From the NCBI RefSeq assembly GCF_020099275.1, contig NZ_CP083646.1, forward strand, positions 744,001-808,000: a stretch of DNA of 64,000 nucleotides, written 5' to 3'. This document shows positions 1-64,000 of this stretch, piece by piece. Both the position numbers and the translations under genes were made by a program. How positions within the stretch are numbered: position 1 is the first letter of the stretch; every line of letters begins with the position of its first letter. This stretch comes from Corynebacterium falsenii (GTDB taxonomy: Bacteria > Actinomycetota > Actinomycetes > Mycobacteriales > Mycobacteriaceae). The notes beneath the pieces were generated by a model. That model did not search any database. It had not been told where the DNA came from and saw only the letters and a program-made list of their open reading frames with translations.

Positions 1-1178
1 ACGCGGGGCACACCGTGGTCGTCGGCGGCGAAAAGTACGAGCTGAAGCTCCTGCCCGCCGGTGTGCTCTCCGAAAACGCCACCCCCGTCATCGGCAACGG
101 CTGCGTGGTGAACCTCGAGGCCCTGTTTGAGGAAATCGACGGCCTCGAAGCCCGCGGCGCCAACGCCTCCCGCCTGCGCGTCTCCGCCAACGCCCAGCTG
201 GTCGCGCCGTACCACGTGGCGATGGACCGCGTGGCCGAGCGCTTCCTGGGCAAGCGCGCCATCGGCACCACCGGCCGCGGCATCGGCCCGACCTACGCCG
301 ACAAGGTCTCCCGCGTGGGCATCCGCGCCCAGGACCTGCTCGACGAGTCCATCCTGCGCCAGAAGATCGAAGGCGCACTGGACCAGAAGAACCAGATCCT
401 CGTGAAGATCTACAACCGCAAGGCCGTGGACGCCGACGAGGTCGTGGACTACTTCCTCTCCCACGCCGACCGCCTCAAGCCCATGCTCATCGATGCGGAA
501 TACGAACTCAACAAGGCACTCGATGAAGGCAAGCACGTGCTCATGGAGGGCGGCCAGGCCACCATGCTGGACGTGGACCACGGCACCTACCCCTTCGTCA
601 CGTCCTCCAACCCCACCACCGGCGGCGCGTGCGTGGGGTCCGGCATCGGCCCCACGAAGATCACCAGCTCCCTGGGCATCATCAAGGCCTACACCACCCG
701 CGTGGGCGCCGGCCCGTTCCCCACGGAACTGTTCGACAAGTGGGGCGAGTTCCTGCAGACCACCGGCGGCGAGGTGGGCGTGAACACCGGCCGCAAGCGC
801 CGCACCGGCTGGTACGACTCGGTGATCGCCCGCTACGCCTCCCGCGTCAACGGCTTCACGGACCTGTTCCTCACCAAGCTGGACGTGCTCACCGGCATCG
901 GCGAGATCCCGATCTGCGTGGCCTACGACGTGGACGGCGTGCGCCACGATGAGATGCCCATGACGCAGACCGAGTTCCATCACGCCACGCCGATCTACGA
1001 GACCATGCCTGCCTGGGACGAGGACATCACCGGTTGCACCACCTTCGATGAACTTCCGGAGAAGGCGCAGGCTTATGTGAAGCGCTTGGAGGAGCTGTCC
1101 GGCTGCCGGATCTCCTACATCGGTGTGGGCCCGGGCCGCGATCAGACCATCGTTGTGCACGACGTGATGGAGAACTAG
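1..1178 (+). CDS. purA: Adenylosuccinate synthetase, 5' truncated by window edge
   Basis: Joins IMP and aspartate using GTP, the first committed step from IMP to AMP, in the cytoplasm. The reading frame is open from the first bases, so the start lies outside the window; 391 residues are visible against about 430 in the family, so roughly the first 40, including the GTP-binding start, are missing. The visible part opens with AGHTVV of the conserved NAGHT segment. It contains [11 protein letters not shown], the [16 protein letters not shown] stretch, [11 protein letters not shown] and a C-terminal [10 protein letters not shown]. Sequence and length fit PurA throughout. The next gene starts three bases after the stop, so the two are probably cotranscribed. 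Confidence 0.96.
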
Positions 1179-1181
1179 CTC

Positions 1182-2006
1182 GTGGTTGATGTGGCCTCGC
1201 TCCCCGAGGTCATCGACGGCCCCGGCGACCTGCAGCTGCGCCGGCTGGATCCCGCGTTGGCGGCTGAGGTGGAGGGGTACGTGGTGGCGTCGACCACAGA
1301 GGCCGAGCGGGAGGAGCTCTTCCGCTATTACACGCGCTCCGTCTTCCCGCTGGACGAGTTTGTCGAGGCTCCTGGGCGCATCACGTATGGGTTGTTCGCG
1401 GGTGAGCGGTTCGTGGGGCAGACTTCTATATACGACGCCAACGTGGGCGCAGATCACGTGACGCTGGGGTTCACCTACGTTCTGCCTGGGGAACGGGGGA
1501 GGGGGTATAACCCTGCGCTGAAGATGATGCTGTTCGGTGAGCTGGCGCGGCGCGGAGTGCGCGGGGTGTGGTTCCGGATGGATGCGGAGAACGAGGCCTC
1601 GCGGCGTGGAGTGGAGCGCGCCGGGGCGGTGTTCTCGCACGTGGATGAGGCGCCGCGGGAGTATCCGGACGGGCGCGTGGGTGAATCGCTGTACTTCTTC
1701 CGGACGTTGGTGCCGGTGGACTGGGTGTTTGCGGCGTCTAATGGTTTCGCGGTGCGCGTGCAGGATGCCGGGGAGCTGCGGGAGCTGCTGCGGTTGGCGC
1801 TGGGCGCTGGTGGTGCCGGTGGTGTGGACTGGGTGCAGATCCAGCACGCGCAGGAAGACGGCATGTTTGTCGCCTTCGATGCCCACAGCACTGCTGATGC
1901 CTGGATGGTCAGCGCCGACGAACGCCACCAACCCGCACTTGCCGACGTGCTCGGCGTGCCGCTCACTGCCGATGCTGCCCACCGCGCCCTCGACCGCCTG
2001 CTGTAG
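1182..2006 (+). CDS. GNAT-family N-acetyltransferase
   Basis: A 274-residue protein with a GNAT fold in its first 170 residues. A strand-rich segment (ITYGLFAGERFVGQTSIYD) leads to an acetyl-CoA-binding loop (LPGERGRGYNPALK), followed by a helix and the typical (N)EASRRGVERAGAVF segment. This resembles RimJ/RimL-type acetyltransferases that act on amino groups of proteins or small molecules. The C-terminal 100 residues are not recognised. The GTG start at 1182 is three bases after the purA stop, and no better start is available nearby. Substrate unknown. GC and codon use match the neighbours. Confidence 0.8.
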   Translation: MVDVASLPEVIDGPGDLQLRRLDPALAAEVEGYVVASTTEAEREELFRYYTRSVFPLDEFVEAPGRITYGLFAGERFVGQTSIYDANVGADHVTLGFTYVLPGERGRGYNPALKMMLFGELARRGVRGVWFRMDAENEASRRGVERAGAVFSHVDEAPREYPDGRVGESLYFFRTLVPVDWVFAASNGFAVRVQDAGELRELLRLALGAGGAGGVDWVQIQHAQEDGMFVAFDAHSTADAWMVSADERHQPALADVLGVPLTADAAHRALDRLL

Positions 2007-2031
2007 GTGCCGTTCAGCAAGGGGCGACAGA

Positions 2032-2151
2032 TGTGACAATGTTGTGTTCTGTGGAAAATGCCTGTGCAAAACCCCAGGTCGCATTTTCTGAGACTGCGTA
2101 AAACACAACATTGTCACACGTGAAGCGCTCGCATCCCGTGCTTCACATGTG
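2032..2151. repeat. Long intergenic palindrome, element 1
   Basis: In the 217-base gap between two convergent genes. A perfect 17-base inverted repeat, TGTGACAATGTTGTGTT (2032-2048) and its complement (2102-2118), encloses a second pair AAAATGC/GCATTTT (2055-2061 and 2081-2087). A further 12-base inverted repeat with one mismatch follows (CACACGTGAAGC at 2115-2126, GCTTCACATGTG at 2140-2151). No T-tract is present, so it is not a classical terminator. It resembles a MITE/REP-like or structured-RNA element and has the same architecture as 4718-4811. Confidence 0.6.
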
Positions 2152-2223
2152 ATCACCTAGGCTTTCCGAAGGCGAAAATTCACAAACCACGGCATTCGTA
2201 CACAGCAGTTCTGTTGTGCGCGC

Positions 2224-4026
2224 CTACATGCCACGCAAGAACGACGTCAACATCTCCCCAGCACGCGCAAGGTTGCGCTGGAACTCTTCCGGCTTCTCCG
2301 CCGTGGCGGCGTCCCAGGTCAGGCAGTATTCAATCTTCTCCGCACCCGGCGTGTAGTTCACTCCGAAGCCGTTCGGCACCGTCGGCGCGAACACGTAGCG
2401 CACGATCTGCCGATCCGAGCCGATGGACGTGGTGGAGAGGAAGTCCGTCCGCGCCGCGATCACGCCCGGATCAGCCATGAGGTCGAGGGAGCCAAGCCCC
2501 TCCTTCTCCGCGGTAAACGCCAGCGCCTATAGGTGGCGGTCGATGCCGTTGCCGGTTTTGCAGCCGATCACCCAATTGCGGTGCGCATCGAGTGCGGCGC
2601 GCAGCAGCTCCGCCAGGGATTCACCAGCAGTCTCGTCACCGCAGCTGCCACTTCTGTCGGCCCCGTCATCACTGCCATTGCCACGCCCACCCCGCACCAG
2701 CGTCTGCGCGAACGCCACCGCCTCGGGCGTCACGGCGCGCAGACACTCGGTCCGTCCGGCCTTGTATTCGCGCATGTCCACGGCCTCGTACACAGCCCGG
2801 ATCCGCCCGTACGTCAGCTCCTGAGCGATGGACAGGATCAGCTGGCTCATGGCGTCCGCGCTGAACTTCATTGGCAGCTCGGCGTTCGGCACGCGCGGAA
2901 CTTGCACGAGGTCGACGCGCAGGTCGCGCTGTGGAATCTCGCGTACGTCCGGCTCAGCGCCTGCACCCTGATCCTCCCACGTCATCTCCTCCACCGGCAG
3001 CGGCCCGGCCCAAGACTCCCCGGCCGTCTCACCAGTCACCCCAGCCTCCAACTTGCCATCGCGGATCTGCTGCGCCCGCACCATCGCGGTCACCAGCGTC
3101 GCCCCATCCACAGTCGAGTGCTCCACGTGCATCGCCGCGAAATCGTCGATCTGCCCGCCGGTCGCGATATTGATCTGGTACGTGATCGGCCGGTACACCC
3201 ACGCGTGCCCCGCATCGAACGCCACACGCCGCAGCGCCTCCGCCTCGGTCACGTCGAGCTCCAGCAGGTTCACCGCGAACAGTTGGTTCTGCAGCGTGTG
3301 GTACGCGTCGCTGTCACGGAGCCTTTCTATATCCGACGCCAAACCGCCCGAACCAACATAAGACCTCTCAGTGGTATGGCCAGGTTCCCCAGCAGCCTGG
3401 GACAACACGGACTCTAACGCGCCGCGCAGCGCATCATCGCTGGCGAGCCGCCCGGCAGCATCGGTGAGCTGCACATCGAACATGTGGCCGTTGGCGAGCA
3501 CGCCGATGCTGCGGGAGGTTTCATCGAGCTCGCAGAAGGTCACCGTGTCGCAGTCCGGCGCGGGGTGGCGCAGGGCGCCGTTGAAGCAGCGCCACTGGGC
3601 GGCGTCGATGGGTTGGTCGCGGGCGTCGCGTTCCTCGGGCATGCGGCCGTCGGCCTGCAGCAGGTGTAGGCGCGCCAGGATGCCGATGAGCTCCACCGCG
3701 CGGTCCAGGCCGGTGGAGTTGGTGGCGAGGTTGATCTGGAAGCCCACGTTCGTGGCCAGGGGCAACGGTGCGCGCACGGTGAGGTAGTCCTGCAGCCAGC
3801 GGTTTGCCAGCCAGCTGGAATCGGCGGAGTCTTTCTCTGCCGCGAAGCGGAGCAGCGCTTCCTGCAGCTCCGGGCCGGGGGAGGCGGCGAAGTCCCGAAT
3901 GGTGCGATCGGTGGTTGCGAGCGTTGGGGCGTCGACAACAGCGGAGACCACGGTGTGGAGCGACCGGAGGGTGGCGCTGAGCTCGGGAACAGGCAGGGAC
4001 TTCAGTGCGGCGCGGTTATCGACCAT
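2224..4026 (-). pseudogene. Choline/carnitine O-acyltransferase, interrupted by an in-frame amber codon
   Basis: Family members move acyl groups between CoA and carnitine or choline. The reading frame runs 600 codons from ATG at 4026, the usual family length. It shows the N-terminal SLPVPELSATLRSL, the catalytic-histidine motif VEHSTVDG (His near residue 303), YGRIRAVYEA with GRTE (about 406-427), and GIDRHL (494-499). Codon 500 is TAG (plus-strand 2527-2529). After it the same frame continues with ALAFTAEKEGL, DFLSTTSIG and NGFGVNYTPG, the family's C-terminal region. One base change therefore splits the gene into a 499-residue piece and an 84-residue piece starting at Met 2478. The residue lost may have been Gln or Tyr. 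Starts four bases downstream of the phosphoribosyltransferase gene. Loss of the C-terminal substrate-binding part should inactivate the enzyme unless the amber codon is read through or is a sequencing error. Confidence 0.88.
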
Positions 4027-4030
4027 GCCG

Positions 4031-4531
4031 TTACATTTTAGTGACCGGGGGCTCCGCAGACCAGGGGAAAACGATCCACTCATCGGTGTGTTTCCACACA
4101 TAATCAGGGGAAATGACGGAGCGGGACTTGCCGTAGATGACGGCGGAGCGAACCTCGGCGCCGTGCTTTTCCAGCAGCTTGAGCACGAGGTCGAGGGTGC
4201 GGCCGGAGTCGGCGACGTCGTCCACGACGAGGAGCTTCTTCCCGGAGATGGCGGAGGTGTCTAGGAGGGGCTCCAGCAGCACGGGGTCGGGGAGGGTTTC
4301 GTGGACGTCGGTGTAGAACTCCACGTTGATGGCGTCCGAGAGCTTCACGCCCATGGAGTAGGACAGCGCGCCGGCGGGGACGAGGCCACCGCGGGCGACG
4401 GCGATGATGATCTCCGGCTCGAAGCCGGAATCGACGATCTGCTGCGCGAGCTCGCGGTTGGCGCGGCCGAAGCCCTCCCAGGTGAGGACTTCCTTGTCTT
4501 GGAGGTCTGAGGAATCTGCGTGATAGGCCAT
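4031..4531 (-). CDS. Purine (hypoxanthine/xanthine-type) phosphoribosyltransferase
   Basis: A 166-residue type I phosphoribosyltransferase that would attach PRPP ribose-phosphate to a purine base, a salvage reaction. The PRPP-binding signature LLVVDDVADSGRTL lies near residues 98-111, with the upstream IIIAVARGGLVPA loop near residues 42-54. Length and the C-terminal WIVFPW segment match the Gpt-like proteins of actinobacteria. First gene of a leftward pair with the broken carnitine acyltransferase (four-base gap). The exact base specificity (guanine, xanthine or hypoxanthine) cannot be read from sequence. Confidence 0.85.
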   Translation of the reverse strand: MAYHADSSDLQDKEVLTWEGFGRANRELAQQIVDSGFEPEIIIAVARGGLVPAGALSYSMGVKLSDAINVEFYTDVHETLPDPVLLEPLLDTSAISGKKLLVVDDVADSGRTLDLVLKLLEKHGAEVRSAVIYGKSRSVISPDYVWKHTDEWIVFPWSAEPPVTKM

Positions 4532-4717
4532 GGTGAAACTCTAGCGCGTGGGGTGGTTGGCCGGGGTGGGTGTGGTGTTGTGTGGTGGTGGGTGAGCGTG
4601 GGTGAGCGTGGTGCCGTGCGGTGGGTGGCGCCCCACGGCCCAAACGCGCCCCGGTTGGCGCCCTGACTCACGCCCCGTAAGGCCTAACGCACCCCGGATG
4701 GTGCCCCTTAGTCCTGT

Positions 4718-4811
4718 GTAGCAGATGTGCAGCGAATGTATGGACGAACATGCACATTTCCGGGCTTCGAACGTACCCCTTCGGTAGATATTTTCGCTGC
4801 ACTTGTGCTAC
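4718..4811. repeat. Long intergenic palindrome, element 2
   Basis: A 19-base inverted repeat with two mismatches: GTAGCAGATGTGCAGCGAA (4718-4736) and TTCGCTGCACTTGTGCTAC (4793-4811), separated by 56 bases. Arm length and spacing are close to element 1 (17-base arms, 53 bases apart), and both left arms sit at a CAGATGTG. No T-tract and no coding frame. Possibly a non-autonomous mobile element or a structured RNA. Confidence 0.55.
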
Positions 4812-4994
4812 CTGGGGGGCTTGGAGGGCGCGTCGGGTCTTGGGTGCTGCTTTTCCTCTTCATTTTCTTCATTTTCCGTGATTCCGGCGACCTTCTGTGA
4901 CCCCCACTCTCAGCGGGTTGAGCGCCTGCAGCTCGCCTCTCGCCGGGATTCAGCCAATTCGGCTCCGCTCCACCGGCCTATCGGTAGAGTTACC

Positions 4995-5010
4995 GGTGAT
5001 TCGCATCACA
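4995..5010. promoter_or_regulatory. Candidate GlxR (CRP-type) binding site upstream of the ligase
   Basis: GGTGATTCGCATCACA matches 9 of the 10 conserved positions of TGTGA-N6-TCACA, the corynebacterial GlxR consensus. It is 152 bases before the ligase ATG, compatible with cAMP-dependent control of acid catabolism. Inferred from consensus only. Confidence 0.45.
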
Positions 5011-5161
5011 ATGAGGTGGCGCATGTCTGCAGAAAGCCAGCCAGACCTCTGAGCCGCCCGCCATACCCAACAACGCAAACTCCGTGCTACGCCCCCGTAA
5101 TCAGAACCCCAACAACACAAACCCGTAGCACCCCAACAACACGAAAGGCTCACTCACACTC

Positions 5162-6775
5162 ATGCCGATTTCCAGCCCGCGCGAAGCCGTCGATATCCGC
5201 GAAGAGTCCGTGTACGATGCCGTCTTCGCTGACCTGCGCCCGGAGGAGGAATCCAAGCCCGCCATCATCGACCCACTGACGGGCACCACCACCAGCTACG
5301 GCGAGCTGCGCGCAGCCATCGATGCCTTCGCCGGTGCCCTCGCCGCCCGCGGAGTGCAGTCGAAGGATGTCGTGGCGCTGCACTGCCCGAACTCCCTGCC
5401 GTTCGTGGTGGCGTTTCATGGCATCATGCGCGCCGGGGCAACCGTCACCACGGTGGGGTCCCTCGCTCCGGCTGCTGATATCGCCAAGCAGTTGAAGGAT
5501 TCCGGCGCCACGCTGGTGCTCACGGCCACTCCGCTCGCCGAAGCTGCACGCGGGGGAGCTGCCCAAGCCGGCCTCCCCGACAACTCAGTGATCGACCTCT
5601 TCGCCCCGGAAGGCGGTCGGCAGTCCATGCTTGCGGAAGGCGCGCAGGCCCCGCACCCACACATCGACCCCCGCACCCATGTGGCCGTACTGCCGTATTC
5701 CTCCGGCACCACCGGCATCCCCAAGGGCGTGATGCTCAGCCATTACAACCTCGCGGCGAATATCCGCCAGGTCGCCCCGGCGCTGCAGGATATCGGCCTG
5801 CACGCGGATTCCACCGTCATGGGCGTGCTGCCGTTTTTCCACATCTACGGCATGAACGTGCTGCTCAACAGCACCTTGCGCATCCGCGGCGCCATCGTCA
5901 CGATGCCGAAGTTCGACCTCGAACAGTTCCTCCAGCTCCACCAGCAATACGGCATTGATTTCAGCTTCATCGCCCCGCCCATTGCCGTCGCGCTGGCTAA
6001 GCATCCGATGGTGGGTCAGTACGACCTCTCGGCGTTGAAGTACATTCAGTCCGGTGCCGCGCCGCTGGACAAGAGCCTCGCGGAGGCCGTGCAAAAGCGC
6101 CTCGACGTGGTCGTGGTCCAAGGCTTCGGCATGACTGAAACGTCGCCGGTGACTCACAACTCCATCGCGCGGGTCTCTCCGCTGGATTCCATCGGCTCCC
6201 CCGTGGCGAACACGGAGTTCAAGGTCATGGAGCTCAGCGATGACACCCCGATCGAGCAGTGGGCGGAGATCGCCCCGCCGACCAACCCCGGCGAGCGCAG
6301 CGCGGCCGGCGAGATGTGGGTCCGCGGCCCGCAGGTGATGCTGGGGTACCTCAACAATGAGGAGGCCACCCGCAACACCCTCCTCGCCGATGGTTGGTTG
6401 CGCACGGGCGATATCGTCAACCTCGATCACGAGGGCAATGCCTACGTGGTTGATCGCGCGAAGGAGCTCATTAAGTACAAGGGTTACCAGGTGGCTCCTG
6501 CCGAGCTGGAGGCGCTGATTCTTTCGCGTGAGGATGTCGCGGACGTGGCTGTGGTCGGTCAGCGGCGCGCCGAGGATGGGGAGGAGGTGCCGCACGCTTT
6601 CGTGGTCGCGGCCGGTGGCGCCACCATCGATGAGCAGGAGTTGCTGGGTTGGGTTGCTGAGCGCGTGGCTCCGTATAAGAAGGTTCGGTTTGTTTCTTTT
6701 CTCGACGCCATCCCCAAGTCCTCCACCGGCAAAATCCTCCGGAAGGACCTCAAGGCTTCCCTTCCCGAGGTGTAA
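5162..6775 (+). CDS. Acyl-CoA / 4-coumarate-CoA-type ligase (AMP-forming)
   Basis: A 537-residue ANL-superfamily enzyme that activates a carboxylic acid with ATP and CoA. It shows the P-loop YSSGTTGIPKGVML (about 178-191), the A5-type GFGMTETSPVT, the hinge/A8 region GWLRTGDIV ... DRAKELIKYKGYQVAP, and the catalytic lysine in PKSSTGKILRKDL near the C-terminus. The order of motifs and length fit 4CL/FadD-like ligases. No close promoter was recognised; a GlxR-like site lies 152 bases upstream. It converges on the kinase-dehydrogenase-SDR operon, which suggests it supplies the CoA ester for those enzymes. Substrate not determined. Confidence 0.9.
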   Translation: MPISSPREAVDIREESVYDAVFADLRPEEESKPAIIDPLTGTTTSYGELRAAIDAFAGALAARGVQSKDVVALHCPNSLPFVVAFHGIMRAGATVTTVGSLAPAADIAKQLKDSGATLVLTATPLAEAARGGAAQAGLPDNSVIDLFAPEGGRQSMLAEGAQAPHPHIDPRTHVAVLPYSSGTTGIPKGVMLSHYNLAANIRQVAPALQDIGLHADSTVMGVLPFFHIYGMNVLLNSTLRIRGAIVTMPKFDLEQFLQLHQQYGIDFSFIAPPIAVALAKHPMVGQYDLSALKYIQSGAAPLDKSLAEAVQKRLDVVVVQGFGMTETSPVTHNSIARVSPLDSIGSPVANTEFKVMELSDDTPIEQWAEIAPPTNPGERSAAGEMWVRGPQVMLGYLNNEEATRNTLLADGWLRTGDIVNLDHEGNAYVVDRAKELIKYKGYQVAPAELEALILSREDVADVAVVGQRRAEDGEEVPHAFVVAAGGATIDEQELLGWVAERVAPYKKVRFVSFLDAIPKSSTGKILRKDLKASLPEV

Positions 6776-6802
6776 AGCTGGTGCCGCACCTCTAGCCGCT
6801 CC

Positions 6803-7840
6803 CTACGCCGCGAGCCCGTAACGTGCCGCCATCGTGTGCGCGTAGCCCACGATCCATTCGACCATTTCTGGGGTGGGCGCGCCGGTGACCGCGCGGTTGG
6901 AGGGGTTGTCTTGGACGCGGCGCACCACGCCTTCCACGATGATGGCGACTTTCCACAGGCCCAGGACGTGCCAGAATCCCAGCGGGCCCAGGGATTCTTC
7001 TGAGCGGCCTGTGATGGTGAAGTAGCGTTGCGCCAGTTCGTCCGGGGTGGGGAAGCCGGGTGCCAGGGCGGCCTCGAAGCCGGGGAGTTTCAGCCCATCC
7101 GGGGTGGGCCAGTAGGCCAGCAGTGAGCCGATGTCGGCCAGCGGGTCGCCGAGGGTGGTGAGTTCCCAATCGACCACGGCATTGATCGCGCCGGTCTGCG
7201 GGTCTGCGATGACGTTGCCGAGGTGCAGGTCGCCGTGGACGAGCACGGTGGTCTGTTGGTCGGGTTGGCAGCGCGTGAGCAGGGCCGTGAGTTCGTCGAG
7301 TGCGGGCAGGTCGCGTGTTTTTGTTTTCTCCCACTGCCCGGCCCACCGGCGGAGCTGCCGCGGTGCGTAGGGCTTGTGGGAGGCGAGGTCGGCGAGTCCC
7401 ACCCGGTCGAGGTCCACGGCGTGGATGGCGGCCATGGCGCTGATGAGCCCGTCGGCGATGGTCCTGCGCACGTGCGGGCTGAGTGTTTCTGATGTTGTTG
7501 TCGACGCCACCGTGATGCCCTCCACCGCGGACATTGCGACGACTGGCACGTCGGCGACGTCGTGCGTGGTGCCGTAGATGCGCGGCACGGGAACATCGGT
7601 ATCAGCTAGGGCGGCCATGATGCGCCCTTCGCGGGCGACGTCATGGGCGCTGGCGGCAAGCGTTCCCAGCGGTGGGCGGCGCACCACCACGGCCCGCCCA
7701 GCGGTGTCCGTGGCGGTGTAGGTCAAGTTGGATTGGCCGGACCCGATGCGTTCGAGGTCGACGGGTCCGTGGGTGCCGGCCACGTGCTCGAGCCAGGTGG
7801 CTAACGTGGCGGCGTCGAACGGAGAAGATTTAGCGGTCAC
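6803..7840 (-). CDS. APH-like phosphotransferase (ACAD10/11- and LvaA-type acyl-CoA kinase candidate)
   Basis: A 345-residue protein with the protein-kinase-like APH fold: glycine loop GSGQSNLTYTATD, invariant lysine region VVVRRPP, catalytic HGDLHLGN and Mg-binding VVDWELTTLGDPLADIG. Annotated family members are often called aminoglycoside phosphotransferases, but the partner gene argues otherwise. It overlaps by 11 bases with an acyl-CoA dehydrogenase, the arrangement that is fused in human ACAD10/ACAD11 and split in the Pseudomonas putida levulinate operon (LvaA/LvaC). In those systems the kinase phosphorylates the 4-hydroxyl of a 4-hydroxyacyl-CoA. Last gene of the leftward operon. Substrate here is inferred. 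Confidence 0.82.
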   Translation of the reverse strand: MTAKSSPFDAATLATWLEHVAGTHGPVDLERIGSGQSNLTYTATDTAGRAVVVRRPPLGTLAASAHDVAREGRIMAALADTDVPVPRIYGTTHDVADVPVVAMSAVEGITVASTTTSETLSPHVRRTIADGLISAMAAIHAVDLDRVGLADLASHKPYAPRQLRRWAGQWEKTKTRDLPALDELTALLTRCQPDQQTTVLVHGDLHLGNVIADPQTGAINAVVDWELTTLGDPLADIGSLLAYWPTPDGLKLPGFEAALAPGFPTPDELAQRYFTITGRSEESLGPLGFWHVLGLWKVAIIVEGVVRRVQDNPSNRAVTGAPTPEMVEWIVGYAHTMAARYGLAA

Positions 7841-9035
7841 GGTATTTCCTCAATTCGGCGCGGGCGATGGTCATGCGGTGTACTTCGTCGGGGCCGTCGG
7901 CCAGGCGGAGGGTGCGCAGGCCCGCGTACATGGCGGCGAGGGGGGTGTCGTCGGTGACACCTTCGCCACCGAAGACCTGAATGGCTTGGTCCACCACGCG
8001 CAGCGCCACGGCGGGGGCGGCGACCTTGATCGCGGCGATTTCCTGCCGGGCTTCCTTGTTGCTTGCGGTGTCCATCATCCATGCGGCCTTGAGGGTCAGC
8101 AGCCGGGCTTGTTCGATGTCGATGCGGGCTTGGGCGATCTGATCGCGGATATTGTCGCGGTCCGCTAGCCGCGTGCCGAAGGTGGATCGCGAGAGCGCGC
8201 GGGTGCATAGGAGCTCCAGCGCGCGTTCGGCCATGCCCAGCGAGCGCATGCAGTGGTGGATGCGCCCGGGACCCAGGCGGTCTTGGGCGATGCGGAAGCC
8301 TGCGCCCTCGCCGCCGAGGATGTCCTTGTCCGGCACGAACACGTCCGCGAATTCCACTTCGGCGTGCCCTTCGCGGTCGTGGTAGCCGAAGACGGGGAGG
8401 TTTCTGAGGATTGTGACGCCATCAGCGTGCGCGGGCACCACGAGCATTGATTGCTGGCGATGCACCTCTGCCTCGGGGTTGGTTTTGCCCATGACGATCA
8501 TGACCTCGAGGTGCGGGTGCATACCGTTGGAGGTGAACCACTTCCGGCCGTTGAGGATGAAACCACCCGTGGTGCGCTTCATGGACATGGCGACGTTGGT
8601 GGCGTCGGAGGAGGAGATGCCGGGTTCGGTCATGGCGAACGCGGAGCGGATCGTGCCGTCGAGGAGGGGGCGGAGATATTTTTCCTTGTGCTCGTCTGTG
8701 CCGTAGAGCTCGAAGATTTCCATGTTGCCGGTGTCCGGGGCGCTGCAGTTGCAGGCTTCGGGGGCGAGGTGGATGGACCGGCCCATGATTTCGGCGAGTG
8801 GGGCGTAGTCGGTGTTGCTGAGGCCCGGGTCGCGGTGGGGGTGGAACAGGTTCCACAGGCCGCGGGATCGGGCCTCGGCTTTGAGGTCATCGAGCACGGC
8901 GGGGTAGTGGTGGGGGTCGCCGGAGTCGGCCATTTGGCGGGCGGCGATGGGTTCGGCGAGGTAGACGCATTCGTCCATGAAGGCGGTGAGGCGGCGCTGG
9001 TAGTCCAGGCTGCGGTCGGAGGGGCGGAAGTCCAT
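7830..9035 (-). CDS. Acyl-CoA dehydrogenase, ACAD11-like
   Basis: A 401-residue flavoprotein of the acyl-CoA dehydrogenase family. Motifs include NCSAPDTGNMEIF (about 108-120), FAMTEPGISSSDATN, the FAD-binding WFTSNG region, FGTRLADRDNIRDQIA, and the C-terminal QVFGGEGVTDDTPLA with LADGPDEVHRMTIARAELRK. The APDTGNME and LADGPDEVH segments are as I recall them from mammalian ACAD11, and differ from ordinary beta-oxidation enzymes. With the neighbouring kinase it would eliminate phosphate from a phosphorylated hydroxyacyl-CoA to give the enoyl-CoA. It follows the SDR gene by three bases and overlaps the kinase by 11, so the three are one operon. Confidence 0.88.
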   Translation of the reverse strand: MDFRPSDRSLDYQRRLTAFMDECVYLAEPIAARQMADSGDPHHYPAVLDDLKAEARSRGLWNLFHPHRDPGLSNTDYAPLAEIMGRSIHLAPEACNCSAPDTGNMEIFELYGTDEHKEKYLRPLLDGTIRSAFAMTEPGISSSDATNVAMSMKRTTGGFILNGRKWFTSNGMHPHLEVMIVMGKTNPEAEVHRQQSMLVVPAHADGVTILRNLPVFGYHDREGHAEVEFADVFVPDKDILGGEGAGFRIAQDRLGPGRIHHCMRSLGMAERALELLCTRALSRSTFGTRLADRDNIRDQIAQARIDIEQARLLTLKAAWMMDTASNKEARQEIAAIKVAAPAVALRVVDQAIQVFGGEGVTDDTPLAAMYAGLRTLRLADGPDEVHRMTIARAELRKYRDR

Positions 9036-9038
9036 GGG

Positions 9039-9818
9039 TTAACCGCCGATCAGCATTCCGCCATCGACCACGAGGTTTTCACCGGTGATCCACGGCGTGC
9101 CTGGGCCGGCGAGGAAGGCGATGGCTTCAGCGATGTCTTCTGGTTCGCCAATGCGGCGCAAGGGGCTGAGCTTGGCTGCAGCGGCTTCGTCGTTTTTCCA
9201 GAGGGCTTCGGAGAGTTTGGTGCGCACCACGCCAGGGGAGATCGCGTTGACGCGGATGGCGGGGGCGAGTTCGCGTGCCATTTGTTTGGTGAGGTGGATA
9301 AGGGCTGCCTTTGATGCGTTGTACACGCCGATGTGGTCCTCCATGGTGAGCGCGCCGATGGAGGAGACGTTGACGATCGCTGCGCCCTCGCGGTTGCCCA
9401 AGCCTGCCTTGATTGCTTCTCCGGCCCAGACGGCCGGGGCGATGGTGTTGATCTGGAACACCTTGGTCATGATTTCTGCCGATTGGGCCACGACTGGGCC
9501 GAAGGCGGGGTTGGTGCCTGCGTTGTTGATGAGGATATCGAGGGAGCCGAAGGTGTCGGTGGCGAGGGCACAGGCGGCTGTGGCGGCTTGGGGATCGGCA
9601 ACGTGCGCGGCGGTGCCGATGACGCGGCCGGCGTGGGGGCTGATGGTGCGGGCTTCGTTGGTGAGCGCGGTGGCGGCGGAGTCGACGGTGTCTTCCTTGC
9701 GGCCGGTGATGAGGACGTTGGCGCCGGAGGCTGCGAGCAACCGGGCGGTGGCGTACCCGATGCCGCGTGTGCCGCCGGTGATCAAGGCGATGCGGTCTGT
9801 GAAGTCGTATGAGGTCAT
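9039..9818 (-). CDS. Short-chain dehydrogenase/reductase
   Basis: A classical SDR of about 259 residues: NAD(P)-binding TGGTRGIGYA near the N-terminus, NNAG, the catalytic serine in VNVSSIG, YNASK with the catalytic Tyr and Lys, and a C-terminal ITGENLVVDGGM. First gene of the operon with the acyl-CoA dehydrogenase and kinase. In the levulinate pathway the equivalent SDR (LvaD) reduces the 4-keto acyl-CoA to the 4-hydroxy form, so a keto/hydroxyacyl-CoA substrate is a fair inference. I chose the ATG at 9818 because the family starts MTxYDF-like. An ATG at 9827 adds three residues and would sit right at a possible transcription start. Confidence 0.87.
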   Translation of the reverse strand: MTSYDFTDRIALITGGTRGIGYATARLLAASGANVLITGRKEDTVDSAATALTNEARTISPHAGRVIGTAAHVADPQAATAACALATDTFGSLDILINNAGTNPAFGPVVAQSAEIMTKVFQINTIAPAVWAGEAIKAGLGNREGAAIVNVSSIGALTMEDHIGVYNASKAALIHLTKQMARELAPAIRVNAISPGVVRTKLSEALWKNDEAAAAKLSPLRRIGEPEDIAEAIAFLAGPGTPWITGENLVVDGGMLIGG

Positions 9819-9834
9819 GCTCCACATTTTAGGG

Positions 9835-9848
9835 TGAATCTAGATTCA
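9835..9848. promoter_or_regulatory. Perfect palindrome, likely operator of the SDR-dehydrogenase-kinase operon
   Basis: TGAATCTAGATTCA is a perfect 14-base palindrome 17 bases before the SDR start codon. It contains TAGATT, which could serve as a -10 element on the minus strand, so a bound repressor would block the promoter. Size and symmetry suit a TetR-type regulator; the regulator is not identified. Confidence 0.5.
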
Positions 9849-10132
9849 ATTGAGCGAGATTTGGGTTTTTGCGCAGAGGAAAATTCATTGCGGAGGTGGG
9901 GCAAGTAGCCCTAAGTGGGGGTGTTTCCTAGAGTGAAAATGGGAGAAGTTGTAACGCAAATCTGGGAGTTTTCGACAACTGTTTACCTGCTGATGTGATC
10001 GTGCTGAGATCGTAACGTAACACGGCCGAAACATTTCCTGAGAAAATCGTGCAATGTCACTGAGAAGATTCTGTCAATGAGGGTATATCGTCATGAACGG
10101 TTAGCGTTCGCTGACGTCTTCGGAGTTTCGGT
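9849..10132. other. Intergenic stretch left of the insertion sequence
   Basis: About 280 bases between the SDR operon and the IS. No reading frame with plausible coding character was seen. A TAACGTAACA motif occurs near 10013. Probably the promoter region of the SDR operon plus the residue of the IS target. Confidence 0.4.
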
Positions 10133-11590
10133 GGCTCTTCACGTTTCGGAGTGCGTAGTTGACCGCGGGGTGGGGTTCGGGGTGGCACAACATATAGGGG
10201 TCCTGGCCGGTACAAGATGAGAGTTACGACGCTTCCATCCAACCGAACCAGGACCCTACTGTGCAGCCTACTACTGGCAACCTCGTCGCCGACACCATCT
10301 GCCGCACCGCCGAGATCGGCCTGACGATCACCGGTGCCGCCGACGCCGGAAACATCACCATCATCGACGCCACACCCGTGTCCGCGAGCAACACCTGCCC
10401 TGACTGCGCACAATCCGGGAAGCTTCGCGACCACGTCCTTCGCCGTCTCGTCGATCTGCCGGTGGTCGGGTTCCCGACCCGTCTGCACGTCCGCGTGCCC
10501 CGCTTCACCTGTACGAATGCCTCCTGTGGCAGGAAGATCTTCCAGGCCACACTGAGCTGCGCCGATGACGGAGCGAAACTCACCCACCGGGTGACCCGCT
10601 GGATCCTCCAGCGCCTCGCGGTCGACCGGATGAGCGTGTCTGCCACCGCCAAGGCACTCGGCGTGGGTTGGGAGCTGGTCAATCAGGTCGCCCTCGAGGC
10701 CTGCCGCAAGCTTGTCTACGACGACTCTCCGCATCTGGACGGGGTGCGCATCCTCGGGGTGGATGAGCACGTATGGAAACACACCCGAAAGTCAGGTCAG
10801 CCATCCAGTCTGGTGACCATCCTCGTCGACCTCACGCCCCTGGTCGACGGCCGTGGCCCTGCCCGACTGCTGGACATGCGCCCCGGCCGCAGTGCACAGG
10901 TGCTGCGCACCTGGCTGCAGGAACGCGATCCTGCTTTCCGGGAAAATGTGCAGGTGGTGACCATGGACGGCTTCACCGGTTACGCCTCAGCCGTCGATCA
11001 GATGCTCCCGGATGCCACCAAGGTCATGGACCCCTTCCACGTGGTGCATCTGGCAGCCGACAAACTCACCGGATGCCGGCAACGGCTCCAACGAGAGACC
11101 ACCGGACACCGGGGCCGCAAGGACGATCCGCTGTACAAGCACCGTCGCACGCTACTGACCAGGACGGACTACCTCACCGAGCGGCAGAAGCAGCGCCTGG
11201 ACATGCTGTGGGCCACCGATGACGAATACGTGGCCCTGGAGGTGACCTGGATGTTCTATCAGGACATGATTGCGGCTTACGGGCATCCGCAGAAGTCGGA
11301 GGGCAAGAAGCTCATGAGCAGGGTGATCAACAGCATTCGTAAGGGCCTACCGAAGGGGCTGGAAGAGCTCGCGCAACTGGGTCGGACATTGTGGCGTCGG
11401 CGTGAGGATGTCCTGGCGTACTTCGATATCGGGGCGTCCAACGGTCCGGTCGAGGCGATCAACGGACGGCTCGAGCATCTACGCGGGATTGCTCTGGGGT
11501 TCAGGAATCTCAACCACTACATCTTGCGGTCACTGATCCACTCCGGCCAGATACACAACCGGATCAACGCACTCTAAATCGTGAAGAGCC
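10133..11590 (+). mobile_element. ISL3-family insertion sequence, 1458 bases
   Basis: Bounded by imperfect terminal inverted repeats. The left end starts GGCTCTTCACGTTTCGGAG at 10133 and the right end, read inward from 11590, starts GGCTCTTCACGATTTAGAG. The GGCTCTTC tip and GAGTGCG inner part are typical of ISL3 elements such as the corynebacterial IS31831 group. It carries one intact transposase gene. The eight bases on the left (GTTTCGGT) and right (GGCAAACG) differ, so the expected 8-base target duplication is absent. Confidence 0.88.
10261..11577 (+). CDS. ISL3-family transposase
   Basis: A 438-residue transposase, full length for the family. The N-terminal zinc-finger-like part holds CPDCAQSGKL and CTNASCGRK, followed by a helix-turn-helix region (VTRWILQRLAVDRMSVSATAKAL). 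The DDE catalytic domain has the first aspartate in ILGVDEHVWK (about 160-170), the second in VVTMDGFTGY, and the glutamate in NGPVEAINGRLEHLRG near the C-terminus. It starts with GTG 128 bases inside the left inverted repeat. No internal stop, so the element looks functional. Confidence 0.93.
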   Translation: MQPTTGNLVADTICRTAEIGLTITGAADAGNITIIDATPVSASNTCPDCAQSGKLRDHVLRRLVDLPVVGFPTRLHVRVPRFTCTNASCGRKIFQATLSCADDGAKLTHRVTRWILQRLAVDRMSVSATAKALGVGWELVNQVALEACRKLVYDDSPHLDGVRILGVDEHVWKHTRKSGQPSSLVTILVDLTPLVDGRGPARLLDMRPGRSAQVLRTWLQERDPAFRENVQVVTMDGFTGYASAVDQMLPDATKVMDPFHVVHLAADKLTGCRQRLQRETTGHRGRKDDPLYKHRRTLLTRTDYLTERQKQRLDMLWATDDEYVALEVTWMFYQDMIAAYGHPQKSEGKKLMSRVINSIRKGLPKGLEELAQLGRTLWRRREDVLAYFDIGASNGPVEAINGRLEHLRGIALGFRNLNHYILRSLIHSGQIHNRINAL

Positions 11591-11727
11591 GGCAAACGGC
11601 ATGGTGAGTGGAAAATGCCTTTCAGTAATGCAATTCAGGAAGAAATCATCTCTTTCTATAGCTGAGAAGGTTTGTCGCCGAGGTTTTTGACCGATGGCCT
11701 GTAACGTTACTAATGATCGGCTGATGG
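11578..11727. other. Right flank of the IS
   Basis: Holds the right inverted repeat (to 11590) and about 140 bases without a recognised gene. A GTAACGTTAC palindrome lies at 11701-11710. Base composition drops here compared with the rest of the window. Confidence 0.4.
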
Positions 11728-11931
11728 GTGTGGATATTGGAGTCTGTTTTGCCGTTGCAAGGTGGTATCCGGTCGGGTTCGTTGGTGTGGCTGCGGTCAA
11801 CGGTTCAGGGGATGGACATGGTGTTCGCGGTGGGAGCAGCATTCGAAACCCCCCAAGATGCACACCGTGTAAGGGCATGTGTGCGAAGGATCCTAGCCGA
11901 GATTTCTCAATTATGTAAGGAGTCGATGTGA
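11728..11931 (+). CDS. Small ORF coupled to the membrane protein gene, function unknown
   Basis: A 67-residue frame from GTG at 11728, ending in a TGA (11929-11931) that shares its A with the ATG of the next gene. Such a TGATG overlap points to translational coupling and is the main reason to take it seriously. The C-terminal half (ETPQDAHRVRACVRRILAEISQLCKES) looks like an amphipathic helix. No domain recognised. A shorter start at an internal ATG near 11812 is possible. It could also be the remains of a longer gene disturbed by the nearby IS. Confidence 0.4.
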   Translation: MWILESVLPLQGGIRSGSLVWLRSTVQGMDMVFAVGAAFETPQDAHRVRACVRRILAEISQLCKESM

Positions 11932-12662
11932 TGACGTTGAATAGGCCGGTGCCGGTGGTCTTGGGGCTGAGCGCGTTGTATGGGGCGACGTATGCTGTGA
12001 TCCGTTGGTTGTGTGAGGGCACACCGTTTAGGTTTTGGGGCTGGTGGGCGTTCTTTACTGGCTTGGCCCTATTTTTCCCTTTTTTTTCGGCCCTCCCTAG
12101 GTTGCATCCGCGGTGGTTGCAGAGTCTTGAGATTGATGGAGAGGATCGCTTTGAAACGAGATCGTGGATGGCGACACTTGTTGCCATATTCGCTATCGGT
12201 GGTGTTGTGTTGCGCGCGGCTTTGGGGTCGAATTTGACTCCGGAGATGTTCGATGGTCATCAGCGGCATAGTTCGGTGTACATGCTCGTGATGGTTGGTA
12301 TCTTTCCTCTGACGATACTTACTTATTATTTCGTTCAGGTGTTTGGGGATGGGGCGTCGGGTGTTCGGATTTATCCGGATCGTGTGGAGGTTCGGAAAAT
12401 CGGACATAAGGGGTGGCGGTTTGAGCGGGAAGATATTGAGTCCATGGAGGTGTTAGGCGAGCGGTGTCCGAGTATTTATATTTGGGGCAAAGGTGAGGTG
12501 ACGGATCGGTTGGGTTGGTTAAACCCCGATGTAAAGAGTAAGAGGTCGGATGATTGGTTGTGTAGCGGCACCTCTGGGCAGCGGTTGTATGACAAGTTGT
12601 GCGAGTTTGGGTATGGCGATCTGACCACATACAGCCCTAGTGGTGTGGTGAGGGAAAGATGA
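11931..12662 (+). CDS. Hypothetical membrane protein with PH-like C-terminal half
   Basis: About 243 residues with four hydrophobic segments: two near residues 9-50, one around 83-95 (MATLVAIFAIGGVVLRAAL) and one around 118-135 (MLVMVGIFPLTILTYYFVQVF). The C-terminal part (GVRIYPDRVEVRKIGHKGWRFEREDIESMEVL) has the alternating pattern of bacterial PH-like domains. An AAGGAG at 11917-11922 serves either GTG 11928 or ATG 11931. GC is lower than in flanking genes and T-rich runs occur near 12070, suggesting transfer. Function unknown. Confidence 0.6.
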   Translation: MTLNRPVPVVLGLSALYGATYAVIRWLCEGTPFRFWGWWAFFTGLALFFPFFSALPRLHPRWLQSLEIDGEDRFETRSWMATLVAIFAIGGVVLRAALGSNLTPEMFDGHQRHSSVYMLVMVGIFPLTILTYYFVQVFGDGASGVRIYPDRVEVRKIGHKGWRFEREDIESMEVLGERCPSIYIWGKGEVTDRLGWLNPDVKSKRSDDWLCSGTSGQRLYDKLCEFGYGDLTTYSPSGVVRER

Positions 12663-12713
12663 TCCTTAAGCTCGAGGGCGCCATCGTGTAGCTAGCGGAG
12701 TTAGGCCAATCAC

Positions 12714-13355
12714 TCAGGCTTGTTCCAACCCCAGCGTCCGGAACCACACCTCATCGACCGTTTCCGCCAACTGTTCCACCGTGTACTCGGAGAGGAAGTT
12801 GCCCTCCACGAACGCGTTATACGCCAAACGGCTCACCATGACTGACAGGGCTGCACTGAGCATCTCCGGATCCTCGCCCGCGCGCACAATTCCCTTGTCC
12901 TGCAGTGTGCGAATCATCCCCGCATTGCGTTTCACGAACCGCGTCGCCCGCTCCTGGCGCTGACGGTGAAACGCCGGGTCAGATAGCGCTACCTGCTCCA
13001 TGAGCGCCATCTCCTTCGCATTCTTCCGGAAAGACTCCAAGTAGAAGCGATTGGCATGGCTGATCGAGCCCTTGACCTCCTCAACCGTGTCGCCGTCCGT
13101 GCGCAGCGTGCGGTTGCGGCCCCGCATCTCCTGCTCCACCTGCTCTAACACTGCCGCCAGCAGCTCGGAGCGGTCCTCGAAATAGGTGTAGACCGTCCCC
13201 ACCGAGCAACCCGCCTGAGCCGCGATGTCCGTCAGCCGCGCGCTGTGGTAGCCGTCTTGGACGAATACTCGCCGCGCCGCAGCCAGGATCGCCTGCCGCC
13301 GCGCCGCCGCGCGCGGCGATTCCTGGGCGCCGCCTTGTGTCCTGTCCTGTGCCAT
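12714..13355 (-). CDS. TetR-family transcriptional regulator
   Basis: A 213-residue repressor-type protein. The N-terminal helix-turn-helix (about residues 16-62) reads RRQAILAAARRVFVQDGYHS ... IAAQAGCSVGTVYTYFEDRSELLAAVL, the TetR DNA-binding pattern. The C-terminal ligand-binding part contains HANRFYLESFRKNAKEMALMEQV, resembling TetR_C domains of lipid-metabolism regulators. Divergent from the nucleoside hydrolase with only 43 bases between the start codons, so it may control that gene and itself. Ligand unknown. Confidence 0.88.
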   Translation of the reverse strand: MAQDRTQGGAQESPRAAARRQAILAAARRVFVQDGYHSARLTDIAAQAGCSVGTVYTYFEDRSELLAAVLEQVEQEMRGRNRTLRTDGDTVEEVKGSISHANRFYLESFRKNAKEMALMEQVALSDPAFHRQRQERATRFVKRNAGMIRTLQDKGIVRAGEDPEMLSAALSVMVSRLAYNAFVEGNFLSEYTVEQLAETVDEVWFRTLGLEQA

Positions 13356-13365
13356 GCCCCCATGC

Positions 13366-13371
13366 TATAAG
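13366..13371 (+). promoter_or_regulatory. Possible -10 element for the nucleoside hydrolase
   Basis: TATAAG lies 28-33 bases before the ATG at 13399, in the 43-base divergent gap with the TetR gene. No clear -35 was seen. Confidence 0.3.
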
Positions 13372-13398
13372 GCCACGCCCGCACGTATCGTGGACATC

Positions 13399-14304
13399 AT
13401 GAAAATCGCCGCAGACGTAGACACCGGCATCGACGACGCTCTCGCGCTGATCTACCTCAGCCACTGGGCACGCACCACGGGCGCGGACCTGGTGGTCACC
13501 ACCAGCGCCGGCAATTGCACAGCACCCCAGGCAGCGGCCAACTCCATGGACGTCCTGAACGCCAGCGGAAGCGCCGGCACCCCGGTGACGGTGGGGGCGT
13601 TGGCGCCTGGTGGCGTCGAACTAACAACAACACCCGAAACCCACGGACCCGACGGGTTGGGCTACCACCACACCCACGCCACCCCGCCCGATACCGGCAG
13701 CGCAGCGGCCGCGATCCAGGCGTGGCGCGGCGCCGACAAGCTGCTCGTCGCCGGGCCCGCCACGAACCTCGCCCACGGACACGCCCCCGACGTAACCCTC
13801 ATGTGTGGCGCCTTCGACTACCCCGGTAACACGACGACCACAGCCGAGTGGAACGCCTGGGTCGATCCCCAGGGCCTGGAGCAGGCGCTGCGCACACTAG
13901 ACACAGCCGGCGTGCCACACCGCATCTGCCCACTGAACGTCACCGAACAGGTGGTACTCCACCCGGACCGGCTGCACTCCTGGTGCGACACACTGCGCAA
14001 GCAAGGCCGAGAGGAACTGGCATCGCTGCTGGAAAACGCGCTGCGGTTCTACTTCGAGTTCCACGAATCAGTGGGCGTGGGGTACTGCGCGCAGATCCAT
14101 GACCTCGCAGCAGCGATGGTGATGCTGGGGACCGTGAACTACCGCACGCGGGCAGGGCGCGTGAGCGTGGCCGTCGACGGCGAGCTGCGCGGCACGACTA
14201 CCGTGGAATGGTCCGACACGGCGAACGCCCAGGTCGTGGTGGACCTGGACGCGGAGGGGGTGTTCGCGGAGTTCGAACGCGTGGTGTTGGGGGAGGGGCG
14301 CTAG
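13399..14304 (+). CDS. Inosine-uridine-type nucleoside hydrolase
   Basis: A 301-residue hydrolase that would split ribonucleosides into base and ribose. The N-terminus KIAADVDTGIDDALAL carries the calcium-binding DxDxGxDD motif of the family. Further down, LLVAGPATNLA and TAEWNAWVDPQGLEQAL match the conserved (E/W)FNxxxDPxAA region. The ATG at 13399 is chosen because it places the DVDTG motif near the N-terminus as in the family; an upstream ATG at 13354 would overlap the TetR start. The stop overlaps the convergent LssY_C gene's stop by four bases. Confidence 0.87.
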   Translation: MKIAADVDTGIDDALALIYLSHWARTTGADLVVTTSAGNCTAPQAAANSMDVLNASGSAGTPVTVGALAPGGVELTTTPETHGPDGLGYHHTHATPPDTGSAAAAIQAWRGADKLLVAGPATNLAHGHAPDVTLMCGAFDYPGNTTTTAEWNAWVDPQGLEQALRTLDTAGVPHRICPLNVTEQVVLHPDRLHSWCDTLRKQGREELASLLENALRFYFEFHESVGVGYCAQIHDLAAAMVMLGTVNYRTRAGRVSVAVDGELRGTTTVEWSDTANAQVVVDLDAEGVFAEFERVVLGEGR

Positions 14305-15666
14305 TAGCCGATCGGGGCATCGCCGCCGCGGCGCCGGATGCGATCCACCCACTCGCGAACCGACGGGGCAGACAAGGCGAGGACCAGCGCCAAGGCCGTG
14401 CCTGCGTCCGCGAAGTGGAGCAGGGTCGGGGTCTCGTCCACCGTGACCATGTAGTTGTGCACCACCGCCGAGAACGTAGCCAAGATCAGCAGGATGAGGC
14501 GGGCCCAGCGGCGGCGCTTCAGCGTGTAAATGTAGAGCCCCACCTGCAGGGCCAGCACGATGGCGAAACCGATGAGCTCCCCCGCCGATGTCGGCACCAT
14601 TTCCACCGTTGGTGCTAACGGTGACGCCCGTAGCCACAGCGACGATGAGCAGGAGAATCGCGAGAAAGATGCCCGCCATCGTCAGGGATGTGGGCGGGAC
14701 TTCCTTGTCGAGGGCACTATCGACGGATGTATTAGACACCGAAATGTCCATGGACTCGTCCTGGTGCAGATCGATGCCTTGCGCGCGGGCACGCTCCGCG
14801 GCCCCGGTGACTTCAAGGACGGGCATGTGGCCGTCCGTGCGCAAGGCATTTCCGCCACCGTTGCGATCGTGGAAGGCAGTGGAGAACTGTTCGATGACAT
14901 CAACATCGCAATCGTGATCCTGATAGCGCACGGTGTCGATGATGTAATCCCGTTCGGCGTCGATGTTCTCATCGATCTTGTGAGTGATCTGCAGCGTCAG
15001 CGAGGATAGGCCGACGGACTTGTCGTAGGTGCCCGCCGCGAGCCATTCCACCTGCTCACCACCGGGCAGGGTCCAGCCCTCGGGGACACGCCAGAAGCGA
15101 ACGTGGTGGCGCTGGGACGCGTTGCCATCGACCTCCTGCTGATACGCGAAATCGTGCTTGCGGCCGAAGAGATAGAGATCCGACACCGGGGCGGCGGGGT
15201 AGGACTTCCGCGTGACGGAGGACTTGATGATGCCCAAGCTCGAGCGCAGGGTGATCGGATCAGCCAGGATCCAGTTGGCCCGGCGCATCGCGGCGTGAAT
15301 ATCGGCTTCCGACCCCATGAGAGCCAAGTTCACCGGGTCACCCAGGAGGCCGTCGGCGGTCTTCGTGCGTGCCATGAAGTAATCCGGCACGTACAACGTG
15401 GTGAACAGCTGGTGAAGCCTGGGGAGCGCCAGATAGGTGAGCACGAACCAGAAGGCCAGCAGCAACACAATGCTCTGCCAAGAAAACGTGAGGCTCGAGA
15501 GGAACAAGGTGATGACGAACCAGAACGTCAGCAGCAGGCCGAGTCCGGCGAACACGCTATCCAGCACCGTGTAGAAGCGGCCGCGGGAGACTCTGCGAGC
15601 ACTCGGCTCGAGATGGTAGACCGGCGCGTGAGCCGGGATAGGGTAGCGGTCATTGGGGGCGTCCAT
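14301..15666 (-). pseudogene. LssY_C-type membrane protein, frameshifted near 14610
   Basis: The first 355 residues from ATG 15666 contain two transmembrane helices (LGLLLTFWFVITLFL, SIVLLLAFWFVLTYL) and an LssY_C-like domain (PVNLALMGSEADIHAAMRRANWILADP ... SDLYLFGRKHDFAYQQ). A further helix follows (MAGIFLAILLLIVAVATGV). Just after TVSTNGG the original frame turns into low-complexity His/Gly/Pro-rich sequence running to 14068. The +1 frame instead continues with VEMVPTSAGELIGFAIVLALQVGLYIYTLKRRRW and three more hydrophobic stretches, ending at 14301. A one-base insertion near 14600-14620 therefore broke a gene of about 455 residues. Its start overlaps the preceding yibE-like gene by 139 bases, so the real start may be further in. 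Confidence 0.75.
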
Positions 15667-16913
15667 GGGGAGTGTGGATCACTCTCTGCTCGGGGTTGGC
15701 TGAGCCCCTTTACCGTAGTCGCCGCGATGGCTGTGGTCAGTGGGACAGCGAGAACAAGAGCGATGGCGCCGGTGACTGACCGCAGAATCTCCGTCGCCAT
15801 GACATCGGAGGTGAGCGTTTGAGCCAAGGGCCGGCCGGATACGCTCAGCAACATGAGGGTAGGTAGTGCCACACCCGTGTAGCTCAGCACCAGCGTGTAC
15901 ACCATTGAGGCAATATGATCGCGCCCGACCCGCATTGCAGAGCTGAACAAATGCCACGCGCTAGCGTGCTGGTTAAGCTCATGGAGCTCGTTCACGGTAG
16001 ACGCTTGGGCTATTGTCACGTCATTGAGAACACCGAGCGCACCCACAATCATTCCGGCAAGCATGAGCCCGCTAATGCTCACTCCGGGCAGGTACAGCAA
16101 GATCTGGAGATTGTTTTCATCCCCCAATCCCCTGATTCCAGCAGAACGCACAGCCAAAGCGGATAGCAGAACGGAGGACCCCAAGGCTAGGAGCGTTCCT
16201 CCCATTGCACTGGCCGTCTTCCAGCTGAAACCGTGGACTAGGAATACTACGAAAAAGAGAACCGCCGAGCCGCACGTCAACGCGAACAAAACGGGCGACC
16301 CCCCATGAGTGAGTCCGGTAATGAGGAATAGAGCGACGATTCCAAGCGTGATGGCCAGCCCAACGATGGAGCGCACTCCGCGCCACGCGCCCACTGCTGT
16401 GATGAGAATCAGTGCTGCGCCGAGCCACAGCCACATGGTGGTGGACCGTTGAAAGTCTTGGAAACCATAGCCACCACCGGCCACGTGGGTGGTGAGTAGG
16501 ATGTCATCGCCCACCTGGAGGTTTGGGCTCCCCGGCACAGAGGGACGAATCTCTAACAGTGTCCGTTTACCTGCATCAGGTCCATCGGTGATGTCCACGA
16601 TCGCGTGCGTGCAATCCTGGGGTGCGTAGGAGTGGTTGACGGGGGAGCCATCGAAAACTTTGCCTAGGGAAGGAGAATTACACATCCCTGGCTGCACAAA
16701 CGCCACTGTTCCCTCGACCAAGGAGCCGGTTAGCCCGGAGTTTTGCGTGAACTCGGTGCTGACCGGCGGGGGTTCATGGGAAGGCCATTGAACAAGGAGC
16801 CCCGCCACGGTGGCGAGAGCTGCAATGAGCAATCCCGCAGCCAATACCAAGCGTGGCAGGCTGCGGGCGGTACGGGTACTAGAGCGAGAATCGGTGGCGT
16901 GATGGCGTCCCAT
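15528..16913 (-). CDS. YibE/F family membrane protein
   Basis: A 461-residue polytopic membrane protein. An N-terminal helix (LPRLVLAAGLLIAALATVAGLLV) is followed by an extracellular domain (about 45-150) and then seven or more helices. It has the family segments GVRSIVGLAITLGIVALFLITGL, LLYLPGVSISGLMLAGMIVGALGVLNDVTIAQASTV and VGRDHIASMVYTLVLSYTGVALP. Function of YibE/F is unknown; a transporter role is often assumed. The last 45 residues (from DPHSPW) overlap the LssY_C gene in another frame and look non-native, so the original stop may have been lost. The 3' neighbour is also frame-damaged. Confidence 0.85.
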   Translation of the reverse strand: MGRHHATDSRSSTRTARSLPRLVLAAGLLIAALATVAGLLVQWPSHEPPPVSTEFTQNSGLTGSLVEGTVAFVQPGMCNSPSLGKVFDGSPVNHSYAPQDCTHAIVDITDGPDAGKRTLLEIRPSVPGSPNLQVGDDILLTTHVAGGGYGFQDFQRSTTMWLWLGAALILITAVGAWRGVRSIVGLAITLGIVALFLITGLTHGGSPVLFALTCGSAVLFFVVFLVHGFSWKTASAMGGTLLALGSSVLLSALAVRSAGIRGLGDENNLQILLYLPGVSISGLMLAGMIVGALGVLNDVTIAQASTVNELHELNQHASAWHLFSSAMRVGRDHIASMVYTLVLSYTGVALPTLMLLSVSGRPLAQTLTSDVMATEILRSVTGAIALVLAVPLTTAIAATTVKGLSQPRAESDPHSPWTPPMTATLSRLTRRSTISSRVLAESPAAASTRCWIACSPDSACC

Positions 16914-16944
16914 GTCACGGAATTATAACGGGAACAGTAACGCC

Positions 16945-16957
16945 AACGATTATCGTT
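16945..16957. promoter_or_regulatory. Palindrome upstream of the YibE/F gene
   Basis: AACGATTATCGTT is a 13-base palindrome within a wider GTAACG...CGTTAC frame, between the metE 3' end and the YibE/F start (16913). It could be a metalloregulator-type operator for the membrane protein. No regulator can be named with confidence. Confidence 0.35.
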
Positions 16958-16972
16958 ACCCCTTCATGGTTC

Positions 16973-19246
16973 CTACAGGTTCTCGCGCGCGGTGTGCGCC
17001 GCGGAGACCAGAACCTCCAGCGAAGCCGTGGTCTCTTCCCAACCGCGGGTCTTCAGGCCGCAGTCCGGGTTGACCCACAGCAGCGACGGATCAACCGACT
17101 CCAGCGCTGCGGACAGCAGCTCGTCGACTTCCTGCTGCTTCGGCACGCGCGGGGAGTGGATGTCCCACACACCCGGGCCCACGCCCAGCTCGTAGCCCTC
17201 GTCCTTGAGAGCCGCGAGCACCTGCATGCCGTTGCGGGCAGCTTCGATGCTGGTGACGTCGGCGTTCAAATTGGACACCGTGTCGATCAGCTCGTTGAAC
17301 TCGGAGTAGCACATGTGGGTGTGGATCTGAACCTTCTTCTCCGCACCGGAGGTGGCCAGGCGGAACGATCCCACGGCCCACTCCAGGTACGCGGGCTGAT
17401 CCTCCTTGCGCAGCGGCAGGAGCTCGCGGATAGCCGGCTCGTCCACCTGAATGACGCGAGCGCCGGCGGCGATGAGGTCATCGATCTCGTCGCGCAGGGC
17501 CAGCGCCACCTGATCCGCGGTGACGCCCAACGGCTGATCGTCGCGAACGAACGACCAGGCCAACATGGTGACCGGCCCGGTGAGCATGCCCTTGACCGGC
17601 TTGTCGGTCAGATCGGCAGCGACCTTGTACCACTCCACGGTCATGGGCTTCGGGCGGGACACATCGCCGAAGATGATCGGCGGACGCACGCAGCGGGAGC
17701 CGTAGGACTGCACCCAGGCGTGCTCGGTGGACAGGTAGCCATCGAGCTGCTCAGAGAAGTACTGCACCATGTCGTTGCGCTCCGGCTCGCCGTGCACCAG
17801 CACGTCGAGACCGAGCTCCTCCTGGCGACGGATCACGTCAGCGACCTCGTCGCGCATGGCCTGCTCGTAGGCGGCAGCATCGATCTCGCCCTTGCGGAAC
17901 TTCGCGCGGGCCTGGCGGATCTCCGTGGTCTGCGGGAAGGAACCGATGGTGGTGGTCGGCAGCGGCGGCAGGTTCAGCTCGGCGGTCTGAGCCTCGCGGC
18001 GCTCGGCGATCGGGTCGCGCTCGCGGTCGGAGGGCTGCACGGCATCCTGGCGCTTGCGCACCTCAGCGTTGTGCGTGAGATCGGAGTTCTTGCGGGACTC
18101 GATGGCCTGGCGGGTATCCTCCAGCAGCTTCTCGTCCGCATCGGTGGTCTCGCCGCGCAGGGCGCGGGACAGGGCGGCGACTTCCTGGATCTTCTCGGCA
18201 CCGAAGGCCAGCCAGGTCTTCACCTCTTCGTTGAGGTGGGTTTCCGGCTCCAGGGAGTAAGGAACGTGCAGCAGGGAGCAGCTGGTGGACACGCCCACTG
18301 GGCCGCGCTCGGCCAGGGTCTGCAGGGTCTTGAGAGCGGCATCGAGGTCGGTGCGCCACACGTTGCGGCCATCGACAACGCCGGCCAGCAACAGCTCCGC
18401 GCCGGTCCAGCTCGGCAGCTCCGCGCCGCCGTAAACGAGGTCCACGCCGAAGGCAGCCACGCCGGAGCCGCTGAGCAGCTTGATGGCCTGATCGCCATCG
18501 CCGAAGTAAGTCTGCACGAGGATCTTCAGGTCAGATGCCTGAGCCAGCTTCTTGTAGCCAGCGCGGGTGCGGTCCAGGGCGTCCTGGGCGACCTCGGTGA
18601 CCAGCACGGGCTCGTCAATCTGCACCCACTCCACGCCGCGGTCGGCGATGCGGGCCAGCAGGCGGGTGTAGGCCTCGAACACGTCCTCGAGGTGGTCGAG
18701 GGCATCGGAGCCGTCGGTGGTGCGGGACAGGGACAGGAAGGTCAGCGGGCCCACCAGCACGGGGCGCACGGCCTTGCCCGCGCGGGTGACCTGGTCGCGG
18801 ATGTCCTCGAGGAATGCGGAATCATCCAGCTCCACGCGGGAGTCCTTGGACAGCTCCGGCACGATGTAGTGGTAGTTCGTGTCGAACCACTTGGTCATGG
18901 CGCTGGCCGGCAGGTCCTTCGTGCCGCGGGCGGCAGCGAAGTAGCGGTCGATGTAGCGGGGCAGGCCATCGTTCTCATGATCGTCGATGTCAGCGACTCG
19001 CTCTGGCAACAGGCCGAGCAGTGCGGTCGTATCCAGTGTGGCGTCGTAAAAAGAACGACCAGAAAAGGCGACCGAGTCCAGGCCAGCGGCCAAGACCCCA
19101 TCGGTGTAGTCGTTGACCAGGCGGGTGGCGGTGGAGGCCAGCGCACGGCCGGTGGAAGAATCCTTCCAGTAGGTTTCCAGAGCCTTCTTCAGCTCGCGGT
19201 CCGGGCCAATGCGAGGCACCCCGGCGATAGTTGCGTTGATAGACAT
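16973..19246 (-). CDS. metE: Cobalamin-independent methionine synthase
   Basis: Transfers the methyl group of 5-methyltetrahydropteroyl-triglutamate to homocysteine, the last step of methionine synthesis. 757 residues, the usual length. Two related barrels are visible. The catalytic C-terminal half has TTIGSFPQT, VHGEPERNDMVQYF, IQVDEPAIRE, the zinc-binding HTHMCYSEF and WVNPDCGLKTRGW. I chose the ATG at 19246 (MSINATIAGVPRIGPDRELKKA), matching the family start; the longer frame to 19300 contains a duplicated HASSL and is leader. An McbR-type operator lies about 95-110 bases upstream. Divergent from the ECF transporter. Confidence 0.96.
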   Translation of the reverse strand: MSINATIAGVPRIGPDRELKKALETYWKDSSTGRALASTATRLVNDYTDGVLAAGLDSVAFSGRSFYDATLDTTALLGLLPERVADIDDHENDGLPRYIDRYFAAARGTKDLPASAMTKWFDTNYHYIVPELSKDSRVELDDSAFLEDIRDQVTRAGKAVRPVLVGPLTFLSLSRTTDGSDALDHLEDVFEAYTRLLARIADRGVEWVQIDEPVLVTEVAQDALDRTRAGYKKLAQASDLKILVQTYFGDGDQAIKLLSGSGVAAFGVDLVYGGAELPSWTGAELLLAGVVDGRNVWRTDLDAALKTLQTLAERGPVGVSTSCSLLHVPYSLEPETHLNEEVKTWLAFGAEKIQEVAALSRALRGETTDADEKLLEDTRQAIESRKNSDLTHNAEVRKRQDAVQPSDRERDPIAERREAQTAELNLPPLPTTTIGSFPQTTEIRQARAKFRKGEIDAAAYEQAMRDEVADVIRRQEELGLDVLVHGEPERNDMVQYFSEQLDGYLSTEHAWVQSYGSRCVRPPIIFGDVSRPKPMTVEWYKVAADLTDKPVKGMLTGPVTMLAWSFVRDDQPLGVTADQVALALRDEIDDLIAAGARVIQVDEPAIRELLPLRKEDQPAYLEWAVGSFRLATSGAEKKVQIHTHMCYSEFNELIDTVSNLNADVTSIEAARNGMQVLAALKDEGYELGVGPGVWDIHSPRVPKQQEVDELLSAALESVDPSLLWVNPDCGLKTRGWEETTASLEVLVSAAHTARENL

Positions 19247-19267
19247 GCTGATCCTTACGTGTACTGT

Positions 19268-19297
19268 TAGGGAACTTGCGTGTAGGGAACTTGCGTG
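19268..19297. repeat. 15-base direct repeat in the metE leader
   Basis: Two exact tandem copies of TAGGGAACTTGCGTG between the metE start and its McbR operator. Probably a recent slippage duplication. It would lengthen the 5' untranslated region. Confidence 0.7.
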
Positions 19298-19340
19298 CAC
19301 CTTGTCCGGGGCTCCAGGAGGCGCGTGGTCTATTCAAGAG

Positions 19341-19356
19341 TAGACAGCTTGGTCTG
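19341..19356. promoter_or_regulatory. McbR operator of metE
   Basis: TAGACAGCTTGGTCTG matches TAGAC-N6-GTCTA in 9 of 10 positions. On the minus strand it overlaps a TTGACA -35 (19355-19360), so binding would block metE transcription. McbR is the SAH-responsive repressor of sulfur and methionine genes in C. glutamicum. The site is also 150 bases before the ECF operon and might affect it. Confidence 0.82.
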
Positions 19357-19402
19357 TCAAGTGTCGTGGGGGTAACTTGACCAATTCCCGCTGTTCGGCC
19401 AC

Positions 19403-19408
19403 TATAAA
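19403..19408 (+). promoter_or_regulatory. Possible -10 of the ECF transporter operon
   Basis: TATAAA, about 95 bases before the ATG at 19504. A TTGACC at 19377-19382 is 20 bases upstream, longer than ideal for a -35. Confidence 0.35.
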
Positions 19409-19503
19409 AGCGCACTACGAGCGCCGAGGTGACATAGGCGCCCACATCAACCTGCCCTGACGCACCTGCCCCTTACGCACCTGCCCTGACGAAGGACACC
19501 CCC

Positions 19504-20250
19504 ATGCGCCCACTGTCACCCAAAGTCACCTACACGCTGCTCGGCCTCGCCGTGGCGATCATCGTCGCCACCTGGCTCACCCTCGTGATCTGGCAGCCCA
19601 CCGACTCCAACTGGGAATCCCTGGCCGACTCCCGCAGCTCCACTATCGCCCTGATCGGGTTCACCGTGCCCGCGATCCTCGCGCTCATCGCCGTGGTGCC
19701 GCGCCTGCCCGTCCGCACGCTCACGCTTATGCCCGTGGCCCTGGCGCTCAACGTCATCCTCGGCCAGGTCGTAGGCACCATGGCGCTGCCCCTGCCGCTG
19801 TACCTGGACTCGCTCGGCACCGTGCTCGTCGGCGCTCTGGCCGGTCCGTGGGCGGGGTTGGTCACCGGCGTGCTCTCCGCGTTGGTGTGGTCCACGTTCA
19901 ACCCCACGATCATCCCCTTCGCCGCCGCCTACGCCTTCGTGGGCGTGTGCGCCGGTCTGCTGGGTAAGTGGTGGGCCGGCCCATGGTGGCGCATTGCACT
20001 GTCTGCGCTGGTCATTGGCTTCTTTACCGCGCTGATCTCCGCCCCCGTGGCGAGCTTCATCTTCGGCGGCACGGCCGGCACCGGCACGGGCCTGCTGGTG
20101 AGCTTCTATCGCTCCCTCGGCTTCGATCCGATGACCGCCGTGTTCCTCCAATCCTGGACGTCCGACCCCATCGATAAACTCATCGTCTTCTCCGTGATCT
20201 ACCTGGTTATCCGAGCGATGCCACAACGCACCCTGCGCACCTTCCGATGA
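19504..20250 (+). CDS. ECF transporter S component
   Basis: A 248-residue integral membrane protein with six or so helices. The segment NVILGQVVGTMALPLPLYLDSLGTVLVGALAGPWAGLVTGVLSALVW is the pattern of ECF substrate-binding (S) proteins. It is followed by the coupling protein gene (four-base overlap) and the ATPase gene, so it is a dedicated three-gene ECF system. The substrate is not readable. Divergence from metE across an McbR site makes methionine, a methionine precursor or a related sulfur compound a reasonable guess, but a vitamin is equally possible. Confidence 0.8.
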   Translation: MRPLSPKVTYTLLGLAVAIIVATWLTLVIWQPTDSNWESLADSRSSTIALIGFTVPAILALIAVVPRLPVRTLTLMPVALALNVILGQVVGTMALPLPLYLDSLGTVLVGALAGPWAGLVTGVLSALVWSTFNPTIIPFAAAYAFVGVCAGLLGKWWAGPWWRIALSALVIGFFTALISAPVASFIFGGTAGTGTGLLVSFYRSLGFDPMTAVFLQSWTSDPIDKLIVFSVIYLVIRAMPQRTLRTFR

Positions 20251-20912
20251 TCCAACCGCCCCGGCTTAACCCACTCACCCCGCTCACCCTTGCTGTGTGC
20301 GGGATGGTTGTCGTGCTCGTCGCGAATTCGTGGGTGGTGTCGGCGGTCATGTGGGGGTTGTGCGCCCTGGTGTGCATCGTTGTGCGCACGCCACGGCGGT
20401 CGCTGGTCACGGCCGCGGTGATCTCCCTCCCGGCGTTCATCGGCTTCGGGCTGATGTACGCGCCATTTAACGGCCTGGACGTGGCCCTGGCGCTCGGACT
20501 GCGCTTCCTCGCCGCCACGACCGTGGCGCTGGTATGCGGCAGCTTCGTGGACCTCGACGAGCTCATGCGCACCCTGCAGACGCGCCTGCCCGCCAAGCTC
20601 GTCTACATCATCGGCTCCACCGCCAGGCTGTACCCCATGGCGCGCCAGCGCCTGCGCACCATCCGCGAAGTGCGCATCAGCCGCGGCGTTCCGGTGCGTG
20701 GCTTCCGCGCCAACTGCTCGCTGGTGCTGCCCCTCGTTGTTGGTCTCGTCGACGACGCCGCCCAGCGCGCCCGCCCCCTACAACGCACGGGTATCGGAGA
20801 GCCCGGCCCGCGGACAGTGCTGCGCCCGGTGGGGGAGACTCGGCTCGATTGGGTCATCCGTATCAGCGCCGTGGTGTTCACGGCCGTGGTCGTGGCGTTG
20901 GTGGTGGCCTGA
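20247..20912 (+). CDS. ECF transporter T component
   Basis: A 221-residue membrane protein of the CbiQ/EcfT family. Four to five helices, with the coupling-helix region TARLYPMARQRLRTIREVRISRGVPVRGF holding the two Ala-Arg-type motifs that contact the ATPases in slightly degenerate form. The start overlaps the S-component stop and its TGA overlaps the ATG of the ATPase gene (TGATG), indicating one operon with coupled translation. Confidence 0.78.
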   Translation: MIQPPRLNPLTPLTLAVCGMVVVLVANSWVVSAVMWGLCALVCIVVRTPRRSLVTAAVISLPAFIGFGLMYAPFNGLDVALALGLRFLAATTVALVCGSFVDLDELMRTLQTRLPAKLVYIIGSTARLYPMARQRLRTIREVRISRGVPVRGFRANCSLVLPLVVGLVDDAAQRARPLQRTGIGEPGPRTVLRPVGETRLDWVIRISAVVFTAVVVALVVA

Positions 20913-22069
20913 TGCCCGTCGAGACGTTCATCTGGGCCCCCAGCGGCAAGGGCCTGTCCGAGCACGCCTGGGCCACGGCCGAGGCCACCGGCGCGGCGTG
21001 GGTGGGAAACAACGCGCAGTCCCACATCTCCCTGCTGCGCTCCACCGTGGCCGAGGAACTCGCCGTGCCCATGGAGCAGGCCGGCGTGCCCCGCGCCGAG
21101 ATGCAGGCGGCCGTGGAGGCGGCCCTGCGCCAGTGGAACCTGCCCGCCGACCAGGATCCCTCGTCACTGTCCACCGGGCAGACCCGCCGCGTGGCCATCG
21201 CCGCCGCGCTGCTCACCCGCCCGGACGCCCTGGTTCTCGACTGCCCCCTGGACGGCTTCGACGCCGCCGCCATCACCACCCTGCGGGAAACCCTGCGGAC
21301 ATTTCCCGGCCCCGTGACCGTGTACGATCGCCTGCGCTCGTGTCTTGCCGACGACGCCACCACCGAGCTTCGCCTCCACGACGGTGCGGGTGATGCCACC
21401 TTAGAGCCGGTCGAAGCGCCCTCCGCGCACGTGCCGGACCTTCCCCGCCACCGCCCAGGGCCGGTGATCCTGCGGGCCCAGAACATGCGTGTTGCTGATC
21501 GGGGTGAGGGTGGCGTCGGGCCAGTAAATCTGCAGGTCAACGGCGGTCAAGTGACGCACCTCGCTGGTCCCAACGGGTGTGGAAAGACCACCCTGTTTCA
21601 GGCGGCGTTGGGGCTGGTGCGGCACGAGGGGCGCCTCGATGCGCCGCGGACGCTCGGGTGGGCGCCGACAGCGATGGACGCCGCAATCAGCAAGAAAACT
21701 GCGCGCGAGGAGGTCGCGCTCGGGGCGGACGAGGAACGCGCCGCGGCGGCGCTGGAATTCGCCGGGGTTGCGGAGTGGGCCGACACGCACCCGTTGGACG
21801 TGCCGGCCTCGCCGCGACGGTTGGTGATGGTGGCGGCGGCGCTGGTGCGCGCGCCGGAACTGCTCATGCTCGACGAGCCCACCGTGGGGCTTGATGCCGT
21901 GGGGTACGGGCAGCTCGCGGACCTTATGCACCGCTACGTGGACGGCGAGTATCACCGGATGATTGGTGCTGGCGGGGCTGGCGGGGCTGGCGCGGCAGTA
22001 CTGTGGACATGCCACGACGCCGACTTCGCCCACGCCGTGAGCGATGCCGGGATCGAGTGGGGGAGCTAG
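20912..22069 (+). CDS. Fused two-domain ECF ATPase with complementary degenerate halves
   Basis: A 385-residue protein made of two ABC domains. Domain 1 (about 1-165) lacks any Walker A motif, keeps a good signature (LSTGQTRRVAIAAAL) and has LVLDCPLDGFD, where the catalytic Glu after Walker B is Cys. It has no H-loop histidine. Domain 2 (about 180-385) has Walker A GPNGCGKTT, Walker B LLMLDEPTVGLD and an H-loop CHD, but its signature is degraded (PASPRRLVMVAAAL). In an ABC sandwich, Walker A/B of domain 2 pairs with the signature of domain 1, so one of two ATP sites would be complete. The ATG at 20912 overlaps the T-component stop. Confidence 0.82.
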   Translation: MPVETFIWAPSGKGLSEHAWATAEATGAAWVGNNAQSHISLLRSTVAEELAVPMEQAGVPRAEMQAAVEAALRQWNLPADQDPSSLSTGQTRRVAIAAALLTRPDALVLDCPLDGFDAAAITTLRETLRTFPGPVTVYDRLRSCLADDATTELRLHDGAGDATLEPVEAPSAHVPDLPRHRPGPVILRAQNMRVADRGEGGVGPVNLQVNGGQVTHLAGPNGCGKTTLFQAALGLVRHEGRLDAPRTLGWAPTAMDAAISKKTAREEVALGADEERAAAALEFAGVAEWADTHPLDVPASPRRLVMVAAALVRAPELLMLDEPTVGLDAVGYGQLADLMHRYVDGEYHRMIGAGGAGGAGAAVLWTCHDADFAHAVSDAGIEWGS

Positions 22070-22080
22070 CTCGGAGGGGG

Positions 22081-22491
22081 CTAGTTGGAGATTTCCACTT
22101 CGCCGTTGTTGACGGAGACCTTCTTCGCGGGGGTCATGGGGTCGCGAGAGGGGCCCTGGACCACGTCGCCGTTATCGACGTTGAACATGGAACCGTGCTT
22201 GGGGCAGACGGCGACGGTGGTGCCGTTGACGTCCTCGATGGAGTTGATCGTGCCGCCAGCGTGGGGGCAGGCGGTGGAGAAGGCCTTGAACTCGTCCTTG
22301 GCGGGGTGGGAGACGACCCAGCCGTCGATGATCTTGGCGCCGCCCACGGGGATGTCTGCTGCGGCAGCCTTGGCGACGGTTTCCTCGCTGGCACAGGCGG
22401 CAAGGAGCGCGCCCGATGCGGTAGCGGCGGTGGCGATGCCAATGCCCTTGAGGAACGAGCGGCGGGAACAGGGGGTGAACTGCGGATTCAT
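22081..22491 (-). CDS. Rieske [2Fe-2S] Tat-exported lipoprotein
   Basis: A 136-residue protein with a Tat signal (SRRSFLKGIG) leading to a lipobox (LLAAC, Cys near residue 32), so it is predicted to be folded in the cytoplasm and anchored outside. The Rieske domain carries the ligands CPHAG and CPKHGSMF. Redox partner unknown. It is monocistronic in view of the opposite-strand neighbour on the right; the ECF operon on the left converges on it. I chose ATG 22491 because it puts the Tat motif at residue 9; the long upstream frame reads through tandem repeats and is not coding. Confidence 0.85.
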   Translation of the reverse strand: MNPQFTPCSRRSFLKGIGIATAATASGALLAACASEETVAKAAAADIPVGGAKIIDGWVVSHPAKDEFKAFSTACPHAGGTINSIEDVNGTTVAVCPKHGSMFNVDNGDVVQGPSRDPMTPAKKVSVNNGEVEISN

Positions 22492-22565
22492 GGGGAAAAT
22501 TGTCGCACTTTTCGGCGGTGGATGCAGCCAAGGTTGGGCTAACGTGGGCGCGGTGAGATGGGGAT

Positions 22566-22609
22566 GGAGGGGGATTGGAGGGGGATTGGAGGGGGATTGG
22601 AGGGGGATT
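22566..22609. repeat. Four tandem copies of an 11-base repeat
   Basis: GGAGGGGGATT repeated four times exactly, in the gap between the Rieske gene and the HNH gene, on the promoter side of the Rieske gene. A slippage-prone locus that may vary in copy number and shift promoter spacing. Confidence 0.85.
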
Positions 22610-22828
22610 GAATCGAAAAAAGATACGAAAACGCTTGACTGGCCGTCGCGGCACCGAGTAGAGTAGGAAACGAACAAAGACTTGGTGGGGGTGTTCCGCG
22701 CCAGGGGGTCGCGCGAGTGTTATTAAGACGCAGACTTAGCTCGCGAAACCAGCCACTATTCCCGGTGGGAAGGTGGCCATCTGCAATCATGAGTACTTGT
22801 TCGCGCGTGGCTTCATTGGGAGGGAACT

Positions 22829-24085
22829 GTGACCGCGCAACCGAAAAAACCATCACCCTACTATCGAATACTTGATCAAACCGACGGCCTCAGCGCCGCG
22901 ACTGTGAGTTTGAACAAACAGCAACTCGCTCTCGCTCGCATGTGCACGCCCGATCTTGGTGACTTCGTGCCCGATACGACGTCGACGCTGTCGGTGCGCA
23001 TGGGGATCACCGAGTACCAGGCCACGTGCTACTGCGACGTAGGGCTTATGCTGCAGCGCTTTCCACTAGTCGCAGAGCAGCTAGACACGGGAGCATTCAG
23101 CTGGATGCTTGTGCGCAAGATCCAGGAAGACCTGTTCGCCGTGTCAGACGAGCGCGTGGAAGACGTGGATGCCGCCGCAGCCGAGGCGTTGAAACCAAGC
23201 CGGCCGGGGCAATGCGTTCCGGCGCGCTCCACGATCCACCACAAGCTCCGTTCCATCGTGGAGGAACTGGAGAAGAAGGCCACCCCGCTCGATGATGACG
23301 AGCGCAATCTCAGCTACGACAACACCGAACCCATCACCCTCGATATCGATCGCCGCCCCGATGACTTCACGATCTTCCGCATTCAGCTTCCGAAACTTGA
23401 CGGCGTCGAGGTGGAAAAAGCCGTGCGGAATGTGGCCGTGGCCGAGGGGTGCTCGATGGGTGAGGCGTTGATGAAGCTCATCCGCAAGCAGGTGACGACC
23501 ACTGTGACCCTCAACCTGTACCGCAACGTGGCTCACGAGGGGCCCGAGCTTTTCGCCGCCGGATCGTGGCTATCCGAGATCGCCACCGACGAATGGATGG
23601 CCAAGGTCACCCACCTTGCTGCCCCCGGCTACGACCGCAACAATGGGTACCACCCCAATGACAGTGTGAGCGCTGCCGTGGAGGGTCGCGATGGCACCTG
23701 CCGCGCGCCGGGATGCGATGTGCCCGCGCACCGTTGCCAGAAAGACCACATCAAGCGCTACAACCACGACGATCCCGAATCCGGCGGTCCGACCTCCACG
23801 GCGAACCTGCATCTGTTGTGTTCCAAGCACCACCGGCAGAAGACCGCCGGGAGCTGGGACGTGGAGATGGCCCCCGATGGAACCGAGACGTGGACGAGCT
23901 TCGGCGATGGGCACACCGTCATCACCACCCCGAACGGCCCGCTGGGCCGCGAGACCTTTGGGCACCGGGCGGTGCGCAAGGCCAAAGCGGTTCGGGACCA
24001 CAATGAGATTAAGGAGAGCGAAGGTACCGAGGACACCGAGACCACACCAGAACAGGAGCCGCCAGACCACACACCACCGTTTTAG
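22829..24085 (+). CDS. DUF222 / HNH endonuclease-domain protein (13E12-type)
   Basis: A 418-residue member of the actinobacterial DUF222-HNH family. The N-terminal two thirds form the DUF222 helical domain. The HNH domain (about 290-345) reads DGTCRAPGCDVPAHRCQKDH ... NLHLLCSKHHRQKTAG, with zinc-type CxxxC and HNH residues. The tail is acidic and proline-rich. Role unknown; such genes are abundant in actinobacteria and sometimes repetitive. GTG start at 22829 with GGGAGG just upstream. A stem CGCGAG/CTCGCG lies in its leader near 22710-22744. Confidence 0.85.
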   Translation: MTAQPKKPSPYYRILDQTDGLSAATVSLNKQQLALARMCTPDLGDFVPDTTSTLSVRMGITEYQATCYCDVGLMLQRFPLVAEQLDTGAFSWMLVRKIQEDLFAVSDERVEDVDAAAAEALKPSRPGQCVPARSTIHHKLRSIVEELEKKATPLDDDERNLSYDNTEPITLDIDRRPDDFTIFRIQLPKLDGVEVEKAVRNVAVAEGCSMGEALMKLIRKQVTTTVTLNLYRNVAHEGPELFAAGSWLSEIATDEWMAKVTHLAAPGYDRNNGYHPNDSVSAAVEGRDGTCRAPGCDVPAHRCQKDHIKRYNHDDPESGGPTSTANLHLLCSKHHRQKTAGSWDVEMAPDGTETWTSFGDGHTVITTPNGPLGRETFGHRAVRKAKAVRDHNEIKESEGTEDTETTPEQEPPDHTPPF

Positions 24086-24108
24086 GTGAACCGGTAAGGT
24101 GTCTGGAT

Positions 24109-25329
24109 ATGTACACACCGGAGGCAATTGGCACACCACAGACCCCCACCGCGCTGAAAGTTCTGCTTCTCGGCTCAGGGGAGCTGGGGCGCGAGCTTGC
24201 GATCTCGCTACAACGCCTCGGCGTTGAGGTGCACGCCGCCGACCAATACTCCGGCGCGCCGGCACACACCGTGGCCACCGAGGCGCACATCCTGGATGTC
24301 AATGACGGAGACGCGGTCAAGCAGCTCATCGACGAGGTGCGCCCGGACTTTGTCGTGCCCGAAATGGAGTCCATCGCCGCGGACGTCTTCCAAGACATCG
24401 AGGACGAAGGCATCGCCACCGTGATCCCCACGGCCCTCGCCAATCGGCTGACCATGAACCGCGAAAGCATCCGCAGGGTAGCTGACGAGCAGCTCGGCCT
24501 ACCTAACAGCGCCTACCGCTTCGCCTCCTCGCCGGAAGAGCTGGCCGAAGCAACCGCTGCCATCGGTTACCCGTGCGTGGTCAAGCCCGTGATGGGCCAC
24601 TCCGGCGAGGGCCAGAGCTACGTCGCCAGCGCCGACGAACTCGACGCCGCATGGGATCACGCCGCCGCGCACGCCCACAACAATGTCCACCGGGTGATCG
24701 TCGAACAGTACATCCCCTTCGACTACGAGGTCACCCTCCTCACCGTGCGCTCCATCGACCCCGAAACCGGGCAGGAGGCAACGTGGTTCTGCGAGCCCAT
24801 CGGCCACCGGCAGGATCGCGGCGAGTACGTCGAATCGTGGCAACCGGCGTACATGTCGGCCGAGGCACTCGATAACGCGCGCAGCGTCGCCGCCCGTATC
24901 ACCAACGCGATGGGCGGGCGTGGTGTGTTCGGCGTGGAGTTGTTCGTCAAAGGCAACGACGTGTACTTCTCCGAGGTCAGCCCCCGCCCGCACGACACCG
25001 GCATGGTCACCCTCGGCACCCAGCGCTTCAGCGAATTCGACCTGCACGCCCGCGCCATCTTGGGCCTACCCATCGATACGACCCTCATTTCCCCCGGCGC
25101 TTCGACCGTCATTCATGGCGTCGAAGCCAAGGATAAGGACATCGAGTACACCGGCCTTGAAGCTGCGATGGCTGTGGAGGAGACCAACATCTATCTCTTC
25201 TCTAAGCTCAGATGCTACCCGCGGTGTCGCATGGGTGTGGCCGTCGCGACGGCGGAGAGCATCGACGAGGCCCGCGACCGAGCCAACCGCGCCGCCAGCG
25301 AAGTTCGCCTTCGCCCGGTTTCCTCCTAA
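24109..25329 (+). CDS. purT: Formate-dependent phosphoribosylglycinamide formyltransferase
   Basis: Formylates GAR with ATP and formate, a folate-independent route for the third step of purine synthesis. 406 residues with ATP-grasp architecture: N-terminal LLLGSGELGRELAISLQRLGVEV, the MNRESIRR and GYPCVVKPVMGHSGEGQS nucleotide-binding region, and FFSEVSPRPHDTG-like YFSEVSPRPHDTGMVT with Mg-binding residues. Close in length to the about 392-residue E. coli enzyme. Short gap to the HNH gene. Confidence 0.93.
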   Translation: MYTPEAIGTPQTPTALKVLLLGSGELGRELAISLQRLGVEVHAADQYSGAPAHTVATEAHILDVNDGDAVKQLIDEVRPDFVVPEMESIAADVFQDIEDEGIATVIPTALANRLTMNRESIRRVADEQLGLPNSAYRFASSPEELAEATAAIGYPCVVKPVMGHSGEGQSYVASADELDAAWDHAAAHAHNNVHRVIVEQYIPFDYEVTLLTVRSIDPETGQEATWFCEPIGHRQDRGEYVESWQPAYMSAEALDNARSVAARITNAMGGRGVFGVELFVKGNDVYFSEVSPRPHDTGMVTLGTQRFSEFDLHARAILGLPIDTTLISPGASTVIHGVEAKDKDIEYTGLEAAMAVEETNIYLFSKLRCYPRCRMGVAVATAESIDEARDRANRAASEVRLRPVSS

Positions 25330-25356
25330 AACGCCCCTGGTTCTACAATCCCAACC

Positions 25357-26283
25357 ATGGGCCATAGCGCAACTGATCTCTCCGAAACACGCATTCTCCT
25401 GTACTACTGCTTCACTCCCATCGAGGACCCAACGGCGGTGATGCTCTGGCAGCGCGCGCTCTGCGAACATTTGGAACTCAAGGGTCGCATCATCATTTCC
25501 CGCCACGGCATCAACGGCACGGTCGGCGGTACGCTAGCCAGCTGCAAGCAGTACGTGCGCCGCACCCGCGAATTCCCTGGATTCAAGAAGATGGAGTTCA
25601 AGTGGTCGGCCGGTAGCGCGGATGATTTCCCCCGCCTGTCGGTCAAGGTCCGCGACGAGATCGTGTCCTTCGGCGCCCCCAACGAACTCAAGGTCGACGA
25701 GAACGGCGTGGTCGGCGGCGGTGTCCACCTCAAGCCCGAGGAAGTCAACGAGCTCGTGGATAAGCGCGGCGACGAGGTCGTGTTCTTCGACGGCCGCAAC
25801 GCCATGGAAGCGCAGATCGGCAAGTTCAAGAATGCCGTGGTGCCCGATGTCCGCACCACCCACGACTTCATCGACGAGCTCGAGTCCGGCAAGTACGACC
25901 ACCTCAAGGACAAGCCCGTGGTCACGTATTGCACCGGCGGCATCCGCTGCGAGGTCTTGAGCTCGCTGATGAAGAACCGCGGCTTTGAGGAGGTCTACCA
26001 GATCGACGGCGGCATCGTCCGCTACGGCGAGAAGTTCGGGGATTCCGGCCTCTGGGAGGGGTCCCTGTACGTCTTCGATGCTCGGATGCACATGGAATTT
26101 TCTCCCGACGCCGCCACGATCGGCGAGTGCGTAGTGTGTGGCGCGCCGACAAATAACTTCTACAACTGCAAAAACGACGAATGCCGCGAGCTCACACTAC
26201 TGTGTGACGAGCACGCGGCGGATCCGTGTTGCGGTCGCGAGGAGTGCGCTGCCGTGTCGGCTACAGCGTCATCTCCATCGTGA
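25357..26283 (+). CDS. trhO: Rhodanese-domain tRNA uridine hydroxylase (TrhO/YceA type)
   Basis: A 308-residue protein. The N-terminal acylphosphatase-like part ([13 protein letters not shown] ... [16 protein letters not shown]) precedes a rhodanese domain with the catalytic loop [11 protein letters not shown] (Cys near residue 191). The family makes 5-hydroxyuridine at position 34 of tRNAs. The C-terminal 50 residues add a cysteine-rich segment ([30 protein letters not shown]), probably zinc binding. The gene end overlaps the convergent GNAT gene by 23 bases. Confidence 0.88.
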
Positions 26284-26740
26284 CGTGTTCCACGCCGTCG
26301 AGGTCGAACGGTTCCCCGACCGGCGTGAATCCCAGCGAGGCGTAGAAATCCTGGATGTATGTCTGCGCATCGAGCGTGACCTTGGAGCTTTGCGTCGTGG
26401 GGTCCAGCGCCGCGGCACGCGCCCGGCAGACATCGAGCGCTTCGGTCATGATCTGCCGCGCGATGCCCTGACCGCGGAAGTCTTTATGCACGCACATGCG
26501 GCCGATGTGTTGGTCCTCGACGCCACCGAACACCCGCGCTGTGCCGACCAACTGTAGGGGTGGGTTGGCGTAGGCGAGGATGTGATGGGTGTTGGGGTGC
26601 GGGTCGATGTCGTCGATTTCCGCATAGGGGGCCTGCTGTTCGTGGACGAACACGTCCACGCGCAGCTTGTACAGGTCGTGGACCTGCTGTGCGGGCATGT
26701 TCAGCAGCGCCCGGCCGGTGTAGTAGATGCTAGGCGCCAT
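26261..26740 (-). CDS. GNAT N-acetyltransferase, ElaA-like
   Basis: A 159-residue acetyltransferase resembling ElaA. It has [30 protein letters not shown] near the N-terminus and the acetyl-CoA loop [15 protein letters not shown] (about 93-107). ATG 26740 overlaps the fprA stop by 11 bases, so it is the second gene of that operon; the longer upstream frame is antisense-like Ser/Thr-rich sequence. Substrate unknown. Confidence 0.83.
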
Positions 26741-28145
26741 GGGAGTGCTTGACCATCTCGTCCCACTCGCGAACCTTCTTGCGCTCGCGGCCCTCAGCTT
26801 CGCCGAGTGCGCGCTCGTGCTCGTCGAGGCGGTGCCAGCCGTCCCACGTGGTGGGGGTGAGGCCCTTGTCAGCGAGGAACTTCTCCACGGCGTCGAGTTC
26901 GGGGTTGGCGGGGTCAAAGCCGATGCCGTTGGCGGCGTCGGTGAGCAGGTTGGCTACGGCCTCGTTGGCGTCGCCCTTGGTGTTGCCGATGAGGCCGACG
27001 GGGCCGCGGCGCACCCAGCCGGTGGTGTACACGCCGGGCAGGCGCTCGCGCTTCTCAGCCTCGGGGTCGGCGGAGCCGGGCACGCCCGCGATGCCGTCGG
27101 CGGTGGGGCCTTCGGTGAGCACGCGGCCGCCGACGTTGGGCAGCACGTTTTCGCGCTCGTCCCAGGGCAGGTCGTTCTGGCGGTCGGACTTGTATCCGAC
27201 GGCGCGGTAGACGGCGCCGACTGGCCACTCGGTGAGCTTGCCGGTGCCGCGGACGGAGCCGTCGCCGGTGAGTTCGGTGCGCTCGGTGACGAAGGTGGTG
27301 ACCTTGCCGTTGTCGTCGGTCTTGACTTCCACGGGGGATTCGAAGAAGTGCAGGTAAAGCTTGTGCGGGGCGCCCTTGGGCTCGGCGATGGCGTACTGCT
27401 CCAGCAGGGTGCAGACCATGTCCTGGATCTTGGAGGCGCGGCGGGCTTCTTCGGAGCCGGCGTCGTAGTCGATGTCCTCGGGGTTGACGACCACTTCGAT
27501 GGTGTCGGAGTGGTTGAGTTCCTTGAGCTCCAGCGGGGTGAATTTCGCCTGTGCGGGTCCGCGGCGTCCGAAGACGTGCACCTCGGTGGCCTTGTTCTTC
27601 TTGAGCGACTCGTAGACGTTGTCCGGGATCTCGGTGACGTGCAGTTCGTCGCCGGTCTTGGCGAGCACGCGGGCGATGTCGAGGCCCACGTTGCCCACGC
27701 CGATGACGGCCACGGAGTCGGCTTCGAGGTTCCAGTCGGGCTCGAAGTCGGGGTTGGCGTCGTAGAAGCCCACGAACTCGCCGGCGCCGATGGTGTGCTC
27801 TGCGCCGGGGATGCGAAGGTCGCGGTCGTCGGTGGCGCCGGTGGCGTAGATGACGGCGTCGTAGTAATTCTTCAGCTCGTCGAGGGTCACGTCGGTGCCC
27901 ACGTTAACGTTGCCGAAGAGGCGGATTTCCGGCTTGTCCATGACCTTGTGCAGGGACTTGATAATGCCCTTGATGCGGGGGTGGTCCGGTGCCACGCCGT
28001 AGCGGATGAGGCCGAACGGGGCGGGCATGCGCTCGAAGATGTCCACGGCGACGTCCACGTCGGACTTGGTGAGGGCATCGGAGGCGTAGATTCCGGCTGG
28101 TCCGGAGCCGATCACGGCTACGCGGAGCGGACGATTCTCAGGCAT
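26730..28145 (-). CDS. fprA: Ferredoxin/flavodoxin-NADP+ reductase
   Basis: A 471-residue adrenodoxin-reductase-type flavoprotein. The N-terminal FAD-binding VAVIGSGPAGIYASDAL, the NADPH-binding VIGVGNVGLDIARVLAKT (about 190-207) and a C-terminal GWVRRGPVGLIGNTKGDA are all visible, as in mycobacterial FprA. It supplies electrons to a ferredoxin, here most likely for the divergent sulfite reductase. This corresponds to fpr2 of the C. glutamicum fpr2-cysIXHDNYZ locus. An McbR site lies about 100 bases upstream. Confidence 0.94.
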   Translation of the reverse strand: MPENRPLRVAVIGSGPAGIYASDALTKSDVDVAVDIFERMPAPFGLIRYGVAPDHPRIKGIIKSLHKVMDKPEIRLFGNVNVGTDVTLDELKNYYDAVIYATGATDDRDLRIPGAEHTIGAGEFVGFYDANPDFEPDWNLEADSVAVIGVGNVGLDIARVLAKTGDELHVTEIPDNVYESLKKNKATEVHVFGRRGPAQAKFTPLELKELNHSDTIEVVVNPEDIDYDAGSEEARRASKIQDMVCTLLEQYAIAEPKGAPHKLYLHFFESPVEVKTDDNGKVTTFVTERTELTGDGSVRGTGKLTEWPVGAVYRAVGYKSDRQNDLPWDERENVLPNVGGRVLTEGPTADGIAGVPGSADPEAEKRERLPGVYTTGWVRRGPVGLIGNTKGDANEAVANLLTDAANGIGFDPANPELDAVEKFLADKGLTPTTWDGWHRLDEHERALGEAEGRERKKVREWDEMVKHSHGA

Positions 28146-28240
28146 GGAGTTGATGGTTCCTTTAGGGCTCGTTGGTGGTTCTTGGGTACTTCTTGGGTCG
28201 TGCTTCCTAGGTTAGCCAAGTTGCGGCACGAAACGAACTA

Positions 28241-28256
28241 TAGACAGAGTGGTCTA
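28241..28256. promoter_or_regulatory. McbR operator, fprA side
   Basis: TAGACAGAGTGGTCTA is a perfect TAGAC-N6-GTCTA, in the 206-base divergent region between fprA and sir, nearer fprA. Confidence 0.85.
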
Positions 28257-28283
28257 GAAAAATCAACATCCCGCTTGTTTTTC

Positions 28284-28299
28284 TGAACCGGTCGGTCTA
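28284..28299. promoter_or_regulatory. Degenerate McbR-like half site, sir promoter
   Basis: TGAACCGGTCGGTCTA keeps the GTCTA half. A nearly identical 16-mer (one base different) occurs at 37434-37449 before cysH, each followed by a second TAGAC site, so the pair is a conserved regulatory module rather than chance. Confidence 0.5.
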
Positions 28300-28310
28300 T
28301 CGTTGCTCGC

Positions 28311-28326
28311 TAGACAGGTCAGTCTA
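28311..28326. promoter_or_regulatory. McbR operator of sir
   Basis: TAGACAGGTCAGTCTA is a perfect consensus site 26-41 bases before the sir start, close enough to overlap the -10 region or transcription start. Confidence 0.85.
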
Positions 28327-28351
28327 GAAATATCTAGAAGATTAAAGGACG

Positions 28352-30040
28352 ATGCCAACGATGCCAACGACAACGCAGCCCAGGACGGCCACCAAGCGCG
28401 CCAAGAAGCCCCAAGGCCAGTGGGCTATCGACGGCCGCGATCCGCTCAACGATGACGAGCGGATCAAGCAGGAAGACCCGGGCATCAACGTCGCCCAGCG
28501 CATCCGCGACATCTACGCCAAGGAAGGCTTCGACTCCATCCCTGCCGAGGATCTCGCCCCGCGCTTCAAGTGGGTCGGCCTCTACACCCAGCGCAAGCAG
28601 AACCTCGGCGGCGAGCACACCGGCACGCTCACCAACGCTGAATTGCAGGATCGCTACTTCATGATGCGCATCCGCATGGACGGCGGCCTGGCCAGCCCCG
28701 AGAAGATCCGCGCCATCGGCGAGATCTCCGAGCAGTACGCCCGCAACACCGCAGACTTCACCGACCGCCAAAATGTCCAGCTCCACTGGATCAAGATCGA
28801 GGACGTCCCCGCCATCTGGGACAAGCTCGAGTCGGTTGGCCTCAACACTTTCTTCGGCTGCGGCGACGTGCCCCGCGTGGTCCTCGGTTCGCCCGTCAGC
28901 GGCATCGCCAAGGACGAGATCATCGACGCCACCCCGGCCATCCGCACTATCACCGAAGAGGTCCTTCCCAGGCCCGAATTCGGCAATCTCCCGCGCAAGT
29001 TCAAGTCCGCCATCTCCGGCAACAGCCGCCAGGATGTCACCCACGAGATCCAGGACGTCTCCTTCATCGGATCGGTACACCCAGAGCACGGTCCCGGCTT
29101 CGACGTGTGGGTCGGCGGCGGCCTGTCCACGAACCCGATGCTCGCCCAGCGCCTCGGCGTGTGGGTCTCACTCGAGGAGGTCCCGGATGTGTGGGCCGGC
29201 GTCGTCGGTATTTTCCGCGACTACGGCTTCCGCCGCCTGCGCAACCGTGCGCGCCTGAAGTTCCTCGTCGCCGACTGGGGCGTGGAGAAGTTCCGTCAGG
29301 TTCTCGAAGAAGAATATTTGGGTCGACGCCTCACCGACGGCCCTGCCCCGGAGGTTCACCCGGGATATCGAGACCATGTCGGCATCCACGAGCAAAAGGA
29401 CGGCCTGTTCTACCTCGGCGTCAAGCCCACCGTCGGCCACACGGACGGCACGCAGCTGCAGCAGCTCGCGGACCTGGCGGACAAGCACGGCGTGACGCGC
29501 ATGCGCACTACCGCGGACAAGGAGCTGCTCTTCCTCGACCTCACGCGCGAGGCGGCCGAGCAGTTGGCGGAGGAGTTGGAGCAGGTCGGCCTGTCGGCGT
29601 CGCCCTCAGCATTCCGTCGAGACATCATCTCGTGCACGGGGCTGGAGTTCTGCAAGCTCGCTCACGTGGTCACCAAGCAGCGCGCGATCGCGCTGGTCGA
29701 CGAGCTGGAGGAACGCCTCGGCGACCTCGATGTGCCGCTGAAGATCAGCCTCAACGGCTGCCCGAACTCGTGCGCCCGCACCCAGGTCGCGGACATTGGC
29801 CTGACGGGCAAGATCCTCACCACCGATGACGGCGAGCGCGTCGAAGGATTCCAGGTGCACCTGGGTGGCACGATCGGCCTGGAGCCGCACTTCGGCCGTA
29901 AGGTCCGCGGCAACCAGGTGTTCTCCTCCGACCTCGGCGACTACGTGGTCCGCGTCGTGGAGAACTTCAAGGAACAGCGCACTGAGGGCGAGCAGTTCCG
30001 CGACTGGGTCGCCCGCGCCGAGGACGAGGCCTTGGTATGA
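28352..30040 (+). CDS. cysI: Ferredoxin-dependent sulfite reductase
   Basis: Reduces sulfite to sulfide with six electrons; siroheme and [4Fe-4S] enzyme, 562 residues, single chain of the NirA/Sir type. The cluster ligands are CTGLEFC (about 430) and NGCPNSCARTQVADIGL (about 470). The tandem ferrite-reductase-like halves are seen as FTDRQNVQLHWIKIEDVP and MRTTADKELLFLDL. The start ATG 28352 is 2 bases after AAAGGA; a second ATG at 28361 has more natural spacing (11 bases). Sulfite is preferred over nitrite as substrate because of the cys context. Overlaps cysX by four bases. Confidence 0.92.
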   Translation: MPTMPTTTQPRTATKRAKKPQGQWAIDGRDPLNDDERIKQEDPGINVAQRIRDIYAKEGFDSIPAEDLAPRFKWVGLYTQRKQNLGGEHTGTLTNAELQDRYFMMRIRMDGGLASPEKIRAIGEISEQYARNTADFTDRQNVQLHWIKIEDVPAIWDKLESVGLNTFFGCGDVPRVVLGSPVSGIAKDEIIDATPAIRTITEEVLPRPEFGNLPRKFKSAISGNSRQDVTHEIQDVSFIGSVHPEHGPGFDVWVGGGLSTNPMLAQRLGVWVSLEEVPDVWAGVVGIFRDYGFRRLRNRARLKFLVADWGVEKFRQVLEEEYLGRRLTDGPAPEVHPGYRDHVGIHEQKDGLFYLGVKPTVGHTDGTQLQQLADLADKHGVTRMRTTADKELLFLDLTREAAEQLAEELEQVGLSASPSAFRRDIISCTGLEFCKLAHVVTKQRAIALVDELEERLGDLDVPLKISLNGCPNSCARTQVADIGLTGKILTTDDGERVEGFQVHLGGTIGLEPHFGRKVRGNQVFSSDLGDYVVRVVENFKEQRTEGEQFRDWVARAEDEALV

Positions 30041-30246
30041 GCGAGCCCGATCGCGATTCCCTCCCCAGCGTCAACGCCGCAATCGGCGGGCGCGCCGGGC
30101 ATGCCAATGGCCGCCGCGCCACGGTGAACAACTGCCCGTATTGCATGAGCGAGAACCTCTTCCCGGACGACGAGACCGACAACGCCTGGCAGTGCCGCGA
30201 GTGTATGCGGGTGTTTTCGGTGAAGTTCCACGGCCACCTGCGATAA
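30037..30246 (+). CDS. cysX: CysX, small two-CxxC protein of the sulfite reductase operon
   Basis: A 69-residue protein overlapping the sir stop (ATGA). Two CxxC pairs, NCPYCMSENL and WQCRECMRVF, separated by 17 residues, could bind iron (rubredoxin-like) or zinc. In C. glutamicum cysX lies directly after cysI and is thought to deliver electrons from Fpr2 to CysI. The spacing of the cysteines is more like a zinc ribbon/rubredoxin than a [2Fe-2S] or [4Fe-4S] ferredoxin. Unlike in C. glutamicum, cysH does not follow; the deo block does. Confidence 0.85.
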   Translation: MSEPDRDSLPSVNAAIGGRAGHANGRRATVNNCPYCMSENLFPDDETDNAWQCRECMRVFSVKFHGHLR

Positions 30247-30253
30247 TGGAGCA

Positions 30254-31189
30254 ATGATCGACTCTCGAGACTCCCAATCCATCGCCGCCGCGAAGCTCTA
30301 CTACGAGCAGGGGCTAGGGCAGTCCGAGGTCGCCGCGGAGCTGGGCGTATCGCGCCCCACGGTCTCGAAGCTGCTGCAGGCAGCCCGCGACAAGGGCTAC
30401 GTGTCGATTACAATTCACGATCCGCGGGAGCGTGCCGACGAACTCATCGATGGCTTTGTGGAGCGCTGGGGCTTAGAGGAGGTCCGCATGGTTCGCCCGG
30501 TGCGCGGATCGAACGCGGACTTGCTCAGCGAGCTGGGGCGCAGCGGCGCGAGCCTGCTCGAGGAGCTTGTCCACGACGACATGTCCGTGGGTATCTCCTG
30601 GGGAGACACCATGTATGCCGTCGCGGAGCACTTGCGCCCGTTGTCCGTGCGGGGCGTTCGGGTGGTGCAGCTCAAGGGGGGTCATTCCCATTCGGAACGC
30701 AGCACTCACGACATCGCGACTCTCACCAGGTTTGCTCGTTCGTTCGACGCCGCAGTCGAGGCCCTGCCTTTGCCTGTGATCTTGGACTCGAAGGAAACGA
30801 AGGATCTCGTGGTGCAGGATCGGCATATCGCCGCGGTGCTTCAGGCGGGCGCGAGCACTGATATGGCGGTGTTCACGGTCGGGGGAGTGGGGCGGCATTC
30901 GCTGCTTGTGAACCTGGGGATGCTGGCGCCGGATGAGGAAAAGCAGATCATGGCTCGTGCGGTGGGCGATGTCTGCTCGCGGTTTTTCACGGCGGAGGGC
31001 GAGGTGGCGTCGCCGGAGGTGGATCAGCGCACGGTGGGGATTTCGCTGGCGGACTTGAAGGCCCGCCCGATTCGGGTGCTCGTCGCTGGGGGAGCGGACA
31101 AGGTTGAGGCCATTCGGGTGGCGCTGACCATGGGGATGGCGACGCATCTTGTGATTGATCATGAGACGGCGGCGCGGGTGTACGGATAG
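30254..31189 (+). CDS. deoR: SorC/DeoR-type regulator of deoxynucleoside catabolism
   Basis: A 311-residue sugar-binding transcriptional regulator of the SorC family. The N-terminal helix-turn-helix reads SIAAAKLYYEQGLGQSEVAAELGVSRPTVSKLLQAARDKGYVSI (about 9-55). The C-terminal sugar-phosphate-binding domain includes VGISWGDTMYAVAEHL. Bacillus subtilis DeoR, of the same family, binds deoxyribose-5-phosphate and represses dra-nupC-pdp. It starts eight bases after cysX and precedes deoD, so it probably represses the deo block; deoxyribose-5-phosphate is the inferred inducer. Confidence 0.85.
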   Translation: MIDSRDSQSIAAAKLYYEQGLGQSEVAAELGVSRPTVSKLLQAARDKGYVSITIHDPRERADELIDGFVERWGLEEVRMVRPVRGSNADLLSELGRSGASLLEELVHDDMSVGISWGDTMYAVAEHLRPLSVRGVRVVQLKGGHSHSERSTHDIATLTRFARSFDAAVEALPLPVILDSKETKDLVVQDRHIAAVLQAGASTDMAVFTVGGVGRHSLLVNLGMLAPDEEKQIMARAVGDVCSRFFTAEGEVASPEVDQRTVGISLADLKARPIRVLVAGGADKVEAIRVALTMGMATHLVIDHETAARVYG

Positions 31190-31271
31190 GTCGGGCTAGC
31201 AGCCATTGAATAACTATCGAGCAGCTTCCCTGGTTCGTCGGCTACCCCTGGAACATTTGCGAAAATAACCA

Positions 31272-31300
31272 TTGACGATTGTTCCCGACCGTCCTAAGCT
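31272..31300 (+). promoter_or_regulatory. deoD promoter, predicted leaderless
   Basis: TTGACG (31272-31277), a 17-base spacer and TAAGCT (31295-31300) form a good sigma-A promoter. The expected transcription start is at or next to the ATG at 31307, and no Shine-Dalgarno is present. Flanking GGAACA (31250-31255) and TGTTCC (31280-31285) half sites may bind the upstream regulator. Confidence 0.6.
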
Positions 31301-31306
31301 CAAGTT

Positions 31307-32023
31307 ATGAGCACAAAAGCAACCCCCCACATCAACCCCCGCGGCGAGGAGATTGCCGAGACCGTCCTCATGCCCGGGGATCCGCTCCGAGCCAAGTTCA
31401 TCGCCGAGACCTACCTCGATGACGTGGTCCAGTTCAACGAGGTCCGCAACATGCTGGGCTTCACCGGAACCTACAACGGCACGAAGGTGTCGGTCATGGG
31501 CTCCGGCATGGGCATCCCGTCGATCGGCATCTACTCCTATGAGCTGATGAACTTCTTCGACGTCAAGCGCATCATCCGCATCGGCTCCATCGGTGCGCTG
31601 CAGAAGGACATCCCGCTCTACGACGTCATCGTGGGCGCCTCCGCCTCCACCGACTCCAACTACCTGGACCAGTACAACCTGCCCGGCACCTACGCCCCCA
31701 CGGCCAGCTGGAAGCTGCTCAAGGGCGTGGTGGACGAAGCCGAGCGCCAGGATGTCCGCTTGCACGTAGGCAACGTGCTGAGCTCGGACGTGTTCTACAA
31801 CGCCGACGAGACCGTCAACGACCGCTGGGCGCGCATGGGCGTGCTGGGCGTGGAGATGGAATCGGCAGCGCTGTACGCCAACGCCGCCTACGCGGGCGTG
31901 GAGGCACTGGGCGTGTTCACGGTGTCGGACAACATCGTCACCGGCGAGCGCGCCACTGCGGACGAGCGGCAAAACGCCTTCACTCAGATGATGGAACTCG
32001 CGCTCCCGCTCGCGGCGCTGTAG
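31307..32023 (+). CDS. deoD: Purine nucleoside phosphorylase, DeoD type
   Basis: Splits purine (deoxy)ribonucleosides with phosphate. 238 residues, matching hexameric bacterial DeoD. Motifs: PHINPRGEEIAETVLMPGDPLRAKFIAE, the GSGMGIPSIGIYSYEL loop, RIGSIGAL and GVEMESAALYANA (about 181-193) with the catalytic-site Glu, then TVSDNI. First structural gene of the deo block, with its own promoter and a probably leaderless start. Confidence 0.94.
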   Translation: MSTKATPHINPRGEEIAETVLMPGDPLRAKFIAETYLDDVVQFNEVRNMLGFTGTYNGTKVSVMGSGMGIPSIGIYSYELMNFFDVKRIIRIGSIGALQKDIPLYDVIVGASASTDSNYLDQYNLPGTYAPTASWKLLKGVVDEAERQDVRLHVGNVLSSDVFYNADETVNDRWARMGVLGVEMESAALYANAAYAGVEALGVFTVSDNIVTGERATADERQNAFTQMMELALPLAAL

Positions 32024-32085
32024 TCCGCTCGCGCTGCAGTTTTTCACCCCCAACTTTTCGCTTCCCCTGACCCCTGGAGAACATC

Positions 32086-33435
32086 ATGGGCACCCCCGTT
32101 CGCTCCGCCAAGGCCGCCGTCCCGGTGCTGCTGTTCACGTTCGTGTTCAGCCTCATCGTTGATAACGGCTTCAAGACCATGACCGGCCCCATGGCCGACG
32201 GCCTCAACATCGACCCGAACGTTGCGTCGCTGCAGGCATCGCTGGCGGGCATCATCATCGGCATCGGCGCCGTGGTGTACGCTGCGCTGGCCGACGCGAT
32301 TTCCATCCGCAAGCTCACCCTCATCGGCATCGGCCTCGTGGTGGTCGGTTCCTTGATGGGCTTCCTCTTTTCCAGCTCGTGGCCGATGGTGCTCACGGGC
32401 CGGCTCATCCAAACCTGCGGCCTGGCAGCAGCCGAGACGCTCTATGTCATCTACGTCACCAAGCACATCCCAGACGAGGATCAGAAGACCTACCTGGGAT
32501 TTTCCACCGCTGCTTTCCAGGCGGGCCTGCTGGTTGGCGCGCTGACCTCCGGAGCGATCTCCACGTACATCAGCTGGACCGCTATGTTCCTCGTGCCGCT
32601 TATCCTCGTGCTGGCCGTGCCGTTCGTTCTTAAGTATGTGCCGGAAGACGAGGCCTCCTCCACGTCGCTGGATGTCATCGGCCTGTTCCTGGTCGCCCTG
32701 TTCTCCACATCGCTGATCATGTTCATGCAGGAGTTCGTGTGGGGGTGGATCATCCCCGCCGTGATCGGTATCGCACTGTTTGCCCTCTACGTGGCCAAGG
32801 GGCGCAAGCCGCTGGTGCGGCCGGAGTTCTTCACTAATGGCCGCTACGTCTGGGCGCTCGTTCTCGTCCTCATCATCTACTCCACGCAGCTGGGCTACAT
32901 CGTCATGATCCCGTTCGCGGCGAAGGACTTCCACGGCCTCAACCAGTCGGATGCCGCGCTGCTCATGGTTCCCGGCTACATCTGTGCGGTGCTCGTCGGC
33001 ATCTTCTCCGGCAAGATCGGCCACTACCTCACGTCCCGCACCACGATCTTCACCGCGCTCGGCATGATCATCGGCGCTCTTGTGTTGGGCGCGCTGACGA
33101 TCCAGATGGCGATCGTGTTCCAGATCGTCTCGATCATCCTGTTCGCCTCGGGCTTTGCCCTGCTCTACGCCCCGCTGGTGAACACCGCCCTGTCCCGCAT
33201 CATGCCGGAAAAGTCCGGCATCGCCATCGGTTTCTACAACCTCACGATCAACATCGGCATCCCCCTGGGCATCGCCTACACCTTCCAGTTCATGGATGCC
33301 CTCCCGAGCTACAACGCTGTGCTCTGGGCCCTCGCCGCCATCGGCCTGGTGGGCGCGGTCATCTACGTCCTCGCGGATCGGTGGATGTACGCGCGCGAAA
33401 AGGCCTCCGGCGAGCTCATCGCGGCGAACAAATAA
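32086..33435 (+). CDS. MFS transporter, probable nucleoside importer
   Basis: A 449-residue protein with 14 or so hydrophobic segments, resembling the DHA2/Tet(L)-like branch of the major facilitator superfamily. Motif A-like loop ALADAISIRKLTLIGIGL and a conserved ETLYVIYVTKHIP follow helix 4. Family members of this branch are usually exporters, but its position between deoD and deoC argues for deoxynucleoside transport. Start ATG 32086; the previous gene ends 62 bases upstream. Confidence 0.8.
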   Translation: MGTPVRSAKAAVPVLLFTFVFSLIVDNGFKTMTGPMADGLNIDPNVASLQASLAGIIIGIGAVVYAALADAISIRKLTLIGIGLVVVGSLMGFLFSSSWPMVLTGRLIQTCGLAAAETLYVIYVTKHIPDEDQKTYLGFSTAAFQAGLLVGALTSGAISTYISWTAMFLVPLILVLAVPFVLKYVPEDEASSTSLDVIGLFLVALFSTSLIMFMQEFVWGWIIPAVIGIALFALYVAKGRKPLVRPEFFTNGRYVWALVLVLIIYSTQLGYIVMIPFAAKDFHGLNQSDAALLMVPGYICAVLVGIFSGKIGHYLTSRTTIFTALGMIIGALVLGALTIQMAIVFQIVSIILFASGFALLYAPLVNTALSRIMPEKSGIAIGFYNLTINIGIPLGIAYTFQFMDALPSYNAVLWALAAIGLVGAVIYVLADRWMYAREKASGELIAANK

Positions 33436-33466
33436 CACTAACTAACCACCGAGAAAGGACCACACC

Positions 33467-34144
33467 ATGTCAGCACAGTCATCCTCACCATCCACACCAT
33501 CCGCAGCAGACGTCTCCGCCATCATCGACCACACTCTGCTCAAGCCGGAGGCCACCTCCGCAGACGTCGCCGCCCTCGTCCAGGAGGCCAAGGACCTCGG
33601 CACCTACGCGGTATGCGTGTCGCCCTCCCAGCTGCCCCTCAAGGACACGGGCGACGTGCATGTCGCCACGGTCGTCGGCTTCCCCTCCGGCGCGGTCAAG
33701 CCACAGATCAAGGCCGCCGAGGCCAAGCAGGCCGTCACCGACGGCGCCGACGAGGTCGATATGGTCATCAACATCGCCCTGGCCAAGGAGCATAAGTTCG
33801 ACGCCCTTACGGAGGAAATCGCCATGGTCCGCGAGGCCATCCCGGGGAAGATCCTCAAGGTCATCATTGAATCCGCTGCCCTAACGGACGAGGAAATCGT
33901 GGGCGCCTGCGAGTCCGCAGAGAAGGCGGGGGCCGACTTCGTCAAGACCTCCACCGGCTTCCACCCGGCGGGTGGCGCCTCGGAGCACGCCGTGTCCCTC
34001 ATGCGCAAGACCGTCGGTGACCGCCTCGGGGTGAAGGCATCCGGTGGCATCCGCACCGCCGAAGCCGCCGTGGCCATGATGAAGGCGGGTGCGAGCCGGC
34101 TCGGGCTGTCGTCGTCGAAAAAGATTGTGGAAGGACTGGAGTAA
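33467..34144 (+). CDS. deoC: Deoxyribose-phosphate aldolase
   Basis: Cleaves 2-deoxyribose-5-phosphate to acetaldehyde and glyceraldehyde-3-phosphate. 225 residues, the normal size. The Schiff-base lysine lies in [16 protein letters not shown] (about 163-178), the second catalytic lysine in [14 protein letters not shown], and [16 protein letters not shown] marks the N-terminus. The TAATG overlap with the mutase gene shows coupling. Confidence 0.95.
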
Positions 34145-35838
34145 TGAGTGCCGTATCGTCTGACCTCATTGCCCGCGCCCGGGAATGGGCCGAGCACGAC
34201 CCCGACCCGGCAACGAAACAGCAGGTAGAGCAGCTCATCGTCGCGGACGATGCCGTGGGCCTCGGCGAGGCCTTCCACGGTCCGCTGAGCTTCGGCACCG
34301 CCGGGCTGCGCGCGGAGATCGGCCCGGGCGAATCCCGCATGAACCGCGCGGTCGTCATTCGCGCCACCGCGGGCCTCGTGGCATGGCTGAAGACCAAGGT
34401 CGACAACCCCGTGGTGGTGGTCGGCTGCGACGCGCGCTACGGTTCCGCCGAGTTCCAGCGCGACGCCGCGCAGGTCATCGCCGGCGCCGGGGGCACCGCG
34501 CTGGTGCTGCCCGCGCAGAACCCCACCCCGCTGACGGCCTTTGCCGTCAAGCAGCAGGGTGCGGACGCGGGCATCATGGTGACCGCCTCGCACAATCCGC
34601 CGAAGGATAACGGTTACAAGGTGTACCTCGGTGGCCGTGTGGCCACGGGTCCGGCGGAGGGAGTGCAGCTTATTTCCCCTGCGGACAAGGAGATCGCCGA
34701 GGCCATAGCGGCGGCCCCCGCGGCTGATGAGGTCCTGATGGCGTCGAAGGACACAGACCACATCCGCGCCATCGACCCGCGCGACGATTACGCGGCGCGG
34801 GCGGTGGCGCTGGCGGGGGAGCGCACTGAGAAAGACACAGAGCAAAACGCAGACGTTCGCATCGCGCTGACCGCGATGCACGGCGTGGGCGCGGCCCTGG
34901 GCGAGCGCATCCTCACCGCCGCGGGCTTCGAGGTGTCGCTGGTGCCGGAACAGGCCCAGCCGGACCCGGATTTCCCGACCGTGTCGTTCCCTAACCCCGA
35001 GGAGCCGGGCGCGCTGGATTTGGCGAAGAAGCACGCGACGGAGATCGGCGCGGACGTCATCATCGCCTACGACCCGGACGCCGACCGCTGCGCCGTGGCC
35101 ACCCCGGACGATAGTGCCGAGGGCGGCTGGCGACAGCTCACCGGCGACGAAACCGGCGCGCTGCTCGGCGACTACCTGGCCCGCCGCGGGGCCACGGGCG
35201 TGATGGCGAACTCGGTGGTGTCTAGCCGCCTGCTGTCGCGCGTGGCCGAGCATCACGGCCTGGAGCATCAGACCACGCTCACCGGATTCAAGTGGATCGC
35301 CCGCACTCCGCAGCTCTGCTTTGGTTACGAGGAGGCCATCGGGTACTGCTGCGATCCCGAGGCGGTGGCCGACAAGGACGGCGTGGGTACCTCCGTGGTG
35401 TTGGCCAGCCTGGTGGCGGATCTCAAGGCGGAGTCGAAGACACTCGACGATGCGCTGGACGACCTAGCGCGGCAGCATGGGCTGTACCAGACCGCGCCGC
35501 TGACGTTCCGGGTCACCGACCTGTCGCTGATCAGCGAGGGAATGGACAAGCTGCGTGCTCAGCCGCCGGAGTCGCTCGCGGGCTCGCCGGTGACCGAGGT
35601 GAAGGACCTGGCGACCGATCCGCTGGGCATCGGGGCGACAGACGGCATGTTGTTCGTCACCGCAGACAACGACCGGGTGATCTGCCGGCCGTCTGGCACG
35701 GAGCCGAAGCTGAAGTGCTACCTGGAGGTGGTGCTGCCGGTGGATGGCGAGGGTGATCACGGCGCTGTGCCGCGCGACAAAGCGACACAGCGGCTGGCGC
35801 AGATGTCCGCCGAGCTTAAGAAATTCCTGGGAATGTAG
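34144..35838 (+). CDS. Phosphohexomutase-family enzyme, likely phosphopentomutase role
   Basis: A 564-residue alpha-D-phosphohexomutase. N-terminal SFGTAGLRAEIGPGESRMNRAVV, phosphoserine loop VTASHNPPKDNGYKVY (Ser near residue 144), Mg-binding YDPDADRCAV, sugar-binding loop GYEEAIGYCC and phosphate-binding RPSGTEPKLKCYLEV. Size and GTAGLR motif match the PGM2-like subgroup, whose human member acts mainly on pentose-phosphates. The deo block has no deoB, so this enzyme probably converts deoxyribose-1-phosphate to the 5-phosphate for DeoC. Phosphoglucomutase/phosphomannomutase activity remains possible. Confidence 0.88.
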   Translation: MSAVSSDLIARAREWAEHDPDPATKQQVEQLIVADDAVGLGEAFHGPLSFGTAGLRAEIGPGESRMNRAVVIRATAGLVAWLKTKVDNPVVVVGCDARYGSAEFQRDAAQVIAGAGGTALVLPAQNPTPLTAFAVKQQGADAGIMVTASHNPPKDNGYKVYLGGRVATGPAEGVQLISPADKEIAEAIAAAPAADEVLMASKDTDHIRAIDPRDDYAARAVALAGERTEKDTEQNADVRIALTAMHGVGAALGERILTAAGFEVSLVPEQAQPDPDFPTVSFPNPEEPGALDLAKKHATEIGADVIIAYDPDADRCAVATPDDSAEGGWRQLTGDETGALLGDYLARRGATGVMANSVVSSRLLSRVAEHHGLEHQTTLTGFKWIARTPQLCFGYEEAIGYCCDPEAVADKDGVGTSVVLASLVADLKAESKTLDDALDDLARQHGLYQTAPLTFRVTDLSLISEGMDKLRAQPPESLAGSPVTEVKDLATDPLGIGATDGMLFVTADNDRVICRPSGTEPKLKCYLEVVLPVDGEGDHGAVPRDKATQRLAQMSAELKKFLGM

Positions 35839-35869
35839 ACGCGGCCGAAGTCGCCGACCAGGCATTTCC

Positions 35870-35916
35870 TCAAGGGTGACCTATAAGTTGTGGGGCTTCA
35901 AATAGGTTACCCTTGA
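35870..35916. repeat. Near-perfect 15-base inverted repeat before the aldehyde dehydrogenase gene
   Basis: TCAAGGGTGACCTAT (35870-35884) and ATAGGTTACCCTTGA (35902-35916) pair with one G-T mismatch across 17 bases. No T-tract follows. It sits 28 bases before the GTG start and encloses a TATAAG, so it is more likely an operator or 5' leader hairpin than a terminator. Confidence 0.6.
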
Positions 35917-35943
35917 AAAGTTCGGACGCGGAGGCGTATCACG

Positions 35944-37356
35944 GTGCTTATGACAACATTCGCATTGGAAAACCCAAGCACCGGTCAAACTGAAGAAGAA
36001 TTCGACCGCATCAACGATTCCGATCGGGATCAGATCCTCGATCAATCCACCAAGGCCTACGAGTCGTGGCGCGCCACGAGCGTGGAGGAGCGCGCAGCCG
36101 TGCTGGCCCGCGCTGCCGACATCTACGAAGAGCGCAAGGACGAGCTCGCGGCAATCATCGGCCGCGAGATGGGCAAGCTGACCCGCTGGGGTGAGGCGGA
36201 GGTCGACATCGTGGTCGACATCTACCGCTGGTACGCCGAGCACGCCCAGGAGCTGCTCGCCGACGAACAGCTCCCGGCGCAAGGGGCCATCAAGACCTAC
36301 GTGCGCAAGGATCCGATTGGCACCGTTCTCGGCATCATGCCGTGGAACTTCCCCTACTACCAGGTGGCCCGCTGGGCAGCCCCGAACCTGCTGCTGGGCA
36401 ACGCGCTGATCCTCAAGCACGCATCCATCTGCCCGCTGTCCTCTCAGGCCTGCCAGGACATCCTGGAGGAAGCAGGCCTGCCGAAGGGTGTGTTCATCAA
36501 CATCTACGCCTCCGGGTCGCAGATGGACGATTTCGTCTCGGACAAGCGCGTGGCTGGCGTGTCTCTGACCGGCTCCGAGGGCGCGGGTTCCGCCGTGGCC
36601 AAGACCGCCGGTGAGAACTACAAGAAGTCCCTGCTGGAGCTCGGCGGCAACGACCCGTTCATCGTTCTCGATGACGACAACCTCGATTGGGTCCTCGACC
36701 AGTTCGTGCGCATCCGTATGTACAACTCCGGCCAGGCCTGCAACGCTCCGAAGCGCCTCATCGTCATGGACGAGTTCTATGATCGTGTCGTGGAGACCCT
36801 CGAGAAGAAGATCGCCGACCTTTCGGTCGGTCCGTGGGACGACGCCAACGCGGATCTCGGCCCTCTATCGTCCGTGGGTGCTCGCGATGAGATCGTCGAG
36901 CGGTTGGACAAGGCGGCGGAAGAGGGGACCGCGACGGTGCGCGTCGGCGGCAAGGCCATCGACCGCGAGGGTGCCTACATGGAGGCCACCCTGCTGACCG
37001 ATGTGGACCCTACCGCTGACGTGGGCTGCAACGAGATCTTCGGCCCCGTGGCCATCGTGTACAAGGCCAAGGATGCCGACGAGGCCGTGGAGATCGCGAA
37101 CAACTCCGACTACGGCCTGTCCAGCTCGGTATGGGGCACCGACCTGGCTAAGGCAGAGGAGGTCGCTAGCCGCCTGCGCGCTGGCATGACCTTCGTCAAT
37201 GAGGCCTCGGTGACGGCCGCGGGCCTGCCGTTCGGCGGTATCGGCCGTTCCGGTTACGGCCGCGAGCTGGCCCGTTGGGGTGTGGGCGAATTCGTCAACG
37301 AGCACCTCTATCGGGTGTCGGATCAGTCGAGCGCTGGTAACTCTCCGGCGTTCTAG
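35944..37356 (+). CDS. NAD(P)-dependent aldehyde dehydrogenase (SSADH-like)
   Basis: A 470-residue aldehyde dehydrogenase. Rossmann-fold PWNFPYYQVARWAAPNLLLGN, the active-site glutamate in LELGGNDPF (about 231-239), and the catalytic cysteine in NSGQACNAPKR (Cys near 265). The GabD/SSADH subgroup is suggested by the RREMGKLTRWGEAEVD-like segment. Next to deoC it may oxidise the acetaldehyde formed from deoxyribose, but succinic semialdehyde is an alternative. GTG at 35944 is chosen because GGAGG (35930-35934) is 9 bases away; an ATG at 35950 is 15 away. Last gene of the inserted block. Confidence 0.88.
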   Translation: MLMTTFALENPSTGQTEEEFDRINDSDRDQILDQSTKAYESWRATSVEERAAVLARAADIYEERKDELAAIIGREMGKLTRWGEAEVDIVVDIYRWYAEHAQELLADEQLPAQGAIKTYVRKDPIGTVLGIMPWNFPYYQVARWAAPNLLLGNALILKHASICPLSSQACQDILEEAGLPKGVFINIYASGSQMDDFVSDKRVAGVSLTGSEGAGSAVAKTAGENYKKSLLELGGNDPFIVLDDDNLDWVLDQFVRIRMYNSGQACNAPKRLIVMDEFYDRVVETLEKKIADLSVGPWDDANADLGPLSSVGARDEIVERLDKAAEEGTATVRVGGKAIDREGAYMEATLLTDVDPTADVGCNEIFGPVAIVYKAKDADEAVEIANNSDYGLSSSVWGTDLAKAEEVASRLRAGMTFVNEASVTAAGLPFGGIGRSGYGRELARWGVGEFVNEHLYRVSDQSSAGNSPAF

Positions 37357-37368
37357 GAACCGCTGCCT

Positions 37369-37414
37369 AAGGGCGAAAGGGTAGACAAGCTAGTCTACTT
37401 TTTCGCCCTTTTTT
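37369..37414 (+). terminator. Rho-independent terminator with McbR operator in its stem
   Basis: AAGGGCGAAA (37369-37378) pairs perfectly with TTTCGCCCTT (37401-37410). Three further pairs (two G-U) and TAGAC/GTCTA continue the stem to about 18 pairs with hexaloop AAGCTA. A run of six T follows (37409-37414). The upper part is identical to the McbR operator. Confidence 0.85.
37382..37397. promoter_or_regulatory. McbR operator within the terminator stem
   Basis: TAGACAAGCTAGTCTA, a perfect TAGAC-N6-GTCTA, about 160 bases before cysH. As DNA it should bind McbR; as RNA it is the apical part of the terminator hairpin. Confidence 0.8.
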
Positions 37415-37433
37415 GCTGCTTTTATTGCGTAAG

Positions 37434-37449
37434 TGAACCGATCGGTCTA
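37434..37449. promoter_or_regulatory. Degenerate McbR-like site before cysH
   Basis: TGAACCGATCGGTCTA differs by one base from the element at 28284-28299 before sir, with the same downstream TAGAC site after a short spacer. Confidence 0.5.
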
Positions 37450-37458
37450 GGCTCTGTG

Positions 37459-37474
37459 TAGACCGAACAGTCTG
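37459..37474. promoter_or_regulatory. McbR operator proximal to cysH
   Basis: TAGACCGAACAGTCTG matches the McbR consensus in 9 of 10 positions, about 84 bases before the cysH ATG. Confidence 0.75.
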
Positions 37475-37557
37475 TTCGGAAAATGCGGCCGTGACGAGCG
37501 CGCCGTGAGATACGACGACACAGTAGACGACATAGTAAACACAGAAGAGGACGCGCA

Positions 37558-38343
37558 ATGGAACCCCTGTTTCGCAGCGGTGGGAAGGCGGCGGACTACC
37601 GGGACCCAGAGCTCAGCCCGGAGGGTGCCTTCACCACCACCGAGCCACTGTCCGCTGGCCAGCGGCAGGCTCACGAGCGCCTGGTGGAGGAGTGGAATCA
37701 CCAGCTCGAAGGCGCGACCGCCGAGGAGATCATCGACTGGGCCAGCACGCACGTCACTGGCCCCATCGCCGTAACGATGTCGATGCAAGACACGATCCTC
37801 GCCGAGCTCACCGACGGGAAGCTGGACAACGCCGAGCTCGTCTTCCTCGACACCGGATACCACTTCCCCGAGACCATCGAGACTCGCGACAAGGTCGAGC
37901 AGCGCTACGAGCTTCCCCTGCGCAACATCACCCCGGTGCTCACCCGGGAAGAACAGGACGAGGTCTACGGCCCCCGGCTCTACTCCACCAACCCGACCGC
38001 GTGCTGCCGCATGCGGAAGGTGGAGCCGCTGGCCAGGATGCTCGACCCCTTCGAGGCGTGGATCACCGGCATCCGTCGCGTCGATAGCGCGCTGCGGGCC
38101 AACACTCCCGTCCTCGAGGTCGATCGCACCGGCCGGCTAAAGATCAACCCCCTCGTGGAGTGGTCGGACGAGCAGGTCGAGAGCTACATCGCCGATCACG
38201 ACCTCATCATCCACCCACTGACTACCCAGGGTTATCCCTCCATCGGTTGCGCCACCTGCACCCTGCCCGTTGCGGAAGGCCAAGATCCACGCTCCGGCCG
38301 CTGGGCCGGTTCCTCCAAGACAGAATGCGGACTTCACACATGA
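37558..38343 (+). CDS. cysH: Adenylylsulfate (APS) reductase
   Basis: Reduces APS to sulfite with thioredoxin. 261 residues. Nucleotide-binding SMQDTILAEL and VFLDTGYHFPET, then CC in NPTACCRMRK and a CxxC in IGCATCTLP. This two-pair pattern binds a [4Fe-4S] cluster and marks the APS-specific (not PAPS) type. The catalytic cysteine is in the C-terminal ECGLHT. No APS kinase is present in the cluster, which agrees. Overlaps cysD by ATGA. Confidence 0.93.
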   Translation: MEPLFRSGGKAADYRDPELSPEGAFTTTEPLSAGQRQAHERLVEEWNHQLEGATAEEIIDWASTHVTGPIAVTMSMQDTILAELTDGKLDNAELVFLDTGYHFPETIETRDKVEQRYELPLRNITPVLTREEQDEVYGPRLYSTNPTACCRMRKVEPLARMLDPFEAWITGIRRVDSALRANTPVLEVDRTGRLKINPLVEWSDEQVESYIADHDLIIHPLTTQGYPSIGCATCTLPVAEGQDPRSGRWAGSSKTECGLHT

Positions 38344-39260
38344 GCACTCCAACCACCATCGATACTTCCCTTTCCCCGCACCTCGCAGCGCTCGAGGCCG
38401 AATCCATCGAGATCCTGCGCGAGGTAGCCGGCCAGTTCGACCGCCCCGCGCTGCTGTTCTCCGGCGGCAAGGACTCGGTCGTTGTCCTCGAGCTGGCCAA
38501 GCGTGCCTTCCACCCCGCGCCCGTGCCCTTCGAGTTGGTGCACGTGGACACCGGGCACAACTTCCCCGAGGTCATCGAGTTCCGCGACAAGATCGCCGCC
38601 GACCCGAAGGTGTCGCTGCACGTCGCCCACGTCCAGGACTGGATCGATAGCGGCGCGGTGCAGGAGCGCCCGGACGGTACGCGCAACCCGCTGCAGACAA
38701 TCCCACTCGTGGAGACCATCCAGAACCGCGGCTACGATGCCGTGCTCGGTGGCGCTCGCCGCGACGAGGAGAAGGCCCGCGCGAAGGAGCGCGTGTTCTC
38801 CGTTCGCGATAGCTTCGGCGGTTGGAATCCTCGCCGTCAGCGCCCCGAGCTGTGGGGGCTGTACAACGGCCGTCACCAGGCCGGGGAGAACATTCGCGTG
38901 TTCCCCATTTCCAACTGGACCGAGGCGGACGTGTGGGACTACATCCGCGACCGCAACGTTGAGGTTCCGGAGATCTACTACGCCCACACCCGCACCGTGT
39001 TCAACCGCGGCGGCATGTGGCTGACCCCCGGCGAATGGGGCGGCCCCAAGGAGGGCGAGGAGCTGGTGGACAAGACCGTGCGCTACCGCACCGTGGGCGA
39101 CATGTCCTGCACCGGCGCCGTGGAAAGCACCGCCACCACCATCGCTGACGTGATCGACGAGATCCGCAGCTCCACCACCACCGAACGCGGCGCCACCCGT
39201 GCCGACGACAAGCTCAGTGAATCCTCCATGGAAGACCGCAAGAAGGAAGGCTACTTCTGA
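38340..39260 (+). CDS. cysD: Sulfate adenylyltransferase small subunit
   Basis: With CysN forms APS from ATP and sulfate. 306 residues, a PP-loop ATPase: LLFSGGKDSVVVLELAKRAF (about 42-61), VDTGHNFPEVIEFRD, and LGGARRDEEKARAKERVFS. The start ATG overlaps the cysH stop, so the long frame starting at 38160 is not used. Its stop overlaps the cysN start (TGATG), indicating coupled translation. Confidence 0.95.
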   Translation: MSTPTTIDTSLSPHLAALEAESIEILREVAGQFDRPALLFSGGKDSVVVLELAKRAFHPAPVPFELVHVDTGHNFPEVIEFRDKIAADPKVSLHVAHVQDWIDSGAVQERPDGTRNPLQTIPLVETIQNRGYDAVLGGARRDEEKARAKERVFSVRDSFGGWNPRRQRPELWGLYNGRHQAGENIRVFPISNWTEADVWDYIRDRNVEVPEIYYAHTRTVFNRGGMWLTPGEWGGPKEGEELVDKTVRYRTVGDMSCTGAVESTATTIADVIDEIRSSTTTERGATRADDKLSESSMEDRKKEGYF

Positions 39261-40483
39261 TGACCGCTACCCTGACCCAGCAGCTGCCGACCCTACGGTT
39301 GTGCACCGCCGGTTCCGTCGATGACGGCAAGTCCACCTTCGTGGGCCGCCTGCTCCACGACACGAAGTCCATCCTGGCCGACCAGTACGAGTCCGTCGAG
39401 CGCGCGTCCACCGCCAAGGGCCTGGAAAACCCGGACCTCTCGCTGCTCGTTGACGGCCTGCGCGCCGAGCGCGAGCAGGGCATCACCATCGACGTGGCCT
39501 ACCGCTACTTCGCCACCGACAAGCGCAGCTTCATCCTCGCGGACACCCCGGGCCATGTGCAGTACACCCGCAACACCGTCACCGGCCTGTCCACCTCTGA
39601 GCTGGTCATCGTCCTCGTCGACGCCCGCAACGGCGTGATCGAGCAGACCCGCCGCCACCTCCAGGTTGCTGCGATGATGAAGATTTCCCAGGTCATCGTG
39701 GCCGTCAACAAGATCGACGCGGTGGACTACTCCGAGGAGGTCTTCAACAACGTCAAGCGCGACGTTGAGGCCCTCGTCGAGGAACTCGGCCTCGCCCACG
39801 TGGACGTGATCCCCACCAGCGCCCTGCTCGGGGACAACGTGGTGGAGCGCAGCTCCAACACCCCCTGGTACACCGGGCCGTCCGTGCTGGAACTGCTGGA
39901 GACCGCCCAGCCGGCCCAGTACTCCCAGGACGTTCAGCGCGGCTTGCGCTTCCCTGTTCAGATCGTCATCCGGGACCATGCCACCGATTACCGCGGCTAC
40001 GCCGGACGGGTCGCAGCCGGGCAGGTCAGCCGTGGAGACGTCGTCCGTGCCGGAGGCTTGGAAGCCGTCATCGAGGGCATCGATGGCCCTCAGGGGGAGC
40101 AGGAGACTGCTACCCGCGGCGAGTCCGTGACCCTGCGCCTCGACCGCGACATTGACCTGTCTCGCGGCGACCTCATCGCCGCAGGCGCGGACGTGCCCGC
40201 GCCGCAGCAGACCTTCGAGGCTACCGTGTTCCACCTATCCGAAACGCCCGTGCAGGTGCGGGGCAACGTGCTCATCCGCTACGGCAGCGCTCTGGTGCGC
40301 GGCCGGGTCGATTCCATCGACGGCGATCGCACGCAGCTGCAGCTCAACGACATCGCGACCGTCCGCATCACCGTGGCCGAGCCCCTGCCGGTGGAGCCCT
40401 ACCGTCGCAGCGGCAAGGTCGGCAGCCTGCTCATCGTCCACCCGCAGACCGGCGACACCCTGACTGCAGGTTTGGTGAAGTAA
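39260..40483 (+). CDS. cysN: Sulfate adenylyltransferase large (GTPase) subunit
   Basis: GTPase partner of CysD, 407 residues. Motifs: G1 GSVDDGKSTFVGRLL (about 15-29), EREQGITIDVAYRYF, G3 DTPGHVQYTRNT, G4 VNKIDAVD, followed by two beta-barrel domains. There is no fused APS kinase (CysC) domain at the C-terminus, in line with APS being reduced directly by CysH. Translationally coupled to cysD. Confidence 0.95.
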   Translation: MTATLTQQLPTLRLCTAGSVDDGKSTFVGRLLHDTKSILADQYESVERASTAKGLENPDLSLLVDGLRAEREQGITIDVAYRYFATDKRSFILADTPGHVQYTRNTVTGLSTSELVIVLVDARNGVIEQTRRHLQVAAMMKISQVIVAVNKIDAVDYSEEVFNNVKRDVEALVEELGLAHVDVIPTSALLGDNVVERSSNTPWYTGPSVLELLETAQPAQYSQDVQRGLRFPVQIVIRDHATDYRGYAGRVAAGQVSRGDVVRAGGLEAVIEGIDGPQGEQETATRGESVTLRLDRDIDLSRGDLIAAGADVPAPQQTFEATVFHLSETPVQVRGNVLIRYGSALVRGRVDSIDGDRTQLQLNDIATVRITVAEPLPVEPYRRSGKVGSLLIVHPQTGDTLTAGLVK

Positions 40484-40485
40484 CC

Positions 40486-41133
40486 ATGGCGCGCCCCATC
40501 ATCTGCTTCGCTCACGGATCCAGGCATCCGCACGCCGACCAGGCCGTGCAGGAGATCGCCGACGCCGTGCGGCAGGGCAGTGGTGCGGGCGCATATCCGG
40601 CCTACCTGGATTTCAACCCGCGGACGCTCACCAACGTTGCCCACCTACTGCGCGCCGACGGATACGACGAGGCCACCGTGGTTCCGCTGCTCTTCACTGA
40701 CGCGTTCCACATGCGCCACGACGTGCCAGCGGCCATCGACGAGGCCGAAGCTGCCACCGGCATCACCCTGCACCTCGCCAAGGGGCTGGGCACGGGGGAG
40801 ACCATGGTGCGCGTCGTCTCCGACCACATCCGCAATTACCTGCAACCGCAGCACACGAAGATTGCCCTGTTCAACGTGGGCAAGCCCGTGCCCGACTTTG
40901 CTCAGCGCCTCGCCGCCGCCACCACAGCACGCGAGGCCCGCAGTTTCTCCCTCAACGACCGCGACGAATTGCTGGCCTACGCCGACCCGGCGGACACCCT
41001 CGTGGTGCCCCTGTTCGTCTGTCCGGGCGTGCTGTGGGACCAGCTCTGTGAACGAATGCCCAGCGGACTGGCTCGTGCGCCGCACCTCGGTGCGGCGGTC
41101 GCGCCAGCCGTGATTGCTCAAGCACAGCACTAG
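40486..41133 (+). CDS. Sirohydrochlorin chelatase-like protein (CysY type)
   Basis: A 215-residue CbiX/SirB-type chelatase, expected to insert iron into sirohydrochlorin to make the siroheme of sulfite reductase. The N-terminal IICFAHGSRHPHADQAVQEI contains the catalytic histidine; ATVVPLLFTDAFHMRHDVPAAIDEA is the second conserved stretch with a further histidine. It starts two bases after cysN. In C. glutamicum the equivalent position is cysY. Confidence 0.88.
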   Translation: MARPIICFAHGSRHPHADQAVQEIADAVRQGSGAGAYPAYLDFNPRTLTNVAHLLRADGYDEATVVPLLFTDAFHMRHDVPAAIDEAEAATGITLHLAKGLGTGETMVRVVSDHIRNYLQPQHTKIALFNVGKPVPDFAQRLAAATTAREARSFSLNDRDELLAYADPADTLVVPLFVCPGVLWDQLCERMPSGLARAPHLGAAVAPAVIAQAQH

Positions 41134-41184
41134 CACAGCACTAGCTCTCCACTAGCTTTCTGAAAATCCCAAGGGTAGACCCTC

Positions 41185-42165
41185 ATGAAAATTCTCATCT
41201 TCGCTCTCGTTGGCCTCGCCGCCCAGATGGTGGACGGTGCCCTCGGCATGGCATTCGGCGTCACCGCCACCACCTTGCTCATCTTCTCCGGCCTGGGCCC
41301 CGCCCACGCCTCCGCCGCCGTTCACTTCGCGGAGCTCGGCACCACGCTGTTCTCCGGCCTGTCGCACTGGCGGCTGCGCAACGTCCACTGGCCCACCGTG
41401 GTGGCCCTCGGCGTGCCAGGCGCGATCGGCGCTTTTGCCGGTGCGTATCTGCTGTCCAACCTGTCCACGAAGGCGGCCGAGCCAGTCGTCTCCACCATCC
41501 TGGTTCTGCTCGGTGCGTACGTGCTGGTGCGCAGTGTGGCGGTGCCGTGGCGCCGTGCGGATAAGGTGCAGCCGGCGTCCACCACGCGCCGGTCGCGTCT
41601 GGGCCTGTCGGTGTTGGGCCTGACAGGTGGCTTCCTCGACGCCTCCGGTGGCGGTGGCTGGGGTCCCGTCACCACCTCCACCCTCATGAGCGTGGGCAAG
41701 GACGAGCCGCGTCGCATCATCGGTACGGTGAACACCGCTGAGTTCCTCGTGGCGGCGTCCGCATCGGCGGGTTTCATCGTGGGCATGAGCAACGACCTCG
41801 TGCAGTCGTGGCAGCCCGTCCTCGGCCTGCTCATCGGCGGCGCGATTGCCGCGCCGATCGCCGCGTGGGCGGTGACCGTGATCAAGCCGGAGGTACTCGG
41901 TGCGGTCGTCGGCGCCCTGCTGATGTTCCTCAACTCCACGCGCCTCATCAATTACTTCGGCTTCGCCGGTGTGGTCGCGGTCCTGCTGCTGGGGCTGGCC
42001 GTGGTGGTCGCTCTCGTACTGGTACGGAAGCGGTCGCTGCTGGCTCGGTCGCTGGCTGGTGACGACGCCGGTTCCGACACCGCTGATAGCACCGCCACTG
42101 ACACCACCCCAGAGCCCCCGCACACCGATCATGAAAAAATTCTCGCCGAATATCGTTATAAGTGA
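41185..42165 (+). CDS. TauE/SafE-family membrane transporter (CysZ position)
   Basis: A 326-residue membrane protein with eight helices in two related halves. The first half has MVDGALGMAFGVTATTLLI, and the second GGFLDASGGGGWGPVTTSTLM, the conserved TauE/SafE repeats. A charged, Thr-rich cytoplasmic tail of about 40 residues ends the protein. In the C. glutamicum cluster the equivalent gene is cysZ, linked to sulfate uptake; here transport of sulfate or sulfite is inferred. Last gene of the cys operon, followed by a terminator. Confidence 0.88.
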   Translation: MKILIFALVGLAAQMVDGALGMAFGVTATTLLIFSGLGPAHASAAVHFAELGTTLFSGLSHWRLRNVHWPTVVALGVPGAIGAFAGAYLLSNLSTKAAEPVVSTILVLLGAYVLVRSVAVPWRRADKVQPASTTRRSRLGLSVLGLTGGFLDASGGGGWGPVTTSTLMSVGKDEPRRIIGTVNTAEFLVAASASAGFIVGMSNDLVQSWQPVLGLLIGGAIAAPIAAWAVTVIKPEVLGAVVGALLMFLNSTRLINYFGFAGVVAVLLLGLAVVVALVLVRKRSLLARSLAGDDAGSDTADSTATDTTPEPPHTDHEKILAEYRYK

Positions 42166-42176
42166 TATCGGTCACA
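42161..42176. promoter_or_regulatory. Candidate GlxR (CRP-type) site between cysZ and pta
   Basis: AGTGATATCGGTCACA matches 9 of 10 positions of TGTGA-N6-TCACA. It overlaps the TauE stop codon and lies upstream of the terminator, about 155 bases before pta. pta-ackA is a known GlxR target in C. glutamicum; the distance makes the role here uncertain. Confidence 0.4.
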
Positions 42177-42230
42177 ATACGGGGTAGAAAGGGGCATAAA
42201 TAACCCCCAAACTCCCACCACTTTTACTGA

Positions 42231-42257
42231 GACGGGCACAATTTCGTGCCCGTCTTT
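42231..42257 (+). terminator. Rho-independent terminator of the cys operon
   Basis: GACGGGCAC (42231-42239) pairs perfectly with GTGCCCGTC (42246-42254), loop of six, followed by TTTGTGTTT. Confidence 0.85.
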
Positions 42258-42331
42258 GTGTTTCCCGGCACAATGGAGGATGGCCTAGATATCTCGTATA
42301 TCTTGTATCTCTTCAGTGAAAGGTTGGAATA

Positions 42332-43750
42332 GTGCCAGCAGACGCTACCCTTCGTGCCGTCATCTCCCCGCTCGCCACGGCCACCGCCCGCCGCAGCGAC
42401 ATCGTTGAGCAAACCAACGCCGCGGATATCTTCGATCACATCCGCCCGTCCACCCCGGACTTCGCCGAGGCACTCGACGCCGCCTATTCCACCTCCGCGC
42501 CCGTCCTCGTCGGCACCGGCGAAATCACCTTTGACTCCCGCCTTGCCGCAGCCTCCGGCGCCGCGCACTTCCTCGTCGCCGGCACCTCCCAGGACATCAC
42601 CACCCTCCAGCTCGCTAGCGGCCAGCTCGTTCGTTCCGGTGTGCGGCCCGCAGGGATCTGTATTCTCGACGCCACCTCGGGGCATTCCAACGCCCTCGAA
42701 GCTGAGGGGCAGGCCATTAAGTTCGTGGCTCTGGAATCCATCGGCTCCGCCGAGCGCCGCACTCCCGTCATCGGCCCCGAACTGTTCGAGCGCAACCTCA
42801 TCGCCAAGGCCCGGGCGAAGCAGGCCCACATCGTGCTGCCGGAAGGCGACGATGACCGCATCCTCACCGCTGCCCACCAGCTCCTCGAGCACAAGGTGTG
42901 CGCGCTGACCATCCTTGGCGATCCCGATGCGATGGCCCAGCGCGCCAAGGAGCTCAACCTGGACCTCTCGGGCGCCACGCTCACGGATCCCACGCAGGGC
43001 ACCCAGCTCGAGGAGTTCGCCCAGGAGTTCGCCGAGCTGCGCAAGCACAAGGGCGTGAGCCTGGACGATGCCCGCGAGACCATGAAGGACATCAGCTACT
43101 ACGCCACGATGATGGTCCACAAGGGCATCGCCGACGGCATGGTCTCCGGCGCCGCCCACACCACGGCGCACACCATCAAGCCGAGCTTCCAGATCATCAA
43201 GACCGCGCCGGGCTCCTCCGTGGTCAGCTCCATCTTCCTCATGGTCATGGACGGTGTGCTCTGGGCCTTCGGTGACTGTGCCGTCAACCCGAACCCCACC
43301 CCGGATCAGCTCGCGGAGATCGCCGCAGTGTCCGCGCAGACCGCCGCGCAGTTCGGCATCGACCCGAAGGTCGCCCTGCTCAGCTACTCCACCGGCACGT
43401 CGGGTGCTGGCGAGGACGTCGAAGCGGTGACTGCCGCCGTCGAGAAGGCAAAGCAGGATCACCCCGATCTGCAACTCGATGGTCCCCTTCAGTTCGACGC
43501 CGCCGTGGTCCCCTCCGTCGGCCAGAAAAAGATGCCGGGATCGAGCGTGGCTGGCGAGGCCACCGTCTTCATCTTCCCCGACCTCAACAGCGGCAACATC
43601 ACCTATAAGGCGGTACAGCGCACCGCCGATGCCCTGGCAGTCGGCCCGATCCTCCAGGGGCTCAACAAGCCCGTCAACGACCTGTCCCGTGGCGCCACCG
43701 TGCCGGACATCGTCAACACCGTAGCCATCACTGCGATCCAGGCTGGCTAG
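42332..43750 (+). CDS. pta: Phosphate acetyltransferase
   Basis: Interconverts acetyl-CoA and acetyl phosphate. 472 residues. A reduced N-terminal regulatory-like domain (about 1-145) precedes the catalytic PTA domain: AKQAHIVLPEGDDDRIL, MVHKGIADGMVSGAAHTTAHTIKPSFQIIKT and FIFPDLNSGNITYKAVQR. Starts with GTG at 42332; the family start MPADA fits. Followed 66 bases later by ackA, the usual operon. Confidence 0.94.
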   Translation: MPADATLRAVISPLATATARRSDIVEQTNAADIFDHIRPSTPDFAEALDAAYSTSAPVLVGTGEITFDSRLAAASGAAHFLVAGTSQDITTLQLASGQLVRSGVRPAGICILDATSGHSNALEAEGQAIKFVALESIGSAERRTPVIGPELFERNLIAKARAKQAHIVLPEGDDDRILTAAHQLLEHKVCALTILGDPDAMAQRAKELNLDLSGATLTDPTQGTQLEEFAQEFAELRKHKGVSLDDARETMKDISYYATMMVHKGIADGMVSGAAHTTAHTIKPSFQIIKTAPGSSVVSSIFLMVMDGVLWAFGDCAVNPNPTPDQLAEIAAVSAQTAAQFGIDPKVALLSYSTGTSGAGEDVEAVTAAVEKAKQDHPDLQLDGPLQFDAAVVPSVGQKKMPGSSVAGEATVFIFPDLNSGNITYKAVQRTADALAVGPILQGLNKPVNDLSRGATVPDIVNTVAITAIQAG

Positions 43751-43816
43751 GTAGCGCTCTCTTACACCCTCTTACTCTCACTCACTCAGCCCCACTCATT
43801 CTCGCGAAGGAAAGAC

Positions 43817-45034
43817 ATGTCCGACACTCCGTACGTTCTGGTTCTCAATTCCGGCTCTAGCTCCATTAAGTTCCAGGTTCTCGACCCCGCGGCAGACGCT
43901 GCCCAGGACCCGTTCGTCTCCGGCATCGTGGAACGCATCGGTGAATCCAGCGGCCACATCGCCATTAAGACGGAAACCTCGAAGATGGAGGACAGCCGCC
44001 CGATCCTCAGCCACTCCGTGGGTCTGGAGCGCGCCTTCGGCATGATGACGCTGCTCGGTGTGGGGCCGCAGGACCTCAACCTCGCGGCGGTCGGCCACCG
44101 CGTGGTGCACGGTGGTGCCACCTTCACCGAGCCTGTCGTTATCGACGACACCGTCATCAGCAAGCTCAAGGGCCTCATCCCCCTAGCGCCGCTGCACAAC
44201 CCCGCCAACATCGACGGCATCGAGAACGCCCGGGCGCTGCTGGAGCACGTCCCCCACGTGGCAGTGTTCGATACCGCCTTCTTCTCCACCCTGCCCGAGG
44301 ACGCGGCAAACTACGCTATCGACCGCGAGGTGGCGAAGAAGTATGACATCCGCCGCTACGGTTTCCATGGCACCAGCCACCACTACGTCTCCGACAAGGT
44401 CCCCGGCCTGCTGGGCAAGCCGGCCGAGGATGTCAACCAGATCACCCTGCACCTGGGCAACGGTGCCTCCGCCGCGGCGATCCGCGGCGGCGAGGCCGTG
44501 GACACGTCCATGGGTCTGACCCCGCTGGCCGGCCTTGTGATGGGCACCCGCTCCGGCGATATCGACCCGGGCATCATCTTCCACCTGGAACGCTCGGCCA
44601 ATATGAAGGTCGACGAGATCGACACGCTGCTCAACCGCAACTCCGGTCTCAAGGGTGTTTCGGGCGTTAATGACTTCCGCGAGCTCAAGGAGCTCATCGA
44701 GTCCGGTGATGAGAACGCGAACCTGGCCTACGGTGTGTACATCCACCAGCTCCGTCGCTTCATTGGCTCCTACATGCTGATCCTCGGCCGGTTGGACGCG
44801 ATCACGTTCACCGCGGGCGTGGGTGAAAACTCCGTCAACGTGCGCCGAGACGCCATGGCGAACCTGGAGAACTTCGGCATCAAGATTGATGAGGCCCGCA
44901 ACAACAACGAGGACGGCATCGAAGGAGCACGCGAGATCTCCACCGATGACTCCACGGTCAAGGTCTTCGTGGTGCCCACCAACGAAGAGCTCGCCATTGC
45001 CCGCCAGGCTAAGGCGCTGGCTGACGAGGCTTAG
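43817..45034 (+). CDS. ackA: Acetate kinase
   Basis: Interconverts acetyl phosphate and acetate with ADP/ATP. 405 residues. N-terminal [16 protein letters not shown] phosphate loop, the catalytic region [15 protein letters not shown] (His near 181-185), [42 protein letters not shown], and the TAGVGENS motif near residue 333. AGGAAAG before the ATG is a good ribosome site. Ends close to the convergent pknG gene (18-base gap); no hairpin terminator was seen there. Confidence 0.96.
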
Positions 45035-45052
45035 TGAGTTAGAACCCCAGAG

Positions 45053-47437
45053 TTAGAACCAAGTGGCCGGGCGGATGTTATTCGCCATGTCCACCAGCCG
45101 GTAGCGGTGGCGGGGGAACTGTGACTGCCGCGCAAGCAAGCGCAGGCCCGCCTCCAGGCCGGTGCGTAGGCCCCGCTCGGTGAACTCCACATCGAATAGC
45201 GGGGCATCATTACTGGGGGTGGCTTTCTGGTCCCGCAGCCAGCTCAGGGCCGCCGCCAGCACAGCCAGCCGCACCTGCGGCAGGCGGGGTTCGTTCGTGG
45301 GCATGATCTCCAAGCGCCGGGCCGCGCGCCGAATGCGCGACTCCGTGAGGCTGGCATGGTCGTTAACCAGCATCAAGATCGTGGTCAGCCGTGCCAACCG
45401 GCTGTGCTGAGACGAGGATGGCACGCGGTCGAGCGCCGCCACGGCGCTATCCACCAACCCTTCGGCCTCCAGCTGGCGGGCCAGGCCGAAGCCACTGGAC
45501 ACTGTCGTGGGGTTCGTGGCCCACACCAGGCCATACAGGCGCATCGCGTGAAAACGCAGCGCCTCGGGATCGTTGGTCAGGTGGTTCCAGTCCGGAACCG
45601 CCGAGTAATCATCCACGGGAACTCGCTGAGCATACGCCAGGGCAGAGGCCACGCGGGCGGCGTCGGCTGAAAGAAGTTGCTGCGTGTTCACACCCTGCTG
45701 CTGCAGCATGAGCTCATCGGTGGCGGCCAGTGCCAACTTCGGCGCAGGCTCGCCGGGAAGGATGTAGAGCACCCGGTTGAAAAAGCGTTGCGCGGCGGAG
45801 AAATCGCTGCCGAGCAGGGCAGCCACGCCCGAATGCCAGTGGAAACGCCAGTCGTTGCGCAGGCGCGGCTCGAGCTCGTGCAGCAGCTCGCGGGCCTCGT
45901 GCGTCTGCCCCAGGTCGAGGCGGGCGCGCACCATCGCCAGGGGGATCTCCACGGAGTTTGACAGGTTCGGCTGCTTCAGCGACTGCGCAAGGGTATCGAG
46001 TAGGTCGGACGCCTCGGTGTAGCTCGTCGCCGATAGCAGCCCGAAGCCCGGATCGGAGGAGTCCGCCAGGGGAGTGGGCAGTGCTGCAATGACCTCCGCG
46101 GCGCTGATCTCAGCGGAGCGCTCGATGCCGTCGACGAGCTGGTCGGTGCGGAAAACGGCGTGCTTTGTGCCGAAGGTGGAGCGCTGCGCCGTGAAGCGCG
46201 TGTTGAGGTGCGGATACTGCCGCCCGTCGCGGATCGCTAACACCTCGCGCAGCACGCCCATGAGCTGATTCGTCATGGCCGTCGCCGAGCTGAATCGGAC
46301 ATCCGGGTTCGGATCCGTGGCGCGCAACAGCAGTCGGTAAAGCGACAGGTACTCGCGGAACAGTGGCTCCTCATCCGGGGTGGGAAGGCCGTCGGCGTAG
46401 GCGCCGTTGGTGACTGGCAGTTTCACGACGAGGGAGGCGAGCGTGCGGCCCACCGTGTAAATATCCGTGGCCACCGTCGGGCCGGTCTGCGCCACCTCCG
46501 GGGCCTGGAAACCCTTCGTGCCGAAGATATGACCGTAGGCGCCGATGCCGGTCACCGCGCCCAGGTCGATGAGCTTGACCTGGTCCTCGGTGATGATGAT
46601 GTTGTCCGGCTTCAAGTCGTTGTAAACCACCCCGCGGGAGTGAAGGTAGTCCAGCGCCTGCAGGATCTCCAGGATGTAACCGATGGCGATGTCCACGTCG
46701 AACACCCCACTGGACAGGCGCCTGCGGCGCGACCGCAACGACGGGCCGCCCACGAACTCCATGACAATGAACCCGCCGGGGCTGCGCGGATCATCGATGA
46801 AGTTGAAGATCTTCACGATGCCCGGGTGGGTGATATCCGCAAGAAACGCCCGCTCGGACTCCGCCACCGCGGCCTCGTGCGGATTCTCCGTGGCCATCAT
46901 TCCCTTGAGCACCACGTAGCGATCGGCCACCTTGTGATCGATCGCGATATAGACCCAGCCCAGGCCACCGTGGGCGATGGGGCCCAGGATCTCGTACTGG
47001 CCGGCGATGATGTCGCCCCTCTTCAGCGACGGCGCCTCCACCCCGCGGGCGATCTCCTCGCTGGGATCCACCACGGCCGTTTCCGGCTCCGTGGGAGAGA
47101 CGAACGGCAGGCGCACCATGCCGCCAGCCACCGTCGCTCCCTGGCGATGTGTGCCGCGGCGCTTGCGGAACGTGCTGAGAGCCTCGCGCCGGGAGCGCTC
47201 GTCGGAATCCTCCGCGCTGTGCGTCGTGGTAACGGGGTCGGTGTTGACATCCGTGGTGTCTTCAGCGTTCGCTCCCGCGCTCGCGTCCGTATCACCGTCC
47301 GTATCCGCGAACGGGTCAAACGCGACCGCCGCCGTAGTGGTCTCCCCATCGGAATCGGCAAACGGGTCGAAGGGCACCGCCTCGGTGACTTCGGTGGGCT
47401 CACTGTGGTTATTGCTGGGGTTATCGCTATCACTCAT
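45053..47437 (-). CDS. pknG: Serine/threonine protein kinase PknG
   Basis: A soluble kinase of 794 residues that phosphorylates OdhI (GarA) to control 2-oxoglutarate dehydrogenase. After an acidic, Thr-rich N-terminus, the kinase domain runs from about 140 to 420: YEILGPIAHGGLGWVYIAID, YVVLKGMM (Lys), the catalytic VVYNDLKPDNIII and LIDLGAVTG (DLG in place of DFG, as in the family). A TPR-rich C-terminal half follows. The Cys-x2-Cys rubredoxin-type pairs of M. tuberculosis PknG are absent, as is known for corynebacterial PknG. Its start overlaps glnH, forming glnX-glnH-pknG. Confidence 0.95.
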   Translation of the reverse strand: MSDSDNPSNNHSEPTEVTEAVPFDPFADSDGETTTAAVAFDPFADTDGDTDASAGANAEDTTDVNTDPVTTTHSAEDSDERSRREALSTFRKRRGTHRQGATVAGGMVRLPFVSPTEPETAVVDPSEEIARGVEAPSLKRGDIIAGQYEILGPIAHGGLGWVYIAIDHKVADRYVVLKGMMATENPHEAAVAESERAFLADITHPGIVKIFNFIDDPRSPGGFIVMEFVGGPSLRSRRRRLSSGVFDVDIAIGYILEILQALDYLHSRGVVYNDLKPDNIIITEDQVKLIDLGAVTGIGAYGHIFGTKGFQAPEVAQTGPTVATDIYTVGRTLASLVVKLPVTNGAYADGLPTPDEEPLFREYLSLYRLLLRATDPNPDVRFSSATAMTNQLMGVLREVLAIRDGRQYPHLNTRFTAQRSTFGTKHAVFRTDQLVDGIERSAEISAAEVIAALPTPLADSSDPGFGLLSATSYTEASDLLDTLAQSLKQPNLSNSVEIPLAMVRARLDLGQTHEARELLHELEPRLRNDWRFHWHSGVAALLGSDFSAAQRFFNRVLYILPGEPAPKLALAATDELMLQQQGVNTQQLLSADAARVASALAYAQRVPVDDYSAVPDWNHLTNDPEALRFHAMRLYGLVWATNPTTVSSGFGLARQLEAEGLVDSAVAALDRVPSSSQHSRLARLTTILMLVNDHASLTESRIRRAARRLEIMPTNEPRLPQVRLAVLAAALSWLRDQKATPSNDAPLFDVEFTERGLRTGLEAGLRLLARQSQFPRHRYRLVDMANNIRPATWF

Positions 47438-48479
47438 GGGAATTCACCTGCCCTCGCATCTGCTCCAGCTCCGCCGATTGCTCTGGGGTGCGGTACGTCA
47501 TCGGCAACGACGGTGCCGGTCCGAGGTACTCGGCCATCCACTTGTCGTACAGCTTCTTCCACGTCCCATCGTTGCGGATGCGCTCCAACGTGCTATTGAC
47601 CTGCCGCACCAGCCCCGCGGTGTCCCGGGTCTTGGTGGGCGGGGCGAAGGCCACGCCGTAGTAGGAATCCTCACCGTAATCGCCGGTCAGCGTGGTGTAC
47701 GGATCCTGCGCCTGAAGGCCGGACAGAATTGCGTCGTCGGTATAGATCGCATCCACCTGGAAACGCTGCATCGCCATCAAACAATCAGTCCAGGTGCGGG
47801 TGTGCATGATCCGACCGATCTGCAGACGTTCCGCTTCATTAAATGAGGTGGAATCGCGGGCCACGCACACCGTTTTGCCCTTGAGGTCCTTGAAGCTCTT
47901 GATCTCGGAATTGTCGAGCACCAACAGTCGCGGATTGACCTTGAGGTAGGGAATGGAAAACTCCAACTGCTTCTGCCGCGGGCGGGTGATCGACATAGTG
48001 CGAATGATCATGTCTACATCACCCTGGTCTAGGGCCTCCTCGCGATCCCTCGTCTCCACGTAGCGGAACTCCACCCGCGACGGATCGCCGAAAATATCGC
48101 GGGCGACTTCGCGCGCCAAGTCCACCTCGAAGCCCGCCAAATCACCCGTAACCGGATCGCGGAATCCCAACCGGTTGAGCGATTGGGCAACACCCACGAT
48201 CACGCGACCGCGCTTGACGATTGCCGGAATGCGCTCCTCAGGCGTGGCATCGTCCGGCCGCAACGAGCCAAACGGAGGCTTATTCTGCTGCTGCTTGCTG
48301 CCGGAACCATCCGCCTCACCCGGGTACACGTATTGCGCCCCCACGGGCAGAGCATTGTTCGCCTGATCCTGCGGCTCCGGCCACTGCGGCATCGCCGGGC
48401 TTGGTGCCGAGCACGCTGCGCAGGCGGCCAATAACACGGTGGAATACAGGGCGAGCTGGTGGCGTCGAAAAGAAAACAT
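47430..48479 (-). CDS. glnH: GlnH-like amino-acid-binding lipoprotein
   Basis: A 349-residue type 3 solute-binding protein with an N-terminal signal and lipobox (TVLLAACAAC). The binding domain shows GRVIVGVAQSLNRLGFRDPVTGDLAGFEVDLAREVARDIF, YVETRDREEALDQGDVDMI and YLKVNPRLLVLDNSEIKSFKDLKGKTVCVARDST. In C. glutamicum GlnH senses glutamate/aspartate outside and signals through GlnX to PknG rather than an ABC importer. No ABC permease is present here. Overlaps pknG (8 bases) and glnX (TGATG). Confidence 0.92.
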   Translation of the reverse strand: MFSFRRHQLALYSTVLLAACAACSAPSPAMPQWPEPQDQANNALPVGAQYVYPGEADGSGSKQQQNKPPFGSLRPDDATPEERIPAIVKRGRVIVGVAQSLNRLGFRDPVTGDLAGFEVDLAREVARDIFGDPSRVEFRYVETRDREEALDQGDVDMIIRTMSITRPRQKQLEFSIPYLKVNPRLLVLDNSEIKSFKDLKGKTVCVARDSTSFNEAERLQIGRIMHTRTWTDCLMAMQRFQVDAIYTDDAILSGLQAQDPYTTLTGDYGEDSYYGVAFAPPTKTRDTAGLVRQVNSTLERIRNDGTWKKLYDKWMAEYLGPAPSLPMTYRTPEQSAELEQMRGQVNSHE

Positions 48480-49828
48480 CAGAGGAACTCCTGCAACCGG
48501 GGGCGAGTGCCGAGAATCACGCAGACACCAGAGATGATTGTCAGGGCGAGGACTAGACCCGTGACGCGGCCGGCGGCGGCGCGGCCCTCCACGAGCAAGT
48601 CGCGGAGATCCTTGCGCGTGTCCGAAATGAGCTCGGTAAGCTGCTGATCCACCACGTCGAAGTCATTGGTCTGCAGCGCCGTATCGAGCGCCTGAGAATA
48701 ATTGCCGTTCTGCAACTGCGACACCATGAGCGCGTGGGTTTTATCCCAATCGACCAACGCCTCACGGGCCTGGTCAACGCGGCTGGGGGTGCTAACGGAA
48801 TCGCGGAGGTTATCCAACGTGGTGTCGATGGAAGACACAGACTTGGAAAACTCCGCCTGGCGGCCCGAGCCGTAATCGCGCTCGATGAGGCCCAGCGCCT
48901 CCTGCGTGCGGGCCTGCTGCACCTCAATGCGAGCCTGCGTGAGCTGCTCCAACGGCTGCACCGTACCCTGCACCCCCTTCGTGCCCGCATTCCACAGCAG
49001 CACCGACGACACGGAGGTCCACGCCAAGGCAAAGATCATGAGACCCGTGGCGAGCAGATAACCGATGTTGAGGCGGCGGTTGGTCATCGCGGCCAGCCAG
49101 AACTGGGCGATGATCAACATGATCACCGCGGCCACGAGGCCAGACAGAGGGAACCACAACGGGGTGACCAGCCGAGCCTCCTGGTCCGAGACCTGTCGGG
49201 ACGTGCGCTGATACAGCTCCTCCGCGGCCGGCAGCATCGTGTCCTGCATGAGCACCGAGCCCTGGGAAAGATACGAGGCGCCGACCGGGTTGCGGAGGCG
49301 ATCGTTGGTCTGGGCCGTGGTGATCAGCTGCACATACTCCGGCAGGGCCGTTTGGATCTTGAGCACCAGTTCCATCTCGCGCGACTGGTTATCATTGATA
49401 CCGCTCGTGGCGCGGACGATCGCCGAGGACGCATCGCGCATGGCCTTGTGATAGGCCTCCACCGAGGAATAATCGCCGGTGTTCTTCTGCAGGAAACTCG
49501 TGGTCGCCACCGAATCGGCCACGGACAGGGAGTTGAACAGCTCCTGGGAAGCATTGGACAGTGGCTCGGTGCGGGAGACCAGCGTGTCCAGCTGCGACTG
49601 CCGATTACCGGCGCTAAAGACCATTGCGCCGCCCGCGGCGAGGATCGCGATCACCAAAATCGTGGACACGATGGTGAGCAAGCCGGGCGTGGTCCGGGCG
49701 AAACTGGCAAATCGGCGGGGAGCTTCCAGCGCCGGATTCACCAGCCCGCGAATCGACCCATTGCGACCGGCTGGGGAATCATCGCGATCCATCCAACGGT
49801 CGGCGTCGAACGCGGGAACAGGTGGCAT
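48479..49828 (-). CDS. glnX: GlnX, membrane signalling protein upstream of GlnH and PknG
   Basis: About 449 residues with four helices: one near residue 50 (LLTIVSTILVIAILAAGGAMVF), two adjacent ones near 235-290 and one near the C-terminus (VTGLVLALTIISGVCVIL). Two long helical periplasmic segments lie between them, like chemoreceptor sensor domains. It links extracellular GlnH to cytoplasmic PknG. ATG at 49828 (MPPVPAFDADRW) is preferred to a TTG at 49834. First gene of the operon. Confidence 0.9.
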   Translation of the reverse strand: MPPVPAFDADRWMDRDDSPAGRNGSIRGLVNPALEAPRRFASFARTTPGLLTIVSTILVIAILAAGGAMVFSAGNRQSQLDTLVSRTEPLSNASQELFNSLSVADSVATTSFLQKNTGDYSSVEAYHKAMRDASSAIVRATSGINDNQSREMELVLKIQTALPEYVQLITTAQTNDRLRNPVGASYLSQGSVLMQDTMLPAAEELYQRTSRQVSDQEARLVTPLWFPLSGLVAAVIMLIIAQFWLAAMTNRRLNIGYLLATGLMIFALAWTSVSSVLLWNAGTKGVQGTVQPLEQLTQARIEVQQARTQEALGLIERDYGSGRQAEFSKSVSSIDTTLDNLRDSVSTPSRVDQAREALVDWDKTHALMVSQLQNGNYSQALDTALQTNDFDVVDQQLTELISDTRKDLRDLLVEGRAAAGRVTGLVLALTIISGVCVILGTRPRLQEFL

Positions 49829-49899
49829 GGCCAAAAGTATATACGCCGCTGGGTGAACCTACCCCGAATTTTCCTTGTGCGTGTGGCACACTGGATCGC

Positions 49900-50889
49900 A
49901 TGATCACTGTCAGCTCCCTGACCAAAGCCTATGGTGGCACCACAGTTGTGGATGACCTCAGCTTTGAGGTTAAGCCCGGCATCGTCACCGGCTTCCTCGG
50001 CCCCAATGGCGCGGGCAAGTCCACCACGATGCGCATGATCGTGGGGTTGGATAAACCCACGCGCGGCACAGCCCTGGTCGATGGGAAGCGTTACTCCGAC
50101 TACTCCCGGCCGCTGGAGAAGGTCGGCACGCTGCTCGACGCGAAGTGGATGCACCCCAACCGCTCGGCAGCCAACCACCTCAAATGGATCGCCGCCACCA
50201 ACGGCATCTCGGCTAAGCGCGTGGACGAGGTGCTGGGGCTGGTTGGCCTCAGCGACGTTGCTGGCCGCAAGGCGGGCAAGTTCTCCCTCGGTATGGGTCA
50301 GCGCCTCGGCTTGGCAGCGGCGCTGCTCGGCGACCCGGATGTGCTCATGCTCGACGAGCCCGTCAACGGCCTGGACCCGGAAGGCATCCGCTGGGTGCGC
50401 GACTTCGTCCGCGCCCTCGCGGCGGAGGGGCGCACCGTGTTGGTGAGCTCGCATCTGCTCAGTGAGATGGCGCAGACCGCCGACCACCTCATCGTCATTG
50501 GCAAGGGCAAGCTGGTAGCCAACGCCAGCACACACGACTTCATCAAGAACGCATCCGAAGCAACCACCGTGGTGCGCACCGATCACCTCGAGGAGATGCA
50601 GAAAGCGCTGCGCGAGGAAGAGGTGCGCTTCAGCCTGGGCACGGACGCCGAGGGGCGCACCACCGTGCTCATCCCCAATAGGGATTCGGATTGGGTTGGC
50701 GCCTTGGCCTACACCTACGGCTTGCTGCTGCGCGAGCTGTCGGAGACCCGCCCGAGCTTGGAAGATGCCTTCATGCGCATGACCGGCGACGCGGTGGAGT
50801 ACCACGCCAGCGTTGGACAGCCGGGCCAGAACCAGCCGCGCCAGAACCAGCCGCGCCAGAACCAGCCCACCCCACCGGAAGGACGATAA
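49900..50889 (+). CDS. ABC-2 type transporter ATP-binding protein
   Basis: A 329-residue ABC ATPase. Walker A GPNGAGKSTT (about 37-46), signature FSLGMGQRLGLA, Walker B VLMLDEPVNGLDPEG and H-loop VSSHLLSEM. The C-terminal tail holds two and a half copies of a 5-residue repeat (QNQPR), encoded by a 15-base DNA repeat at 50826-50867. ATG 49900 matches the family start (MITVSSLTKAYGGTTVVD). The permease gene follows two bases after the stop. Substrate unknown; family members export lipids, peptides or antibiotics. Confidence 0.88.
   Translation: MITVSSLTKAYGGTTVVDDLSFEVKPGIVTGFLGPNGAGKSTTMRMIVGLDKPTRGTALVDGKRYSDYSRPLEKVGTLLDAKWMHPNRSAANHLKWIAATNGISAKRVDEVLGLVGLSDVAGRKAGKFSLGMGQRLGLAAALLGDPDVLMLDEPVNGLDPEGIRWVRDFVRALAAEGRTVLVSSHLLSEMAQTADHLIVIGKGKLVANASTHDFIKNASEATTVVRTDHLEEMQKALREEEVRFSLGTDAEGRTTVLIPNRDSDWVGALAYTYGLLLRELSETRPSLEDAFMRMTGDAVEYHASVGQPGQNQPRQNQPRQNQPTPPEGR
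50826..50867 (+). repeat. 15-base coding repeat in the ABC ATPase C-terminus
   Basis: CCAGAACCAGCCGCG occurs twice exactly with a third partial copy, giving an in-frame QNQPR repeat in a low-complexity tail. A likely slippage site whose copy number could vary without breaking the frame. Confidence 0.75.
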
Positions 50890-50891
50890 TC

Positions 50892-51704
50892 ATGCTCCGA
50901 ATCGCACGTTCCGAGTGGATCAAGCTCCGCACTACCAAGTCTCTGTGGTGGACCTCTGTTCTGGTCATCGTGTTCTCCCTCGGGTTCACCCTCCTCATGG
51001 GGCTTCTCACCGGCAGCACCCTGGCCAACACTGACCCGGCCAAGGAGCCGGATATCTATTCGGCGATGATGAACTCGCTAAAGAACTCCTCGGCCCTGAG
51101 CGGCTTCCTCTTCTTTGGGCTCATGGTCATCCTCATTCAGGGTGTTCTGACCGTCACCAGCGATTATGGTTCGAACACGTCCAAGACAACCCTGCTGGCC
51201 ACCCCTAAGCGCTGGCCCGTTCCGGTTGCGAAGTTCCTGGTGTACGGCCTGATCGCGGCGGTGATTTCTCTCATCAGCACTGCGGGGTCCATCCTGGTCT
51301 ATCAGTGGACGCTCGGGACCAAGATCGACGATGCAGCCATGCTCACCAACGTTGGCCTCGGCGCCGATAGCGCTTGGACCATGATCGGCCGCGGCGTGCT
51401 CTATGCCGTTCTGGCCGTGGCCGTGGCAATCGGGGTGGGTTACCTTGTGCGCCACACCGCCGGTGGCATCTCCCTGATCCTGTTGTGGGTGCTGGTGATC
51501 GAGCAGACATTGGTGCAGCTGCTCCCCAAGGTTCGGGACTACCTCCCGCCCTACATGCCCTTCAAGAACATGGAAAATGCCACGTTGATGATGGACACTC
51601 CCGATGCGCCGTGGGGTCAGGTCGGCAGCATCGCCTACTTTGCGGGGATCGCCGCGGTGATCTTCATCGCCGGTGTGGTCGCGCTGCAGAAGCGGGATGC
51701 CTAA
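50892..51704 (+). CDS. ABC-2 type transporter permease
   Basis: A 270-residue membrane protein with six helices. The N-terminus IARSEWIKLRTTKSLWW is typical for ABC-2 permeases. First helix VLVIVFSLGFTLLMGLLTG, then FLFFGLMVILIQGVLTV, a cluster in the middle and the last (IAYFAGIAAVIFIAGVVAL). Cotranscribed with the ATPase. ATG 50892 is used since the longer upstream frame overlaps the ATPase gene. Confidence 0.85.
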   Translation: MLRIARSEWIKLRTTKSLWWTSVLVIVFSLGFTLLMGLLTGSTLANTDPAKEPDIYSAMMNSLKNSSALSGFLFFGLMVILIQGVLTVTSDYGSNTSKTTLLATPKRWPVPVAKFLVYGLIAAVISLISTAGSILVYQWTLGTKIDDAAMLTNVGLGADSAWTMIGRGVLYAVLAVAVAIGVGYLVRHTAGGISLILLWVLVIEQTLVQLLPKVRDYLPPYMPFKNMENATLMMDTPDAPWGQVGSIAYFAGIAAVIFIAGVVALQKRDA

Positions 51705-51763
51705 CCCTGGGGTCTCTCGTCACTTCGACGTCACCCCATGCCGCTTGGTAAGGTAAGCCTATT

Positions 51764-52990
51764 ATGGTTTCTGGCGAAAGCGATTCGACGCGGCAGCCCC
51801 ATCCCCGCCCGGGGATGGGGATCTTTGTTTTGTTGGGGTTAGCTCTGCTCTCAGCGGCTGGCCCGCTAGGCATGGATATGTTCATGCCCTCGCTTCCCCA
51901 GATTGCCGTGGACTATTCCACCACGGCTCCGATGGCTCAGTTGGGCATCACGTTCTTCATGCTCGGCATGGGCTTGGGACAGGTCTTCATCGGCCCCTTG
52001 TCTGACGAGCGCGGCCGGCGCAAGCTGCTGATATCGGGAATGATTTTGGCCGTGGCGGCGTCGATCGTGTGCGCCGTTGCCCCGACCATCGAGGTGTTTA
52101 TTGCGGGGCGTTTGTTGCAGGGCACCGCCGGCGGCGTGGGCGTGGTGCTGGCGCGCGCGATCGTCGGCGACCGGGTATCTGGTGCCCGGGCGGCGAAGGC
52201 GTACGCCGTCATGATGACCGTGGTGGGTGTTGCTCCCGTTATCGCGCCGCTCATCGGCGCGGCCGTGGCCGGGGTGTTCCATTGGCGTGCGGTGTTCTGG
52301 CTGCTGGTGATCATCGCCGTGGCACAGCTTCTGGTGGCGCTGCGGCTCCCGGAGTCCCTGCCGCCGGATCAACGTACGGGCACGGGAGTGGCCGGAACGT
52401 TTCGCAACATGGGTGGGTTGCTAACGGTTCGCCCGTTCGTGGCCAACCTCGTGGTCTTCGGCCTCGGTTTCGGAGCCATGTTTTCGTTTATCTCCGGCTC
52501 TTCCGTGGTACTGCAGCAGCAGTTGGGGCTGAGCGCTGGCATGTACTCGGTGGTGTTCGCGATCAACGCCTCGGCGCTCATTGTCACAAACATCATCGGC
52601 GGGCGGTTGGCTGGCCGGGTGTCTTCGCAGCGTCTGCAAGCCGTGGGTGTCACGTTGGTGGCCCTGGGTGCGCTGTCGTTGGGGATCGTCACGCTGACGG
52701 ACCCGGTGGTGGTTCCGGTGGTCGCCAGCACTTTTGTGCTGACGAGCGGAACGGCGCTGTGCATGGTGCACAGCACTGCTATTGCTCAGGGGATGGCCAC
52801 GGGCCGTCAGGGTGCCGCGTCGGCGCTGCTGGGGGCCAGCCAGTTCGCGGTGGGAAGTCTGGTGAGCCCGCTTGTTGCTGTGGGTGACAACAAGCTGGCT
52901 TCCATGGCCATTGTCATGGCTGTATGCGCGGCCGGTGCGGTTGTGGGGAAGTTGGTCTCCTTCACCTCGCGGTCAGCGAGTGCCGACTGA
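51764..52990 (+). CDS. Bcr/CflA-type MFS drug exporter
   Basis: A 408-residue, 12-helix member of the drug:H+ antiporter 1 group. Characteristic MFMPSLPQIAVDYSTT after the first helix, motif A FIGPLSDERGRRKLLISG (about 85-102), and motif C-like VMMTVVGVAPVIAPLIGA. Bcr/CflA members export bicyclomycin, chloramphenicol or sulfonamides; substrate not inferable. The MarR gene on the other strand converges. Confidence 0.9.
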   Translation: MVSGESDSTRQPHPRPGMGIFVLLGLALLSAAGPLGMDMFMPSLPQIAVDYSTTAPMAQLGITFFMLGMGLGQVFIGPLSDERGRRKLLISGMILAVAASIVCAVAPTIEVFIAGRLLQGTAGGVGVVLARAIVGDRVSGARAAKAYAVMMTVVGVAPVIAPLIGAAVAGVFHWRAVFWLLVIIAVAQLLVALRLPESLPPDQRTGTGVAGTFRNMGGLLTVRPFVANLVVFGLGFGAMFSFISGSSVVLQQQLGLSAGMYSVVFAINASALIVTNIIGGRLAGRVSSQRLQAVGVTLVALGALSLGIVTLTDPVVVPVVASTFVLTSGTALCMVHSTAIAQGMATGRQGAASALLGASQFAVGSLVSPLVAVGDNKLASMAIVMAVCAAGAVVGKLVSFTSRSASAD

Positions 52991-53011
52991 TTGAGTTCTA
53001 GCGGGTGAGAA

Positions 53012-53551
53012 CTACTCGCCGGTGCTTTCCCGCTGCATGTCGTCGATGAGCGTCTCTGCGGCGATCGAGAGGTTGCGCAGCGCGGGCACGCCGCGGCGCA
53101 GCTTGGCGATGTCGCGGGCGTCCATGCGGCGGGTGGCGCGGGCGATGAGCAGCGCCCACTCGTCGGTGATGGAGTTCATCATCTCCACGCCGTCGTCGGT
53201 GAGGAAGAGATCCTGGGCGCGCTTGTCCTGGCTGTTGGCCTGGCGCTTCACGAGCCCGTTGTTGATGAGTCGCCGCACGGTGGCGGAGACGTTGGAGGCG
53301 CGGAGGAAGCGCAGACGGGCGATATCGGATACGCCGCAGCCGGGGTGTTGGGCGACGAATTGCAGAACCTCGATCTCGGACTGGGAGATGGCGAGTTTCT
53401 GGTTAGGGCGCTCCATCAGCCGGCGGGTGGCGGAGAGGAAGTCATAAACGCTGGCCGCGATCTCGGCGACATCCACTTCGGGCAACACCTCGGGTGCCCG
53501 GCGTCCGCGGATGGGTTGGGGCGCGGACTGGCTTGGTGAATCGTTGTACAT
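53012..53551 (-). CDS. MarR-family transcriptional regulator
   Basis: A 179-residue protein with the MarR winged helix: LAISQSEIEVLQFVAQHPGCGVSDIARLRFLRASNVSATVRRLINNGLVKRQANSQDKRAQDLFLTDDGVEMM (about 60-130). ATG at 53551 (MYNDSPSQ) is chosen; the longer frame reads through upstream sequence. Next to the MFS exporter in convergent orientation, so it may or may not regulate it. A TGTT/AACA inverted half-site pair lies near 53585-53597, possibly an autoregulatory site. Confidence 0.85.
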   Translation of the reverse strand: MYNDSPSQSAPQPIRGRRAPEVLPEVDVAEIAASVYDFLSATRRLMERPNQKLAISQSEIEVLQFVAQHPGCGVSDIARLRFLRASNVSATVRRLINNGLVKRQANSQDKRAQDLFLTDDGVEMMNSITDEWALLIARATRRMDARDIAKLRRGVPALRNLSIAAETLIDDMQRESTGE

Positions 53552-53695
53552 CGTGTGCGTCCTATTTATTGCTATGGCTACATGTTTTGGTAACAGAGTA
53601 ACGGAGACAGGGGAATAGTTTGGGGATTGGTGAATTTTGCCAAAATGCCGGGGGTGAATCGGCATTCAGGCCAGCTTTGTCCGCGTCAGGGCGCG

Positions 53696-55204
53696 TTACT
53701 GCAGGGCGCTGGTCAGGCGCGCCACGTTATCCAGATACTTCTTGTGCCACGGGCGCTTCTCCCACTCCTCGGCGGTGAGCAGAGTGCTCTTCTCCTTGTA
53801 TTCTTCCGCAAGAGCCACGAGCTGATTCATAAGCTCACCCTTGCCAGTCATCATCGAAATCTCATAGTTCAGACCGAACGAGCGCATGTCCATGTTGGAA
53901 CTTCCCATCACGGCAATGTCGTCGTCGGCGACAGCGCACTTGGTGTGCAGCACGGCCGGGGCGGGGTAGAGGTAAATCTTGACCCCGGCCTTGAGCAACT
54001 CGCGGTAGTACGAGGATTGCGCATGCCCCACAAGCGCCTGATCGGATTCCTCGGACACGTACAGCTCCACCTCCACGCCGCGGTAACACGCCGTGGTCAC
54101 GCCTTCCATGAGGGACTCATCGGGGATGAAGTACGGGCTGACGATCTGCAGCTTGCGCTTGGCGTGGTGGGCCATGGAGGTAAACAGCCGCAGATTCGGC
54201 TCCGTGGTAAACCCGGGTCCGCTGGGCACGATCTGCATGAGGTCCTTGCCCGTATCGGAATTGCTGTCCCGCAGGTTTTCCTTCATCGTGCCGGGAGCGA
54301 TGAGATCCAGCGATTCATCAGTTTCCGTGTACCAATCCACCGCGAACACGGAATTGATCGTGGCGACCACGGGGCCGCGCACCTCAGCGATGATGTCTAC
54401 CCAATGCCGTCCGATCTCGTGGTTCTTCTTGTTCTCGTAGGGTGCCTCGATCATGTTCTGGCTGCCCATGAACGCCACGTCTCCATCGACCACCACGAGC
54501 TTGCGGTGGTTGCGCAGATCGGGTCGGCGGAAGCGCCAGCGCCACGGCTGCAGGGGGAGCATGACTGCCCATTCGATGCCCATGGAGGTGAGCTTCTTGC
54601 CGAGATCCTTGTTGCCCTCGTACTTATGGGCGCCCAGGTGATCCCACAGCACACGCACCTTCACCCCGCGGTGCGCGGCGCGTCCCAGGGCTAGGAAGAA
54701 CGGCTCGGTCGTGTCGTCCCACGCCATGATGTAAATCTCCACGTTGACGTATTCCCGTGCCTTGTCGATGGCGCGCACCATCGCCTCGATGGAATCCGTG
54801 TAGTGGGTATAGAGCTGTGTGAGCGTGCCATCCACTGCGGGCATGGCGGTGAGCTCGCGGTTGAGCTGCACCATGCTGCGAAATTCGTCGTTGACATCGT
54901 TGCCATCGGGGATATCCGGCTCGTCCGCGCTGATTGTTCGGATCGCTTCGTTTGCCTCGTTTTGGATGCGGTGGCGCCGTCGGTTGACGTAGGGCGAACC
55001 CATGAGGAAGAACAGGAACAGTCCCAGGAAGGGAATGAGGAAGATCGCCAACAGCCACGCCATGGCCGAGGTGGGGCGCCGATCTGCGGGAACCCAACCG
55101 AGCGCTACGAACTTGAAGGTGTAGTCCAGCACGATGAGCGCCACCTGCCACCATTGCAGGTCATCGGCCATGTTGAGCACAAGGTTGAACACATTGAACG
55201 TCAT
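53696..55204 (-). CDS. cls: Cardiolipin synthase (PLD family)
   Basis: A 502-residue phospholipase-D-type synthase. Two N-terminal helices (ALIVLDYTFKFVALGWV, AMAWLLAIFLIPFLGLFLFFLMG) are followed by two HKD motifs: NHRKLVVVDGDVAFMGSQNM and HTKCAVADDDIAVMGSSNMD. It makes cardiolipin from phosphatidylglycerol in the membrane. Length is normal for ClsA. Tandem CTCTACACAG repeats lie upstream (55241-55260). Confidence 0.92.
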   Translation of the reverse strand: MTFNVFNLVLNMADDLQWWQVALIVLDYTFKFVALGWVPADRRPTSAMAWLLAIFLIPFLGLFLFFLMGSPYVNRRRHRIQNEANEAIRTISADEPDIPDGNDVNDEFRSMVQLNRELTAMPAVDGTLTQLYTHYTDSIEAMVRAIDKAREYVNVEIYIMAWDDTTEPFFLALGRAAHRGVKVRVLWDHLGAHKYEGNKDLGKKLTSMGIEWAVMLPLQPWRWRFRRPDLRNHRKLVVVDGDVAFMGSQNMIEAPYENKKNHEIGRHWVDIIAEVRGPVVATINSVFAVDWYTETDESLDLIAPGTMKENLRDSNSDTGKDLMQIVPSGPGFTTEPNLRLFTSMAHHAKRKLQIVSPYFIPDESLMEGVTTACYRGVEVELYVSEESDQALVGHAQSSYYRELLKAGVKIYLYPAPAVLHTKCAVADDDIAVMGSSNMDMRSFGLNYEISMMTGKGELMNQLVALAEEYKEKSTLLTAEEWEKRPWHKKYLDNVARLTSALQ

Positions 55205-55240
55205 GGGGTGGCTCTCCTTTGGCGGTTCTTGGCCCTGGGG

Positions 55241-55260
55241 CTCTACACAGCTCTACACAG
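55241..55260. repeat. Two tandem 10-base repeats
   Basis: CTCTACACAG twice in direct succession, followed by three TTAGCT copies, in the gap between the xthA end and the cls start. Simple-sequence, no function assigned. Confidence 0.6.
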
Positions 55261-55286
55261 GTCTGTTAGCTGTAATTAGCTTGTCA

Positions 55287-56045
55287 TTAGCTGTAGTCGA
55301 CGATGACGGGGGCGTGGTCGGACGGCTCCTTGCCCTTGCGCTCATCACGGTCCACGCGGGCGGATTCCGCGGTGATCCCGCGAGCGTACTGCAAGTCAAT
55401 GCGGATGCCCTCGTTCTTGGGAAAACGCATGGCCTGATAATCCCAGTAGGTGTACTCATCCTTGATGAGATCCGTCGCGGCCGTGAGACCGGCCTTCTCC
55501 AGCTCGTCGAGGCACGCCCGCTCCCGGGGTGTCACGTGGGTCTTGCCGTTGAAGTAGCTGCGATCCCACACGTCTTCGTCACGCGGCGCGATGTTGAAAT
55601 CGCCCACGAGGCACAGCTTCTCCGGTCCCTGAGCCGCGTAGTCGGCCAGGGCGTGCAGCCAGCGCAGCTTGTAGGTGTAGTGCGGGTCCGCGATCTCACG
55701 GCCGTTGGGCACGTACAGGCTCCACACCGTCACCCCATTGCATTCCGCGCCAATCGCCCGGGCTTCCACAGCGGGCTCCTTCGACAGGTCCTTAGAGAAC
55801 CCGGGCTGGCCGAACTCCGTGCTCACGTTGTCCAACCCCACGCGCGAGAGGAGAGCCACGCCGTTGAAGCTGCTTCCCCCGTTGTGGGCCTGCTCGTATC
55901 CGGTGTCCGTGAAGTCGGGGAACTGTGCGTTTGTGCACTTGGTTTCCTGCAGGCACAGCACGTCAACGTCGGAGCGCTCCAGGAAGTCCCGTACTCGCTG
56001 CTCCCGCTTCCGGACGGAGTTAATGTTCCACGTTGCGATGCGCAT
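55287..56045 (-). CDS. xthA: Exodeoxyribonuclease III
   Basis: A 252-residue AP endonuclease/3' exonuclease for base-excision repair. MRIATWNINSVRKR start, metal-binding LCLQETKC (about 31-38), VGDFNIAPRDEDVWD, and the C-terminal SDHAPVIVDY with the catalytic Asp-His. Lies in the conserved order xthA-GNAT-def, as in M. tuberculosis Rv0427c-Rv0429c. The GNAT gene upstream ends nine bases from its start. Confidence 0.93.
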   Translation of the reverse strand: MRIATWNINSVRKREQRVRDFLERSDVDVLCLQETKCTNAQFPDFTDTGYEQAHNGGSSFNGVALLSRVGLDNVSTEFGQPGFSKDLSKEPAVEARAIGAECNGVTVWSLYVPNGREIADPHYTYKLRWLHALADYAAQGPEKLCLVGDFNIAPRDEDVWDRSYFNGKTHVTPRERACLDELEKAGLTAATDLIKDEYTYWDYQAMRFPKNEGIRIDLQYARGITAESARVDRDERKGKEPSDHAPVIVDYS

Positions 56046-56054
56046 GGATATAGG

Positions 56055-57164
56055 CTAGCCCACCCGCACGCTGCGGTGTCTATGATGCTCTCCGAAACCC
56101 AGATTGTGATACAACCCTCGCCCGGCCACGTTGGTGCTGATGACATCCAGGTAGGCTCCATCCGCCCCTCCGGCGGTGCCCCAGTACAGCATGTGACGGC
56201 CCAGCAGAGTGCCGAGGCCTTGGCGTCGAAAATCTTCGGCGACCTCCACGGCGGAATAGCCCAGCCACGTGTGTTCCCCGCCGCGGGTGATCGTGCCGCG
56301 GGTGATTGCGGCGAGCTGCCCATCAACGGTGAGGCGCGCAAAGCCCAGCGTGCCGTCGATGCGCTCGCACAGCAGCTCGAGCGCGTGGCGCGGCAGCGGT
56401 TCGCCGCGGAAGTGGTACATGGACAGCCAGTCTTCGTCCGGTTGATCGGTTACGGTGATCTCCACCCCGGCGGACAGCTCGGGTGGGCGGGTGGCTGGGG
56501 AGTTTGTGGCGTCTGGGGCGTCTGTGCTCTTCAGATCCCGGGTCATCACGATGATCTCCGGGCCCCGCTCACCGGCCACGTTCTCGGCGGCGCGTCCGAT
56601 GCGGTCGGGAACGAGCAGCTGCGTGGGCAGGTCGTGCTCGCGGTAGAACGCGTGGATCTCGTCGAGCGGCAGTGCCGAGGTCGCGGCCTCCGGCCCGATG
56701 GGCACGGCGGAGTTGGAGCGCTCCGTGATCCCGTCGCCAGCCCGAGCCAGCCACCCGCCGATCATGCGGTTGGTCTTGCCGGGAAACGCCGCGGCCGCCG
56801 CTTGCTCCACGGCGCGGATATCCCTGTTGCGAACCGGCTTGGTGCTCAGTGTTTTAAGCACGACGACGCTACGTGGGTCGATTTCCACAGTGCGTTGCGC
56901 GTCTGTTGCGTCGTCAGCGGCAGTCAGGTTGTCCTGCGGTGAATGCGCTCGAACCCGCAGCGGCGACGTGGAGACCAGTGTTCCAATCACGTCGGTGACG
57001 GTGTGGCCGTGGTCATCTGGGGTATCGAGGAGGCGGCGCACGATCACGCGCGTGCCCGGCCGCACGCTGACGGGGTCGGTGCGCCGAGAGATGGGAAAGT
57101 CCAAGCCGGGGACGCGGCGGGCGCCGGCGGCAGCGGCGCTATAGGAGGTGTAGGGGGTGTTCAT
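56055..57164 (-). CDS. GNAT acetyltransferase (Rv0428c-like)
   Basis: A 369-residue protein, long for a GNAT. The N-terminal half includes a beta-rich part (GTRVIVRRLLDTPDDHGHTVTDVIGTLVS), and the C-terminal 130 residues carry the GNAT core EDFRRQGLGTLLGRHML and GLYHNLGFGEHHRHR. ATG 57164 is used (MNTPYTSYS); the upstream extension overlaps def. Position between xthA and def is the same as Rv0428c in M. tuberculosis. Substrate unknown. Confidence 0.85.
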   Translation of the reverse strand: MNTPYTSYSAAAAGARRVPGLDFPISRRTDPVSVRPGTRVIVRRLLDTPDDHGHTVTDVIGTLVSTSPLRVRAHSPQDNLTAADDATDAQRTVEIDPRSVVVLKTLSTKPVRNRDIRAVEQAAAAAFPGKTNRMIGGWLARAGDGITERSNSAVPIGPEAATSALPLDEIHAFYREHDLPTQLLVPDRIGRAAENVAGERGPEIIVMTRDLKSTDAPDATNSPATRPPELSAGVEITVTDQPDEDWLSMYHFRGEPLPRHALELLCERIDGTLGFARLTVDGQLAAITRGTITRGGEHTWLGYSAVEVAEDFRRQGLGTLLGRHMLYWGTAGGADGAYLDVISTNVAGRGLYHNLGFGEHHRHRSVRVG

Positions 57165-57180
57165 GGTCGGTGGGGGAGCG

Positions 57181-57819
57181 TTAATCGTCGTGGCCGAAGG
57201 GGTCGGCATCCACGCCGGGGGTCCAGGTGTGGCCTGCTTCCTTCCAGCCCTCGGACTTGATGGCCTTCTTCGCGGCACGCTTCCACCGGCCGATGAGCAT
57301 GTCGGTGTAGAGGTAGCCGTCCAGGTGGCCGGTCTCGTGCTGCAGGCAGCGCGCGAAGAATCCGTAGCCCTCCACGGTGACGGGCTGGCCGTGCTCGTCG
57401 GTGCCGGTCACGCGCGCCCAGTCGGCGCGACCGGTGGGGAAGGAGTACCCGGGAACGGACAGGCAGCCTTCCTCGTCGAGTTCCTCATCCGGCATGGTTT
57501 CCGGGATGGTGCTCGTTTCCAGCACGGGGTTGATCACGCAGCCGCGGCGCATGGGGCCGCCGTTGGCCTCGATCTCCTCCTCGCTGAGGCGCTCGCCATC
57601 CGGTCCCTCAATGTCGGGACAGTGGTAGACGAACACGCGCTTGTTCACTCCCACCTGGTTGGCGGCGAGGCCCACCCCGTGGGCGGCATCCATGGTCTCG
57701 TACATGTCGGCGATGAGGGTGGCAAGATCCTCGGGGATGGAACCATCCGCCAGCTCGATCGGCTCGGTGGGGTTGTGCAGCACGGGATCGCCTGCGATAA
57801 CGATGGGCATGATTGTCAT
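57181..57819 (-). CDS. def: Peptide deformylase
   Basis: Removes the formyl group from nascent proteins. 212 residues, somewhat long. Motifs [10 protein letters not shown] (about 48-57), [10 protein letters not shown] (Cys metal ligand) and QHETGHLDG (HExxH metal ligands). A C-terminal extension of about 40 residues (rich in Lys, then acidic) is typical of actinobacterial Def. Starts 25 bases from the divergent DUF3263 gene. Confidence 0.94.
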
Positions 57820-57844
57820 GGTTTACAGTCTAGAATCTTGAACC

Positions 57845-58051
57845 ATGTTGACGGACCGAGACATCCACATGCTGGACTTTGAACGGCGATGGTGGCGCGA
57901 CCCCAGTGCGAAGCGGGAGGCCATCCGTAGCGAGTTTGGGGTGTCTCCGGTGCGCTACTTTCAGCAGCTCAACAACCTGATTTCGCAGCCGGACGCCCTG
58001 GATTACGACCCGGTGTTGGTGCGGATGCTGCTGCGCCGCCGGGATGGGTAA
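57845..58051 (+). CDS. DUF3263 family protein
   Basis: A 68-residue actinobacterial protein of unknown function with a helix-turn-helix-like pattern: DRDIHMLDFERRWWRDPSAKREAIRSEFGVSPVRYFQQLNNLI. Matches Rv0430 in position and size. Divergent from def, upstream of the LytR_C gene. May bind DNA; not shown. Confidence 0.85.
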   Translation: MLTDRDIHMLDFERRWWRDPSAKREAIRSEFGVSPVRYFQQLNNLISQPDALDYDPVLVRMLLRRRDG

Positions 58052-58090
58052 CACCAGCCGATCAGTCTTTCACTTTCCCGCGCGTCGCAT

Positions 58091-58118
58091 TTGTGACCGA
58101 TGTGACGGGAGTTAAGAT
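58091..58118 (+). promoter_or_regulatory. Promoter of the LytR_C gene, predicted leaderless
   Basis: TTGTGA (58091-58096), a 16-base spacer and TAAGAT (58113-58118). The GTG start at 58125 falls where transcription should begin, with no Shine-Dalgarno. Confidence 0.5.
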
Positions 58119-58124
58119 TGGGGC

Positions 58125-58874
58125 GTGACTGAATCTCATCGACCACGCCATTCCCTGGACGACGATTACAACGACGGCTACGAGAACGGCTACGAAAACG
58201 GGTACGACGAAGCGTTCACCTTCGACGAACCAGCCGGCGACCGTCAGCCCCAGGCCGAAGAGCCCAAGGGGCTACCGCTGCGTGGCCTGGCCATGATCCT
58301 GCTGGCCGTGGCCATCATCCTCATTGGCTGGGGCGGATACTCCCTGATGAGCGGAGACGACGATTCCGGCTCCGATTCCACCACGGCTCAGGAAGCCAGC
58401 ACCCCGGGAAACAGCCTGGCACCTGCCACTACCGACCAGAGCACCGCCCCGGCGCCGCAGGATCCCAATGCCAGCCAGGAGGGGCAGGCCCAGCCAGCCC
58501 CACAGGATCAGGCCGGGAACGCTGGGGCGCAGGGTGGCGTCGATAAGAAGAATGCCTACATCACCGTGCTGAACAACTCCCGCGTGCAGGGACTCGCGGG
58601 CGATGTCGCGGGCAAGCTCGGCCGCGACCAGTGGCAGAAGACGGGCGTAGGCAACCTACCGGACCAGTCCGGAACCTTCCCCACCTCCGTGGTGCTGTAC
58701 CCCAAGGGCGACGCCCAAGCGAAGGCCAACGCGGAAGCTGTGGCCCGAGACCTGGGGCTGAAGGCCGAGGAACGCACGCCCGAGACCGACCAGGCGATCG
58801 CCGGGGCCCGGATGTTGGAGGGACCGCCGCCCGCCGGAGTGATCGTGGTGACGACCAACGATATGCCGCGCTAG
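58125..58874 (+). CDS. LytR_C-domain membrane protein
   Basis: A 249-residue protein with a cytoplasmic acidic N-terminus, one helix (LAMILLAVAIILIGWGGYSLM, about 50-71), a Gln/Pro/Ser-rich linker and a LytR C-terminal domain (KNAYITVLNNSRVQGLAGDVAGKL ... VVLYPKGDAQAKANAEAVARDLGL). LytR_C domains occur in actinobacterial envelope proteins. Equivalent in order to Rv0431. Predicted promoter and leaderless GTG start lie immediately upstream. Confidence 0.85.
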   Translation: MTESHRPRHSLDDDYNDGYENGYENGYDEAFTFDEPAGDRQPQAEEPKGLPLRGLAMILLAVAIILIGWGGYSLMSGDDDSGSDSTTAQEASTPGNSLAPATTDQSTAPAPQDPNASQEGQAQPAPQDQAGNAGAQGGVDKKNAYITVLNNSRVQGLAGDVAGKLGRDQWQKTGVGNLPDQSGTFPTSVVLYPKGDAQAKANAEAVARDLGLKAEERTPETDQAIAGARMLEGPPPAGVIVVTTNDMPR

Positions 58875-59005
58875 GGCGAGAGTTAAGCCCGCAGTTAAAC
58901 CGCAGTGGCTGCGATGGGTGAAACCCCGGCGGAGTAGCATGTGCACCGGCGGGGTTGCCTGCGCGGCCACGCATTCGAATGCACCTGTTGACGTGAGGAC
59001 ACCCC

Positions 59006-60211
59006 ATGGACTTCCCCGGCTCTGAGCCAACCATTGGACTTGAATGGGAAGTGGCGCTGGTTGATCCAGAGACCAAAGACCTCGTACCCCGCGCCGGGGA
59101 ACTGCTAGACATTCTCGACCGCGACCACCCCGGCCACAGGGTGACCAGGGAGTTTCTGGCCAACACCGTGGAAATGGTGACCGGCGTGCACCGCACCGTC
59201 CCCGAGGCCGTGGCTGATCTGCGACAGCAACTGGGACAGTTGCTGGTGGCCGCCGAGGAGCTGGGGGTGGAACTGTTCTCCGCGGGAACGCACCCGTTCG
59301 CGCACTGGGGTGACCAGCTGCTGAGCAGCAAGTCCAGCTACCAGGAAATCATCGAACGAACCCAGTATTGGGGCCGCCAGATGCTCATCTGGGGCATCCA
59401 CATGCACGTGGGCGTGGGCAGCAAGGACAAGGTCTGGCCGATCATCAACGCGGTGATGACGCAGTACCCGCACGTGCTCGCAATGTCCGCGAGCTCCCCG
59501 GCCTGGGAAGGGCTGGACACGGGATATGCCTCCAACCGCACTTTGCTCTACCAACAGCTGCCGACAGCGGGTATTCCCTACCAGTTCGAGACATGGGAGC
59601 AGTGGGAGGAGTTTAACCGCGACCAGGACCGCTCCGGCGTGATCAACCACACCGGCTCCATGCACTTCGACGTGCGGCCCACGAAGTACGGCACGGTAGA
59701 GGTGCGCTTCGCGGATGCGACGATGGAAGTGTGGGTCCTGGCCGCGATCAGCGCGTACGTGCACTGCCTCGTGGTGTACTTCGAGAGGCAGTGGGATGCC
59801 GCTGAGGGGGCGGATGGTGCGGCAGGCACGGTGCTGCCCACCCTGCAGCCGTGGCACGTGGCCGAGAACAAGTGGCGTGCCGCTCGTTACGGCTTGGAGG
59901 CGGAAATCATCGTGGACCGCGACACCAACGAGGCGCTGGTGACCGACGAGATCCGCGCGTGGGTGGAGCGGTTGATGTCCATCGCAGAGGAGCTGGGCTG
60001 CGCCGAGGAGCTGGGTAATGTGCCGGCAGTGCTGGATCGCGGGGGCGACTATGCCATCCAGCGCGAGGCTGCCCGAGCTGCTGGTGCTGCGCTGGAGCCG
60101 GGAACGCGCATGCGGGGCGATGTGGGAGCCGAAGAGGGCTTCACACAGCCGGAGGCGTGGGTTGCAGCGGTGGATGTGACCGTGGAAGCACTGAAGCGCT
60201 CCGCCCGGTAG
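59006..60211 (+). CDS. Glutamate-cysteine ligase family 2 protein (YbdK-like)
   Basis: A 401-residue carboxylate-amine ligase. N-terminal [21 protein letters not shown] contains the conserved GxExE-type residues, and [45 protein letters not shown] and [19 protein letters not shown] match the GCS2 family. Family members have weak gamma-glutamylcysteine synthetase activity; the role in corynebacteria, which use mycothiol, is not settled. The same neighbourhood (Rv0430, Rv0431, Rv0433) occurs in M. tuberculosis, without sodC here. Confidence 0.87.
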
Positions 60212-60292
60212 AAATGGTGTTTCTGCTGAGGGAGCGCTGTCAGTGACAGAGGGTCGTCAGGACCGCTCAGCGGCCCAGCCTTGCGATCCTGC

Positions 60293-60919
60293 TTAGAAGT
60301 GCAGGCGGCTAGCGGCGTTGCACAGTGCGTTGGCGATGGACAGGTCGCGGTCGGCACCGAAGCCAACAGCCCACACGCGCTTGGACTTGTGAACGGTGTA
60401 GATGAACGTCGCGGTGGCCTCGAAGATGGAGAACTGGTGGAATTCCAGCATCTCCACGCGGTAGCCGTGATCCGCCAGGATCTCGGTCATGGCGGAGGAA
60501 GCGCCCATGGCGGTGATGGTCACGCGGGTGCCCTGGCCGTCGGCGCGCAGGCCGGTCATGGCGATGGAGAACTCGTGCTTGCCGAGGGACTTGCGCTCGC
60601 TGCGCATGGCCTCCACGCGGATGGTGCCGGGGGCGTAGGTGCGGATGAAGTTCTTCCACTCCATGCCGCGGGCTTCCTGGCGCATGCCCATGGGGAGGCG
60701 CTGGCCGAAGCGTGCGCGGAACGGATCCTCGGCGAAGGTGCGGGTGCGCTGGCGACGCTTCTCAATGCGGGTCGGCGTGGAGCGGGTGAACGTCTTCGCC
60801 GTGGAGCGGCGGAGGCGGGGTTCCGGTTCGTACGTGGGGCGGGCAGCCTCCGGGCGGGCGAAGCGGATCAAGGTGGTGGCGTTCATGGTGCCTTCGGATT
60901 CAAACATTGAGTCATTCAT
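60293..60919 (-). CDS. Orphan LeuA regulatory (allosteric) domain protein
   Basis: A 208-residue protein. The first 65 residues are basic and unstructured-looking. The rest resembles the C-terminal leucine-binding domain of 2-isopropylmalate synthase: VTITAMGASSAMTEILADHGYRVEMLEFHQFSI parallels the gnGPvdAl..al segment and KRVWAVGFGADRDLSIANALCNAASRL parallels vWGVGid.sit.aSl.AvvsavNR. No catalytic barrel is present. It could bind leucine or another small ligand and act as a stand-alone sensor. Assigned by pattern only. A complex leader lies upstream (60995-61083). Confidence 0.6.
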   Translation of the reverse strand: MNDSMFESEGTMNATTLIRFARPEAARPTYEPEPRLRRSTAKTFTRSTPTRIEKRRQRTRTFAEDPFRARFGQRLPMGMRQEARGMEWKNFIRTYAPGTIRVEAMRSERKSLGKHEFSIAMTGLRADGQGTRVTITAMGASSAMTEILADHGYRVEMLEFHQFSIFEATATFIYTVHKSKRVWAVGFGADRDLSIANALCNAASRLHF

Positions 60920-60994
60920 TGGTCTATCGGTCCCTGGTGTGTGTCTCGTGTGCGGACTGGGCTTCCTGGATGTGTGTAAGGAAGTGGACCGACT

Positions 60995-61071
60995 CTCAAG
61001 CGTTTATACGTCTAACCCCGGTCGTGGAGGGGTCAGTCCTCGCCTCCACCCGGGTTGGGTACTCGCTTGAG
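60995..61071 (-). promoter_or_regulatory. Nested stem-loops in the leader of the LeuA-domain gene
   Basis: Outer stem CTCAAGCG (60995-61002)/CGCTTGAG (61064-61071) is perfect and encloses an inner hairpin AACCCCGG-tc-GTGGAGG / CCTCCAC-CCGGGTT (61014-61056). No T-tract. Possible cis-acting RNA for attenuation of the gene at 60919. Confidence 0.55.
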
Positions 61072-61083
61072 AATGTTGCTCAT
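61033..61083 (-). CDS. Possible 16-residue leader ORF
   Basis: ATG at 61083, stop at 61033-61035; product begins MSNILKRVPNPGGGED. The ORF runs into the inner hairpin. Its ATG is a few bases from the predicted transcription start, so it could be translated leaderless. It contains a single Leu codon, so it is not a classical leucine attenuator peptide. Confidence 0.35.
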   Translation of the reverse strand: MSNILKRVPNPGGGED

Positions 61084-61091
61084 GAGATAAC

Positions 61092-61120
61092 AATGTAATG
61101 CGCATCACCCGGGCTGGCAA
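61092..61120 (-). promoter_or_regulatory. Predicted promoter of the LeuA-domain gene
   Basis: On the minus strand TTGCCA (61120-61115), 17-base spacer, TACATT (61097-61092). Transcription would start at about 61085. Confidence 0.5.
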
Positions 61121-61187
61121 ATACTTTTGCGGAATCCGGGTGATGCGGCGGGTGCCCCCGCTGACCTGCGGAGCGTCGGCGTGGCGG

Positions 61188-62576
61188 CTACTTGTTGGCC
61201 GCGGTGCCTGCCACCCGAGTGAGGAACAGCAGCTCAGAGGCCGCAATGTCCCGAATCTCAACTGGTGAAACGGACTCGTCCGCAGAGTGGATACGGCACA
61301 GTGGTTCTTCGATGCCGTACAGCGCCAATTCGGCCTCCAGGAACTTCGACAGCAGCTTGTTGGTCAGCGGGATAGACCCACCGGATGCCACCTCGACCGT
61401 CTCCTTGCCGTACACCTCGCCGATCGCCTCGGAGAACTCGCGCAGGTATGGGCCGGAGGTATCAGCGCTGAACGGTTCGGCGCGGGCGACACGCTCGATC
61501 TCCATGATCGCGTTGGGGCGGTGCTTCTCCAGGTGGGCGATGAGCTGGTCCTGGCACTCCTTCGGGTCGCGTCCCGGCGGCACGCGCAGGCTGACCACCG
61601 CGGCGGCGGTGGCGGGCACGGAGTTGATGGAATCCGCAACCGACAGTGAATCCAACCCCGTCACGGTGATCGAGGGGTTGCTCACGGTCAGGTCGTTCGG
61701 CTCAAAGCCCTCGTCCACGCCGATCACGTTCACCCCATCGAGCACGCCGGCATTCTCGCGGAAGGTCTCATTATCGGGTCCGACGCCATCCCAGTGGTTT
61801 TTCGGCTGCAGACCCTCGACGGCAACCAAGCCATTGTCATCGTGCAGGGTCGACAGCAGCTTGATGAGCTCGAGCAGGGCATCCGGTGCGGCGCCGCCGT
61901 ACTGGCCGGAGTGCATGGGCTGTTCGATGGTCTTGAGGTGAACCTTCACCGGGGCGGAGCCGCGCAGGGCAGTGCACACGCTGGGCTCGCCCAGGGCGTC
62001 GTTGCCGGAGTCGGCGATCATGAACAGGTCAGCCTCGAACAGTTCGGGGCGCTGCTCCAGCAGGTCTTCGAGGCCGTACCCGCCGCGCTCCTCGGAGCCT
62101 TCGACGATCACGCGGATGCCGAGCTTTCCGTAGTCCTCGTGTCCGTCTTCGGCGAGCTCGCGCATGACGTTTAGTACGGCGAGGTGCATGGCCACGTGGC
62201 CCTTGCAGTCAGAGGAGCCGCGGCCGTACCAGCGCCCGTCGCGTTCGGTGAGGGTCCAGGGGTCGGAGGTCCATTCGTTGACGTCTCCGGCGGGTTGCAC
62301 GTCGTAGTGCGAGTAGAGAAGGACGGTGGGGAAGCCCTCGGCGGCGGGGCGGTGGCCCACAACGGTCTTGGATCCATCGGCGGTGTCGATGGCTTCACAA
62401 GGGATGCCGGCCTTGGTGTAGGCATCGACAACCCACTGTGCGGCGCCGGAATTGTCTTCCTCGAGGCCGGGGGTGGAGTGAATCGATTTGAAAGCCACGA
62501 GCTCGGTGAGATCCTGCTGCAGCTGCGGCATCTTCTCGTCGATCATGGCGGTGATCTTTTCTGCACTGAAGTTCAT
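61188..62576 (-). CDS. M20 family metallopeptidase/dipeptidase
   Basis: A 462-residue zinc dipeptidase. Metal-binding VLLYSHYDVQPA (about 88-99), GRGSSDCKGHVAMHLAV with the second metal ligand and the catalytic acid pair in VIVEGSEERGG (EE). A dimerisation domain fills the middle. Similar enzymes are annotated as dipeptidase or ArgE/DapE/CPG2-like; the AADGSKTVVGHRP N-terminal and size fit the dipeptidase group. Monocistronic, upstream tandem repeats at 62584-62628. Confidence 0.88.
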   Translation of the reverse strand: MNFSAEKITAMIDEKMPQLQQDLTELVAFKSIHSTPGLEEDNSGAAQWVVDAYTKAGIPCEAIDTADGSKTVVGHRPAAEGFPTVLLYSHYDVQPAGDVNEWTSDPWTLTERDGRWYGRGSSDCKGHVAMHLAVLNVMRELAEDGHEDYGKLGIRVIVEGSEERGGYGLEDLLEQRPELFEADLFMIADSGNDALGEPSVCTALRGSAPVKVHLKTIEQPMHSGQYGGAAPDALLELIKLLSTLHDDNGLVAVEGLQPKNHWDGVGPDNETFRENAGVLDGVNVIGVDEGFEPNDLTVSNPSITVTGLDSLSVADSINSVPATAAAVVSLRVPPGRDPKECQDQLIAHLEKHRPNAIMEIERVARAEPFSADTSGPYLREFSEAIGEVYGKETVEVASGGSIPLTNKLLSKFLEAELALYGIEEPLCRIHSADESVSPVEIRDIAASELLFLTRVAGTAANK

Positions 62577-62583
62577 GCCACCC

Positions 62584-62628
62584 CAGTGTAATAGGACACA
62601 GTGTCATAGGGCACGGGATAATTGGACA
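62584..62628. repeat. Three imperfect 15-base tandem repeats
   Basis: Copies starting CAGTGTAATAGGACA, CAGTGTCATAGGGCA and CGGGATAATTGGACA, directly upstream of the M20 peptidase start, in its promoter region. Confidence 0.6.
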
Positions 62629-62678
62629 CGGGGTGACGGGGCTTGCTGAGCGCCCGTCACCTTGCACACGACCACTCC

Positions 62679-62721
62679 GAGTGCTAAAACGGGCTTAGCA
62701 CTTAAGCACAACGAGTGCTAA
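62679..62721. promoter_or_regulatory. CIRCE (HrcA) operator with extra half site before groEL
   Basis: TTAGCACTT (62695-62703), 9-base spacer, GAGTGCTAA (62713-62721) is a near-perfect CIRCE. A further GAGTGCTAA half lies at 62679-62687, seven bases upstream. HrcA binding here would repress groEL in the absence of heat stress. groEL starts 120 bases downstream. Confidence 0.9.
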
Positions 62722-62799
62722 ATGAAAACACCGTCAGATCCAGTGAGGGTGGGCGCCGCGACATTCGCCCATCCGTGCCGTCGCGGGCGCTGAGTCTGA

Positions 62800-64000
<1,201 letters not shown>

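Follow-up and report, generated by a model that had tools for sequence, protein, structure and literature searches.

Kinase and dehydrogenase chemistry on 4-hydroxyacyl-CoA is known from Pseudomonas, from Burkholderia enzymes and from mammals. In mouse ACAD11, changes in the region of R626 and the HCMR motif were reported to abolish the acyl-CoA dehydrogenase (ACAD) step (PMC12440821), and Burkholderia orthologues were reported to substitute for either ACAD10 domain in vitro (PMC11342911). The lva clusters of Pseudomonas putida and P. citronellolis divide the work among a ligase (LvaE), an SDR (LvaD), an APH-like kinase (LvaA) and an ACAD (LvaC), as described in PMC6692424. PMC11342911 gives UniProt Q88G01 as the entry for LvaA. 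The qsd operon of Rhodococcus erythropolis includes an acyl-CoA ligase and is under TetR control (PMC6262395). Plasmids of Caballeronia and Azoarcus also carry kinase, SDR and ACAD genes together, in histidine phosphatase-APH-SDR-ACAD clusters.

Layout of the Corynebacterium locus

The four lva enzyme roles are matched, by role and not by sequence, in the window, the whole 64,000-nucleotide stretch of Corynebacterium falsenii DNA that was analysed. A ligase gene on the forward strand (5162-6775; Pfam AMP-binding, 3.7e-81, and AMP-binding_C) is followed by three genes on the reverse strand, encoding an APH-fold kinase (6803-7840; APH, 1.6e-46), an ACAD (7830-9035; Acyl-CoA_dh_1, 2.6e-39) and an SDR (9039-9827; adh_short_C2, 9.7e-56). 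These are the enzyme families named in the original prediction, which had placed the SDR start at what is an internal ATG (9818).

The 11-base overlap claimed for the kinase and ACAD ORFs is real (7830-7840), and it leaves no room between them for a gene where LvaB might sit. Its interpretation as an echo of the ACAD10/ACAD11 fusion was rejected, because the gene order is opposite: the ACAD lies upstream here, whereas the kinase is N-terminal in ACAD10 and ACAD11. The likeness to the mammalian proteins lies in a sequence-related kinase and in an ACAD with equal phosphate-handling residues and an Asp base; unlike them, the locus encodes two separate proteins, ACAD gene first, and the kinase ORF has no HAD domain by Pfam. 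A search of the first 16 kb of the window for RNA families gave none.

Dehydrogenase and kinase

The ACAD shares 50% identity with mouse ACAD11 over 397 alignment columns. In this alignment, Arg253, the HCMR motif at 261-264 and Asp380 correspond to R626, H634-R637 and D753 of the mouse protein, and RLGPGRIHHCMR (residues 253-264) spans the upstream Arg and the motif. The segments APDTGNME and LADGPDEVH, which the original prediction had associated with ACAD11, are both present in the translation and identical, letter for letter, to the mouse protein; the first D of the second segment is the catalytic Asp753, Asp380 in the window, and the mouse chain 8v3v has N at this position. The phosphate-handling residues (R626, HCMR, Asp753) were found in none of the seven other ACADs tested from the same genome (nine PF00441 matches in total, L064 left out). 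Among 60 chosen ACAD-family rows, HCMR occurs in 51 and HAMR in 9. C. variabile, a species associated with food, has an ACAD at 75% identity.

In a quick tree of 67 hand-chosen rows, the ACAD grouped with mouse ACAD11 and the ordinary ACADs split off at 99, with a long-branch warning. The window's ACAD falls in an actinobacterial clade, apart from that of mouse ACAD11, whose members are mostly proteobacterial. All trees were of this quick kind, with SH-aLRT support only and with rows that did not include P. putida LvaA or LvaC; one best match was taken per locus, and matches below length limits were excluded. Protein searches aimed at LvaA and LvaC had no P. putida protein among the best 120 of about 8000 matches each; a class-wide search with the same aim matched 21 of 185 genomes. 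On these comparisons, the dehydrogenase is of the ACAD10/11 type. Such genes are ordinary in the host's family (230 of 251 genomes), and no kinase adjoins the ACAD at 11 of the 17 loci opened outside Corynebacterium; the ACAD may therefore serve other purposes or work with other partners.

The kinase is 31% identical to the mouse ACAD11 kinase domain over 280 residues, with Asp204, Asn209 and Arg161 corresponding to D220 and N225 (catalytic) and R176 (CoA side). These residues are weakly diagnostic, because one of two unrelated APH-fold proteins of the same genome shares all six kinase residue letters compared. The Arg next to the alpha-C Glu is Arg70 in the window and residue 84 of the mouse protein by our own count, which does not match the published Arg86 numbering. 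The kinase tree held only two unrelated APH-fold rows, on branches of 7 and 10, with support of 48. Sequence searches favoured the ACAD11 relationship: the ACAD11 kinase domain was matched at 2e-30 versus 1.8e-9 for the best drug kinase, and matches to resistance-enzyme models fell far below their cut-offs. Judged by sequence, the kinase is related to the kinase domain of ACAD11 and most likely acts in lipid catabolism rather than in resistance. Its wider relatives carry the name aminoglycoside phosphotransferase in the sources, a name that would be misleading here according to the original prediction. By the terms of the original prediction, a tree that put the kinase among unrelated APH proteins and the ACAD among short-chain ACADs would have refuted it; the ACAD clearly falls elsewhere, and for the kinase the sequence search points the same way, on weaker evidence.

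Conservation of the operon and its palindrome

Among 242 Corynebacterium genomes, the SDR, ACAD and kinase genes are contiguous in all 27 that have a close ACAD, one of them truncated. Of the 30 genomes with a match to the kinase (E 1e-20) or the ACAD (E 1e-60), 29 carry both (Fisher 1e-36, a test that ignores the relatedness of species that are not independent); G456 and G481, with ACADs at 50-53%, are counted among the 29 and left out of the 27.

The palindrome claimed ahead of the operon is present as TGAATCTAGATTCA (9835-9848, strand not applicable), in a single copy in the window. Fifteen of the 27 genomes with a close ACAD contain TTGAATCNNGATTCA, at one site per genome, always ahead of the SDR and mostly adjoining a TetR gene. 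Upstream of the SDR, the best match differs from TGAATCTAGATTCA by at most two mismatches at 17 of 27 corynebacterial loci, versus 0 of 620 shuffled upstream stretches; the palindrome is absent from six of the 27 module loci and altered in four, and 10 of the 215 genomes that lack a close ACAD have a site too. Given this conservation, the palindrome looks like an operator.

A TetR-family gene, the probable partner of the palindrome and putative repressor of the operon, lies at 12714-13355 on the reverse strand (TetR_N, 3.3e-14). TetR homologues were found near the module at all eight other corynebacterial loci opened; at 19 of 26 module loci from other genomes, one lies in the short stretch that flanks the SDR on its upstream side. 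In the window, the TetR gene is parted from the operon by an ISL3-family insertion sequence (10133-11590; transposase 10261-11577, forward strand, 3.6e-105), with inverted ends GGCTCTTCACG and no target repeat in the 10 flanking bases. FamR of C. jeikeium was considered as the regulator; a literature search yielded no paper on its binding site.

At several other corynebacterial loci, a histidine phosphatase lies close to the module; in the window, the stretch between the palindrome and the TetR gene holds no convincing trace of it (best E 0.065). The locus differs in this from the Caballeronia and Azoarcus clusters, whose SDR is also of another lineage.

Proposed pathway and its substrate

The pathway is of a known kind, and the module is a new example of it from Corynebacterium. 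From the observed gene identities, families, residues, linkage and palindrome conservation, we infer its reactions and substrate: quite probably, it feeds 4-oxo or 4-hydroxy fatty acids into beta-oxidation under TetR control. The ligase would make the CoA ester of the acid, and the SDR would reduce 4-oxoacyl-CoA to 4-hydroxyacyl-CoA or interconvert stereoisomers via the 4-oxo form. The kinase, a putative 4-hydroxyacyl-CoA 4-kinase, would transfer phosphate onto the 4-hydroxyl, and the ACAD, by means of Asp380 and an FAD that cycles between redox states, would expel the phosphate from the 4-phosphoacyl-CoA, leaving a 2-enoyl-CoA to be completed by ordinary beta-oxidation. A TetR repressor on TTGAATCNNGATTCA at the SDR promoter would switch the SDR-ACAD-kinase operon. 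The nearest solved structures to the SDR are those of DHRS4 (1.7e-47). Because the SDRs of proteobacterial modules belong to several lineages, descent does not fix the role of the SDR, a candidate 4-oxoacyl-CoA reductase or epimerising dehydrogenase.

A pathway specifically for levulinate (4-oxopentanoate), like that of P. putida, is possible but doubtful. The enzyme roles equal those of lvaE, D, A and C, and an absence of LvaB would be no objection, because the P. citronellolis LA18T cluster is described without it (PMC6692424). However, counterparts of the regulator LvaR and of the LvaF/LvaG transporter, or any other transporter, were not found among the 13 ORFs scanned with Pfam in the first 16 kb (a part of the ORFs there), and a TetR gene with TTGAATCNNGATTCA stands where lva has the sigma-54 regulator LvaR. 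The ligase is closest among solved structures to 4-coumarate-CoA ligases (4e-104), and ACAD10 and ACAD11 were reported also to use C6 4-hydroxyacyl-CoA and are thought to accept longer substrates (PMC11342911, PMC12440821). Longer 4-oxo or 4-hydroxy acids fit the module as well as levulinate.

It is unlikely that the module serves gamma-lactones as in the Rhodococcus qsd system, with the lactone opened to a 4-hydroxy acid, the presumed intermediate common to both. QsdA was reported to open gamma-lactones and FadD/QsdC to activate the products (PMC3689677, PMC6262395), and a Tsukamurella plasmid gene run (L157) joins an APH kinase, an ACAD11-like ACAD, a phosphotriesterase and a fatty acid-CoA ligase; however, the family of QsdA, the phosphotriesterases (PF02126), has no match in the window's genome and is found in one of 27 module genomes (G585). 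That the kinase and ACAD are functionally unrelated, an APH-like small-molecule or drug kinase beside an ordinary beta-oxidation ACAD, accords with the names of the wider kinase relatives and the kinase-less loci outside the genus, but is hardly credible in view of the co-occurrence in 29 of 30 genomes, the fixed gene order, the ACAD11-specific residues missing from the seven other ACADs and the poor matches to resistance-enzyme models.

The preferred reading, a route for 4-oxo and 4-hydroxy fatty acids, extends the kinase and dehydrogenase chemistry to a defined Corynebacterium operon with an operator-like site, which together offer a simple genetic handle toward the natural substrate. Lipid peroxides yield 4-hydroxy acids. 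Squalene and ozone were reported to give 4-oxopentanal and levulinic acid (PMC8529706). Use of the module by lipophilic skin corynebacteria of the C. jeikeium type on oxidation products of human skin lipid is a speculative and rather improbable extension; if true, the skin flora and human peroxisomes and mitochondria would share a 4-hydroxy-acid detour, which the flora would hold under its own TetR switch.

Ligase, GlxR-like site and a neighbouring acyltransferase

By comparison of places, 24 of 27 Corynebacterium module genomes have the ligase no more than 4 kb from the ACAD. The ligase is not confined to the module, since 68 of the 242 genomes have a match at 1e-130. The GlxR-like site noted ahead of it is present as GGTGATTCGCATCACA (4995-5010), 151 bases from the ligase ATG, with 9 of 10 letters of the GlxR consensus. 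Ahead of the ligase ORF starts at seven other corynebacterial loci, the site has one mismatch in two, two mismatches in two and is absent in three; the ligase is perhaps under GlxR control.

A carnitine acyltransferase was considered as a module part and rejected: it is absent from 16 module genomes, and the window copy carries a stop codon. This copy is one gene, a phosphoribosyltransferase, away from the ligase. Of the 27 genomes with a close ACAD, 11 have the acyltransferase, compared with 33 of all 242 (Fisher 1.7e-4, again regardless of relatedness); it directly adjoins the ligase in four genomes (G479, G511, G512 and G599).

The dehydrogenase and its neighbours

The genome is a single contig of 2,677,377 bases, with the window at 744001-808000. 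It belongs to Corynebacterium: the genomes that carry the C. jeikeium and C. glyciniphilum loci were found again, with identical contig positions, in the list for its genus. On the reverse strand, the SDR gene (9818 or 9827 to 9039) is followed by the ACAD gene (9035-7830) and the kinase gene (7840-6803), the last two of these overlapping by 11 bases with the ACAD first. This operon is faced by the ligase gene on the forward strand (5162-6775). A domain search bore out the original prediction's domain assignments for all four genes.

The four best solved relatives of the ACAD were mouse ACAD11 (8v3u, 4e-118; 8v3v), the 4hr3 protein and human ACAD11 (2wbi); the fifth was an ordinary ACAD (1.2e-36). 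According to the available text of PMC12440821, the 4-phosphate is contacted in models of mouse ACAD11 by R626, H634 and R637, Asp753 acts as the base, and substitutions in the R626/HCMR region abolish the ACAD step. Alignment placed the equivalents of these four residues in the window protein at Arg253, the HCMR motif at 261-264, and Asp380. The phosphate-handling residues and the Asp were kept in all 60 chosen family rows, with HCMR in 51 and HAMR in nine. The genome contains nine PF00441 matches (the window gene, the seven compared here, and L064, which was left out); the seven other ACADs keep the general Arg (R631), and R626, H634, R637 and D753 occur in none of them. In a tree of 67 rows, ordinary ACADs separated at 99, with long branches flagged, the window protein fell within an actinobacterial clade (100), and mouse ACAD11 fell within a mostly proteobacterial group (97). 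Judged from its residues, relatives and tree position, the window dehydrogenase is of the ACAD10/11 type, yet shows no special closeness to ACAD11.

The HAMR variant was found in L178, L179, L006, L010, L025, L048, L049, L101 and 4hr3; five of the HAMR loci have no adjacent kinase and three have one. This variant may mark a changed substrate.

The kinase and the proposed pathway

The best solved relatives of the kinase were 3dxp (8e-46), 9o56 and the ACAD11 kinase domain (2e-30), with the top drug kinase at 1.8e-9; resistance-enzyme models matched far under their cut-off. Kinase residues Asp204, Asn209 and Arg161 aligned with mouse D220, N225 and R176, and the same letters were found at six inspected positions in 57 of 59 family rows (L044 differs at one, L101 at three). 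These six residues prove little, because one of two unrelated APH-fold rows from the same genome carries all six letters. The branch of these two rows, used as outgroup in the kinase tree, has a support of 48. At E 1e-3 the genome yielded no second copy of the kinase; the APH family matched three further stretches, one of them below cut-off.

In the proposed pathway, the ligase would convert the acid to its acyl-CoA, the SDR, whose nearest solved relatives are DHRS4, would convert the 4-oxo to the 4-hydroxy form, the kinase would phosphorylate position 4, and the ACAD would release the phosphate to yield the 2-enoyl-CoA. This chain is likely in view of the ACAD10/11 papers (PMC12440821, PMC11342911) and the lva account in PMC6692424, in their available text. 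The apparent lack of LvaB is not decisive, since the available part of PMC6692424 describes LvaB as essential in P. putida, whose counterpart cluster in P. citronellolis has none. It is unlikely that the module generally serves a lactone route that starts with a phosphotriesterase-type enzyme, because the genome has no such enzyme and G585 is the only one of the 27 module genomes that does.

A same-strand run on a Tsukamurella plasmid (L157; NZ_LR134470.1, 34766-49971) includes a HAD phosphatase, an APH kinase, an ACAD11-like ACAD, two further ACADs, a phosphotriesterase and a fatty acid-CoA ligase; its gene content suggests a route from gamma-lactones into beta-oxidation, and it shares the HAD phosphatase with ACAD10. 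A histidine phosphatase lies near the module in Corynebacterium loci L066 (4826-5668) and L034 (12066-12704) and in the proteobacterial kinase-SDR-ACAD clusters L152 and L153, and, in the available source text, likewise in P. citronellolis.

Linkage and spread of the module

The ACAD was detected at E 1e-60 in 29 of 242 Corynebacterium genomes, with at least 72% identity in 27 of them. The SDR-ACAD-kinase order was kept in all 27, G530 being truncated. At E 1e-20 the kinase was found in 30 genomes, namely the 29 with the ACAD and G501. By comparison of positions, 24 of the 27 have the ligase no more than 4 kb away from the ACAD; in G590, G625 and G530 its match sits on a different contig. Genomes lacking the module can carry the ligase too, 68 of the 242 genomes matching at 1e-130.

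Across the bacterial family to which the genus belongs, the ACAD is common, with matches in 230 of 251 genomes and 30 of 31 genera. Among 17 loci opened outside the genus, the kinase was adjacent or one gene off in six (L040, L042, L044, L046, L047, L050), and an SDR of about 50% identity was found in four (L042, L046, L050, L051). An ACAD-like ORF lay within about 2 kb in 23 of 36 named loci found through the kinase, including L100 and L101 at below 40% identity. A tree built from 47 chosen SDR rows united the module SDRs of corynebacteria with those of other actinobacteria (93), and the proteobacterial ones stemmed from several lineages.

In G530 (L181) the kinase is represented only by its end and the ACAD only by its first 225 residues; G501 has a kinase with a stop and the ligase, with no ACAD match. 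Both modules are apparently decaying.

Upstream sites, novelty and adjacent genes

A palindrome at 9835-9848 ends 16 bases ahead of the ATG at 9818. Upstream stretches were compared in 31 cases, 27 corynebacterial and four from other genera. TGAATCNNGATTCA was found in 17 of the 27; four others have a site with 3-4 differences from that of the window, and six have none. The palindrome was absent from the four non-corynebacterial stretches, in which another gene precedes the SDR. Among 620 shuffled stretches, none matched with up to two mismatches, four with up to three and 24 with up to four. Across whole genomes, TTGAATCNNGATTCA was found in 25 of 242 and a control pattern once. Fifteen of these 25 are module genomes with a single site each, which in every case lies on the SDR side of the ACAD at a distance of about 0.8-0.9 kb; the remaining ten belong to the 215 without a close ACAD.

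A TetR gene is near the module in all eight other opened loci; three proteins checked with Pfam, including that of the window, show sub-threshold similarity to FasR and ScbR models. Of 29 loci, 19 contain a TetR gene in the short upstream flank, and each of these belongs to the 26 module loci from other genomes; it was found in 16/16 non-window loci with the exact site versus 3/10 without. In the window, an ISL3 element (10133-11590) cuts the TetR homologue (12714-13355) off from the operon. We infer that the TetR protein binds the palindrome. The GlxR-like site before the ligase matches nine of ten letters of the consensus. For C. variabile, the available text of PMC3219685 reports sites before almost all fad genes, as data not shown.

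The available text of PMC6692424 credits Rand et al. with detecting homologues of lvaABCD in the Alpha-, Beta- and Gammaproteobacteria. A literature search, with most subscription papers outside its coverage, gave no paper on such a Corynebacterium module among the matches listed. The chemistry is already known, and the corynebacterial operon with palindrome and TetR adds a further case of it.

The neighbouring carnitine acyltransferase gene (PF00755; 2266-3996, reverse strand) is probably broken in the window strain, because it contains an in-frame TAG at 2527-2529. This family occurs in 33 of the 242 genomes; three named loci of the C. jeikeium type have the gene divergent to the ligase. A second ligase paralogue in the genome (G000:C1:1105843-1107408) has 50% identity and one in-frame TAG in the match. 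In L066, a C. jeikeium-type locus, nrdI- and nrdF-like ribonucleotide reductase genes (9759-11277) lie between the kinase and the ligase.
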